Source of the DNA: Acidobacteria bacterium RIFCSPLOWO2_12_FULL_67_14b
GTDB lineage: Bacteria > Acidobacteriota > Vicinamibacteria > Vicinamibacterales > UBA2999
Direction of reading: 5' to 3'
Length of the DNA: 45,069 nt
Assembly: GCA_001768615.1 (NCBI GenBank)
Contig: MELE01000126.1
Span: 1 to 45,069 of the forward strand
Part shown: piece after piece, positions 1 to 45,069 of the stretch
Position numbering within the stretch: the first letter of the stretch is position 1
Layout: each line of letters starts with the position of its first letter
Made by a program: the position numbers and the translations under genes
The notes under the pieces: model-generated
Told to the model about the DNA's origin: nothing
Databases searched by the model: none
Seen by the model: only the letters and a program-made list of their open reading frames with translations

Positions 1-327
1 CAGCAGCTCCGCAAACGCGAAGGGCTTGACGAGGTAATCGTCGGCGCCCGAGTCGAGGCCACGGACGCGGTCTTCGACGGTATCGCGGGCGGTGAGCACC
101 AGAACAGGCACGGTGAGCCCGCGCACGCGGAGCCTGGCCAGTACTTCCAGCCCACTGCGGCCGGGGAGCCCGATGTCGAGCAGAATCACGTCGAACGGCT
201 CGGTGGTCGCGCGAAAAAAGCCGTCCTCACCGGTCGAGGATACGACGGCCTCGTAGCCTTCGCCCTGCAGGCCAGCCTTCACCGCTCCCGCGACCTTCGG
301 GTCATCCTCGATGACCAGCACCCGCAT
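1..327 (-). CDS. OmpR/PhoB-type response regulator, receiver domain (3' part outside window)
   Basis: The first 109 codons of a two-component response regulator; the rest, presumably a winged-helix DNA-binding domain, lies beyond base 1. The translation starts MRVLVIEDDPKVAG and has the complete receiver signature: acidic pair at D8/D9, phosphoacceptor D51 in ILLDIGLPG, the T79-A80 switch pair in VLTARD, and K101 in LVKPF. The receiver is phosphorylated by a cognate histidine kinase, which is not visible here. The ATG at 327 starts directly with the first beta strand, so the start is well placed. The OmpR class is inferred from the ADDYLVKPFAFAELL ending typical of that family; the output domain cannot be seen. 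Confidence 0.93.
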   Translation of the reverse strand, partial: MRVLVIEDDPKVAGAVKAGLQGEGYEAVVSSTGEDGFFRATTEPFDVILLDIGLPGRSGLEVLARLRVRGLTVPVLVLTARDTVEDRVRGLDSGADDYLVKPFAFAELL

Positions 328-559
328 CGTCGTCTCCCCGCCAGATTACCAGCCTTTGTCAGTGGATCGACGCCGGGGATTCTGAACTTGCTGTCAGGAC
401 GCAGATGTGAACGGCTTCTGGATGAACTCTTCGAGGCGCGGCAAGAGATGATCGAGTGGCGTGGGTGCCCGTGGCGGCGATTGAACGGGTGGCGCCGGGC
501 AGGTTACGATGATCGACTGATGGCGCAGGCCTAACCCGGCCGTGCGAAGGAGATGACTG
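328..559. other. Intergenic region between divergent genes
   Basis: About 230 bases between the divergent response regulator and the DUF2911 gene. The only clear element is a strong ribosome binding site, AAGGAG at 547-552, seven bases ahead of the ATG at 560. I see no convincing promoter, repeat or RNA in the remainder. Confidence 0.5.
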
Positions 560-1102
560 ATGAAGCGATCTGTTCTGGCACTTGCGGTGACGGCGATGGC
601 GTTGGGCGCCGCGATCAGCGCGCAGAAGACCACCCCGATCAAGACCGGTGGCGGCGGCAGCCCCCACGTCCGCACCGAGTGGACCATCGACGGCGGCAAC
701 CTGTCGATCGAGTACGGCCGGCCCTCGCTGAAGGGCCGCGTGCCCGGCAAGGACATCGACCCGTACGACGGCCGCGAATGGCGCACCGGCGCGGACGAGG
801 CCACCACGCTCAAGACCGACAAGATGCTGATGTTCGGCAGCCTGCACGTGCCCGCCGGCACCTACACGATCTACACGATCCCGACCGGCGGCACCTGGCA
901 CCTCATTGTCAGCAAGAAGACCGGCCAGTGGGGCATTCCGTACCCGAAGGGCGACGACCTCGGCCGCGCGCCCATGACCCTCGGCAAGGCGCCCGCGGCC
1001 GCCGAGCAGCTCACGATCTCGATCCAGGACACGCCGGCCGGCGCCACGCTCCACATCGATTGGGGCACCACCCGCGCCAGCATCCCGTTCATCGTCGGCT
1101 AG
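560..1102 (+). CDS. Exported DUF2911 family protein
   Basis: A 180-residue protein with an N-terminal signal sequence (MKRSVLALAVTAMALGAAISAQ), probably exported to the periplasm. After the signal it shows the hallmarks of the DUF2911 family: SIEYGRPSLKGR, WRTGADEATTLKTD, VPAGTYTIYTIP and GQWGIPY, ending in an all-beta segment. The family is common in Acidobacteriota and Bacteroidota and has no established function. The ATG is preceded at seven bases by AAGGAG, so the start is secure. The next gene starts four bases after the stop, but nothing known links the two functionally. Confidence 0.9.
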   Translation: MKRSVLALAVTAMALGAAISAQKTTPIKTGGGGSPHVRTEWTIDGGNLSIEYGRPSLKGRVPGKDIDPYDGREWRTGADEATTLKTDKMLMFGSLHVPAGTYTIYTIPTGGTWHLIVSKKTGQWGIPYPKGDDLGRAPMTLGKAPAAAEQLTISIQDTPAGATLHIDWGTTRASIPFIVG

Positions 1103-1106
1103 GCGG

Positions 1107-1682
1107 ATGCTCAAGCGCCTCCTGGTGCTGACAGCCGCATTCAGCGTTCTGACCGGGGGGGTCGCCGGGTCGACCACGGTGATTCCCCCCACCTTCGACG
1201 CGCTCGTCGCCGGCGCCGGCACGATCTTCGTCGGCGAGGTGATCGGGCAGCGGGCGGCGTGGGAGGCGACGGCCCACGGTCGAATCATCGTGACCTACGT
1301 CACCTTTCGCGTCGAGGACGTCTGGAAGGGCGCCGCCGGCGCCGTCACGCAACTCGAGTTCCTCGGCGGCACGATCGGCAATCGGCGGATGGAAGTCGTC
1401 GGCATGCCGGTCTTCCGGATCGGGCAGCGGGACGTGCTCTTCGTCAGCTCCACGGTCAGGGCGGTCAGCCCGCTCGTCGGTTTCATGCACGGGCGCATGC
1501 GCATCGAGCGTGACGTGATGACCGGCCTCGACCGCGTCCGCACCTACGACGGACGGTCGCTCGGCAGCGTCGCGCAGGTGGGCGCGCGAGCCCCGGCCTC
1601 GCTGGCCTCGATCACGCCGATGCGGCTCTCGGACCTGGCCGCCGCGGTGCGCGTGCGCCTGACCACCTACAGGGCGCGATGA
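1107..1682 (+). CDS. Exported hypothetical protein paired with a metalloprotease
   Basis: A 191-residue protein with a signal peptide (about residues 1-22) followed by a mature part starting VIPPTFDALVAGAGTIFVGEV and FRVEDVWKG. I recognise the type as recurring next to matrixin-like proteases in acidobacterial genomes, but I know no function and see no catalytic motif. The stop overlaps the next start as ATGA at 1679-1682, which implies translational coupling with the protease. It could be a substrate, chaperone or inhibitor of that protease; this is inference from context only. Confidence 0.75.
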   Translation: MLKRLLVLTAAFSVLTGGVAGSTTVIPPTFDALVAGAGTIFVGEVIGQRAAWEATAHGRIIVTYVTFRVEDVWKGAAGAVTQLEFLGGTIGNRRMEVVGMPVFRIGQRDVLFVSSTVRAVSPLVGFMHGRMRIERDVMTGLDRVRTYDGRSLGSVAQVGARAPASLASITPMRLSDLAAAVRVRLTTYRAR

Positions 1683-2803
1683 CGGCGGCCCGCCGCATCC
1701 TCGCCGGCGCGGTGATGGCCGTCCTGGCCGTTTCGACCGGCGTCCCCGTCCGTGGCTTTGCGATCTTCGGCTCGGCCTGGCCGCCCGGCACCCTGCCGGT
1801 GCACCTGCAGCTCGGGTCGGGCTCGGGCACGCTCGTCGACGGCTCCACGAGCTGGAACCAGGCCTTCACGTCGGCGATCGATGTCTGGAATGCCCACCTC
1901 GACCTCCTGAAGTTCAGCGCCGTGCAGGATTCGACCGTGCCCCGCGAAGACGGCGACGATGTGAATCAGGTGTTCTTCGACTCGAGGTATTACGGCCGCG
2001 CGTTCCCCGCGGATACGCTGGCCATCACGACGCGGTGGGAGCTCGTCGACACGTCGGTCCGCACCGAAGGCGACATCGTCTTCAACACGGCGTTCACGTT
2101 CGATTCGTATCGCGGACCGGTGCGCTCGTCAGGCGGCAGGGAACGATGGGACATCCGGCGCGTGGCGCTCCACGAACTGGGCCACCTGCTCGGCCTCGAC
2201 CATCCTGATGAAAAAGGACAAAGCGTCTCGGCCCTGATGAACCACCTGCTCGGCGATCTGGATGCGCTCACCGCCGACGACATTGCCGGCGCCAGGTCGC
2301 TCTACTCCGCCGGCGTGACGTCGAACGTCAGCTTTCCGCCGCGCAACGAGCCGAACGATTTCTACGCGCAACTGATCGTCATCTATCGCGACCTGTTGCG
2401 GGCAGCGGCCGTCACCACCTACGTGGATCCCGAGGGCGTCGTGGTCTGGCTCTCCGAATACGCCCGCTATCGCGTCGGCCTCTGCGATCACGGCACGGCC
2501 ACCATCAGGGTGTTCTCGCAGATCGACAACACCGGCGTGTACGGCGTGTGCGCGCTGACACCGGCCGGCCCCATCCCGTTTCCCCCGAGGGACGAAGGCC
2601 TGGACTTCATGAACGGCCTCGACGTGAAATACCACGATGGACTGGGGCGATCGGCCATGACCTCGTTCGTGAACAACGAGGGCGCCGTCGTGTGGGTGCT
2701 CGAGTACTTCCGCTATCGCCTCAACGGCTGCACCCACGGCGACGCCACGGCCAAGGTCCTCGCGCAGATCAGGGGAGAAGGGATCCAGCCGGTGTGCCTG
2801 TAG
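1679..2803 (+). CDS. Secreted matrixin-like zinc metalloprotease with two C-terminal repeats
   Basis: A 374-residue protein with an N-terminal signal segment and a matrixin-type (M10) catalytic domain. The zinc site is HELGHLLGLDH (H165, E166, H169, H175), followed by a plausible Met-turn at SALMN (M187). The C-terminal third holds two copies of a roughly 73-residue module (219-291 and 301-373), each beginning FPPR-E, containing a V-T/S-x-V-x-x-E-G-x-V-V-W core and ending Q-I-x-x-x-G-x-x-x-V-C; the paired cysteines may form disulfides outside the cytoplasm. It is coupled to the upstream exported protein by a 4-base overlap. Its TAG stop lies in a 30-base palindrome. Confidence 0.88.
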   Translation: MTAARRILAGAVMAVLAVSTGVPVRGFAIFGSAWPPGTLPVHLQLGSGSGTLVDGSTSWNQAFTSAIDVWNAHLDLLKFSAVQDSTVPREDGDDVNQVFFDSRYYGRAFPADTLAITTRWELVDTSVRTEGDIVFNTAFTFDSYRGPVRSSGGRERWDIRRVALHELGHLLGLDHPDEKGQSVSALMNHLLGDLDALTADDIAGARSLYSAGVTSNVSFPPRNEPNDFYAQLIVIYRDLLRAAAVTTYVDPEGVVVWLSEYARYRVGLCDHGTATIRVFSQIDNTGVYGVCALTPAGPIPFPPRDEGLDFMNGLDVKYHDGLGRSAMTSFVNNEGAVVWVLEYFRYRLNGCTHGDATAKVLAQIRGEGIQPVCL

Positions 2804-2829
2804 AGGCGGGTCTTAAGACCCGCCTCTAC
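2800..2829. repeat. 30-base perfect palindrome carrying the stop codons of two convergent genes
   Basis: Perfect self-complementary sequence centred on TTAA between 2814 and 2815, with arms GTAGAGGCGGGTCTT. It contains the TAG stop of the metalloprotease (2801-2803) and the TAA stop of the convergent nucleotidyltransferase (2815-2813 on the minus strand). It could act as a bidirectional terminator, although no T-tract follows on either strand. It resembles the short REP-like palindromes elsewhere in this window. Confidence 0.85.
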
Positions 2830-3457
2830 GTCGAACCCGTTCGTAATCTTCCGGAGTATCGAGATCCAGGAAAGCCCCTTCGTCCTTCACCGCCACATCG
2901 AGCACGTGCGCGCGGTGTGCGGCAAACACCGCCTTGGCGCCGATGCGGGGATCGGCGGCCCTGAGCTCCGCGAACACCGAGCTGTCGAAGATCACCGGAT
3001 GGCCGTGGCGCGCGCCGTCCACGGGCCGGGTAATCGGCGCGCGGGTGGATCGCCACGCGTGCACGACGGCTCGCACCGTGCCCGGATGCACGAGCGGCAC
3101 ATCGACGAGCGTGACCAGCAACGCTTCGAGCTGCGGGTCGGCCGCGGCATCGAGTCCGGCGACGAGCGACGACAGCTGGCCCTGCTCCCATCCCCGGTGC
3201 TCGATCATCCGCACACGGGGATCGCGGAACGGCATGACCGCGCGCACCGCGTCGATGTGGGCGCCGGCGACCACGGTGATGTCCGTCAGGCCCCCTTCGA
3301 GGAGGCCGCGGAGGCTCCGCGACAGCACGGTGTCACCGGTCGATCCGAGGGGCAGCACCGCCTTGGCGCGGCCCATTCGGGACGAAGCGCCGGCCGCGAG
3401 GATCACTGCGCGGAGCACGATCCAGCCCCCGTGGCCGCCCGCTGGCGCGCGGTCCAC
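2813..3457 (-). CDS. MobA/MocA-like nucleotidyltransferase
   Basis: A 214-residue single-domain NTP transferase of the MobA-like family (NTP_transf_3). It has the nucleotide-binding motif LAAGASSRMGRAKAVLPL near the N-terminus, the metal-binding TLVDVPLV segment, and HGHPVIFDSSVF further on, which favours a MocA/molybdenum-cofactor cytidylyltransferase-like role over a sugar nucleotidyltransferase. MoaE and MoaD are encoded at 16.6-17.3 kb, so molybdenum-cofactor synthesis is plausible, but the substrate is inferred. The ATG at 3457 gives a 13-residue leader; the GTG at 3418, just before LRAVILAAG, is an equally reasonable start. The stop codon lies in the 30-base palindrome shared with the convergent protease gene. 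Confidence 0.85.
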   Translation of the reverse strand: MDRAPAGGHGGWIVLRAVILAAGASSRMGRAKAVLPLGSTGDTVLSRSLRGLLEGGLTDITVVAGAHIDAVRAVMPFRDPRVRMIEHRGWEQGQLSSLVAGLDAAADPQLEALLVTLVDVPLVHPGTVRAVVHAWRSTRAPITRPVDGARHGHPVIFDSSVFAELRAADPRIGAKAVFAAHRAHVLDVAVKDEGAFLDLDTPEDYERVRRRGGS

Positions 3458-3498
3458 GCACCGGCTGAGTAAACGCAGCCTCTACGCCGAACGTATAC

Positions 3499-3528
3499 TT
3501 GACTTCCCATTGTTGACCTGCCTACACT
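3499..3528 (+). promoter_or_regulatory. Predicted sigma-70 promoter of the cold-shock gene
   Basis: TTGACT at 3499-3504 and TACACT at 3523-3528 with an 18-base spacer. It lies about 130 bases before the cold-shock ATG, so the message would have a long 5' leader, as is usual for cold-shock genes. Start-site mapping would be needed for proof. Confidence 0.5.
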
Positions 3529-3658
3529 GGCGCACTTTTAGCCCGCATCCCCTGCCGTGGCCACAGTGTAATCGGCCTCATTTCTGATACCACGGGTATC
3601 TCGGGTGCGGCGGCTCAGAGGGCGTTTCCTCTGGGTTTGGTTCATCGGAGGATAGGTC

Positions 3659-3865
3659 ATGCCAAGCGGGACAATTGCACGGCTCCTGATCGACAAGGGC
3701 TTTGGATTCATCAGGGATGAGTCCGGCCTCGAGCACTTCTTTCATCGCAGCTCCGTTCGCGGCGCGGTGTTCGAGCTGCTGCGTGAAGGACAGCGCGTCG
3801 AGTTCACCATCGAGGAGTCCCAGAAGGGTCCTCGGGCTGGAGACGTGCGGCTCATTGAAGGGTAA
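3659..3865 (+). CDS. Cold-shock domain protein
   Basis: A 68-residue single cold-shock domain that binds single-stranded RNA or DNA. The RNP1-like motif is KGFGFIRDE and the RNP2-like motif is EHFFHRS, in the usual order. The family typically has 65-75 residues, so this is full length. GGAGGAT ends about six bases before the ATG, giving a strong ribosome binding site. A GC-rich hairpin follows at 3888-3911. The sequence departs from the classical CspA type (no Trp, GLEHFFH in place of DVFVH), so it is a diverged CSD protein rather than a strict CspA orthologue. Confidence 0.93.
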   Translation: MPSGTIARLLIDKGFGFIRDESGLEHFFHRSSVRGAVFELLREGQRVEFTIEESQKGPRAGDVRLIEG

Positions 3866-3887
3866 TACTGGTTTGTAAGCTTCCCTT

Positions 3888-3911
3888 TCCGGCCCCGGCG
3901 GCGGGGCCGGA
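3888..3911 (+). terminator. GC-rich hairpin after the cold-shock gene
   Basis: Ten-base-pair stem TCCGGCCCCG / CGGGGCCGGA with a four-base loop. No T-run follows, so it is at best a weak intrinsic terminator or an attenuation point before the next gene, which starts only a few bases later. Confidence 0.45.
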
Positions 3912-3916
3912 CGTTC

Positions 3917-4546
3917 GTGGCCTTGCCCAAACGCCCCCTCCTCCGCTTCACCGCCGCCGCGGCCCTCCTGCTGCTCCTCGTCACCGCCTTCGTCGGACCG
4001 CGGCTGGGCTCGTGGCTCGTGCGCGAAGACCCGCTCGCCAGGGCCGATGCCATCTACGTGCTGAGCGGCTCGCGCTTCGAGCGCCCGCTCGAGGCCCTCG
4101 ATCTCTACCAGGCGGGCTGGGCGCCGAAGATCGTGCTCACCCAACAGGACGTCGATTGGGGCGAGCAGTGGCTCAATGAACACAAGATCCCGGTGCCCAG
4201 CGAGCTGCAGATCCAGATGGAGCTGCTCGTGCGGATGGGCGTGCCGGCCACCGACCTGGAAGCGCTCGACCGGCAGACCAGCACCGCGGATGAAGCGGAC
4301 GCGCTGTTGATCACGATGCGCAAGCACGGCTGGTCCACGGTGATCGTCGTCACCTCGAAGCAGCACACCCGGCGCGCCGGCCTCTCGATGCGCCGCGTCA
4401 TCGGCACCGACCGGAAGGTAATCGTCCGCGCCTCGCGCTACGACCGGTCGGATGTGGATCGCTGGTGGGCCAGCCGCTCGACGCTGCGGTTCACCCTCTT
4501 TGAGACGCAGAGGCTGATGGCTTACTGGATTGGGGTGGCTGATTAA
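3917..4546 (+). CDS. YdcF/SanA-like DUF218 membrane-anchored protein
   Basis: A 209-residue protein with one N-terminal transmembrane helix (about residues 11-30, AAAALLLLLVTAFVG) and a DUF218 domain outside the membrane. Family features visible are DAIYVLSGSRFERPLEALDLYQAGWAPKI, the STADEADALL segment and TSKQHTRRA, close to the conserved TS-x-H-x-x-R of YdcF proteins. The family is often linked to envelope or peptidoglycan functions; the substrate is unknown. The start is GTG at 3917, immediately after the hairpin. A tRNA-Sec gene follows 32 bases after the stop. Confidence 0.85.
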   Translation: MALPKRPLLRFTAAAALLLLLVTAFVGPRLGSWLVREDPLARADAIYVLSGSRFERPLEALDLYQAGWAPKIVLTQQDVDWGEQWLNEHKIPVPSELQIQMELLVRMGVPATDLEALDRQTSTADEADALLITMRKHGWSTVIVVTSKQHTRRAGLSMRRVIGTDRKVIVRASRYDRSDVDRWWASRSTLRFTLFETQRLMAYWIGVAD

Positions 4547-4578
4547 CAGGGTTCAGCGGCGGCTGATATCATCGCCTT

Positions 4579-4674
4579 GGAAGTGAACGGGGCCCGGTGG
4601 CCCTCCCGGTCTTCAAAATCGGTCGCTGCCTCCTTGCGGGGCAGGCTGGGTTCGACTCCCAGGCGCTTCCGCCA
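4579..4674 (+). tRNA. selC: tRNA-Sec, anticodon UCA
   Basis: A 96-base selenocysteine tRNA. The extended acceptor stem begins GGAAGTG and pairs with CGCTTCC before discriminator G and an encoded CCA. The D arm is six base pairs (GGGGCC/GGCCCT) with a four-base loop. The anticodon arm CCGGT-CTTCAAA-ATCGG places TCA at 4613-4615. The long variable arm has a CTGCC/GGCAG stem, and the T arm is CTGGG-TTCGACT-CCCAG. The long variable arm, six-pair D stem and UCA anticodon together are diagnostic for selC. It implies that SelA, SelB and SelD are encoded elsewhere; none is in this window. Confidence 0.96.
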
Positions 4675-4679
4675 AACTG

Positions 4680-4700
4680 ACGATCGTTCCTCACGATCGT
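4680..4700 (+). terminator. Hairpin between tRNA-Sec and the convergent HAD gene
   Basis: ACGATCGT repeated on both sides of a five-base loop (TCCTC); ACGATCGT is itself palindromic, giving an eight-base-pair stem. It sits six bases after the tRNA CCA and just before the stop of the convergent phosphatase gene, so it could end transcription from both sides. There is no T-tract. Confidence 0.5.
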
Positions 4701-4703
4701 TCG

Positions 4704-5393
4704 TCAACCCAAGAGCGCGAGCACGGCTTCGGTATCGGTGAGATCCGCGAGCACCTCGTCCGCGCCGGCGGCCCGCAGCTCGTCGATCGAGAAGCCGCCG
4801 GTCGCCACGGCGATCGAGCGGGCGCCGGCGCACCGGGCACAGTCGACGTCGTGGGGCGTGTCGCCGATCACGATGATCCGATCGCGCGCTTCGGCCGGTA
4901 CGTCGTAAGTTTCCGCTCGCTCCCGCGCGATCGGCACCAGCGCGTTGCGATCCGCCGAGTCGTCGCTGAACGCGCCCCACTCGAAGTGACCGAAGATCTC
5001 GAAGTGGGACAGCTTGATGGCCGCCGCTTCCCGATAGTTGCCGGTCAGTAGCGCGAGGTACGCCTCGGGCACGTCCCCGAGCGCCTCGAGCAGATCGCGC
5101 ACGCCGGGCATCAGGCCCTTGTGGCCCGTGCCCGGATGCTGGATCTCCTCGGCCAGCAGCGGCACGTAGGCGTCGCGAAAGCGATCGTGCTGGTCCGGCG
5201 TGTCCGGCAGGCCCGCGGCGACCAGCGCCTGCGAGACGAGAAATGCGTCGGTGCGGCCGGCAAACGCCATGCCCTCGAATCCGTTCGGCACGCCGAAGGC
5301 CTCGTCAAACGCCCGCGTCATCGCGCGAAGACCCGCGCGCCCACTGAGCAAGAGGGTCCCGTCGATGTCGAAGAGGATCAGGCCCGGCCGCAT
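4704..5393 (-). CDS. HAD-family phosphatase, phosphoglycolate-phosphatase-like
   Basis: A 229-residue haloacid-dehalogenase hydrolase. Motif I is FDIDGTLL (D9 nucleophile, D11 acid/base), motif II is LLTGN, and motif IV is GDTPHDVDCA. A helical cap lies between motifs I and II, as in phosphoglycolate phosphatases (cap type C1). The substrate cannot be told from sequence. It is the last gene of a minus-strand run that begins with the ErpA-like gene: the start is 16 bases after the stop of the degenerate ABC gene. Confidence 0.9.
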   Translation of the reverse strand: MRPGLILFDIDGTLLLSGRAGLRAMTRAFDEAFGVPNGFEGMAFAGRTDAFLVSQALVAAGLPDTPDQHDRFRDAYVPLLAEEIQHPGTGHKGLMPGVRDLLEALGDVPEAYLALLTGNYREAAAIKLSHFEIFGHFEWGAFSDDSADRNALVPIARERAETYDVPAEARDRIIVIGDTPHDVDCARCAGARSIAVATGGFSIDELRAAGADEVLADLTDTEAVLALLG

Positions 5394-5409
5394 TCTTAAC
5401 TCTGCACTG

Positions 5410-6117
5410 TCAGCTGAACAGTCTCTTGAACAGTCCGATCGGTTTCAATTCACCGGTCGCGCCGTTCAGGACGAGTCGCGATCCGCCGAGCCCCTTCGCA
5501 AACGCATCGTCGGCCGTGATCGCGAGCAGTCCGAGACCGCGTGCCCGCGCCACCTTCGCGAGGTCCGCGGCGAACACCGACACCGTGTCCCTCGGCAGCG
5601 TCGCCGACGGATGCTCGCCGAGCAGCATCCTGGGGCCGAGCGCGAGCGAGCGGGCCAGGTGCACCCGCATCCGCACGTCGGCCCCGACGGCGCCGGTGGG
5701 CACGTCGAAGGCCTCGGCGTCGATCCCGACTTCGCGGGCCAGGGCGCCGGCCTGAGGCAGCACGCGCGGATCGATCGGGTCGACGTCCAGCGTGAACGAC
5801 ATGGCCACGTTCTGCAGCACCGTGAACGCCTCGATCAGGATGCCGCGCGAGGTGACCATGCCGACTCCGTCCAGGGACTTCAGCCAGCCGGCGGTGTCGG
5901 TGATCGATCGCGTGTTGGTGCCGAACAGCGACACGTCGCCGGCGTCGGGCAGCGTGGCGCCGGTGATCAGCTGGACGAACGTCTCGGCGGCAATCGCATC
6001 GAGCCCCGCAATCGACACCACCTCGCCCGCGTTCAGGGTCAGCACCTTCATCCGAAGCGGGCGCAGGCCCTGGTAATCCTTGACGAGGCCCTGCACGTCG
6101 ACGAGCGGCGCGCTCAC
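5410..6117 (-). CDS. Degenerate ABC-transporter ATPase (probable pseudo-ATPase)
   Basis: A 235-residue protein with the overall plan of an ABC ATP-binding subunit (LVDVQGLVKDYQGLRPL, GEVVSIAG, LQNVAMSFTL, HLARSLALGPRMLL) but with every catalytic motif altered. The Walker A position reads GLDAIAAET with no GKS/T (about residues 38-46), the Walker B position reads MLLGEHPSA instead of LLDEPT, the LSGGQ signature is VGADVRM, and the H-loop histidine is missing in AITADD. ATP hydrolysis therefore looks impossible, yet the frame is intact. The start is GTG at 6117, overlapping the PHP stop as GTGA, so it is translationally coupled. Role unknown; a structural or regulatory partner is plausible. Confidence 0.78.
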   Translation of the reverse strand: MSAPLVDVQGLVKDYQGLRPLRMKVLTLNAGEVVSIAGLDAIAAETFVQLITGATLPDAGDVSLFGTNTRSITDTAGWLKSLDGVGMVTSRGILIEAFTVLQNVAMSFTLDVDPIDPRVLPQAGALAREVGIDAEAFDVPTGAVGADVRMRVHLARSLALGPRMLLGEHPSATLPRDTVSVFAADLAKVARARGLGLLAITADDAFAKGLGGSRLVLNGATGELKPIGLFKRLFS

Positions 6118-6965
6118 GAGGCGGGCTCCCGCCGGAGCGCCTGGCGCTCGAGCTTCTCGAAGGCCTCGGCCGGCAGCGACACGACGCCGAGCGTGCCCCG
6201 GCCTGCCCTGAGCGGAGTCGAAGGATCGCCGTGAAAGTCGGATCCGCCCGAGATCAACACGCCGAGCCTCGCGGCGAGCGCGGCATACAGCCGCTCGTGC
6301 TCCGGCGCGTGATCGGAATGGTAGACCTCGATCGCATCGAGGCCCTGATCGACGAGCGGCGCGATCAGGTGATCCCGGTTCGTAACGGCCGGATGCGCGA
6401 ACGAGGCGATGCCGCCGGCCTGGTGGATCGCGTCGATCACATCGGCAGGGCTCGGCCCGGTGCGCGGCAGGTAGCCGGGCTGCCCGGTCGCGAGCCACCT
6501 GTCGAAGGCCTCCTGGACGGACCGCACGTGGCCCGCCTCCACCATCGACCGCGCCAGCTGCGGCCGTCCCACCGACGACCCCGGCCGGCCGGCCGCCGAC
6601 CGCAGCACGGCGTCGACATCGACCGGCATCCCGAGCGTGCCGAGCCGCGCGCCGATCTCGCGCACCCGCGACACCCGCCGCGCGCGCTGCCCTTCCAGGA
6701 ACGCGCCGAGCGTGGCGCTGGCCGAGTCGAAGAAATACCCCAGCACGTGCACATCCCGGCCATCGTCGATCGCGGTGATCTCGATGCCGGGCACCACGCG
6801 GATGCCGGCGGCCGCCGCCGCGGCCGTCGCCGCCGCGATCGCCGCCACCGTGTCGTGATCGGTCACGCTGATCGTGGTGAGGCCCGCGCCCGACGCCCGC
6901 GCCACCAGCTCAGACGGCGTCAGCCGCCCGTCGGAGGCGTTGGTGTGGAGATGGAGATCGATCAA
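6114..6965 (-). CDS. PHP-domain phosphoesterase (TrpH/RNase AM-like)
   Basis: A 283-residue PHP phosphoesterase. Metal-binding motifs are HLHTNASDG (H5, H7, D12), VTDHDT (D36-D38), PGIEITA, SFAHP and GSDFHGD near residue 242. The closest known family is the 3',5'-nucleotide phosphatase/5'-3' exoribonuclease group TrpH/YciV. Just after GSDFHGD, residues about 247-255 (DPSTPLRAG) are encoded by a widespread short repeat (6202-6226) that seems inserted in frame beside the active-site motif. The start overlaps the Fur-fusion stop as ATGA, and the stop overlaps the next gene as GTGA. Confidence 0.9.
   Translation of the reverse strand: MIDLHLHTNASDGRLTPSELVARASGAGLTTISVTDHDTVAAIAAATAAAAAAGIRVVPGIEITAIDDGRDVHVLGYFFDSASATLGAFLEGQRARRVSRVREIGARLGTLGMPVDVDAVLRSAAGRPGSSVGRPQLARSMVEAGHVRSVQEAFDRWLATGQPGYLPRTGPSPADVIDAIHQAGGIASFAHPAVTNRDHLIAPLVDQGLDAIEVYHSDHAPEHERLYAALAARLGVLISGGSDFHGDPSTPLRAGRGTLGVVSLPAEAFEKLERQALRREPAS
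6202..6226. repeat. Short dispersed repeat inside the PHP gene
   Basis: The string CCTGCCCTGAGCGGAGTCG followed by AAGGAT. I recognise this word as one that recurs in many environmental genomes, often translated as STPLRA in coding regions. Here it is in frame and adds a few residues after the GSDFHGD motif. The claim that it is mobile is inference. Confidence 0.5.
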
Positions 6966-7990
6966 CGCTGCGCAGACCGGGCGCGGGCGCCCGGCTTCAC
7001 GCGCCCGCCGGCGCGCGCGCGCTTCGACGAGGCGGCTGCCTTGTGGCCGGTGGCCCGCTGGCGCTTGACCAGCGCGCGGTACTCGCGAATCAGCAACTCG
7101 AGGTGCTCGCGCTCCTCGTCCGCGAACTCGAGGAAGATGCGCTTGCCTTCGGAATCCTCGAAGCGCTCGCCGTAGCGCTTGAAGAAGCGGTGCGAGCCGC
7201 GCTCGCAGCGGATGCCGATGCGCAGCGCCTCGAGGTCGTCGACGCCGTCGCGGCGCAGCTGGTCGGCGCCCGCGGCGAACAGGCCGTGGGCCGCGCCCTT
7301 GAAGAACAGGAACGTCGGCCGCGACTCAAGCTGCGGATCCTGCTTGAGCAGGTCCTGGTAGCGCCCTTCGAGCGTGCTCAGGTGGCTCTTTTCCTCGGTC
7401 GCCAGCTTGTGGAAGATCTGCCGGCCCCGCGGGTCCTTGACCAGCCGCGCGCCGCGCGCGTAGAACTCGAGACCGCTGCGCTCGGTGGCAATCGCGATGC
7501 GGAGCGCATCGCGCGCGAACAGCAGCTCGCTGTTCGATCCCTCGTCCTGGGTCACGCGGCCGGTGCTGCACGCGTCGCAGGTGCCGTAGATCTGCACCAC
7601 GCTCTGCCGCGCCGTGAACGCGCGCGCCGCCGCCACCTCTTCGACGAGCGCCTCGATGTCGGAACTGAGGAACTCGTACGAGCGGTTGCAGGTCTTGCAG
7701 ATGAGGTGAAAGTGCCGCGGATGCCGGTACGAATGCTCGAACCGGAAGCGTCCCTCACCGAAGTCGACCTTGCGCGCGATGCCGGCGTCGACCATCCACT
7801 GCAGCGTGCGGTAGACGGTCGCGCGGCTGATCCGATGGTCCGCGCGCTTGATCAGGGCGACCAGGTCGTCCGCGCTGAGGTGGCCCTCCTGCTTGAGGAA
7901 CACGTTGACGATCAGGTCGCGCTTGCTCGAGCGCTTGGTACCGGCAGGCCGAAGACGATCCAGATCCGGAACGGCCGCCGTCGTGGCCAT
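6962..7990 (-). CDS. Fur-family repressor fused to a ferritin-like (rubrerythrin-type) domain
   Basis: A 342-residue protein with two domains in one uninterrupted frame. Residues 1-145 are Fur-like: a winged helix with HRISRATVYRTLQWMVDAGI, the histidine-rich HSYRHPRHFHLICKTC stretch, and two CxxC pairs (C98/C101, C138/C141) that would hold structural zinc. Residues about 150-315 are a four-helix ferritin-like domain with two E-x(n)-EExxH repeats: E170, E199/E200, H203 and E263, E292/E293, H296, which would form a diiron site. A basic tail (RARAGGRVKPGARARSAQR) ends it. Iron or peroxide sensing with built-in iron oxidation is a reasonable inference. The gene starts eight bases after the ErpA-like stop. 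Confidence 0.9.
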   Translation of the reverse strand: MATTAAVPDLDRLRPAGTKRSSKRDLIVNVFLKQEGHLSADDLVALIKRADHRISRATVYRTLQWMVDAGIARKVDFGEGRFRFEHSYRHPRHFHLICKTCNRSYEFLSSDIEALVEEVAAARAFTARQSVVQIYGTCDACSTGRVTQDEGSNSELLFARDALRIAIATERSGLEFYARGARLVKDPRGRQIFHKLATEEKSHLSTLEGRYQDLLKQDPQLESRPTFLFFKGAAHGLFAAGADQLRRDGVDDLEALRIGIRCERGSHRFFKRYGERFEDSEGKRIFLEFADEEREHLELLIREYRALVKRQRATGHKAAASSKRARAGGRVKPGARARSAQR

Positions 7991-7998
7991 GACGCCCT

Positions 7999-8373
7999 CT
8001 AGGCTGTGAAGGACGAGCCGCAGCCGCAGGTCGAAGTCGCGTTCGGGTTCTTGATCGTGAACCCGCCGCCGGTGATGGTGTCGACGAAGTCGACTTCGGC
8101 GCCCTTCAGGTAGCTGATGCTCACCGGATCCACGAACAGCCGGACGCCGTTCGATTCGAACGCCTGGTCGCCCACGCCGCTGCCCTCTTCGATCATCAGC
8201 CCGTACTGGAAGCCCGAGCACCCGCCGCCCTGCACGAACACGCGCAGGCCGCTCTCGGTCTTGCCCTCTTCGGACAGCAGCTCGCGGATCTTCCCGGCCG
8301 CCGCTTCGGTGACGGTGATGATGGTCCCGGGCGCCATCGCCGGAGCTTCATGAGTGTGCGTGTCGGTGTGCAT
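7999..8373 (-). CDS. erpA: A-type iron-sulfur carrier protein (ErpA/IscA family)
   Basis: A 124-residue A-type carrier that receives and delivers Fe-S clusters. The three cluster-binding cysteines are C52 in GGGCSGFQYG and C116/C118 in the CGC near the C-terminus. The N-terminus is histidine-rich (MHTDTHTHEAPAM); M13 is an alternative start. It is the first gene of a run with the Fur-rubrerythrin fusion, PHP, ABC-like and HAD genes. TAAAAT lies twelve bases upstream of the ATG on the minus strand, so the message may be leaderless. Whether it is strictly ErpA or another A-type carrier cannot be settled here. Confidence 0.9.
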   Translation of the reverse strand: MHTDTHTHEAPAMAPGTIITVTEAAAGKIRELLSEEGKTESGLRVFVQGGGCSGFQYGLMIEEGSGVGDQAFESNGVRLFVDPVSISYLKGAEVDFVDTITGGGFTIKNPNATSTCGCGSSFTA

Positions 8374-8421
8374 AATCAGGTTTTATTTTATCAGGGTTCC
8401 AGAGTCCCCAGAGCGTTGTTT

Positions 8422-9957
8422 TTAGGCCGAAAAGCGTGAATCCGCCAGCTCAGCCAGTCGTTCACCCGATTCCTGCTCCAGGTCCTTGTGAAGGCTGTTC
8501 CCGTGGGCGTCCATGGTCACGATGGCCGGGAAGTCCCTAAGTTGTAGATGCCACATCGCCTCCGGAGTTCCAAACTCCAGCAACGACACGCCATCCACCC
8601 GGTCAATGGTCCGCGCGTAGAACTGGGCGGCGCCGCCGATGGCGTTGAGGTAGACCGCGCCGTGCTGCTTCAGCCCGGCCAGGGTCTTCCCGCCCATGCC
8701 GCCCTTGCCGATCACCACGCGCACGCCGTACTTGCCGATGATGTCCGCTTGGTACGGCTCCTCGCGAATGCTCGTCGTCGGCCCCGCCGCCGTGATCTTC
8801 CAGCCGCCGTCGGCCTGCTTGGCCACCACCGGACCGCAGTGATAGATCACCCCGCCGCGCAGGTCCACCGGTGGCGCGTGGCTGGCGAGGTGATGGTGCA
8901 CGGCGTCGCGCCCCGTGAACGCCGGGCCGCTGACCAGCACGACGTCGCCGACCTTCAGCGAGCGGACCGTGGCTTCGTCGATCGGCGCGCGCAGCGCGAC
9001 CTGGCGTCCGGTGCGCTGGAACCCGGCCTGGTCCATCATCGGGATGGTCGGCACCGACGGGTCGCGATAGATCCACTCCTTGATCGCGCCGGTCGTGCCG
9101 TCGAGCACGATGCCGAGGCGGCGGTAGGCCCAGCAGTCGTAGGCAATCGAGACGAAGAAGCTTGCCGGCAGGCGATTCTGCGCGCCGACCTTGCAGCCGA
9201 TCAGCGAGACCTTGCCGCCGAAGCCCATCGTGCCGACGCCGAGCGTGTTCACCGTGCGCATGATCTCGGCCTCGAGGGCCGCCAGCCGCGGGTCGGGATT
9301 GACGTCGTCCACGCTGCGGAACAACTGCTGCTTCGCTTCCGCATAGCCGCTCGTGCGGTCGCCGCCGATGCACACGCCGATGGCGCCCGGCGCGCAGCCC
9401 TTGCCCTGGGCGTTCCAGACCGCGTGCAGGATGCACTTGCGCACGCCGTCGATGGTGCGATCCGCCCGGCCCAGGTGGGCCAGCTCCGACGGCAGCGAGT
9501 ACTGCGCGTTCATGTTTTCGCAGCCGCCGCCCTTGAGCAGCAGCTTGACCTCGACGTCGGCGCGGTCCCACTGCTCGAAGTGCAGCACCGGCGTACCGGG
9601 GCCGAGGTTGTTGCCGCTGTTCTCGCCGGTGAGCGAGTCGACCGAGTTCGGGCGGAGCTTGCCGCGCTTGGTGGCCTCGGCGATCGCGGCCTTGATCTGC
9701 TGCTTCATCCAGATCTGATTGGCGCCGACCGGGGTCTTGATCTCGAAGGTCGGCATGCCGGTGTCCTGGCAGATGGCGCCTTCGATGTCGGCCGCCTGAT
9801 CGATGTTCTGCCCGATGATGGCCAGCGCCTGCCTGGCGCGCGAGCCCTCGTCTTCCTCGTCGAGGGCGTGCTTCATGGCGGCGCGGACGTCGGGCGGCAG
9901 GTCCGTCGACGTCTTGACGATCAACGCCACCATGGAGTCGAAAAAGCCTGGGAGCAT
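8422..9957 (-). CDS. fumA: Class I fumarate hydratase, alpha and beta domains fused
   Basis: A 511-residue iron-sulfur fumarase that interconverts fumarate and malate in the TCA cycle. The alpha domain has ICQDTGMP (C63), GENSGNNLGPGTP, GGGCENM (C146), and GCAPGAIGVCIGGDRTSG (C188, C196), with C255 in LIGCKVG; three of these should bind the [4Fe-4S] cluster. The beta domain starts near residue 320 and contains LVSGPAFTGRDAVHHHL, YHCGPV, GPTTSIREEPY and IGKGGMGGKT. Both domains in one chain at this length match the FumA/FumB type. M9 is a possible alternative start. It depends on Fe-S assembly, consistent with the neighbouring carrier gene. Confidence 0.95.
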   Translation of the reverse strand: MLPGFFDSMVALIVKTSTDLPPDVRAAMKHALDEEDEGSRARQALAIIGQNIDQAADIEGAICQDTGMPTFEIKTPVGANQIWMKQQIKAAIAEATKRGKLRPNSVDSLTGENSGNNLGPGTPVLHFEQWDRADVEVKLLLKGGGCENMNAQYSLPSELAHLGRADRTIDGVRKCILHAVWNAQGKGCAPGAIGVCIGGDRTSGYAEAKQQLFRSVDDVNPDPRLAALEAEIMRTVNTLGVGTMGFGGKVSLIGCKVGAQNRLPASFFVSIAYDCWAYRRLGIVLDGTTGAIKEWIYRDPSVPTIPMMDQAGFQRTGRQVALRAPIDEATVRSLKVGDVVLVSGPAFTGRDAVHHHLASHAPPVDLRGGVIYHCGPVVAKQADGGWKITAAGPTTSIREEPYQADIIGKYGVRVVIGKGGMGGKTLAGLKQHGAVYLNAIGGAAQFYARTIDRVDGVSLLEFGTPEAMWHLQLRDFPAIVTMDAHGNSLHKDLEQESGERLAELADSRFSA

Positions 9958-9970
9958 CTGTTAAGTGTAG

Positions 9971-10014
9971 CGACAAACCTTTCGGCTGGTGGCGACAAAC
10001 CTTTAGGTTTGTCG
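9971..10014. repeat. GACAAACC-type palindrome, copy 1
   Basis: A half site CGACAAACCT at 9971-9980 followed by the full palindrome CGACAAACCT-TT-AGGTTTGTCG at 9993-10014. It is one of five members of this family in the window (others at 18487, 24175, 27030 and 36803), here downstream of nothing coding and upstream of fumarase on the minus strand. Confidence 0.85.
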
Positions 10015-10047
10015 GCCGCGCGGATTCGCTATCGCCACTGCTGGAGT

Positions 10048-10282
10048 GCGCTTACGCGCGGCGAGGGGTCTCCCGGCGTTCGCGCGCACCGAGCGACTCG
10101 AGGCGAGTCGCTCGGTGCTCTCGTTCGGCGGTCAAATCTCCCTCGGCGCATCAAGCTCTTGGGCTATGGACGCGCCAAAGACGGCAAGACGCCGCGTGTA
10201 GCCTCTGGTCGATTTGACGGGGAACTTTTGTAATCCCCTCACTCGAGCTCACGCCGGAAGACCCCTCACCGCGCGTAAGCGC
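10048..10282. mobile_element. 235-bp MITE-like element, copy A
   Basis: Bounded by terminal inverted repeats of 31 bases (10048-10078 and 10252-10282, two mismatches), each ending in a CTCCCGGCG-like core. The interior holds a perfect 14-base-pair hairpin (10087-10117, three-base loop) and a stretch nearly identical to copy B at 11662-11896 in opposite orientation, with the shared words GGTCAAATCTCCCTCGGCGC and CTTGGGCTATGGACGCGCC. Copy B is also exactly 235 bp. No transposase is encoded, so this is a non-autonomous element. An open frame across the core (RRSNLPRRI then LLGYGRA) is shared by both copies but is probably incidental. Confidence 0.8.
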
Positions 10283-10445
10283 CTGCGGTGAATTGCCTCT
10301 TGACCCATTGCGGCATGGGAACCAGGGACACGCCAGCCGAGAATTGTTGTGATGTCGTAGATTTGAGCTTGACGTTATGAACTGGACCTACGGTGTGATA
10401 TTGCGTCATTGCTCTAACCCGAGACAAGCGGCATGAACTGTGGGT
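10283..10445. other. Unassigned spacer between element A and the small minus-strand gene
   Basis: About 160 bases of lower GC content than the surroundings, with no open frame, repeat or RNA that I can recognise. It forms part of the accessory patch between the two inverted 235-bp elements. Confidence 0.4.
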
Positions 10446-10474
10446 AGTGGGTCAGTTTGAATAACTGACCCACT
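10446..10474 (-). terminator. Hairpin terminator for the small minus-strand gene
   Basis: Perfect 12-base-pair inverted repeat AGTGGGTCAGTT / AACTGACCCACT around a five-base loop. It lies seven bases after the stop of the 82-residue gene. There is no clear T-tract. It also resembles the GGGTC-palindrome repeats elsewhere. Confidence 0.5.
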
Positions 10475-10480
10475 TTCCCC

Positions 10481-10729
10481 CTATTTCTTCCGCTTCAGCA
10501 ATTGTAGTTCGGCCCTAAGCCTTGAGATCTGATCCGCTAGGCTCTTGCAGGTTCTTGAATCAAGACTCTCAATTACCACCTGGTCGATAAAGCCCTTCTT
10601 CTTGCCACCCACCAGTTTTAGGTGATCCTCAAGGCGGCGCATAACGTGTGGAGAAATAGCGATGGTGCCGTTCCTACTGCTACTGCTGGGTACTGACCCT
10701 AGAGCGTTCTTACTTGTATGAAGAATCAT
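10481..10729 (-). CDS. Small protein, possible ribbon-helix-helix DNA-binding protein
   Basis: An 82-residue protein I do not recognise by family. The middle, GTIAISPHVMRRLEDHL then KGFIDQVVIESLDSR, fits the strand-helix-helix pattern of ribbon-helix-helix regulators: a short beta strand, a helix with positive residues, and a turn before a second helix. The C-terminal 25 residues (LADQISRLRAELQLLKRKK) look like a short basic coiled coil. It lies between the two inverted 235-bp elements in a less GC-rich patch, so it was probably acquired. No partner toxin is visible; an antitoxin or plasmid-like regulator role is only a guess. Confidence 0.55.
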   Translation of the reverse strand: MILHTSKNALGSVPSSSSRNGTIAISPHVMRRLEDHLKLVGGKKKGFIDQVVIESLDSRTCKSLADQISRLRAELQLLKRKK

Positions 10730-10742
10730 AAAATTGCTCCCT

Positions 10743-10783
10743 AAAAAGAAAAATGCCGCCGGGGTGTCGGACCCGGTCGGCGT
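10743..10783 (-). terminator. Intrinsic terminator on the minus strand
   Basis: Read on the minus strand, a GC-rich stem (GCCG and CCGGG paired with CCCGG and CGGC, one bulged base) is followed by TTTTTCTTTTT. This is the classical form of an intrinsic terminator. It follows the broken transposase and precedes the 82-residue gene. Confidence 0.7.
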
Positions 10784-10841
10784 TTGTTACTCGCACCTCG
10801 CGGTGCGCGACGAGTGATGATCGCCCTATTCGAAGCGATTT

Positions 10842-11342
10842 TCAAGCGGAAAGAAGAGCAACGATTTCTTCAATGTCCCACACGTGATCGGAGACGCCTG
10901 CGGCCATAGCGGGCGTCACGCGGAGCGACTGATGCACCCTGGCGAAATTGTAGTACATGAAGAACAGCGCGACCATCGCCGCGTGGTTCTCCACCTTACG
11001 CGAGAACGCATTGGTCAGCCGAGTGAACCGGCGCATGGACATTCTCAGCGTTAGGTTACTGCGTTCGATGTAGGACGTGGAAATGTGCTTCTGTTCGGGT
11101 TCTCCGATCACGGGCTTCGTTTCGCAACCCACGCAGGCCGGAGGCGAGTAGCGGCCCGCGTTGTGACTGGCCGCAAACTTCTTCAGAACCACTCCGAGAT
11201 CGACGTCTTCACCGAAGGCCGCAACGACGGCGGGCGGATAGTGCGACAGACCGTCCGTCGAAATCTGCACACGGCCGCTGACTCGGCCCGCGAGATCCTG
11301 CATGAACTCGTGCGAGTCCTCCGTGGTCCGCCCGCCATATCC
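10842..11342 (-). pseudogene. IS1-family transposase, C-terminal fragment
   Basis: The minus-strand frame from about 11342 encodes GYGGRTTEDSHEFMQDLAGR and continues through QISTDGLSHYPPAV, YIERSNLTLRMSMRRFTRLTNAFSRKVENH and YYNFARVHQSLRVTPAMAAG. This is the C-terminal DDE part of an IS1-type transposase common in soil bacteria. In frame, a TAA lies at 11357-11355 and a TGA just beyond it, so the N-terminal DNA-binding half and the first catalytic aspartate region are missing. The longest ATG frame starts at 11303 (153 residues). I see no matching terminal inverted repeats at its ends. It is probably inactive. Confidence 0.85.
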
Positions 11343-11357
11343 GCGCCAGACAGGTTA

Positions 11358-11661
11358 GGATCAACGGGTGGGCGTTTGGTGCGCTTCGCGGCTTTGGCCA
11401 TGACCCCCATTGTGTCATGCTAAAGCCGCTTCACTTCGGGGGCTCAAATCGAAAGGAGCCCACTACGGAACTGTGGTGGGCCGTCCGGTCCTCCGAACAG
11501 CACGTAAACTTGTCCTGCGAAAACATGCGGTTAAATGCCGCATCGGTGTGATGGGGTCTGGACGAACCTAAACTACTTGTGGCGCGAATTCTACATCGTT
11601 CCGCATCCACGTCAGGTCGGGCCTTAGAAAGCCCGGTCAGGGTATGACAAGTGCCCTCGGC
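11358..11661. other. Non-coding remnant upstream of the transposase fragment
   Basis: About 300 bases with no credible gene. It holds two imperfect hairpins: one with arms GCCCACTAC and GTGGTGGGC (near 11458-11482) and one ATGCGG-TTAAATG-CCGCAT (near 11525-11543). The segment from about 11550 to 11600 looks like the outer end of the degraded insertion sequence, but no boundary can be proved. Confidence 0.4.
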
Positions 11662-11896
11662 CGCGTCGCGCGGGGAGGTCATCTCCCGGCGTGAGTTCGA
11701 GCGAGGTGATACAAGAGTTCCTCGTCAAATCGACCAGAGGCCGTACTCGGCGTCTTGCCGTCTCTGGCGCGTCCATAGCCCAAGAGCTCAATGCGCCGAG
11801 GGAGATTTGACCGCCGAGCGAGAGCCCTCCCGCTTATCACTACGCTCCTGACGCCGGGCGCACGAACGCCGGGAGATGACCTCCCCGCGCGACGCG
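11662..11896. mobile_element. 235-bp MITE-like element, copy B (inverted relative to copy A)
   Basis: The terminal inverted repeats are perfect over 30 bases (11662-11691 and 11867-11896), with the core GGTCATCTCCCGGCG. Between them lies the reverse complement of the copy A core. The length is 235 bp, as for copy A. The pair faces each other around the small gene and the transposase fragment, so the 10048-11896 segment has the shape of a composite element. A 78-residue minus-strand frame spans most of it but has no features of a real protein. Confidence 0.82.
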
Positions 11897-11954
11897 TGCC
11901 ACTCAGGCGTGCCACTCAGCGAACCTTCCCAAGGCCGCCATCGTCTCACCGTAG

Positions 11955-14402
11955 GTGAAACACTCCCTGCGGCGCCTCCTCAAGAGCCCGGCCTTCGCGT
12001 TCACCGCCATCATCACCGTGGGCGCCGCCATCGGCGCCAACGCGCTGATCTTCAGCGTCGTCAACGGCATCATCCTCAAGCCGCTGCCCTACGCCCAGCC
12101 CGAGTCGCTGGTGGGCACGTGGCTCGTGGCGCCGGGCGTCATGCAGGGCCCGCTCAACCAGTCGGCCGCGACGTATTTCATGTTGCGCGACAGCGCGCAG
12201 TCGTTCCAGGACATCGGCCTCTGGAATGATGGATCCGCCACCGTCACGGGACGAGGCGAGCCGGAGCAGGTGGAAACGCTCAACGTGACCGACGGCACGC
12301 TGCCGATCCTCGGCATTCAACCGGCGCTCGGCCGCGGCTTCAGCAAGGAAGACGACCTGCCGAACGGCCCGGGCGTCGTGATGGTGTCGCATCGGTACTG
12401 GCAGCGCGCGTTCGGCGCAAGTCCCGCGGCCATCGGTCAGAGCCTGATGGTGAACGGCACCGCCCGCGAGGTCATCGGCGTGCTGCCCGAAGATTTCACG
12501 TTCCTCCGTGCCAACCCGCTCGTGATCATGCCGATGAAGCTCGATCGCGCGACCATTCACGCGGCGGGGTTCAACTACCGGGGCCTCGCGCGTCTCAAGA
12601 CCGGCGTCAGCCTCGACCAGGCCAACGCCGATGTGTTGCGCTTGCTGCCGTCGCTGACCGAGCGGTTCCCGCTGCCGCCCGGCTTCACGCAGAAGATGTT
12701 CGACGATGCGCGATTCGGATCGCTGGTGCGTCCGCTCGAGATCGACGTGGTCGGCGACATCGGCAGCATGCTGTGGATCCTGCTGGGCACGGTGGCGCTG
12801 GTCCTGCTGGTGGCCTGCGCCAACGTCGCCAACCTCTTCCTCGTGCGCGCGGAAGCGCGCCAACAGGAGCTGGCGGTCCGCCTCGCGCTCGGCGCCGAGG
12901 CCCGCCGCATCGCGTGGGAGCTGATGTCCGAATCCCTGCTGGTCGCCATGCTCGGCGGCGTGCTGGGCGTGGCGCTCGCCTACGGCGGCATCCAGTTGCT
13001 GGTCTACCTGCAGCCGGCGCAATTGCCGCGCCTGAGCGAGATCACGCTGGATCCGATCGTGCTCGCCTTCACGCTCGGCGTGTCGCTGGTGGCGGGATTG
13101 CTGTTCGGCGCGATGCCGATCGCGAAATACGCGCGCCCGCAATTGGCGTCGGCCCTGAACGACAGCTCGCGCGGCTCGAGCGAAGGCCGCGAGCGGCATC
13201 GCGCCCGTAACGGCCTCGTGGTCGCGCAGGTCGCGCTCGCCGCGGTCCTGCTCGTGGCCTCCGGGTTGATGGTCCGCACCTTTCTCGCGATTCGCGACGT
13301 GCCGCCGGGATTCACGCATCCGGAAGAGGTGCTGACGCTCCGCCTCTCGATTCCGACGGCCGTGGTCGCCGATCAGGGCGAGGTCGCGCGCATGCACGAG
13401 CAGATCGTCCGGAAGATCGAGGCCGTCGGCGGCGTTGAATCCGTCGGCGTGTCCTCGTCCATTACGATGGACGGCAACAGCAACAACGATCCGATCTGGG
13501 TCGAGGACTTTCCGCAGGCCGACACCACCATCCCGGCGCTGCGCCGGATGAAGTACCTCGGCGAGCGCTACTTCGCGACCATGGGCAATCCGGTGATCGC
13601 CGGCCGTGACTTCACGTGGGCCGACGTCCATCATGCGGCACCGGTCGCGATCATCAGCGACAACCTGGCGCGCGAATACTGGGGCGAGCCCGCCAAGGCG
13701 ATTGGCAAACGGGTCCGCCGCACGTCGAAGACCGAATGGATCGAGATTGTCGGCGTCGTCGGCAACGAGCGCCAGGACGGCGCGACCAAGCCGGCGCCGA
13801 CGACGATCTACTGGCCGATGCGGGCCAGTGCCGCCGGGGCGGGCATTGCCTTCGTGCAGCGATCGATGGCTTATGCCATTCGCTCGTCGCGGCTGCAGTC
13901 GCCGGGGTTCATGAGTGAAGTGCAGCAGGCGGTGTGGAGCGTGAACCCGAACCTGCCGCTCGCGCGGGTCAGGACACTGGCGCAGATGTACGAGGAGTCG
14001 ATGGCGCAAACGTCCTTCGTGCTGGTGATCCTCGGCATTGCCGCCGGCGTCACGCTGCTGCTCGGCGTGGTCGGCATCTACGGCGTGATCGCCTACATCG
14101 TGTCGCAGCGCCGGCGCGAGATCGGCATCCGGATGGCGCTCGGCGCGCGGGGCGGCGAGGTGCAGCGCCTGTTCATCACGCGTGGCATCATCCTCACCGC
14201 CGCGGGGCTCCTGGTGGGTCTCACGGCGGCGGCGGCGCTCATGCGGCTGCTCACGGCGCTGCTGTTCGGCGTGAGCCCGTTCGATCCGATGACCTACGGC
14301 GCGGTGGTCGCCGGCCTGGCGGCGGTGGCGTTGGTCGCGACATGGCTGCCGGCCCGGCAGGCCACGCGCATCGACCCCATGTCCGCCCTGCGGTCGGAGT
14401 AA
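11955..14402 (+). CDS. ADOP-type permease (duplicated MacB/FtsX permease)
   Basis: An 815-residue membrane protein with two tandem MacB_PCD-FtsX units. Each has one N-terminal transmembrane helix, a large periplasmic domain and three further helices: the first unit has its helix near residues 13-37 and FtsX helices near 273-375, the second starts near 420 and ends with FtsX helices near 685-805. The repeated V-x-Q-R-R-R-E-I-G-I-R-M-A-L-G-A motif in the second unit matches L-A-V-R-L-A-L-G-A in the first. Proteins of this plan without an attached ATPase are called ADOP and are expanded in Acidobacteriota. The substrate is unknown. The start is GTG at 11955. No ATPase gene is adjacent. Confidence 0.93.
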   Translation: MKHSLRRLLKSPAFAFTAIITVGAAIGANALIFSVVNGIILKPLPYAQPESLVGTWLVAPGVMQGPLNQSAATYFMLRDSAQSFQDIGLWNDGSATVTGRGEPEQVETLNVTDGTLPILGIQPALGRGFSKEDDLPNGPGVVMVSHRYWQRAFGASPAAIGQSLMVNGTAREVIGVLPEDFTFLRANPLVIMPMKLDRATIHAAGFNYRGLARLKTGVSLDQANADVLRLLPSLTERFPLPPGFTQKMFDDARFGSLVRPLEIDVVGDIGSMLWILLGTVALVLLVACANVANLFLVRAEARQQELAVRLALGAEARRIAWELMSESLLVAMLGGVLGVALAYGGIQLLVYLQPAQLPRLSEITLDPIVLAFTLGVSLVAGLLFGAMPIAKYARPQLASALNDSSRGSSEGRERHRARNGLVVAQVALAAVLLVASGLMVRTFLAIRDVPPGFTHPEEVLTLRLSIPTAVVADQGEVARMHEQIVRKIEAVGGVESVGVSSSITMDGNSNNDPIWVEDFPQADTTIPALRRMKYLGERYFATMGNPVIAGRDFTWADVHHAAPVAIISDNLAREYWGEPAKAIGKRVRRTSKTEWIEIVGVVGNERQDGATKPAPTTIYWPMRASAAGAGIAFVQRSMAYAIRSSRLQSPGFMSEVQQAVWSVNPNLPLARVRTLAQMYEESMAQTSFVLVILGIAAGVTLLLGVVGIYGVIAYIVSQRRREIGIRMALGARGGEVQRLFITRGIILTAAGLLVGLTAAAALMRLLTALLFGVSPFDPMTYGAVVAGLAAVALVATWLPARQATRIDPMSALRSE

Positions 14403-14428
14403 TCCGGGCTCCGGGCTCCGGGGGCTCC
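14403..14428. repeat. Short GGGCTCC tandem tract
   Basis: Reiterated TCCGGGC/GGGCTCC words between convergent genes. It is one of several spacer-filling tandem tracts in the window, each with its own unit. Confidence 0.6.
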
Positions 14429-14431
14429 ATC

Positions 14432-15082
14432 CTACTTCCCGAAGATCAGGAAGTATTGATACTGCAGAAACGGCTCCTGGCGAATCAGCCGGAGCCCTGC
14501 TTTCTCCGCGTCCTTCACCACCACGTCGGGGCTGACACGCTCTTCCGGCGGCGGCCCCGGCCCGGTGCCATCCAGCTTGAAGTCCACGATGCCGATGCGT
14601 CCTTGTGGCTTGAGCGCGCGCGCGAGGTTCGCGAGCATGGTCACGCGGTCCTGGATCTCGGGGTAGGCGTCCACGATCAGCACCGCGTCGAGCGACCGCT
14701 CGGGCAGGCGCGGATTGCTGCCGACGCCCAACACCGGCTTGACATTGGTCAGCCCCTCGCGCTGCACGCGCCGCGAGATGGCGTTGATCATTCCCTGCTG
14801 CACGTCTTCGGCATAGACGAGGCCCTGGGGCCCGACGCGGCGAGCGAGGTGGATGGTGAACCAGCCGCTGCCGGCGCCGATGTCGCCGACCACCGAGGCG
14901 TCGGCGATGCCCATGGCGTCCATGATCTGATCGGGAGGCTGCCAGAGATGACGGTCGGGGGCTTCGAGGAGGCCGAGGTCCGAGGGCGGGAACAGCCGGC
15001 CCTGCCCGGTGGGCGTTTGCGCCGAGGCCGATGCGGCCAGCAGCAACAGAGCCGCCGAGAAGCGCAGAAGGCGAATGGGCAT
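14432..15082 (-). CDS. SAM-dependent methyltransferase with a signal peptide
   Basis: A 216-residue class I methyltransferase fold. The SAM-binding motif I is VVGDIGAGSGWFTIHLARRVG (about residues 64-84), followed by VYAEDVQQ and the GRIGIVDFKLDG strand. Its N-terminus, MPIRLLRFSAALLLLAASASAQ, is a convincing cleavable signal peptide, which would put the enzyme in the periplasm where SAM is not expected. I recall homologues with the same DRHLWQPPDQIMDAMGI region and a leader, so this is probably not a sequencing artefact. The start lies eight bases after the bioY stop, with a 13-base palindrome overlapping that stop. The substrate is unknown. Confidence 0.85.
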   Translation of the reverse strand: MPIRLLRFSAALLLLAASASAQTPTGQGRLFPPSDLGLLEAPDRHLWQPPDQIMDAMGIADASVVGDIGAGSGWFTIHLARRVGPQGLVYAEDVQQGMINAISRRVQREGLTNVKPVLGVGSNPRLPERSLDAVLIVDAYPEIQDRVTMLANLARALKPQGRIGIVDFKLDGTGPGPPPEERVSPDVVVKDAEKAGLRLIRQEPFLQYQYFLIFGK

Positions 15083-15083
15083 C

Positions 15084-15096
15084 GGGGTCAGACCCC
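15084..15096. repeat. GGGGTC-A-GACCCC palindrome at the bioY stop
   Basis: A 13-base palindrome whose minus-strand reading GGGGTCTGACCCC contains the TGA stop of bioY. The same word provides the stop of the Cys-rich protein gene at 41564-41578. It is a common REP-like sequence in environmental genomes. Confidence 0.75.
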
Positions 15097-15708
15097 TACC
15101 CCCCGCGCGAGGAACTTCCACGCGCTCGGCAGCACCAGTCCCGCCGCCGCGATCTTGATCACGTCGACGAGGATGAACGGGTAGAGGCCCGTGGCGAGCG
15201 CGGCGGCGATCCCGGCGCCGGTGGCCAGCCACATCACGCCGCCCGCGAAGACGATCGACAGGCCCGCCGTCATCGCGAGGATCGACGTGCCGTAGTGGCG
15301 ATCGAAGCCGCGCTCGGCCAGCCGGCCCGTGACCCACGCGGCGAGCGGAAACGCCATCAGGTAGCCGCCGGTCGGCCCCAGCAGCCGCGCGAAGCCCTGC
15401 GGCAGCTCCGGCGAAAACGCAAACACCGGCAGCCCGGCCACGCCAAGCGTGAGATAAAGGATCTGGCTGAGCGCGCCGAGGCGCGATCCCAGGGCCGCCG
15501 CGCCAATCAGCACCACCATCGGCTGAACGGTGAACGGCACGGGGGTGAACGGCAGCGGGAAGCTCAACTGTGACGCCGCCGCCGTGAGCACGGCCACGAA
15601 GACGACCGACAGCACCTGCACGGCGGTCCACACGTTGGCGGACCCGGCGCGCGTGCTCACCCGATCGAGAATCGTCGAGGCGTGCGAAACGAGAGGGCGT
15701 GATGTCAT
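15088..15708 (-). CDS. bioY: Biotin transporter BioY
   Basis: A 206-residue membrane protein, the substrate-binding S component of an ECF-type biotin transporter. Family motifs are LPFTPVPFTVQ, RLLGPTGGYLMAFPLAAW and TGLYPFILVDVIKIAAA; five to six transmembrane helices can be traced from residue 28 on. The N-terminal 25 residues are extra compared with many BioY proteins. No BioM or BioN is adjacent; BioY can work alone or with shared energising subunits elsewhere. It is divergent from thiD, whose start is only 20 bases away. Confidence 0.93.
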   Translation of the reverse strand: MTSRPLVSHASTILDRVSTRAGSANVWTAVQVLSVVFVAVLTAAASQLSFPLPFTPVPFTVQPMVVLIGAAALGSRLGALSQILYLTLGVAGLPVFAFSPELPQGFARLLGPTGGYLMAFPLAAWVTGRLAERGFDRHYGTSILAMTAGLSIVFAGGVMWLATGAGIAAALATGLYPFILVDVIKIAAAGLVLPSAWKFLARGVGV

Positions 15709-15727
15709 GACTCGGAATTCTACTGGT

Positions 15728-16516
15728 ATGCCGACCGCCCTGACAATTGCGGGGTCCGATTCCGGCGCCGGCGCGGGTATTCAGGCCGATATCAAGACAT
15801 TTGCCGCCCACGGCGTCTACGGCACCTCGGCCGTGACAGCGCTCACGGCGCAGAATACGCTCGGCGTCAGCGACATCCACGTCGCCCCCGACGACATCGT
15901 CTCCGCCCAAATCGAGGCCGTGGTGGCCGACATCGGGTGTGATGCGGTCAAGACCGGCATGCTCGCCAACTCGTCGATCGTCGAAGCCGTGGCCGCTGCC
16001 GTCGAATCGTTCGACCTGCCGAACCTCGTCGTCGATCCCGTGATGGTGGCCAAGAGCGGCGATCGCCTCCTGGACGAAGAGGCCGTGCACGCCCTGCGCT
16101 GGACGCTCGTCCGGCTCGCGCGCGTGGTCACGCCCAACATTCCCGAGGCCGAGATCCTGGCGAAGATGACCGTGCGCACGCGCGACGACATGCGCGAGGC
16201 GGCCAGGCGCATCGCCACGCTCAAGCCGGCGGCGGTCGTGATCAAGGGCGGGCATCTGCCCGGCTCCGAGATCGTGGACCTGCTCCTCGACAACGGCGAG
16301 TTCACCGAGTTCCGGGGCCCGCGCGTCGAGGGCTCGAACACGCACGGCACCGGATGCACGTTTGCCGCCGCCATCGCCGCCCAGTTGGCCAGGGGCGTCA
16401 CGCTTGCGGAGGCCGTGCGCCTCGCCAAGGAGTACGTGGCGGGCGCCATGCGGCCGGGCATCCCATTGGGTGGCGGCCATCGCCCCCTCGATCACTTCTG
16501 GCGCGGGATTTTGTGA
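15728..16516 (+). CDS. thiD: Hydroxymethylpyrimidine/phosphomethylpyrimidine kinase ThiD
   Basis: A 262-residue ribokinase-fold kinase that makes HMP-PP for thiamine synthesis. Signatures are LTIAGSDSGAGAGIQADIKTF, DIGCDAVKTGMLAN, VVDPVMVAKSGDRLL, TPNIPEAEIL and the anion-hole motif GSNTHGTGCTFAAAIAA. The chosen start, ATG at 15728, begins directly at the usual MPTALTIAGSD. An upstream ATG at 15707 would add seven residues and overlap the divergent bioY start. The two divergent genes therefore share almost no intergenic space, so their promoters must lie inside each other. Confidence 0.95.
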   Translation: MPTALTIAGSDSGAGAGIQADIKTFAAHGVYGTSAVTALTAQNTLGVSDIHVAPDDIVSAQIEAVVADIGCDAVKTGMLANSSIVEAVAAAVESFDLPNLVVDPVMVAKSGDRLLDEEAVHALRWTLVRLARVVTPNIPEAEILAKMTVRTRDDMREAARRIATLKPAAVVIKGGHLPGSEIVDLLLDNGEFTEFRGPRVEGSNTHGTGCTFAAAIAAQLARGVTLAEAVRLAKEYVAGAMRPGIPLGGGHRPLDHFWRGIL

Positions 16517-16577
16517 GCCCGGATCCCGGAGCCCGGATCCCGGAGCCCGGATCCCCGAGCCCGGATCCCCGAGCCCG
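16515..16577. repeat. 14-bp tandem repeat, 4.5 copies
   Basis: Unit GAGCCCGGATCCC plus C or G, repeated four times from 16515 and ending with a partial unit. The array starts inside the thiD stop codon context and runs to the -10 box of the moaE promoter. Confidence 0.9.
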
Positions 16578-16581
16578 TCGG

Positions 16582-16587
16582 TATACT
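16582..16587 (+). promoter_or_regulatory. Predicted -10 element of moaE
   Basis: TATACT eleven bases before the moaE ATG. The start of transcription would fall at or next to the ATG, so the message may be leaderless; there is no ribosome binding site. No -35 box can be seen in the tandem repeat upstream. Confidence 0.5.
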
Positions 16588-16598
16588 GATTAGCTGAG

Positions 16599-17072
16599 AT
16601 GATCGCGCTGACCGCCATCACTGCCGAGCCGCTGGATGCCGCCGCCCTGGTCCGCGCGCTGGACATCACGGGCATCGGCGCGCTGACCACGTTCGTCGGG
16701 CTGGTGCGGGATCACAACCTGGGCCGCCGGGTGATGCGCCTCGAATACGAGGCGTACGAGCCGCTCGCCCTTCGCGGCCTCGAGTTGATCGTGCAGGAAG
16801 CCGCGGAACAGTGGCCCGACGTACGCCTGGCGATCCACCACCGCATCGGCCGCATGGGCATTGGCGAGGCGAGCGTGGCCATTGCGGCGGCCTCGCCGCA
16901 CCGCGCCGATGCGTTTGCCGCGTCGCGCTACGCGATCGAGCGCATCAAGCAGATCGTGCCGATCTGGAAGCACGAGTACTTCGAGGGCGGCGACGTCTGG
17001 ATCGAGGGCGCGACCGCGGACCCCGACAACGTCGAGGCGCGCGAGAAAGCGATGAAGATCGCATGCACGTAA
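16599..17072 (+). CDS. moaE: Molybdopterin synthase catalytic subunit MoaE
   Basis: A 157-residue large subunit of molybdopterin synthase, which adds two sulfurs to precursor Z (cyclic pyranopterin monophosphate). The family core is present: TTFVGLVRDHNLGRRVMRLEYEAY, HRIGRMGIGEASV, ASPHRADAF and RIKQIVPIWKHEYFEGGDVWIEG, with lysines K117 and K124 matching the catalytic pair. It overlaps moaD by ten bases and so forms a two-gene unit encoding the complete synthase. Confidence 0.96.
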   Translation: MIALTAITAEPLDAAALVRALDITGIGALTTFVGLVRDHNLGRRVMRLEYEAYEPLALRGLELIVQEAAEQWPDVRLAIHHRIGRMGIGEASVAIAAASPHRADAFAASRYAIERIKQIVPIWKHEYFEGGDVWIEGATADPDNVEAREKAMKIACT

Positions 17073-17308
17073 CCATCCGCCTGTTCGCGCGGCTTCGCGA
17101 CATCACCGGGTCGGGTGAGCTGACGCGCGAGGCGCCCGGCGGCGCCACCGTGGGCGCCGTGTGGTCGTCGCTGGTGGCCGAGTATCCGGAGCTGTCGCCA
17201 TACGAGAAGTCGATCTCGTGCGCCGTCAACGCCGACTACTCGCGCTTTTCCGCCACGGTGGCGGACGGCGACGAGATCGCGTTTCTGCCGCCCGTATCTG
17301 GCGGCTAG
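17063..17308 (+). CDS. moaD: Molybdopterin synthase sulfur carrier MoaD
   Basis: An 81-residue ubiquitin-like sulfur carrier ending in FLPPVSGG; the C-terminal Gly-Gly is the thiocarboxylation site. The N-terminus MHVTIRLFARLRDITGS matches the family. The ATG at 17063 lies inside the end of moaE, which suggests translational coupling and equal amounts of both subunits. Confidence 0.95.
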   Translation: MHVTIRLFARLRDITGSGELTREAPGGATVGAVWSSLVAEYPELSPYEKSISCAVNADYSRFSATVADGDEIAFLPPVSGG

Positions 17309-17327
17309 CCCCGGACAATGGTCGAAA

Positions 17328-17402
17328 GCCGATGGCTGAAAGCCGATGGCTGAAGGCCGATGGCTGAAGGCCGATGGCTGAAGGCCGATGGCTGAAGGCC
17401 GA
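17328..17402. repeat. 14-bp tandem repeat, about 5.4 copies, in front of prfA
   Basis: Unit GCCGATGGCTGAAG (first copy ends AAA) repeated five times from 17328 to 17397 with a partial sixth. The array ends directly at the prfA ribosome binding site (AAGGAG at 17404-17409), so changes in copy number would alter only the leader. Confidence 0.92.
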
Positions 17403-17416
17403 CAAGGAGTGCCCGT

Positions 17417-18484
<1,068 letters not shown>

Positions 18485-18486
18485 TG

Positions 18487-18533
18487 TGGGGACAAACCTT
18501 CAGGCGGGTGGGGACAAACCTTCAGGTTTGTCC
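18487..18533. repeat. GACAAACC-type palindrome, copy 2, between prfA and prmC
   Basis: A half site GGGGACAAACCTTCAGG at 18488-18504 followed by the full palindrome GGACAAACCT-TC-AGGTTTGTCC at 18512-18533. It fills almost the whole 55-base gap between prfA and prmC and could form a stable hairpin in the shared transcript. Confidence 0.88.
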
Positions 18534-18539
18534 GAGACC

Positions 18540-19385
18540 ATGACACTTCGCGAGTACATCAGCGCGGCCAAGGCCCGACTCGTGGTGGCCGGCATCGCCC
18601 CCCCCGAAGCCGCCCGTGACGTGCTGTTGCTCGCCATGCACGCTCTCGGCTGGAGCCGGGCGGCCATCCACGCCCGCGACACCGAGCCGCCGCCGGCGGA
18701 CTTCCCTGCCGTCTACGCGGCCCGGGTCGACCGCCGGACCAGGCGCGAACCGATGGCGTACATCACCGGCGTCCAGGAGTTCTGGAACCGCGACTTCGCG
18801 GTCTCCCCGTCGGTGCTGATTCCGCGGCCCGAGACGGAACTGATCATCGAGGAAGCGTTGTCGTGTGCCTTTGGGCTCGCCGCCGACATCGGCACCGGCA
18901 GCGGCTGCCTGGCGGTCACCCTCGCCGCGGAAGTGCCGCGGGCGCGCATCGTTGCGACGGACATTTCGCCAGAGGCGCTGGCGACCGCGCGCGCCAATGC
19001 GGAGCGCCACAAGGTCGCCGATCGCATCGAGTTTCGCGAGGCAGCGTATCTGGATGGTGTGCCGGGTCCATTCGATCTGATCGTAGCCAATCCTCCTTAC
19101 GTCACCGAGGCGGAGTACGCGGGATTGGCCCCGGACGTACGCGACTACGAGCCGCGAACCGCCCTGGCCGCCGGCGCCGACGGCTTGCGCGATGTCCGCG
19201 AGATTCTGGCAAGGGCCACGACATCACTCCAGCCGGGCGGATTGTTGTTGATGGAGATCGGTTACGGCCAGGCCGATGCGGTCCGCGAGTTGGTCGCCGC
19301 GACTCGAGGATTGACGCTGACTAGGATCAGTCCTGACCTTCAGGGTATTCTCCGTGTCGCCGTAGTCGAGCACCTGAGCACCTGA
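18540..19385 (+). CDS. prmC: Release factor glutamine methyltransferase PrmC
   Basis: A 281-residue N5-glutamine methyltransferase (HemK family) that modifies the GGQ glutamine of release factors. It has an N-terminal helical domain, the IPRPETELIIEEA linker, SAM motif I ADIGTGSGCLAVTLA and the catalytic NPPY (184-187). The start is ATG at 18540; a longer frame from 18486 would translate the palindromic repeat and is unlikely. The last codons and the TGA stop (19383-19385) come from an 8-bp tandem repeat that runs into the next gene. Confidence 0.96.
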   Translation: MTLREYISAAKARLVVAGIAPPEAARDVLLLAMHALGWSRAAIHARDTEPPPADFPAVYAARVDRRTRREPMAYITGVQEFWNRDFAVSPSVLIPRPETELIIEEALSCAFGLAADIGTGSGCLAVTLAAEVPRARIVATDISPEALATARANAERHKVADRIEFREAAYLDGVPGPFDLIVANPPYVTEAEYAGLAPDVRDYEPRTALAAGADGLRDVREILARATTSLQPGGLLLMEIGYGQADAVRELVAATRGLTLTRISPDLQGILRVAVVEHLST

Positions 19386-19411
19386 GCACCCAAGCACCCG
19401 AGCACCCAAGC
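19368..19411. repeat. 8-bp tandem repeat spanning the prmC stop and the HIT gene start
   Basis: Five and a half copies of GAGCACCT/GAGCACCC/AAGCACCC. It encodes the C-terminal EHLST of PrmC and its stop, and its last base abuts the ATG of the HIT gene, so that gene has no conventional ribosome binding site. Confidence 0.88.
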
Positions 19412-19753
19412 ATGAGCTGTCTATTCTGCAAAATCATTGCGGGCGACATCCCCGCATCGAAAGTCTATGAGGACGATCAGATGATCGCCTTCAACGACAT
19501 CACCCCGCAGGCGCCGATGCACGTGCTGGTGGTGCCGAAGAGGCACCTCGCCACGCTGAACGAACTGTCGGCCGCCGAGGATGGCCTGGTGGGAGCGATG
19601 GTGCGGCGCGCGGCCGCGATCGCCAAGGAAAGGGGCGTCGACGGCCCCGGGTATCGCACGGTGTTCAACTGTAACGCGCAGGCGGGCCAGTCGGTGTTCC
19701 ACATCCACCTGCACGTGCTCGGCGGGCGCGCCATGGCCTGGCCCCCCGGATGA
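19412..19753 (+). CDS. HIT-family nucleotide hydrolase (HinT-like)
   Basis: A 113-residue histidine-triad protein that hydrolyses nucleoside phosphoramidates or related AMP-linked substrates. It begins CLFCKIIAGDIPASKVYEDD and ends with the triad HIHLHVLGGRAMAWPPG (H97, H99, H101), which is diagnostic of the Hint branch. It is full length. Co-transcription with prmC is likely given the lack of a gap, but translation initiation would have to rely on coupling or on the repeat array. Confidence 0.95.
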   Translation: MSCLFCKIIAGDIPASKVYEDDQMIAFNDITPQAPMHVLVVPKRHLATLNELSAAEDGLVGAMVRRAAAIAKERGVDGPGYRTVFNCNAQAGQSVFHIHLHVLGGRAMAWPPG

Positions 19754-19875
19754 CATCGAAGAATCTGCGCAGTCGGAGTCGCCCTGATAAGGCAATTTTT
19801 TCGCTTGGTCTCCGTTTGCTTATCGTGTCAAGTCCCTAAAGATCACGGCCTTCGGAGAACCGGGCGGCGAGATGG

Positions 19876-19881
19876 TATAGT
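19876..19881 (+). promoter_or_regulatory. Predicted -10 element of the restriction-modification genes
   Basis: TATAGT 25 bases upstream of the chosen methyltransferase start. No good -35 box at the right distance. It supports a start at 19907 rather than at the more distant upstream codons. Confidence 0.4.
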
Positions 19882-19906
19882 CACTTGGTTTGCATGCTCT
19901 GTGGGC

Positions 19907-20899
19907 ATGAAGAGAGCATTCAGACAATCCTGCCAAGAATCACTACCTGGTATGCGAGCGACATCTGTAGCCCGACGAGGTGAATCCTCACGCAGGCAAG
20001 CTCCGGCGCGGGACGCTGAGGGTTTTCAGATCCACAACTGCGATGCGTTTGACTGGCTCTGCAATGCCTTGCCGTGCTCGATCCATGCGGTTGTCACGGA
20101 TCCACCCTACGGACTAGTCGAGTATTCGGACCGTGAGTTGACAAAGTTGAGAACTGGGCGCGGTGGGGTGTGGCGGATTCCCCCATCCTTCGACGGCCAT
20201 CAGCGCAGTCCATTGCCGCGATTCACGGTGCTGAACGACCTTGACAAAGAGGCACTACGACATTTTTTTCATCGGCTTGCTCAGCAGCTCATCAGGGTGC
20301 TTGTGCCAGGCGGTCACGTTTTTATTGCAAGCAACCCCCTGGTTTCGTACTACGTTTATGACCCTTTTATCCGCTCGGGATTTGAGAAGCGGGGCGAAGT
20401 AATCCGCGTGGTCCAGACCTTGCGTGGTGGTGACCGACCCAAGAATGCGCACGACGAGTTCTCGCAAGTATCTGTGATGCCTCGATCTTGTTGGGAGCCA
20501 TGGGGCTTGTTCCGTAAACCTTGCGAAGGCCGAGTCCAAGACAATCTCAGAAAATGGCACACCGGCGGGCTAAGGCGACGTTCGGAATCCGAGCCCTTCA
20601 AGGATCTCATCGTCGCTTCACCCGCCCGGGGAGAGGAGCGTCGACTCGCTCCCCATCCATCGTTGAAGCCTCAAGCCTTCCTTCGCCAGATTGTGCGCGC
20701 TGCTTTGCCGTTGGCACAAGGTACGGTACTGGATCCGTTTATGGGTAGCGGCTCAACCATAGCAGCCGCTCTAGCGGTCGGCTATGAAAGTATCGGACTG
20801 GAACAAGATAGGGTTTACTTCGAGGTGGCGAAACGCGCAATTCCTTCTCTTGCTGCCCTAAACACGGTCGACGGACTTCACAATGGTCAAGAGCGCTGA
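19907..20899 (+). CDS. Type II DNA methyltransferase, amino (N4-C or N6-A), beta class order
   Basis: A 330-residue DNA amino-methyltransferase. The catalytic motif IV DPPY (65-68, in AVVTDPPYGLVEYS) comes before the SAM-binding motif I DPFMGSGST (276-284), the order of the beta class. DPPY allows either N6-adenine or N4-cytosine methylation; the target sequence cannot be read. Conserved words are GRGGVWRIPPSFDG, RGGDRPKNAH, MPRSCWEPWGLFRKP and HPSLKPQAFLRQIVRAALPL. The gene overlaps the putative endonuclease gene by 17 bases. Base composition is less GC-rich than the flanks, which suggests transfer. The start is uncertain; ATG at 19952 is an alternative. Confidence 0.88.
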   Translation: MKRAFRQSCQESLPGMRATSVARRGESSRRQAPARDAEGFQIHNCDAFDWLCNALPCSIHAVVTDPPYGLVEYSDRELTKLRTGRGGVWRIPPSFDGHQRSPLPRFTVLNDLDKEALRHFFHRLAQQLIRVLVPGGHVFIASNPLVSYYVYDPFIRSGFEKRGEVIRVVQTLRGGDRPKNAHDEFSQVSVMPRSCWEPWGLFRKPCEGRVQDNLRKWHTGGLRRRSESEPFKDLIVASPARGEERRLAPHPSLKPQAFLRQIVRAALPLAQGTVLDPFMGSGSTIAAALAVGYESIGLEQDRVYFEVAKRAIPSLAALNTVDGLHNGQER

Positions 20900-21491
20900 C
20901 TTCAACGAGCTGATCGCGCTTCCTAAGGGCCTCACTATTCCCCAGTTGCGCAAGGCAATCGAATACATCGAACGCGAGGCAGGGGGGCTGGTCGATCTCT
21001 ACATCGAGCAGGCAAATGTATTTAGCGCGCTGGTCGGAATCTTGGGTACCCGCGCTCTCGACCAGGTAAGTGGATATGAAAAGCACAAGAACATTCATAC
21101 TGCTCAACAGCAGTTTCCGGACTTGGTGCGCCGCGGATCGGGTCCCAAGCCCAAGCCCGTCGATTGCCTCGAGAGCAAAGCTAGCAAACGACCTTGGGCA
21201 ATTCAGTCGCACTATAACCATGCAGGCTGGTACATCGTGTGGAGGTACCTTGTAGATACGACCGAATCATTCGAAGGCACCAAACCTGTACTGGTTTGGC
21301 GCGTCGACATCGTGTTCTTCGAGGAGGACGACTGGACCTACGAGGGCAGCACGGCGAGCGAGGGCGCCGGCGGAAGAACTCACACTTTTGGAATCAAGAA
21401 AGCGGCGAAACGCCTGCAAGGGACCGCGGTTTATCAGCGCAGCGATGTCCAACTGAAGGGAGGTAAGCCGGTTCCGAAGAATGGAGACTAG
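20883..21491 (+). CDS. Putative type II restriction endonuclease (PD-(D/E)xK)
   Basis: A 202-residue protein encoded directly after and overlapping the DNA methyltransferase. It contains FPD (D80) followed 16 residues later by ESK (E97, K99) in FPDLVRRG ... VDCLESKAS, which matches the PD-(D/E)xK nuclease core spacing; the following QSHYNHAGWYIVWRYL would be a core strand. I do not recognise a specific family, so the assignment rests on this motif and on context. The stop codon is immediately next to the stop of the convergent gene at 21492, so the island ends sharply here. Confidence 0.7.
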   Translation: MVKSADFNELIALPKGLTIPQLRKAIEYIEREAGGLVDLYIEQANVFSALVGILGTRALDQVSGYEKHKNIHTAQQQFPDLVRRGSGPKPKPVDCLESKASKRPWAIQSHYNHAGWYIVWRYLVDTTESFEGTKPVLVWRVDIVFFEEDDWTYEGSTASEGAGGRTHTFGIKKAAKRLQGTAVYQRSDVQLKGGKPVPKNGD

Positions 21492-21884
21492 CTACGGTGT
21501 AAGGACTACCGGCACGATGACCCGGCTCGCAGGCGCACCGCCGGAGGCGCTCGGCTCGATCACCTCGAGATAGGCCAGCGTCGGCCTAGCGACCCTGGCC
21601 GCGACCGTAAACGACAGCGGTCCCGAGCCATCCACGCCGCCGCCCCTGGCGGTGCCCTTCGCCAGCGCCTTCCCGCCGCGAACCGTCAGCGTCCACACCA
21701 CCGTGCTCTCGAACGTGCGCGAGCATCCGCTCACGGCGAATCCGCTCTTCACTTTCGCGCCCGCGGCGGGCGCCGTGACCATGACGAACGGCTCGTCCTT
21801 CGGCACCCCGGCGCACGGCGTCTGCGCGAGCGCCGGAACCGCGAATGTCAGCACGAACACGCCAAGCATGAGTGGTCGCATCAT
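21492..21884 (-). CDS. Exported Gmad2-like immunoglobulin-fold protein
   Basis: A 130-residue protein with a signal peptide (MMRPLMLGVFVLTFAVPALAQ) and one beta-sandwich domain. The sequence FVMVTAPAAGAKVKSGFAVSGCSRTFESTVVW, GGGVDGSGPLSFTV and the two cysteines resemble the Gmad2 domain of envelope proteins. The function is unknown. It lies three bases after the acetyltransferase stop in the same direction, so the two are probably co-transcribed. Confidence 0.75.
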   Translation of the reverse strand: MMRPLMLGVFVLTFAVPALAQTPCAGVPKDEPFVMVTAPAAGAKVKSGFAVSGCSRTFESTVVWTLTVRGGKALAKGTARGGGVDGSGPLSFTVAARVARPTLAYLEVIEPSASGGAPASRVIVPVVLTP

Positions 21885-21887
21885 CGG

Positions 21888-22721
21888 TCAATCCTTCTTC
21901 GCCAGCAGGTAACGGCCGAGCCCCGCCTCGCGCTGCAGCACGAAGTCCACCGCGCGATAACCCTTCGCGAAGTACTCCTGGAACATCTGCCGCACGTGCA
22001 GCCGCCACTGGAGCGCGCGCTCGGGCGCCTGCTGCTGCATTTCCGTAAACCCCGCCGGGATCTCGATCCAGAGCCGGCGCTTCTTGATGGTGAGGTCGAC
22101 GGCCTTCACCGTGCGCCAGTCTCCGTCCATCACCGTCTGGTTGGCCACCGGGGCCTCCCCTACCTCCTGAGACCGCACCCGCAGCTCCGGGGTTTGCTCC
22201 AGTCGCCGGAGCACGTGCGGGATATCGATGTGCCAGCTGAGCACCAGGCGATCGGTCGGCGTGCCCCGATGCAGGGCGCTGGTCGATTCCCCGTAGAAAT
22301 TCTCCGCGTACTCCTCCGCCACGCCGCCCAGCTTGGCGAAGTTGAAGTGCGCGTTCAGCGTCTGCATCGGATCGAAGGTCCACTCGATCAGGTCGATGCC
22401 CCGGTCCAGCGCGCGCCACCGTTGCTCCAGCTTCAGCCGGTACCCCAGCCCGCCGCGGTGCGACGGCAGCACGCCGGTCATGTGCGACCAGTGCATCGGC
22501 TTGCCGTCCTTCATGCCGACCACGGCATAGGCAAAGCCGACCATCTGCCCCGCCGGGTCGAACGCGCCAATCAACGTGGCTCCGCGATGCACCGTGAATG
22601 TGAAGACCGGGACGGTGACGAGATCGGCGCTGTCGGTGTAGCCCCAGATCGCGCGCTCGAGGTCGACGACCTGGCGGAACTCGTCGATGGCGGTGAGGTC
22701 GCGAATTTGAATCTCGGTCAT
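21888..22721 (-). CDS. GNAT-superfamily acetyltransferase (COG3375 type)
   Basis: A 277-residue protein related to predicted GNAT acetyltransferases of the COG3375 group. The N-terminal half contains the GNAT core: TLIGAFDPAGQMVGFAYAVVG, HWSHMTGVLPSHRGGLGYRLKLEQR (acetyl-CoA-binding region) and WTFDPMQTLNAHFNFAKLGGVAEEYAENFYG. The C-terminal half (WHIDIPHVLRRLEQTPEL, IEIPAGF) is typical of this longer group. The substrate is not known. Confidence 0.85.
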   Translation of the reverse strand: MTEIQIRDLTAIDEFRQVVDLERAIWGYTDSADLVTVPVFTFTVHRGATLIGAFDPAGQMVGFAYAVVGMKDGKPMHWSHMTGVLPSHRGGLGYRLKLEQRWRALDRGIDLIEWTFDPMQTLNAHFNFAKLGGVAEEYAENFYGESTSALHRGTPTDRLVLSWHIDIPHVLRRLEQTPELRVRSQEVGEAPVANQTVMDGDWRTVKAVDLTIKKRRLWIEIPAGFTEMQQQAPERALQWRLHVRQMFQEYFAKGYRAVDFVLQREAGLGRYLLAKKD

Positions 22722-22735
22722 CAGCAGGAAACCAC

Positions 22736-22830
22736 GAAGACCACGAAGATCACCACGAAGAACACGAGGACTTTAACCTAAGACTGCTTCGCGTCCTTCG
22801 TGATTGAGGCTTCGTGATCTTCGTGGTGAA
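22736..22830. repeat. Inverted CCACGAAG-type repeat forming the HAD tail
   Basis: ACCACGAAGATCACCACGAAG near 22740 and its near-complement CTTCGTGATCTTCGTGGT near 22811 form an inverted repeat. The right part encodes the last residues of the HAD hydrolase (HHEDHEASITKDAKQS). Words of this kind recur in many environmental genomes. Confidence 0.65.
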
Positions 22831-23509
22831 GGATTTTGAACAGCTCGGTGAGCGTTTGGATGACCCGAACATCCGCCGGCAGGCCGGCCGGCACTTCGCC
22901 GGATCGCCGCAGCAGCACCGCCTGCATGCCGGCCGCCAACGCGCCCTCGACGTCGTGCTTCAGGCTGTCGCCGACCATCAGCGAGTGGGCCGCCGCCACA
23001 CCGGCCCGCTCGAGCGCGGCGTCGAAGATGCTGCGGTGCGGCTTCATGTAGCCGTGTTCCGCCGACGACACGGCCACGTGGATCAGGCCGCCGAGCGAGA
23101 AATGCTCGCTGAAAGCATCGAGACTGCGATGCGAATTCGAGATCACGCCGACCCGCAGCCCCCGCTCCTGCAGCCCCTTCAACGCCGGCGCCACATCGTC
23201 GTAGATCTCGAAGTGATGATTGCCCGCCCACTGCCGGTAGATCTCGCGCGCCACGACCATCACGTTCTCACCCCGGCCGCCCATCTTCTCGATGATCGAC
23301 GCGGTGTAGTCGACGAACAGATCGCCGTTGTAGAGCGGCTCTTCGACCTCGTCGAGGATGATCGACGAGGCGGCGGTGGCCTCGGCGAAGCGCGACGGGT
23401 CGACGTCGACGCCGTGGACGGCGCAGGCGCGGCGATAGCCCTCGGCCTGGAACGTCGGCCCCGGGAAGATCAGGGTGAAGTCGACGTCGAAGAAGACGGC
23501 GCGGATCAC
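22778..23509 (-). CDS. HAD-family hydrolase with a repeat-derived tail
   Basis: A 243-residue HAD hydrolase: motif I FFDVDFTLIFPG (DxD), motif II VISNSH, motif III lysine in YMKPHRSIFDAAL and motif IV GDSLKHDVEGA. A helical cap lies between motifs I and II. In most relatives motif I is DxDGTL; here it is DVDFTL. The substrate is unknown. The start is GTG at 23509, overlapping the stop of the M16 gene as GTGA. The C-terminal 17 or so residues come from an inverted repeat and are unlikely to be part of the fold. Confidence 0.88.
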   Translation of the reverse strand: MIRAVFFDVDFTLIFPGPTFQAEGYRRACAVHGVDVDPSRFAEATAASSIILDEVEEPLYNGDLFVDYTASIIEKMGGRGENVMVVAREIYRQWAGNHHFEIYDDVAPALKGLQERGLRVGVISNSHRSLDAFSEHFSLGGLIHVAVSSAEHGYMKPHRSIFDAALERAGVAAAHSLMVGDSLKHDVEGALAAGMQAVLLRRSGEVPAGLPADVRVIQTLTELFKILHHEDHEASITKDAKQS

Positions 23510-24912
23510 GATGGCCCCGCCTCCGCGGCCGAAGGCCGCTTCGGCGAGGTCTCGCCGGAGCTCGCCTGCGCGACCTCGAGCGTAGGCGGATGCCAGGGGC
23601 CCGCGACGGCAATGGTGGCGCGCGCCGGATCGAGCAGGCGCCGCGCCGCCGCGTTCGCCGCCTCGAGCGTGACCGCCCGGATCAGATCGGGCAGGCGCAC
23701 GTCGTAGTCGAGACCGAGGCCGAAGACCTCCGCATTCAGCAGGAACGCCGCGATGGCGCGGTTGGTTTCGAGCTGCCGCGGCAGCGATCCCACGAGATAG
23801 CCCTTCGACTCGTCGATCTCCTTCGCGGTGAAGCCGTCGGTCAGCACCGCGGTCAGCTCGGCGTCGATCGAGGCGATCGTCCGTTCCACGTTGCCGGCCG
23901 AGACCCCGGCCCGGATGTAGAGCGGGCCCTCGCCGAAGCCGGCGTCGAGCGCGCTGAACACGTAGTAGGCCATGCCCTGCCGCTCGCGAATGCTGTCGCC
24001 CAGCCGGCCGCCGATGGCGTACTGCCCGAGCGCGTTGTTCATCACCGCCGTGGCCATGTAGTCGGGATCGGATCGCCGGATGCCGACGAACCCGTAGGCC
24101 ACGTCGGCCTGCGACTTGTTCATCATCGGCACGGCCACGAGATTTCGCTCCGTCGCCCGCGGCGCGTCGGGGATGGACAAACCTTCCGCCTTCGCGCGCG
24201 CCGCTTCGGCGGACAGGAAAGGTTTGTCCCCACCCGCAGGTCTGTCCCCACCGGCCTGACCCGCCGGAGCGGTGGCGGCCCAGTCGCCGAACGCCCGGGA
24301 CACCACGTCGACTGCCGACTGTTCGTCGACGTCGCCGACCACGACCATCGTCAGGCCGGATGGTTGAAAGCCCTTCTGGTGGCACCGGACCAGATCCTGG
24401 CGCTTCAGCGGCTCGACCGACGCGACGGTGCCGCGCACCTTCCTCGAGTACGGATGCGCCCCGTACAGCGCGCTGAAAAACGCGTCGACGGCCATCGACG
24501 CGGGATTGTCTTCCTCCTGCCGGATGGTCGTGATCAAGTCGGCGCGGCGCGTGACGATTTCCGCCTCCGGAAACAGCGGGTGCCGGGCCACGTCGGCGAC
24601 GAGCGCGAGCACCGCCTGAAAGTCCTCGGCGAGGCACGTGGCGCTCACCGACATCTGGTGGCGGCCCACCGCCACCGTGAGCGAGGCGCCGCGGCCATCG
24701 AGATCGTCGGCGATCGCCTCGGCGGTCCTCGACACGGTGCCGCGATCGAGCACGCGGGCGCACAACGCCGCCGCGCCCTCCTTGCCGGGAGGATCGGTAT
24801 AGCCGCCGTGGCCCACGCCGGCGACGATGCTGACGGCCGGCGTGGTGTGATTGGCTTTGACGATCACCGTCACGCCGTTGCCGAGCACGACGCGCAGCGG
24901 ATCAAGCCCCAT
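23506..24912 (-). CDS. M16 family peptidase-like protein lacking the zinc motif
   Basis: A 468-residue M16 (pitrilysin/processing peptidase) protein with two homologous halves. The catalytic HxxEH is absent: the region around ALCARVLDRGTVSRTAEAI has no such motif. The second half contains GRLGDSIRERQGMAYYVFS, the R/Y substrate-binding motif. This is the usual non-catalytic partner of a two-protein M16 pair; the active partner is next to it. The start is ATG at 24912 (MGLDPLRVVLGNG); a longer frame to 24936 would translate a tandem repeat. Residues about 220-246 are encoded by an inserted element with GACAAACC-type ends. The C-terminus also looks repeat-derived (GETSPKRPSAAEAGPS). Confidence 0.9.
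   Translation of the reverse strand: MGLDPLRVVLGNGVTVIVKANHTTPAVSIVAGVGHGGYTDPPGKEGAAALCARVLDRGTVSRTAEAIADDLDGRGASLTVAVGRHQMSVSATCLAEDFQAVLALVADVARHPLFPEAEIVTRRADLITTIRQEEDNPASMAVDAFFSALYGAHPYSRKVRGTVASVEPLKRQDLVRCHQKGFQPSGLTMVVVGDVDEQSAVDVVSRAFGDWAATAPAGQAGGDRPAGGDKPFLSAEAARAKAEGLSIPDAPRATERNLVAVPMMNKSQADVAYGFVGIRRSDPDYMATAVMNNALGQYAIGGRLGDSIRERQGMAYYVFSALDAGFGEGPLYIRAGVSAGNVERTIASIDAELTAVLTDGFTAKEIDESKGYLVGSLPRQLETNRAIAAFLLNAEVFGLGLDYDVRLPDLIRAVTLEAANAAARRLLDPARATIAVAGPWHPPTLEVAQASSGETSPKRPSAAEAGPS
24175..24253. repeat. GACAAACC-type element, copy 3, in frame inside the M16 gene
   Basis: GGACAAACCT at 24175-24184 and AGGTTTGTCC at 24220-24229 form inverted ends around a 35-base GC-rich interior, followed by another half site (GGTCTGTCCCCACC) up to 24253. 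On the coding strand it is translated as GGDRPAGGDKPFLSAEAARA and onward without a stop, in the linker between the two M16 halves. Confidence 0.85.
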
Positions 24913-24974
24913 CGCAAGCCTCAAGCCCCATCGCAAGCCTCAAGCCTCAAGCCCCAAGCCTCAAGCCCCAAGCC
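24904..24974. repeat. AAGCCTC/AAGCCCC tandem tract between the M16 genes
   Basis: Seven-base words AAGCCTC and AAGCCCC, with two insertions of ATCGC, fill the entire gap between the two M16 genes. A similar tract occurs at 26262-26301. Confidence 0.9.
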
Positions 24975-24975
24975 G

Positions 24976-26265
24976 TCATTTCGGTTCGAACCAGCCGATG
25001 GTCCGGTTCTCGGGCGTGAAGTACCGCTGCACCGCCGCGTGCACCTGCTCCGGCGTCACGGCGTCGAGGCGCTCGCGGATACCGTGGTAGGCGCGCCACG
25101 ACCCGATGGTCTCGAAGAACCCGAGCTGATGCGCGATGTCGGTCACACTGTCCGCGTCGTAGACAAAACGCGCGCGCAGCTGCGCCTTCACCTTGGCGAA
25201 CTCCGCGGGCGTGATGCCGCCGCGGCGCAGCCGCTCGATCTCCTGCAGAACCACGTCTTCCACCGCCGCCAGCGTCTTGCCTTCGGCGACGCTCGCGCTG
25301 ATCGAGTAGAGGTACGGATGATCGGTCGGCATCAACGCCCCGCTCACGGTCGACGCCAGCCCGCCGTCGACCAGCGCGCGGTAGAGCCGCGCGCTGCGCT
25401 GCGGCCGCGACACGCCGCCCATCGACCAGATGTTCAGGCCCGCCGCGCCGTTGAGCACCGCGTCCGCCACCAGCATCGGGAAGAACGCCTCGTCGGCAAA
25501 CGCCGGCGCGTGATACACGGCCTTCCAGTATGCGGTCGTGCCCGCCTTGCGCAGCACCACCCGGCGTTCGGCCTGTTGATCCGGTTCGGTCTGCGTCACG
25601 CGGGCCGGCGGCGATCCGGGCGCGAACCCGCCGAACTTCGACTCGACGCGCTTCAGCACGTCGTCGCTCTCGACGTCGCCGACGACGACGAGGGTGGCGT
25701 TGGCGGGGACGTAATAGCGGCGGTAGTGGCCGTACAGATCCTCGCGTGTCATCGTCCGCAGATCCGACAGCCAGCCGATCGTGGGGTGATGGTAGGGATG
25801 CACCTTGAACGCCGCGGCCGTCACCTCGGTGTCCAGCAGCTGTTCGGGATCGTTCTCGCCGCCCTGCAGCTCCGAGATGATCACCGTGCGCTCCGACTCG
25901 CAGTCCGCCGGATCGTAGAGGCACGCGTCCATGCGCTCGGCCTCGATGAACAGCATGCGGTCGAGCGCGTCGGCCGACGCGGTTTCCAGGTAGGTGGTCT
26001 GGTCGATCCACGTGTAGCCGTTCCAGGCGCCGCCGAACTTCTCGATGATCCCCTTCACCTGGTCGCGCGGGATGTTCCGGGTCCCCTTGAAGTTCATGTG
26101 CTCGACCCAGTGCGACACCCCGGTCACCCCCGGCGCCTCGTCTTTCGAGCCGACGCGGTACCAGCACCACACCGAGGCCAGCGGCGCCGTGTGCACCTCC
26201 TGCACCAGCACCTTCAATCCGTTGTCGAGCACTGTTTCACGAACCGTCACGTGGCCATCCCCCAA
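24976..26265 (-). CDS. M16 family zinc metallopeptidase (catalytic subunit)
   Basis: A 429-residue pitrilysin-family peptidase. The inverted zinc motif is HWVEH (H52, E55, H56), with the distal glutamate in SERTVIISELQ. The second half has the inactive copy of the fold. Together with the downstream non-catalytic protein it should form a heterodimeric peptidase that cuts short unfolded peptides, possibly at the envelope, though no signal peptide is seen. The ATG at 26265 is used here; GTG at 26250 (VTVRETVLDNG) is also possible. It is divergent from ileS across a tandem repeat. Confidence 0.94.
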   Translation of the reverse strand: MGDGHVTVRETVLDNGLKVLVQEVHTAPLASVWCWYRVGSKDEAPGVTGVSHWVEHMNFKGTRNIPRDQVKGIIEKFGGAWNGYTWIDQTTYLETASADALDRMLFIEAERMDACLYDPADCESERTVIISELQGGENDPEQLLDTEVTAAAFKVHPYHHPTIGWLSDLRTMTREDLYGHYRRYYVPANATLVVVGDVESDDVLKRVESKFGGFAPGSPPARVTQTEPDQQAERRVVLRKAGTTAYWKAVYHAPAFADEAFFPMLVADAVLNGAAGLNIWSMGGVSRPQRSARLYRALVDGGLASTVSGALMPTDHPYLYSISASVAEGKTLAAVEDVVLQEIERLRRGGITPAEFAKVKAQLRARFVYDADSVTDIAHQLGFFETIGSWRAYHGIRERLDAVTPEQVHAAVQRYFTPENRTIGWFEPK

Positions 26266-26301
26266 GCCTCAAGCCCCAAGCCTCAAGCCTCAAGCCTCAA
26301 G
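26262..26301. repeat. AAGCCTC tandem tract upstream of ileS
   Basis: Copies of AAGCCTC/AAGCCCC in the gap between the divergent M16 peptidase and ileS. The tract covers the place where the ileS -35 region should be. Confidence 0.88.
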
Positions 26302-26310
26302 TCTCCAGCG

Positions 26311-26316
26311 TACAAT
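26311..26316 (+). promoter_or_regulatory. Predicted -10 element of ileS
   Basis: TACAAT twelve bases before the ileS ATG; no ribosome binding site follows, so the transcript may be leaderless. No T-box leader is seen and none would fit in this space. Confidence 0.45.
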
Positions 26317-26328
26317 ACAGAGATAGCT

Positions 26329-29124
26329 ATGGCCGACTGGAAAGACACCTGCAACCTGCCCCGGACGTCCTTTTCGATGAAGGCGAACCTGCAGATGACC
26401 GAGCCGGAAACCGTCGCCCGCTGGGACCAGATCGACCTGTACGGGCAGATCCGGGCGGCGCGCAAGGGCGCCACGAAATACATCCTGCACGACGGTCCGC
26501 CATACGCCAACGGCGAGATCCACATGGGTCACGCGCTCAACAAGATCCTCAAGGACCTGGTCGTCAAGTCGCACAACATGCTGGGTTTCGACGCCCCGTA
26601 CATCCCCGGATGGGACTGCCACGGCCTGCCGATCGAGCTGCGGGTCGACCGCGAGCTCGGCCCCAAGAAGAAGCAGATGAGCACGGCCGATTTCCGCCGC
26701 GCCTGTCAGGCGTACGCCGCGAAGTACCTCGACATCCAGCGACGCGAGTTCAAGCGGCTCGCCATCATCGGCTTGTGGGACGAGCCCTACAAGACGATGG
26801 ACTTCTCGTACCAGGCGGCCATCGTCCGCGCCCTCGGCAAGTTCGTCGAGAAGGACATGGTCTACAAGGGCAAGAAGCCCGTGCACTGGTGCACGCACTG
26901 CCGCACGGCGCTGGCCGAAGCGGAAGTCGAGTACGAGCCGCACACCTCGCCGTCGATCTACGTGGAGTTCCCGCTCAGCGACGAGAGCCTCCCCGAGTTG
27001 GCGAAGCGTGTGCCCGCGCGCGCAGGTGGCGACAAACCTTTAGGTTTGTCGTCGGGCGTCTCGGTTCTCATCTGGACGACGACGCCGTGGACCATCCCGG
27101 CGAACCTGGCCATCGCGTTCCACCCCGACTTCCAGTACGGCGCCTATGACATCGACGGCAGGGCGGTGATCGTCGCGAAGGACCTCGCGGAGAGCGTCGG
27201 CAAGAAGACGGGCAAATCGTTCGACAAGCTGCTGGCCACCTTCGACGGCAAGGCGATGGAGCGCCTGGTGTTCCGGCACCCGCTGTACGCGCGCGACTCG
27301 CTGGGCGTGCTCGGCGACTATGTGACGCTCGAGGCCGGCACCGGCGCGGTGCACACGGCGCCCGGCCACGGCGCCGACGACTACCACACCGGCATCCGCT
27401 ACGGGCTCGAGATCTACGGCCCGCTCGATCCGGGCGGGCACTTCAACGAATCGGTGGAGCTGTTCGCCGGGTTGAAGGTCCACGACGCGAACCCGAAGAT
27501 CGAAGCGGCGCTGAAGCAACGCGGGCGTCTCTGGCACCGCGAAGACTACGACCACTCGTATCCGCACTGCTGGCGCTGCCACAACCCCGTGATCTTCCTG
27601 GCCACGTCGCAGTGGTTCATCGCCATGGAGGCGCAGCACCTGCGCGAGAAGGCGCTCGAGGCGATCCACAACACGCGCTGGATCCCGGCGTGGGGCCAGG
27701 CGCGCATCGAGGGGATGATCGCCAACCGTCCCGACTGGTGCATCTCGCGCCAGCGTGTCTGGGGCGTGCCCATCCCGGCCATGGACTGCGTGAAGTGCGG
27801 CCATCCGGTCCTCACCAAGGCCATGGTCGACAAGGCGGCCGCGGTGTTCGAGGTCTACGGCGCCGATGCCTGGTACGAGCGCCCAATCGAGGAGTTCGTC
27901 CCCGAGGGGATGACGTGTGCCAAGTGCGGCGGCGCCGAGTTCGAGCGCGAAGGCAACATCCTCGACGTCTGGTTCGACTCGGGCTCGAGCCACGAGGCGG
28001 TGCTGCCCTTCCGCGAAGGCCACCGCTGGCCCGCGGACATCTACCTCGAGGGCAGCGACCAGCACCGCGGCTGGTTCCACAGCTCGCTGCTCGTCGGCAT
28101 CGGCACGCGCGGGCGCGCGCCTTTCGACCAGGTGCTCACGCACGGCTTCGTGATGGACGAGCAAGGCCGCAAGATGTCGAAGTCGCTCGGCAACACGGTG
28201 GCGCCGCAGGACATCATCAAGCAGAGCGGCGCGGAGATCCTCCGCCTGTGGGTCTCGATGGTCGACTACCGCGAAGACATCCGCGTTGGCAAGGAGATCC
28301 TGGCGCGCACCGTCGAGGCCTACCGGAAGATCCGCAACGTGATCCGCGTGCTCGTGGCCAACCTCTACGACTTCGATCCGAAGGACGACAGCCTGCCCAA
28401 GGCGAAGCTGCTCGAGATCGATCGCTGGGCCCTGGCCAAATACGCCGACGCGGCCGCGCGCATCGTCAAGGCGTACGAGGACTACGACTACCCCGGGATC
28501 TTCCAGGTGGCCAACCACCTGATCACGGTGGACCTGAGCGCGTTCTACATCGACGTGACCAAGGACCGGATGTACACCTTCGGCGCCAGGTCCGAGGCGC
28601 GCCGCTCCGGCCAGACGGCGATGTACATCATCGTCGACGGCCTCGCGCGCCTGCTCGCGCCGATCCTGTCGGTGACGATGGACGAGTTGTGGCGGATGCT
28701 GCCGGGCGAGCGCGAAGCGTCGGTGCACATGGCGCTGTTCCCGAAAGGTCTCGACCAGTGGCAGGATGCCGCACTGCTCGAACGCTGGGCGGCGTTGGTC
28801 GCCGTTCGCGACAAGGTGAACCTGCAACTCGAGGAGAAGCGGAAAGACAAGACAATCGGGGGGAACCTGTCGGCGAAAGTGATCGTGGCGGCGACCGAGG
28901 GGACTGGTGACCTGCTCAAGGAGTATGGCGAGTTCCTGCCGACGCTCTTTGGCGTGTCTCAGGTGGAACTGGCTCCCGGTCCTTTCGCCGTTTCCGTCGA
29001 GCCCGCAACCGGCGTGAAATGCGATCGGTGCTGGCGCTACGTGCCCGAGGTGAGCCAGGACCCGGACCGGACGGGGCTGTGCCCGCGCTGTGTCGACGCG
29101 CTCGCTGAGCCGGTGAGCCTCTAG
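26329..29124 (+). CDS. ileS: Isoleucyl-tRNA synthetase
   Basis: A 931-residue class I aminoacyl-tRNA synthetase. The HIGH motif is HMGH (65-68) and KMSKS lies at 615-619. The editing domain contains LIWTTTPWTIPANLAIAFHP, and the C-terminus ends with a zinc finger CDRCWRYVPEV ... CPRC. Residues 234-241 (GDKPLGLS) are encoded by a GACAAACC-type palindrome inserted in frame just before the conserved WTTTPWT motif. The start is ATG at 26329. lspA begins two bases after the stop, so ileS-lspA-lgt form an operon, a common arrangement. Confidence 0.97.
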   Translation: MADWKDTCNLPRTSFSMKANLQMTEPETVARWDQIDLYGQIRAARKGATKYILHDGPPYANGEIHMGHALNKILKDLVVKSHNMLGFDAPYIPGWDCHGLPIELRVDRELGPKKKQMSTADFRRACQAYAAKYLDIQRREFKRLAIIGLWDEPYKTMDFSYQAAIVRALGKFVEKDMVYKGKKPVHWCTHCRTALAEAEVEYEPHTSPSIYVEFPLSDESLPELAKRVPARAGGDKPLGLSSGVSVLIWTTTPWTIPANLAIAFHPDFQYGAYDIDGRAVIVAKDLAESVGKKTGKSFDKLLATFDGKAMERLVFRHPLYARDSLGVLGDYVTLEAGTGAVHTAPGHGADDYHTGIRYGLEIYGPLDPGGHFNESVELFAGLKVHDANPKIEAALKQRGRLWHREDYDHSYPHCWRCHNPVIFLATSQWFIAMEAQHLREKALEAIHNTRWIPAWGQARIEGMIANRPDWCISRQRVWGVPIPAMDCVKCGHPVLTKAMVDKAAAVFEVYGADAWYERPIEEFVPEGMTCAKCGGAEFEREGNILDVWFDSGSSHEAVLPFREGHRWPADIYLEGSDQHRGWFHSSLLVGIGTRGRAPFDQVLTHGFVMDEQGRKMSKSLGNTVAPQDIIKQSGAEILRLWVSMVDYREDIRVGKEILARTVEAYRKIRNVIRVLVANLYDFDPKDDSLPKAKLLEIDRWALAKYADAAARIVKAYEDYDYPGIFQVANHLITVDLSAFYIDVTKDRMYTFGARSEARRSGQTAMYIIVDGLARLLAPILSVTMDELWRMLPGEREASVHMALFPKGLDQWQDAALLERWAALVAVRDKVNLQLEEKRKDKTIGGNLSAKVIVAATEGTGDLLKEYGEFLPTLFGVSQVELAPGPFAVSVEPATGVKCDRCWRYVPEVSQDPDRTGLCPRCVDALAEPVSL
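27030..27051. repeat. GACAAACC-type palindrome, copy 4, in frame inside ileS
   Basis: CGACAAACCT-TT-AGGTTTGTCG, identical in arms and loop to the copy at 9993-10014. It adds GDKPLGLS plus flanking residues in the editing domain. Confidence 0.9.
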
Positions 29125-29125
29125 C

Positions 29126-29620
29126 GTGGCCGCGCGCAGGCTCGAAATCGTCGTCGCGCTCGTCGTCGTGGTGTTCGATCAGATCACCAAGGCGCTGGTG
29201 CGGCCCGCGCTGGCGCTGCACGACAGCATCGAGGTGATCCCGGGGTTGGTCGACCTCACGCGCGTGCATAACACGGGCGCGGCGTTCGGCCTGCTGAACA
29301 GCGTCGAGTTCCCGTTCAAGACGGTGGTGCTGTCGCTTGTCGCCCTCGTCGCGCTGGGCGGCGTCGCGTGGTACGCTGCTACTGTGCCGCTCGGCGACCG
29401 GCTCGCGCGGATCGGCATTGCCGGCGTGCTCGGGGGCGCCATCGGCAACCTGATCGACCGATCGACCATCGGCTACGTGCTGGACTTTGTCGACGCCTAC
29501 TGGAACGGCTGGCACTTCTGGGCCTTCAACGTGGCCGACGCCGCGATCACGGTGGGCGTGATCCTGATGATTCTCGATATTCTTGGGCTGGGACGACGCC
29601 GTGCATCCAATCCTGTTTAG
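29126..29620 (+). CDS. lspA: Lipoprotein signal peptidase (signal peptidase II)
   Basis: A 164-residue inner-membrane aspartyl protease that removes signal peptides from diacylglyceryl-modified prolipoproteins. It has four predicted helices, VVFDQITKALV, HNTGAAFGLL, GNLIDR, the YVLDFVD segment and FNVADAAI with the conserved aspartates of the family. The start is GTG at 29126, two bases after the ileS stop. The end overlaps lgt by 20 bases. Confidence 0.96.
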   Translation: MAARRLEIVVALVVVVFDQITKALVRPALALHDSIEVIPGLVDLTRVHNTGAAFGLLNSVEFPFKTVVLSLVALVALGGVAWYAATVPLGDRLARIGIAGVLGGAIGNLIDRSTIGYVLDFVDAYWNGWHFWAFNVADAAITVGVILMILDILGLGRRRASNPV

Positions 29621-30425
29621 CGCTGGACCGATCACCATTTACTCGTATGGCGTGCTGCTGGCCGCGGCCTACCTGCTGGGCCTGTGGCTGGCCGTCAGGC
29701 GCGCGCGCGCCGCCGGCGTCGACGGCAACAAGGTCATGGACCTGTTGATCTGGGTGATCATCGCGGCCCTGGTCGGCGCCAAGGCGCTGCTGTTCATCGT
29801 CGACTTCCGGCACTTCACGAGCAGCTGGCAGGAGTTCACGACGCTGCTGCGGTCGGGCGGCGTGTTCTACGGCGGCCTGATCGCGGCGATCGCCGTCTGC
29901 ATCTACCAGTTGCGGAAGCATCGCCTGCCGTTGTGGGCTTCCGGCGACCTGTTTGCGCCCGGCATCGCGCTCGGCTACATGGTCGGGCGCCTGGGCTGCC
30001 TGCTGGCGGGCTGCTGTTACGGCAAGCCGACGGACGTGGCGTGGGCCATCACGTTCACGGACCCGGTGGCCAACTTCAACGTCGGCACGCCGCTGAACGT
30101 GGCGCTGCACCCGACGCAGCTCTACGAGTCGGCGGCCGGCCTCGTGATTCTCGTGGCGCTCCTGCTGATCGAGAAGCGGCCGGGCCACTTTGCGGGCCGC
30201 ACGTTCTGGAGCTTTGCGTTCCTCTACGCCGTGCTGCGCTTCGTGATCGAGTTCTTCCGCGGCGACGATCGCGGGCTGGTGCTGAACGCGCTGTCGACGT
30301 CGCAGTTCATCTCGGTGGTGCTCGTGCCGCTCAGCCTGTTCATGCTGTGGTACCTGGGCCGGCCCGAGCGCCCGGAGGCGCCCGACACCTCCGCGCGCGG
30401 CCCCCGGAAACCGCGGTTTGCATAG
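29601..30425 (+). CDS. lgt: Prolipoprotein diacylglyceryl transferase
   Basis: A 274-residue membrane enzyme that attaches diacylglycerol from phosphatidylglycerol to the lipobox cysteine. The Lgt signature is GRLGCLLAGCCYGKPTD (from R130), with HPTQLYES and RFVIEFFRGDDRG further on. The start is GTG at 29601 (VHPILFSAGPITIYSYG), matching the family N-terminus; a TTG at 29583 is less likely. It overlaps lspA. A second Lgt-like domain occurs in the fusion protein at 33840-35753. Confidence 0.96.
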   Translation: MHPILFSAGPITIYSYGVLLAAAYLLGLWLAVRRARAAGVDGNKVMDLLIWVIIAALVGAKALLFIVDFRHFTSSWQEFTTLLRSGGVFYGGLIAAIAVCIYQLRKHRLPLWASGDLFAPGIALGYMVGRLGCLLAGCCYGKPTDVAWAITFTDPVANFNVGTPLNVALHPTQLYESAAGLVILVALLLIEKRPGHFAGRTFWSFAFLYAVLRFVIEFFRGDDRGLVLNALSTSQFISVVLVPLSLFMLWYLGRPERPEAPDTSARGPRKPRFA

Positions 30426-30426
30426 C

Positions 30427-30455
30427 GGAGCCCGGCGCCCGGAGCCCGGAGCCCG
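30427..30455. repeat. GGAGCCC tandem tract between lgt and rluD
   Basis: Reiterated GGAGCCCGGCGCCC/GGAGCCC words filling the short gap before the rluD ATG at 30459; there is no standard ribosome binding site beyond the purines of the repeat. Confidence 0.7.
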
Positions 30456-30458
30456 TCG

Positions 30459-31466
<1,008 letters not shown>

Positions 31467-31496
31467 TGTCGGGACACATCGTCTGGAGGTCCTGTC

Positions 31497-32045
31497 ATGA
31501 AACGAGTGGTCCTGATCGCCCTGGGTGCGCTGGCCGTAGCGGCCGGTGCCGTCGCACAAACCCCTGCTGAAGACATCGAGAAGGCGCTGGCCGCGGCGCC
31601 GCGCAATGCCCGTGACGCCGCGATGGTCATCAGGTGGAAGCCGGATTTCACCTACGACACGCTGCGGCCCGGCACCAGCCGCCTGGTCTGCTACGACCAG
31701 TCGGGGCTGCCGACCGAGCAGCCGTTCTCCGTGCAGTGCACGAGCGTCGGCAACCTGGAGCGCGTCGCGCAGAACCGCAAGCTCGAGGTCCAGACCGACC
31801 GCGCCTTGCGGCAGGCGGCGATCGATGCCGCCGAGAAGGACGGCACGCGCGTCAAGCCCGAGTTCGGCTCGGTCTGGTACACGCTGAGCGGCGCCGACCG
31901 GGCGACCGCGCGGCTGCACATGACCATCGCCGTACCCGGCGCCACCACCGCGACGCTCGGCCTGCCCGACAACAACAAGATGGGCGGCGCGTGGATCATG
32001 AACGCGGGCACGAGCACCGCGCACATCATGGTGCCCGGCAGCTAA
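31497..32045 (+). CDS. Exported protein of unknown function
   Basis: A 182-residue protein with a clear signal peptide (MKRVVLIALGALAVAAGAVAQ). The mature part has FTYDTLRPGTSRLVCYDQSG, two cysteines, and SVWYTLSGAD ... GGAWIMNAGTSTAHIMVPG. I do not recognise a named domain, although similar exported proteins seem common in Acidobacteriota. GGAGG eight bases before the ATG is a strong ribosome binding site, and TATGAT lies about 30 bases further upstream as a possible -10 box. Confidence 0.75.
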   Translation: MKRVVLIALGALAVAAGAVAQTPAEDIEKALAAAPRNARDAAMVIRWKPDFTYDTLRPGTSRLVCYDQSGLPTEQPFSVQCTSVGNLERVAQNRKLEVQTDRALRQAAIDAAEKDGTRVKPEFGSVWYTLSGADRATARLHMTIAVPGATTATLGLPDNNKMGGAWIMNAGTSTAHIMVPGS

Positions 32046-32317
32046 GTGGCGAGACGATCGCACATTGCCGATTCACCGATTGACCGATTTGGCGACTGTT
32101 TGGCGACCGGGTGATTGGGGGATTGGGTGATTCGAGTTCCGATTGACGATTGGGGCCTTGGTTGCCATCGTCGCGACCAGCCGCCAATTCGCAATCGTCC
32201 AGTCGAATCGTCAACCGGAAATCGGCGATCACACAACAGTCGCGCGATTGACAATCGGTCGAGCGGCAATGTGCCGTCTGACGCATCTTCGGCGAATGGC
32301 TGAGAGCCGCCCGCCCA
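32046..32317. repeat. Spacer rich in GATT/GATTGGG words, no gene
   Basis: 272 bases with no open frame worth calling. The first half is built from degenerate words such as CCGATT, GATTGACC and GATTGGGTGATT; the second half has dispersed CAATCG/CGATTG words on both strands. It looks like an eroded version of the tandem tracts seen elsewhere. The next gene starts without a recognisable ribosome binding site. Confidence 0.6.
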
Positions 32318-33031
32318 ATGGATAGGCGCGCGTTTCTCACGGTGGGCGCCGTGGGCGCTGTGGGCCTGCTGCACGGCAAGGCGAGCGCCCGGACGCGCGC
32401 GCAGGACACAATCCCGTACGGACAAAGCCGTCTTGGCGTCTCGGACGACCGGGACGGCACCCTGTACGTACCAAAGAGCTACAAGCCGGGCGTGCCGATG
32501 CCGGTGATGATGATGCTGCACGGCTTCGCCGGCACCGGCGACGGCGTGCGCGGCATGTTCCCGCTGGCCGAAGAGTTCGGCATCATCATGATCGCCCCCG
32601 AATCCCGCGGCCTGACGTGGGGCCGTTCCGTTCCCGGGTTCGACGACGACGTGCGGTATCTCGGACCGGCGTACCGCCACGTCGCCGGCATGCTGGATCT
32701 GGATCCCGAACGCCACGCGCTCGGCGGCGTCTCCGACGGCGCCGGCTACGCCCTGTCGATGGGCCTGGCCTACGGCAACGTCTGGAACCATCTGATCGTC
32801 TTCATGGGCGGCCAGATGATCCCCTTCCGGAATCAAGGCAAGCCGAAGATCTTCATGGCGCACGGCATCGACGACACGCAGATGCCGATCGACAAGACGG
32901 CCCGCAAGTACGTGCCGCAGCTGAAGTCTGAGGGCTACGACGTGACGTATCACGAATACAAAGGTGGCCACCGCGTGCCGCCCGGAGAAATTCGCGAGGC
33001 GTTCCAGTGGTTCGTCGGGAAGAAGGCGTAG
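32318..33031 (+). CDS. Tat-exported alpha/beta hydrolase (esterase or PHB-depolymerase-like)
   Basis: A 237-residue alpha/beta hydrolase with a twin-arginine leader (MDRRAFLTVGAVGAVG). The fold markers are MMMLHGFAGTGDG (oxyanion region), the nucleophile elbow GGVSDGAG with S139, aspartate D185 or D186 in HGIDDTQMP, and histidine H218 in YKGGHRVP. It resembles phospholipase/carboxylesterase and polyhydroxybutyrate-depolymerase-like enzymes. The substrate is unknown. It is the first gene of the cluster leading to the lipid-enzyme fusion. Confidence 0.85.
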   Translation: MDRRAFLTVGAVGAVGLLHGKASARTRAQDTIPYGQSRLGVSDDRDGTLYVPKSYKPGVPMPVMMMLHGFAGTGDGVRGMFPLAEEFGIIMIAPESRGLTWGRSVPGFDDDVRYLGPAYRHVAGMLDLDPERHALGGVSDGAGYALSMGLAYGNVWNHLIVFMGGQMIPFRNQGKPKIFMAHGIDDTQMPIDKTARKYVPQLKSEGYDVTYHEYKGGHRVPPGEIREAFQWFVGKKA

Positions 33032-33818
33032 CATCGCGCCTTTCACGCTCAGCAAGTGGTACTTCGACTGCGTGGCCCCCGACGGCCGCGTGGTCGTCGG
33101 GTATTGGGCGTCGCTCGCGTACCGCCGTCTCGCGTTCACCTGGCAGAACGTCGTTCTTTACCAGTCAGGTGAGCCGCCCGCCCGCCGATCGAGCCTCGCG
33201 CCGTCGCCCCCGCCCGACGTCGGCGCCGGCGCGATCACATGGCGCGCGCCGCCGTTGGGCTGCGTGATCGACGTCACGTCGCGGCAGCGGCCGATCGAGG
33301 CGCGACTGCTCGACGACAGTACCGGCGTCATCGAGTGGCGCGCCGAAGCCCCGGCCGCCGTCGTCTCTGTGGAGTTGTCTGGATTCCCGCCCGTGAAGGG
33401 CCCAGGATACGCCGAGCGCATGCTCCTCACGGTGCCTCCGTGGCGCCTGCCCATTCGCGAGCTTCGCTGGGGCCGCTGGCTCGACGCGGTCCCGAACCGC
33501 TCCGTCGTGTGGATTGACTGGCGCGGCGAGTCCGAGCGCACTTGGGTGTTCGTTGACGGAAAGACGTCGGCCCCCGCCGTCGTGACGGACGAAGGCGTGT
33601 CGGCCGGAGCCGTGAACGTCGTGGTCGGCGAGCACCACGTGCTCGAGACGCTGGCGTTCTCGCAGATCGCCGCAACGATTCCGTCTCTCCAGGCCGTTGT
33701 GCCGAAGGCCTTCCTCGCACTCCGCCAGACCCGGTGGTGCAGCAACGGCACGCTTCAGGAAGGAAACGCCGCGCCGCTCTGCGGCCGGGCGATCCACGAA
33801 GTGGTCGTGTTCCGGTGA
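32964..33818 (+). CDS. CrtC/AttH-like lipocalin-fold protein
   Basis: A protein of up to 284 residues. The recognisable part begins FTLSKWYFDCVAPDGRVVVGYWASL and includes GPGYAERMLLTVPPWRLPIRELRWGRW and VVWIDWRG, words that resemble hydroxyneurosporene synthase (carotenoid 1,2-hydratase, CrtC) and AttH proteins. No carotenoid genes are nearby, so an activity on another isoprenoid or lipid is as likely. The start is unclear: the only ATG (32964) lies 68 bases inside the hydrolase gene and adds an odd Arg/Ser-rich leader, while no ATG, GTG or TTG lies just before the conserved part. Confidence 0.65.
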   Translation: MATACRPEKFARRSSGSSGRRRSIAPFTLSKWYFDCVAPDGRVVVGYWASLAYRRLAFTWQNVVLYQSGEPPARRSSLAPSPPPDVGAGAITWRAPPLGCVIDVTSRQRPIEARLLDDSTGVIEWRAEAPAAVVSVELSGFPPVKGPGYAERMLLTVPPWRLPIRELRWGRWLDAVPNRSVVWIDWRGESERTWVFVDGKTSAPAVVTDEGVSAGAVNVVVGEHHVLETLAFSQIAATIPSLQAVVPKAFLALRQTRWCSNGTLQEGNAAPLCGRAIHEVVVFR

Positions 33819-33839
33819 TCCGCGCATGCGGATAACACG

Positions 33840-35753
33840 ATGAGCGCGCGCCTGGCGTACGCAGCTCTCTTCGTGCTGGCGCTGCCGGCGCTGCTCGTCG
33901 CATGGGCGATCCGCCTCGACACGGTGCTTGCACTCCCGGCATACGGATCGGTCGCACCTGGTGCGGGAGTGGCGATTGCCGGCCTGGCGCTGATGGCGGC
34001 GGCGACCAGAGATCTGTGGGTCCACGGGCGCGGCCTGCCGGCCAGCCCGTTTCCGCCGGAGCGGCTCGTCACGCGCGGCGTCTACCGCATCATCGCGCAC
34101 CCCATCTATCTCGGTGCGGTGCTCGTGGCGCTCGGCGTTTCGCTCGCCACGCGGTCGGCCGCAGGGTTGTGGATCGTCTCGCCGGTGCTCGCACTTGCGG
34201 TGGCCGCGTTCGTCATCGGCTTCGAGAGCGACTCCACGCGCCGCCGCTACGGCGCCCTGCCGGCGCCGCTGCTGAGACTGCCAGACGACTCGGACGCGCC
34301 GCCATCGGCCATCGAGCGCGCCGCCGTCTACGTGCTCGTGTTCCTGCCCTGGCTCGTTCTCTACATGGGGGTCGAGTATCTCGGAGTGCCGCCGGACGCG
34401 CGATCGACGTACTTCGCGTGGGACCGGTCGCTGCCGGTCATCCCGTGGACCGAGGCGGTCTACGCGGCGACCTATCCGTTCGTGTCCCTGGCGCCGCTCG
34501 CCGCCGCACGGAAGAGCGAACTGCGCCGCTATGCGCTCGGCGGGTTGTGGGCCACCGCGATCATCATTCCGCTCTACCTCCTGCTCCCCCTGGTGGCGCC
34601 GGCGAAGCCGGTTCCGGGCGAGGGACTTTGGCAAACGCTCATGACGTGGGAGCGGCAATACGATCGGCCGGTGACAGCCTTCCCCGCATTTCACGTCGTG
34701 TGGTCGTGTCTTGCGGCGCAGCTCTACACCGCGAGATGGCCGCGGCTGCGGTGGCTCGGGTGGCCGATCGTGGCGGCGCTGGCGGCAAGCTGCGTGACAA
34801 CGGGAATGCACGCCGCGGCCGACGTCGTCGCGGGTTTCGCGCTGTACGCTCTCGTCGCCTGTCGTGAGGCGGTCTGGCGGCGCGTGTGCGATGGAGCGGA
34901 GCACCTCGCGAATTCGTGGCGAGAGACCCGCATCGGCCCCGTTCGCCTGATGAGCCACGGGATCTACGCAGGCCTGGGCGTCACGGTGGGGCTGCTCATC
35001 GCCGGGGCGCTCGCCGGGAGCCAGAACCTCGGCTGGCTCGTCGCGATGGCGCTTCTGGCGGGGGTGCTCGGCGCCGGCCTGTGGGCACAGGTCGTGGAAG
35101 GGTCGCCGCAACTGCTGCGGCCGTTCGGCTACTTCGGTGCACCACTCACCGCCATCGTGGTGGCCCTCGTCGCCGGTTTCGTCGATGCGGACGCCTGGCT
35201 CATTCTCGTGGCGTTCGGCACGGGCGGTTGCTTCGCGCAAGCGATCGGGCGCATTCGCTGCCTGGTGCAGGGGTGCTGCCACGGCCGCGAGGCCCCCGAC
35301 GCGCTCGGGATCCGATACCGGCACCCGATGTCGCGAGTGGTGCGCTTGAGCGCGTTGGGCGGTCTGCCCCTGCATCCGACACCCCTCTACTCGATGGTCT
35401 GGATGGTGCTCGTCGGTCTTGTGCTCCTCCGCCTCTGGGCGCTCGCCGCGCCACTCCAGTTCATCGCGGGCACGTACTTCATCCTCGTCGGCCTGGGCCG
35501 CTTCGTCGAAGAACATTTCCGGGGCGAGCCGCAGACGTCGGTGATCGCCGGCCTGCGGCTTTACCAGTGGTTGGCGATCGCATTCGTGGCCGGTGGCGCC
35601 ATGCTGACGACGCTGGGGCCGACGGCGGCACCGGCGGCGGCGGCCTTCGATCCGCGCATCCTGCCGATCGCGCTGATCGTGGGCGCAATACACTACGTCG
35701 CCTATGGGGTGGACCTTCCGGGGTCGAACCGCAGGTATTCACGACTGCGGTGA
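33840..35753 (+). CDS. Three-domain membrane fusion: ICMT/PEMT-like, PAP2-like and Lgt-like
   Basis: A 637-residue polytopic membrane protein. Residues 1-150 resemble isoprenylcysteine/phospholipid methyltransferases: RGVYRIIAHPIYLG (79-92) and E129 in FVIGFESDSTRRRYG, the SAM-binding end. Residues 160-350 resemble PAP2/inositol-phosphoceramide-synthase phosphotransferases: YDRPVTAFPAFHVVWS (R276, H285) and TTGMHAAADVVAG (H324, D328). Residues 380-600 resemble Lgt: GRIRCLVQGCCHGRE (from G470), HPTPLY (512-517) and GRFVEEHFRGEPQTS (553-567). All three active-site sets look intact, although the Lgt signature is diverged. It starts 21 bases after the CrtC-like gene. A combined lipid headgroup or protein-lipidation role is inferred; no single known protein has this plan to my knowledge. 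Confidence 0.85.
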   Translation: MSARLAYAALFVLALPALLVAWAIRLDTVLALPAYGSVAPGAGVAIAGLALMAAATRDLWVHGRGLPASPFPPERLVTRGVYRIIAHPIYLGAVLVALGVSLATRSAAGLWIVSPVLALAVAAFVIGFESDSTRRRYGALPAPLLRLPDDSDAPPSAIERAAVYVLVFLPWLVLYMGVEYLGVPPDARSTYFAWDRSLPVIPWTEAVYAATYPFVSLAPLAAARKSELRRYALGGLWATAIIIPLYLLLPLVAPAKPVPGEGLWQTLMTWERQYDRPVTAFPAFHVVWSCLAAQLYTARWPRLRWLGWPIVAALAASCVTTGMHAAADVVAGFALYALVACREAVWRRVCDGAEHLANSWRETRIGPVRLMSHGIYAGLGVTVGLLIAGALAGSQNLGWLVAMALLAGVLGAGLWAQVVEGSPQLLRPFGYFGAPLTAIVVALVAGFVDADAWLILVAFGTGGCFAQAIGRIRCLVQGCCHGREAPDALGIRYRHPMSRVVRLSALGGLPLHPTPLYSMVWMVLVGLVLLRLWALAAPLQFIAGTYFILVGLGRFVEEHFRGEPQTSVIAGLRLYQWLAIAFVAGGAMLTTLGPTAAPAAAAFDPRILPIALIVGAIHYVAYGVDLPGSNRRYSRLR

Positions 35754-35837
35754 GGGATCACGCGATGCGATATTTCTTTTCAGTGGCGTATTTTGGAGCC
35801 TGGCGCATGGGGGGCGGTGCGTGCTCGTCATGCATCC

Positions 35838-36065
35838 GTGCTGCACCGTGTCTTCGCCATTCTCGGTGTGTTGATCGCTGCGTCCGGGATCTTGATGGCT
35901 CTCTGGTTCCTCCAGGGGTCCGAGCAGGCAAGGGGGTCAGGGCCATTTGCCGGGCTCGGAGAACTGGTTGTCGCGGCGATGTCGATCGTCATCGCCGCAT
36001 TTGGTGCATGTCTCTTCGGCATCTGGGCGTTCGCCAGACTCGCAGGGTTCGGCCGCGGTAGATGA
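35838..36065 (+). CDS. Small membrane protein with two helices
   Basis: About 75 residues from a GTG start (VLHRVFAILGVLIAASGILMALWFLQG), with a second helix LVVAAMSIVIAAFGACLFGIWAFARLAG. A TTG at 35793 would give 90 residues. I recognise no family. Its stop overlaps the start of the downstream methyltransferase as ATGA, which is evidence that it is translated. It may be an accessory subunit of the neighbouring membrane enzyme. Confidence 0.6.
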   Translation: MLHRVFAILGVLIAASGILMALWFLQGSEQARGSGPFAGLGELVVAAMSIVIAAFGACLFGIWAFARLAGFGRGR

Positions 36066-36748
36066 ACGTCCCGGGAAGGGGTGCCATGCCAGGGTCTGGA
36101 AGCTTCTACGAACGTCGCGTCTTCCCGTGGCTCAACGACAAGCTGACCGCCGGTCCGGAGCTCATGCGGATTCGCGCGGACGCCCTGGCCGCAGCCACCG
36201 GCCGCGTCCTCGAGATTGGATTCGGCAGCGGCCCGAACCTGGCGCACTATCCGGCCGCCGTCGAGTCCCTTGTCGCGATCGAGCCGAATGTTGGGATGCA
36301 GGCCCGTGCGGCGGCGCACATCCGGCAGTCCAGAATCCCGGTCACGACGGTCGTCGGCCGGGCGGAAACGCTGCCCGTTCCGGATCGCAGCATCGACACC
36401 GCGGTGAGCACCCTGACGCTCTGCACCGTGTCGGATCCCGGACGCACGCTCGCCGAGCTGCGCCGCGTGCTGCGCGACGATGGGCGGCTGATCGTGATGG
36501 AACACGGGTTATCCGAAGAACCCGGCGTCGCCCGCTGGCAAGGGCGGCTGAATGGCCTTCAGAACGTCGTGGCGTGCGGGTGCAACCTCAACCGGCCGAT
36601 TGCCGACCTGGTCGAGCGCGCCGGGTTTCGATTCGAGACTCTTCGGAAGTTCTACGTCCCGAACGTCCCGCGAACCCATGGATGGTTCAGCGTGGGCGTC
36701 GCCCGGCCACTGACCGCCGAACCTGGCGCTGGGGCGAGGGAGATTTGA
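36062..36748 (+). CDS. Class I SAM-dependent methyltransferase (UbiE/phospholipid methyltransferase-like)
   Basis: A 228-residue methyltransferase. SAM motif I is VLEIGFGSGPNLAHYP (49-64), followed by VAIEPNVGM, TVVGRAETLPVPDRSIDTAVSTLTLCTVSDP and LRRVLRDDGRLIVMEHG. The layout YERRVFPWLNDKLTAG and the cysteine pair in VVACGCNLNRP resemble the METTL7/PmtA-like lipid methyltransferases. It is coupled to the small membrane protein. The last codons (GAREI) and the TGA lie in a fragment of the 235-bp element, so the C-terminus was probably altered by an insertion. Confidence 0.88.
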   Translation: MNVPGRGAMPGSGSFYERRVFPWLNDKLTAGPELMRIRADALAAATGRVLEIGFGSGPNLAHYPAAVESLVAIEPNVGMQARAAAHIRQSRIPVTTVVGRAETLPVPDRSIDTAVSTLTLCTVSDPGRTLAELRRVLRDDGRLIVMEHGLSEEPGVARWQGRLNGLQNVVACGCNLNRPIADLVERAGFRFETLRKFYVPNVPRTHGWFSVGVARPLTAEPGAGAREI

Positions 36749-36798
36749 CCGGCGAGACGAGAGCTCACGCCGGGAGACACCTCCCCGCGCGTAACCGC
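36735..36798. repeat. Fragment of the 235-bp element (copy C)
   Basis: CGAGGGAGATTTGACCG followed by GAGCTCACGCCGGGAGAC and a terminal-repeat-like end (CTCCCCGCGCGTAA). It matches part of the core and one terminus of copies A and B with an internal deletion. It contributes the stop codon of the upstream methyltransferase. Confidence 0.72.
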
Positions 36799-36802
36799 AG
36801 CG

Positions 36803-36825
36803 GGACAAACCTCGGAGGTTTGTCC
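36803..36825. repeat. GACAAACC-type palindrome, copy 5
   Basis: GGACAAACCT-CGG-AGGTTTGTCC, between the element fragment and the NUDIX gene, 26 bases before its ATG. Confidence 0.88.
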
Positions 36826-36851
36826 CCACCACCGTCGGTTAGAGTTATCGA

Positions 36852-37385
36852 ATGGAGAGTCGCAAGGGCACTTTGGTCGCGCGTGGCGTTGTTCACACGG
36901 GACGCATCCTTCGCCTGGAGGTCGATCGCGTGAAGCTGCCCGGCAGCCACACAATCGACATGGAGATCGTGCGACACCCGGGATCGGTCGTGCTGCTGCC
37001 GATTCCCGAGCCCGGCGCGATCATCCTGATCCGCCAATATCGCTACACGATCGATCGTTGGATTTGGGAGCTGCCGGCCGGCAGTCTCAAGCCGGGTGAA
37101 AACCCGGACGAAGCCGCGGCGCGCGAATGCGAAGAGGAAATCGGGTTGGCACCCGGAAAGGTCACGCGCCTGCGCGGGTACTACCCCACCCCCGGCTTCT
37201 GCGATGAGTTGATGACCTACTACCGCTGCGAAGACCTGCGCGCGCCTGCGCCCGGCTCAGCCGCGCAGAAAGATGACGACGAGGAGATCGAGCCGCACAC
37301 GTTCACCCTGGACGATGCTCGCGCTCTGGTCGCTTCGGGAGAAATCGTCGACCTCAAGACGCTGGCGGGACTAACACTCGTATAG
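36852..37385 (+). CDS. NUDIX hydrolase, ADP-ribose pyrophosphatase-like
   Basis: A 177-residue NUDIX hydrolase. The NUDIX box is complete, G77-x5-E83-x7-REUxEExGU in GSLKPGENPDEAAARECEEEIGL, and LRGYYPTPGFCDELMTYY after it is typical of ADP-ribose or nucleotide-sugar pyrophosphatases. The ATG at 36852 follows two inserted repeats, so its native promoter may have been displaced. It is convergent with lon. A diverged second copy of its C-terminal end follows at 37424-37507. Confidence 0.93.
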   Translation: MESRKGTLVARGVVHTGRILRLEVDRVKLPGSHTIDMEIVRHPGSVVLLPIPEPGAIILIRQYRYTIDRWIWELPAGSLKPGENPDEAAARECEEEIGLAPGKVTRLRGYYPTPGFCDELMTYYRCEDLRAPAPGSAAQKDDDEEIEPHTFTLDDARALVASGEIVDLKTLAGLTLV

Positions 37386-37424
37386 CAAAGCCGCCCGGAG
37401 CGCATCGCGCGGTGGCGTCCGGAC

Positions 37425-39908
<2,484 letters not shown>

Positions 39909-39936
39909 GTGGTCGCCCTCCCGGGCGAAGTGCAAG

Positions 39937-39982
39937 GCAGAAGGCTGAAGGCAGAATGTTTCTTCTGCCTTGTGCCTTCTGC
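39937..39982. repeat. Long inverted repeat upstream of lon
   Basis: GCAGAAGGC-TG-AAGGCAGAA pairs with TTCTGCCTT-GT-GCCTTCTGC around a six-base loop, two 9-bp helices separated by a 2x2 internal loop. It lies 29 bases upstream of the lon start and is made of GCAGAAG/GCCTTCT words. It may fold in the lon leader; regulation is not proven. Confidence 0.7.
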
Positions 39983-40018
39983 ATTGTGCCTTCGATAGTG
40001 AGCCGGAGGCGGGAACCC

Positions 40019-40045
40019 ACAGGCCCCGCCACCGGCGGAGCCTGT
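40019..40045 (-). terminator. Hairpin downstream of the dksA-like gene
   Basis: ACAGGC-CCGCC and GGCGG-GCCTGT arms (12 bases with one mismatch) around a three-base loop, 22 bases after the stop of the dksA-like gene. There is no T-tract. Confidence 0.5.
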
Positions 40046-40066
40046 GTTACTTAGGACGCCGGGGTG

Positions 40067-40525
40067 CTATCCGCGCATGTCGAAGCCGAGGCTGGACGAA
40101 CCGCGGCGCGCCTGGATACGTTCGCGCTGCTGGGCCATCTCGCGCGCCTCCTCGCAGTCCTTGCACCGGACCGCGAAGGGCAGCGCGCGCAGCCGGGGCT
40201 GGGCGATCTCTTCGCCGCACTCGAAGCAGTGACCGTAGGTCCCTTCCTCGAGCCGCGCGAGCGCTTCGTTGATCTTGTTCAGCGTTTCCGCCTTCATCTG
40301 GATGAGGGCGAACTCGATGTCTTCCTGGATGTCGACCTCGGAGGTCTCACCCGGATCGAGGACCTCGCGGTCCTTTTCGGAACCCTCGGCGCGAACATCG
40401 CGGATCTTTCCCTGAACCTCGTTCAGGATCTCGCGCTGACGCTCGATCAGCATCCGCTTCAATTCGTCGTAACGTGCCCCTGTTGGTGCGTCCGTTACCG
40501 CCACACTCTTCTTCTTGGCTGCCAT
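40067..40525 (-). CDS. DksA/TraR-family zinc-finger protein
   Basis: A 152-residue DksA-like protein that would bind RNA polymerase through the secondary channel. It has an N-terminal coiled coil (YDELKRMLIERQREILNEVQGKIRD), acidic residues at its tip region (DPGETSEVDIQED), and a four-cysteine zinc finger, CFEC then CKDC. The start is ATG at 40525 (MAAKKKSV); an upstream ATG at 40582 would add 19 residues. Many bacteria use DksA with ppGpp, and a RelA/SpoT enzyme is encoded 2-4 kb away. Confidence 0.92.
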   Translation of the reverse strand: MAAKKKSVAVTDAPTGARYDELKRMLIERQREILNEVQGKIRDVRAEGSEKDREVLDPGETSEVDIQEDIEFALIQMKAETLNKINEALARLEEGTYGHCFECGEEIAQPRLRALPFAVRCKDCEEAREMAQQRERIQARRGSSSLGFDMRG

Positions 40526-40946
40526 GACTTCAGCCGCTCCCTTCCATCGCCCTTCCTTAAGGGCGCCTATGATTGCCCGCACTTGGTTGCAGCTTTCTAA
40601 GCAAGAGCGATGCCTATGAATCCAGCCGAACCCGAACGCCGAAAAACCGATATGAGCGATGGAAAGGATGACTGGGGGTATTAAGCGGTAGGGCTTGGTG
40701 GTGCGGCCGTCGAGCCTGTCTAGGGCCTGCCCCTCCCCGGTCTTCCATGTCTATCGCGTTTACCCACAGAGACTTACTCCGCCTCTGCCTTACCCGATTT
40801 CCGCGGTCCGAACACCGTTCACTGGTGATTAGACGCCGGAGAGCCGTTTTGGGTTCGCCCGTCCTCTGTCACTTATCGGGGACACCCGGAAACCGGGAAA
40901 AGGTAGCACGGGCAGCCACACTGTGGCAACAATTACACGGTAAGCC
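40526..40946. other. 421-base region without a recognised gene
   Basis: The region between the divergent dksA-like gene and the Cys-rich protein gene. I see hairpins CAGAG...CTCTG (near 40779-40799), CACC-GTTCACT-GGTG (near 40816-40830) and CCCGG-AAA-CCGGG (near 40887-40899), and the sequence has fewer repeats than other spacers. It could hold a structured RNA, but it does not match any RNA class I can identify (tmRNA, RNase P, 4.5S and 6S were considered). Confidence 0.4.
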
Positions 40947-41573
40947 ATGCACTGCCCGCTCTGTCACAAGCGCCCCACCAAGCGGGCCTGCCCGGCTCTC
41001 CGGCAGGACATCTGCGCCACCTGCTGCGCCACCAAGCGGCTGGTGGAGATCTCCTGCCCGGCCGATTGCACCTATTTGCAGTCCGGGCAAAAACACCCGG
41101 CCGCTGTGGTCAAGCGGCAGATCGATCGCGACGTCACGGCGCTGATGGCCACGCTCGGCCGCGTCTCCGAGGAGCAACTGCAGCTCTTCTTCCTCCTGCA
41201 GTCGATCATCCTCGGCTACAAGCCCGACGGCCTGGCGCGGCTGGTCGACAGTGATGTCGCCCTGGCCACAGGCGCCCTCGCCTCGTCCCTCGAGACGGCG
41301 AGCCGCGGCGTCATCTACGAGGAATCCACATCGTCCATGCCGGCAGAGTCCCTGCGGCGGGAGCTCAAGGGCTTGATCGAAGAAGTCACGAAACACGGCG
41401 GGGCTCGGGCCGAGCGCGAGGTCGCCGTCGTGCTGCGCGGCATCGAGCGCGGCGCCCGGCACGAAGGGAGCGAGCTTCCAGACGGGCCCACCAGCTACCT
41501 CGAGCTCGCGGGCCGGATTCTCCGGCAACAGCCACCGGCCCCGGCCCAGCCAGGGCGGATTATCGGGGTCTGA
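40947..41573 (+). CDS. Cysteine-rich zinc-binding protein of unknown function
   Basis: A 208-residue protein. The N-terminal 45 residues contain about nine cysteines in CPLCHKRPTKRACPALRQDICATCC and EISCPADCTYL, a pattern that would bind two zinc ions and that I have seen at the start of otherwise uncharacterised proteins. The rest is mainly helical (LQLFFLLQSIILGYKPDGLARL) with no catalytic motif. The stop codon lies within the palindrome GGGGTCTGACCCC. The ribosomal gene rpmB follows but has its own promoter-like sequence. Confidence 0.75.
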   Translation: MHCPLCHKRPTKRACPALRQDICATCCATKRLVEISCPADCTYLQSGQKHPAAVVKRQIDRDVTALMATLGRVSEEQLQLFFLLQSIILGYKPDGLARLVDSDVALATGALASSLETASRGVIYEESTSSMPAESLRRELKGLIEEVTKHGGARAEREVAVVLRGIERGARHEGSELPDGPTSYLELAGRILRQQPPAPAQPGRIIGV

Positions 41574-41578
41574 CCCCG
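41564..41578. repeat. CGGGGTC-T-GACCCCG palindrome carrying a stop codon
   Basis: Its central TGA (41571-41573) ends the Cys-rich protein with residues GV, exactly as the same word ends bioY at 15088-15090. Confidence 0.82.
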
Positions 41579-41586
41579 TCGTACGG

Positions 41587-41592
41587 TAGAAT
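41587..41592 (+). promoter_or_regulatory. Predicted -10 element of rpmB
   Basis: TAGAAT about 27 bases ahead of the rpmB ATG; no good -35 box because the palindrome occupies that position. GAGGAG provides the ribosome binding site. Confidence 0.4.
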
Positions 41593-41618
41593 ATTGGTTT
41601 CCCTGAGGAGCTCCTGCA

Positions 41619-41810
41619 ATGGCAATGCGCTGTGAAATCTGTGGCAAGGGTCCGGTGGTTGGCCGCCGCGTCTCGCACGCCCACAACGTCCGCCCCCGCC
41701 GCTTCGAGCCGAACCTGCAAACGGTCCGCGCGGTCGTCAACGGCGCGAACAAGCGCGTCAAGGTCTGCACGCGCTGCATCCGCTCCAGCAAGATCGTCAA
41801 AGCCGCGTGA
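41619..41810 (+). CDS. rpmB: 50S ribosomal protein L28
   Basis: A 63-residue ribosomal protein. MAMRCEICGKGP ... HAHNVRPRRFEPNLQTVRA ... KVCTRCIRS matches L28. It has both CxxC pairs (C5/C8 region and CTRC), so it is the zinc-binding form. Its stop overlaps the start of the RidA gene. Confidence 0.97.
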   Translation: MAMRCEICGKGPVVGRRVSHAHNVRPRRFEPNLQTVRAVVNGANKRVKVCTRCIRSSKIVKAA

Positions 41811-42190
41811 TGCGCGAGCTCGTCACGGCCGCCGGCGCGGCCAAGGCCATCGGACCCTACTCGCCCGCGCTCAAGGCCGGGAACCTGCTGTTCTTGTCGG
41901 GGTCGATTCCCCTCGATCCGGCGTCTGGCCAGGTCGTGGCCGGAGACATCACGGACCAGACCCGCCGGGTCATGGAGAACATCAAAGCGCTACTTTCCGC
42001 AGCGGGTGCGGATTTTTCCGCGGTCGTGCGGACCACCGTCTTCATGGTCGATCTGGCCGAGTTCGCCGCCATGAACGAGGTCTACGCCGGCTACTTCACC
42101 GCCCCCTACCCGGCGCGGTCGACCGTCCAGGTCGTGAAGCTCCCGAAAGACGTGCGCGTCGAAATCGACGTCATCGCCGTTCTGGCATAG
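41810..42190 (+). CDS. ridA: RidA-family enamine/imine deaminase
   Basis: A 126-residue RidA (YjgF/YER057c/UK114) protein that hydrolyses reactive 2-aminoacrylate and related imines. Family words are AIGPYSPALKAGNLLFLSGSIPLDPASG, TDQTRRVMENIKALL, VVRTTVFMVDLAEFAAMNEVYAGYF and PARSTVQVVKLPKDVRVEID with the arginine that binds carboxylate. ATG at 41810 is used (GTG at 41807 also fits). The 3' end overlaps the convergent RelA/SpoT gene by 20 bases. Confidence 0.95.
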   Translation: MRELVTAAGAAKAIGPYSPALKAGNLLFLSGSIPLDPASGQVVAGDITDQTRRVMENIKALLSAAGADFSAVVRTTVFMVDLAEFAAMNEVYAGYFTAPYPARSTVQVVKLPKDVRVEIDVIAVLA

Positions 42191-44345
42191 GCGCCGTCCG
42201 CTCGACGTTCAATACTCCGTCGACACCGCGAACCGACTTGATCACCTGCTCGAGGTGTTTCATGTCCTTGATCTCCACGGTGATGTCGAGGCGCCCGCGC
42301 TGGTCGCCGGTGCGGGCCTCCAGGTTGGTGATGTTGGTGTTGATGTCTGAGATCCGCTTACTGAGCTCGGCCAGCATGCCCTTGCGATCCTCGACTTCGA
42401 CGGTGAGTCGCACCGGGTAGGGCGCAATGTCAGTGCCCTTGTCCCACTCGACGTCGATGCGGCGCTCCGGGTCGTACATCAGGTTGACCACGTTCGTGCA
42501 CTTGGCCGAGTGCACCGAGACGCCCTTGCCCCGCGTGATGTAGCCGACGATCTTCTCGCCGCGGATCGGATTGCAGCACCTCGCCCGGAACACCATCACA
42601 TCGTCGGCGCCGCGCACCTTAATGCGATCGGGCTCGGCGCCGCTGCGGAGCACGCGCTTGACGGCCGAGACGACCGGGTGCTCGGGGGCCTGTTCCTTGA
42701 GCTGGTCCTGCGGGACGATCTTGTCGAGCACCAGCCGCGGCGACACCTTACCGTAGCCGATCTGCGCCAGCAGGTCCTCGGGCTTGGCCGCGGCGAACTC
42801 CGCGAGCACCTTCGCGACCGCGTCGCCATCGAGCAGCTTCGCGCCGTTCAAGCCGAACCGCCGCGCTTCCTTGTCGAATACGCGCTTGCCCAGCTCGACG
42901 GCGCGCTCCTTTTCCTCGCCTTGGATCAGGTGCTTGATCTTGTTGCGCGCGCGCGAGGTGACCGCGAAGTTCAGCCAGTCGCGGCTCGGCTTGTGCGACG
43001 CGTTCCGCACGATCTCGACGATGTCGCCGTTCTTGAGGCGGGTGCGCAGCGGCACCATGCGGCCGTTGACGCGGGCGCCGACGCACTGGTGGCCGACGTC
43101 GGTGTGAATCGCATACGCAAAGTCGATCGCCGTCGATCCCTTGGGCAGCACCTTCACCGTGCCGCGCGGCGTGAAGGTGTAGACCTCTTCGGGATAGAGA
43201 TCGATCTTGAGGTTGGCGAGGAACTCCTGCGGATCGCGCACCTCCTGCTGCCACTCGAGCAGCTGGCGGAGCCACTGGAAGTACTGCTCGTCGCGGCCGG
43301 CGCCGACACGGCCTTCCTTGTACTTCCAGTGCGCGGCGATGCCATCCTCCGCGAGCCGATGCATCTCCTCGGTGCGGATCTGCACCTCGAACGGAAACCC
43401 CTTCTCGCTGATCACCGACGTATGCAGCGACTGGTAGCCGTTGGGCCGCGGCATCGCGATGAAGTCCTTGATCCGGCCGGGCACCGGCGACCACGTCTGG
43501 TGGATGATGCCCAGCGCGGCGTAGCAGTCCTTCACCGACGGCGTGACGATGCGCAGCGCGACGAAATCGTAGACCTGCTCGAGGTCGATCTTCTGCGCCT
43601 TGAGCTTCAGCCAGATGCTGTAGAGGCGCTTGACCCGCCCGTCGATGCTGATCACCGGCACCTGCGCCTCGAGCAGCTTGCTGCGGATGTCGGCGGCGAG
43701 CTGCTCGATCATGCCCTCGGTGGGCCGCCGCTTGGCTTCGACCCGCGTGCGCAGGGATGCGAACGCCGCCGGCTCGAGGTAGCGGAACGACAGCTCCTCG
43801 AGCTCGTTCTTGATGCGGCTCATCCCGAGGCGGTTGGCGATCGGCGCGTAGATGTCGAGCGTCTCCTGCGCGATGCGCACGCGCCGATCGTCGGGCATGT
43901 GCTGCAGCGTGCGCATGTTGTGCAGGCGGTCCGCCAGCTTGACGAGGATGACGCGGATGTCGTCGACCATCGCCAGCAGCATCTTGCGGAAGTTCTCCGC
44001 CTGGCGCTCTTCGCTCGACGAAAACGGGATGGCGCCGATCTTGGTCACGCCCTCGACGATGTGCGCGACGTCTTCGCCGAACTTCTCGCGGATCTTCTCG
44101 GGCGTGGTCAGGGTGTCTTCGACCACGTCGTGGAGCAGGCCCGCGGCAATGCAGGTGGCGTCGAGCTTCATGTCGGCAAGGATGTCCGCCGTTTCGAGGG
44201 GGTGGACCAGGTAGGGTTCGCCCGAATGGCGGACCTGTCCCTTGTGCTCCAGGGCCGAAAACACGTAGGCCCGGCGGAGCAGTTCCAGGTCGGCGTCGGG
44301 GCTGTAGCCCCGCACCTTGTCGAGCAGGTCCTCGAAGCGAATCAT
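42171..44345 (-). CDS. RelA/SpoT-type (p)ppGpp synthetase/hydrolase
   Basis: A 724-residue long RSH enzyme. In order: HD hydrolase domain with HPLETADIL and LLHDVVED, followed by the KLADRLHNMRTL region; synthetase domain with VKRLYSIWLKLK and NGYQSLHTSVI; TGS domain (YTFTPRGTVKVLPKGSTAIDFAYAIHTDVGH); CC/ZFD region with RCCNPIRGEKIVGYITRGKGVSVH; and a C-terminal ACT domain. Both hydrolase and synthetase motifs are intact, so it is bifunctional (Rel/SpoT type). It provides the alarmone that the nearby DksA-like protein could potentiate. Confidence 0.96.
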   Translation of the reverse strand: MIRFEDLLDKVRGYSPDADLELLRRAYVFSALEHKGQVRHSGEPYLVHPLETADILADMKLDATCIAAGLLHDVVEDTLTTPEKIREKFGEDVAHIVEGVTKIGAIPFSSSEERQAENFRKMLLAMVDDIRVILVKLADRLHNMRTLQHMPDDRRVRIAQETLDIYAPIANRLGMSRIKNELEELSFRYLEPAAFASLRTRVEAKRRPTEGMIEQLAADIRSKLLEAQVPVISIDGRVKRLYSIWLKLKAQKIDLEQVYDFVALRIVTPSVKDCYAALGIIHQTWSPVPGRIKDFIAMPRPNGYQSLHTSVISEKGFPFEVQIRTEEMHRLAEDGIAAHWKYKEGRVGAGRDEQYFQWLRQLLEWQQEVRDPQEFLANLKIDLYPEEVYTFTPRGTVKVLPKGSTAIDFAYAIHTDVGHQCVGARVNGRMVPLRTRLKNGDIVEIVRNASHKPSRDWLNFAVTSRARNKIKHLIQGEEKERAVELGKRVFDKEARRFGLNGAKLLDGDAVAKVLAEFAAAKPEDLLAQIGYGKVSPRLVLDKIVPQDQLKEQAPEHPVVSAVKRVLRSGAEPDRIKVRGADDVMVFRARCCNPIRGEKIVGYITRGKGVSVHSAKCTNVVNLMYDPERRIDVEWDKGTDIAPYPVRLTVEVEDRKGMLAELSKRISDINTNITNLEARTGDQRGRLDITVEIKDMKHLEQVIKSVRGVDGVLNVERTAPMPERR

Positions 44346-44419
44346 GGAAACCGGTGTCTAATGCTCTTATCGGGAGGAAGGGCCTTCTTCCCCATCATAG
44401 CGGCAGGCGGGGGTCGAGG

Positions 44420-44449
44420 TTGCGGGGGGTCAAGTATCGGGACTATACT
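44420..44449 (+). promoter_or_regulatory. Predicted promoter of the TPR lipoprotein gene
   Basis: TTGCGG (44420-44425) and TATACT (44444-44449) with an 18-base spacer, 38 bases before the ATG. It lies in the divergent region with the RelA/SpoT gene. Confidence 0.5.
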
Positions 44450-44487
44450 TTTTGGCCTTGGCCTTAAACTTTGTCTGGGGGAATGTG

Positions 44488-45069
44488 ATGAAAATGCGGT
44501 CTTCGGCAGCGTTCGTGACGCTGGTCATCGGGCTGAGCGTCGCGCTGGCCGGTTGCGGCTATATCGGAGAGGTCCGCGCCATGAAGGCGTTCAAGGACGG
44601 CAACAAGTTCTATGCGGCCAGCGATTGGCGGGCGGCCGCCGAACGCTACGAGGCCGCGGCGCAGTTGGATCCCAACAACGCCGCGATCTACTTCTACCTC
44701 GCCAACTCCTACGACAACATGTATCGCCCGGCGCGCAAGGGCGAACCGGCGAACGACGCGTTGTTGCAGAAGGCGATCGACAACTACAAGCTCGCCAGTG
44801 AGAAGCTCACCGAAGAAACGGTGCCCAAACGCTCCCTGGCGCTCGAGTTCCTCGTCGCGGCGTACGGCCCCGACAAGCTGGCCGATCCGACGCAGGCCGA
44901 GCCGGTCGTCAAGCGCATGATCGAGCTGTCGCCGAACGAGCCCACCAACTACTTCCAACTGGCCAAGATTTACGAGGACTCGGGCGAGTACCAGATGGCC
45001 GAGGAAACCTATCTCAAGGGCCGCGACGCCAAGCCGAACGACCCGAACGTCTACCTCACCATCGGCGGC
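44488..45069 (+). CDS. TPR-repeat lipoprotein (3' part outside window)
   Basis: The first 194 codons of a lipoprotein with tetratricopeptide repeats. The leader MKMRSSAAFVTLVIGLSVALAGC ends with a lipobox (LAGC). TPR units are visible at AMKAFKDGNKFYAASDWRAAAERYEAAAQLDPNNAAIYFYLA and NYFQLAKIYEDSGEYQMAEETYLKGRDAKPNDPNVYLTIG. Lgt and LspA encoded in this window would process it. GTG at 44485 is an alternative start three bases upstream. The protein probably organises other envelope proteins; no more can be said. Confidence 0.9.
   Translation, partial: MKMRSSAAFVTLVIGLSVALAGCGYIGEVRAMKAFKDGNKFYAASDWRAAAERYEAAAQLDPNNAAIYFYLANSYDNMYRPARKGEPANDALLQKAIDNYKLASEKLTEETVPKRSLALEFLVAAYGPDKLADPTQAEPVVKRMIELSPNEPTNYFQLAKIYEDSGEYQMAEETYLKGRDAKPNDPNVYLTIGG

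Follow-up and report, generated by a model that had tools for sequence, protein, structure and literature searches.

Lgt (PF01790) is usually regarded as a lipoprotein-making enzyme. In the available part of a study of the E. coli protein (PDB 5azb; PMC4728403), R143 binds PG, mutants of R239, E243 and R246 all failed complementation, mutants of Y235 failed save for the partly active Y235T, and E202Q retained activity. The same source places the Lgt N-terminus in the periplasmic head and describes the enzyme as following the positive-inside rule. The other described systems closest to the locus reported here are (i) the PEMT/ICMT membrane methyltransferases (PF04191), (ii) Aur1/inositol phosphorylceramide synthase and a sphingomyelin-synthase-related protein of the PAP2 superfamily and (iii) the AttH/CrtC-type double lipocalins (2ich; CghA, Fsa2 and Phm7; 25-phosphosteroid lyase).

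The window, a stretch of 45,069 nucleotides from a soil-type bacterium, holds relatives of all four in two adjoining genes (Table 1). The larger gene is a single uninterrupted reading frame with an ATG start and no internal stops. The original prediction was that it fuses three domains in one protein with a likely role in lipid metabolism, and both points are supported: the Pfam profiles PEMT (residues 43–138, E 3.9e-11, 43.7 bits against a cut-off of 25), PAP2_3 PF14378 (residues 204–340, E 1.3e-13, 51.6 bits against 27) and LGT (residues 364–590, E 3.9e-19, 69.4 bits against 24.9) all exceed their thresholds. A fold search identified residues 145–342 with Aur1/sphingomyelin-synthase-type phosphotransferases and residues 343–595 with E. 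coli Lgt; it gave no match for the PEMT-like third, a part that it barely tested. Searches of PDB sequences with P0001 returned photolyases only, at E 0.7, and with a profile of four fusions returned no match. About 18 transmembrane helices are predicted, 17 by the model and one (203–222) added by inspection, and both termini are predicted to be cytosolic. Repeats surrounding the gene are short and weak. A class I methyltransferase gene (Methyltransf_11) lies downstream at 36062–36748 of the window, and ARAGORN calls a selenocysteine tRNA gene at 4579–4674.

Table 1. Features of the fusion locus and the comparison gene (window coordinates)
Feature	Coordinates	Strand	Basis
Three-domain membrane protein, 637 aa	33840..35753	+	Pfam, helix prediction, alignment
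PEMT/ICMT-like domain, residues 1–144; four predicted helices, SAM-site signatures partly lost	33840..34271	+	Pfam, residue table
PAP2_3 domain, Aur1/sphingomyelin-synthase type, residues 145–342; H285, H324, D328	34272..34865	+	Pfam, fold match, residues
LGT-like domain, residues 343–600; R471, R554, E558, R561, G482 kept; predicted inverted	34866..35639	+	Pfam, fold match, residues, charges
Residues 601–637, predicted extra helix (607–623) and basic tail, past the Lgt-matching part	35640..35750	+	Helix prediction, fold match
AttH/CrtC-like double-lipocalin partner, upstream of the fusion	32964..33818	+	Fold match, position in other loci
Canonical lgt of the source genome, comparison gene	29583..30425	+	Pfam LGT E 1.2e-58

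The reading we favour, with a confidence that stays a little below even, is that the fusion and its partner form a two-gene unit for the synthesis or remodelling of a specialised membrane lipid. The PAP2 domain would face outward and the LGT-like domain inward, the PEMT-like third would have lost or changed its SAM chemistry, and the AttH/CrtC-like protein would serve as partner.

Eleven homologues from Acidobacteriota and Gemmatimonadota keep the domain order, one of them (G432) being shortened. These and the window protein make up the alignment of 12 fusions (A6) to which the residue counts below refer. Scanned singly at E <= 1e-3, LGT is found in 12/12, PEMT in 12/12 and PAP2_3 in 11/12. 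The LGT third is the best conserved (49.2% mean identity, 44/258 positions invariant), the PEMT third having 46.9% (12/144) and the PAP2 third 42.6% (21/198). For each third of four pairs, NG86 dN/dS lies between 0.12 and 0.36, values that are rough given a dS of 0.8–1.3.

The PEMT-like third retains the profile and invariant residues Y82, P88, Y90, G92 and E129. Unlike the PEMT/ICMT methyltransferases, whose HP histidine and EE pair we take to be the SAM site, it has lost the histidine in half of the fusions (H87 of ‘AHPIYLG’ is His in 6/12, Asp in 4/12, Asn in 1/12 and Gln in 1/12) and the second Glu of the pair in all 12. Methylation by this third is therefore doubtful on sequence grounds, and the proposed sequel of methylating the product is weakened. 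A scheme in which head-group or diacylglyceryl transfer is followed by methylation would accord with the universal profile match, the invariant residues and the RHP and EE signatures of related PEMT domains in two other genomes (G203 and G736, below), but the erosion of both signatures in the fusions themselves makes it unlikely.

The middle third satisfies both the profile and the fold of the Aur1/SMS-type members of the PAP2 superfamily. Of the R276/H285/H324/D328 set proposed for it, the histidines stand in 12/12 and D328 in 11/12 (Glu once), whereas R276 is Arg in only 1/12. It differs from Aur1 and the sphingomyelin-synthase-related protein in being fused between two other domains and in residue 318, Cys in 11/12 and Thr in 1/12, which occupies the site of the Arg in the usual SRx5H motif.

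The LGT-like third was recognised from the outset as a second, diverged Lgt-like domain in a genome with a normal lgt elsewhere, and this stands. R427, R471, R473, R499, R554, E557, E558, R561, G482 and C474/C479/C480 are present in 12/12 fusions, and alignments equate R471, R554, E558, R561 and G482 with E. coli Lgt R143, R239, E243, R246 and G154. The positions of N146 and E151 are Cys, as they also are in the window's own Lgt (GCC type), and E202 is replaced by Ser, Y235 by Val (in the window) and H103 by Phe or Tyr. The suggestion that the domain might acylate a product does not correspond to Lgt chemistry, as Lgt transfers diacylglyceryl. The replacement of several Lgt residues, including Y235, together with the eroded PEMT third, could also mean that the protein is catalytically dead or a transporter, its domains providing the partner with a lipid-binding scaffold or a flippase. 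The invariance of the PAP2 histidines and of the Lgt arginine/glutamate core, and the LGT third's standing as the most conserved of the three, leave this with a small share of our confidence.

The membrane orientation, about which the original prediction made no mention of a charge bias, bears on the lipid-synthesis reading. Counted over the model helices plus helix 203–222, each of the 12 fusions as a whole has 27–35 Lys + Arg in its inner loops and 6–10 in its outer loops. Within the LGT third, 5–11 Lys + Arg fall in loops whose Lgt counterparts are periplasmic and 1–4 in loops whose counterparts are cytosolic, a reversal found in 12/12, which should be read as one evolutionary event. Among 16 canonical Lgts aligned with nine fusions, periplasmic loops have 4–9 and cytosolic loops 8–12; 15 show the normal bias and one is a tie. 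When the three conserved arginines are subtracted, the Lgt-periplasmic loops of the LGT third keep 2–8 and remain the larger side in 10/12, with equality in L082 and L083. If the PAP2 histidines face outward, the end of the PAP2 domain, and hence the start of the LGT third, would lie in the cytosol, opposite to the N-terminus of E. coli Lgt. Loop charges and the parity of the predicted helices thus indicate that the LGT third is probably inverted, with a cytoplasmic active site, and such an inversion speaks for a specialised lipid rather than another lipoprotein Lgt. The helices as called allow the usual orientation for just one of the two domains, so that the LGT third might instead be normal and the PAP2 domain inward-facing. 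Charge counts in the loops support an outward PAP2 and an inward LGT, although the long, predicted-outer C1 loop of PAP2 still has 2–4 Lys + Arg, and we regard the opposite arrangement as quite improbable.

The second member of the proposed lipid-synthesis unit, which the original prediction did not include, is a soluble protein whose fold is the AttH/CrtC/Diels-Alderase double lipocalin. It has no strongly hydrophobic segment and looks cytosolic. Its gene, directly upstream of the fusion in the window, lies beside the fusion in 11/12 loci, the contig ending at that point in the twelfth; its true start is uncertain, and the conserved core spans 33036–33815. Identity to the known AttH/CrtC-type proteins is 8–13%, and unlike them it sits beside the fusion. 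Pfam scans of four partner-type proteins (from the window, L012, L024 and L079) gave no match at E <= 0.1, and NCBIfam scans of three gave none. A partner-type gene without a fusion occurs in G591 (L110 8689–9558), with masked or unknown bases (N) just downstream.

If the protein were an additional, specialised Lgt acting on lipoproteins, with the other domains in an accessory role, the LGT profile match, the Lgt fold and the retained arginine core would be explained. The fusion nevertheless falls far below both curated Lgt cut-offs, scoring 59 of 334 bits for NF000778 and 32.5 of 118.9 bits for TIGR00544, although the window's own Lgt passes only the second (132 bits) and falls short of the first (187.4 of 334). 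All 11 tested genomes with the unit or a remnant of it also have a canonical Lgt, and the TM2–TM3 segment of the LGT third is shorter than in most aligned Lgts. With the reversed charge bias and the cytosolic appearance of the partner added, a lipoprotein enzyme becomes very unlikely. A lipid-synthesis unit is the better fit in view of the missed cut-offs, the canonical Lgt in 11/11 genomes, the predicted orientation and the cytosolic partner.

The distribution of the fusion is patchy, with decay. A pattern scan of genome contigs gave 29 matches, three of which are full-length relatives: L001 (60%), L002 (63%) and L003 (40%). Seven of 396 Acidobacteriota genomes match at E <= 1e-20, comprising four intact fusions (G000, G042, G258 and G309), a decayed copy (G333), a PEMT-PAP2 protein without LGT (G203) and an LGT-only match (G009). 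Among 162 genomes of the window's order, seven matched (G000, G397, G456, G309, G432, G439 and G333); the homologue in G439 is cut by a contig end, and that in G432, 569 aa counted from the first ATG, has a short N-terminus and one TGA crossed by the profile match. The 249 genomes of Gemmatimonadota, the phylum of L002, yielded 52 matches at E <= 1e-15, 43 of them only PEMT-, PAP2- or LGT-type. Intact fusions occur there in G516, G581, G631 and G739, a copy divided between two contigs in G557 and partial copies in G647, G685 and G691. G547 (L080 6050–7348) has an open-frame homologue with neither a PAP2 catalytic core nor an upstream partner. Rather than splitting at frameshifts, the 11 homologues each keep one frame; outside these 11 there are the decayed G333, G547 without its PAP2 core and several contig-end cuts.

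Fusion or partner genes survive as decayed or partial remnants in L030 (G333), L022 (G098) and G245:C6:50553-50765, which suggests repeated loss of the unit. In a tree of the fusions, the window protein, L001 and L026 group at 99/99 with the four fusions from Gemmatimonadota, which places them separately from fusions in the family and order to which the window belongs. Since 4/9 inner branches are open and the distribution may reflect one origin with losses, we do not claim transfer. Plasmid searches gave no match for the fusion, five weak matches for the PEMT-PAP2 protein of G203, spanning the methyltransferase part or less, and none for the AttH-like protein of G203. A second PEMT-type match in the source genome (L006) has no partner beside it, and G737 and G694 contain no related cluster. 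A misassembly or chance gene fusion, conceivable in a draft genome of 258 contigs, is refuted by the recurrence of the order in eleven homologues outside the source genome, accompanied by the partner wherever that region is visible, and can be given almost no weight.

Two gene clusters resemble parts of the unit. In G203 (L089 5475–10701), an AttH-like gene that aligns with the fusion's partner adjoins a PEMT-PAP2_3 protein (L012/L089), followed by a PLP (diaminopimelate/ornithine-type) decarboxylase and, by eye, an aldehyde-dehydrogenase-like gene. The PEMT-PAP2_3 protein has the domain order of the fusion but, unlike it, lacks LGT, retains RHP and EE and adjoins the decarboxylase and aldehyde-dehydrogenase-like genes; the row is possibly an undescribed lipid or amine cluster. 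G736 (L079 3995–9926) has an AttH-like gene, a separate PAP2_3 protein, a similar PLP decarboxylase and a PEMT-acyltransferase fusion, its PEMT domain likewise retaining both signatures. These clusters imply a module of PEMT, PAP2_3 and the AttH-like protein that occurs in the absence of LGT as well. By eye, ABC-transporter genes belong to the same group in G736. In G042 (L087 3923–5990), an Lgt-like protein of 245 aa, diverged and standing alone (LGT E 7e-24), overlaps another gene, which by eye we take to resemble the radical-SAM MJ0619/tetraether-synthase group.

In the two-gene lipid unit that we favour, the LGT-like domain, with its phospholipid-binding arginine core kept and facing the cytoplasm, would move diacylglyceryl from phosphatidylglycerol or a similar donor to a small non-protein acceptor at the inner leaflet. 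The acceptor would be supplied through the partner, a cytosolic protein that may handle or modify a hydrophobic acceptor. At the outer face, the Aur1/sphingomyelin-synthase-type PAP2 domain would transfer or remove a phospho-head group via a phospho-histidine, and in the PEMT-like N-terminal third the SAM chemistry is probably lost or altered. Computation establishes the three domains with their order and conservation, the linked partner, the two fold matches, the residues retained or replaced and the pattern of charges; the orientation, the catalysis, the donor, the acceptor and the order of these steps are proposals. A narrower version, speculative and well short of probable, is that fusion behind PAP2 flipped an Lgt-type domain. 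Working at the cytoplasmic leaflet, it would now attach diacylglyceryl to a non-protein acceptor that the AttH/CrtC-like enzyme has prepared, and the product would be an undescribed polar lipid of Acidobacteriota and Gemmatimonadota with an ether or thioether linkage.

Each of the domains is of a known kind; what is new, to our knowledge, is how they are combined, along with the partner and the predicted inversion. A literature search on the architecture or on Lgt relatives found no paper on the fusion, most subscription journals lying outside its reach, and the available part of the eLife lipocone paper (PMC12419801) has no bearing on it. As a compact pair of genes, the fusion and its partner lend themselves to expression and assay. 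Soils hold both Acidobacteriota and Gemmatimonadota in abundance, and the membrane lipids of these phyla have been accounted for only in part. If the lipid-synthesis reading is true, the Lgt fold would have been reused in lipid synthesis: a conserved relative of the enzyme, probably inverted in the membrane, is joined to a head-group transferase and accompanied by a lipocalin-type partner.
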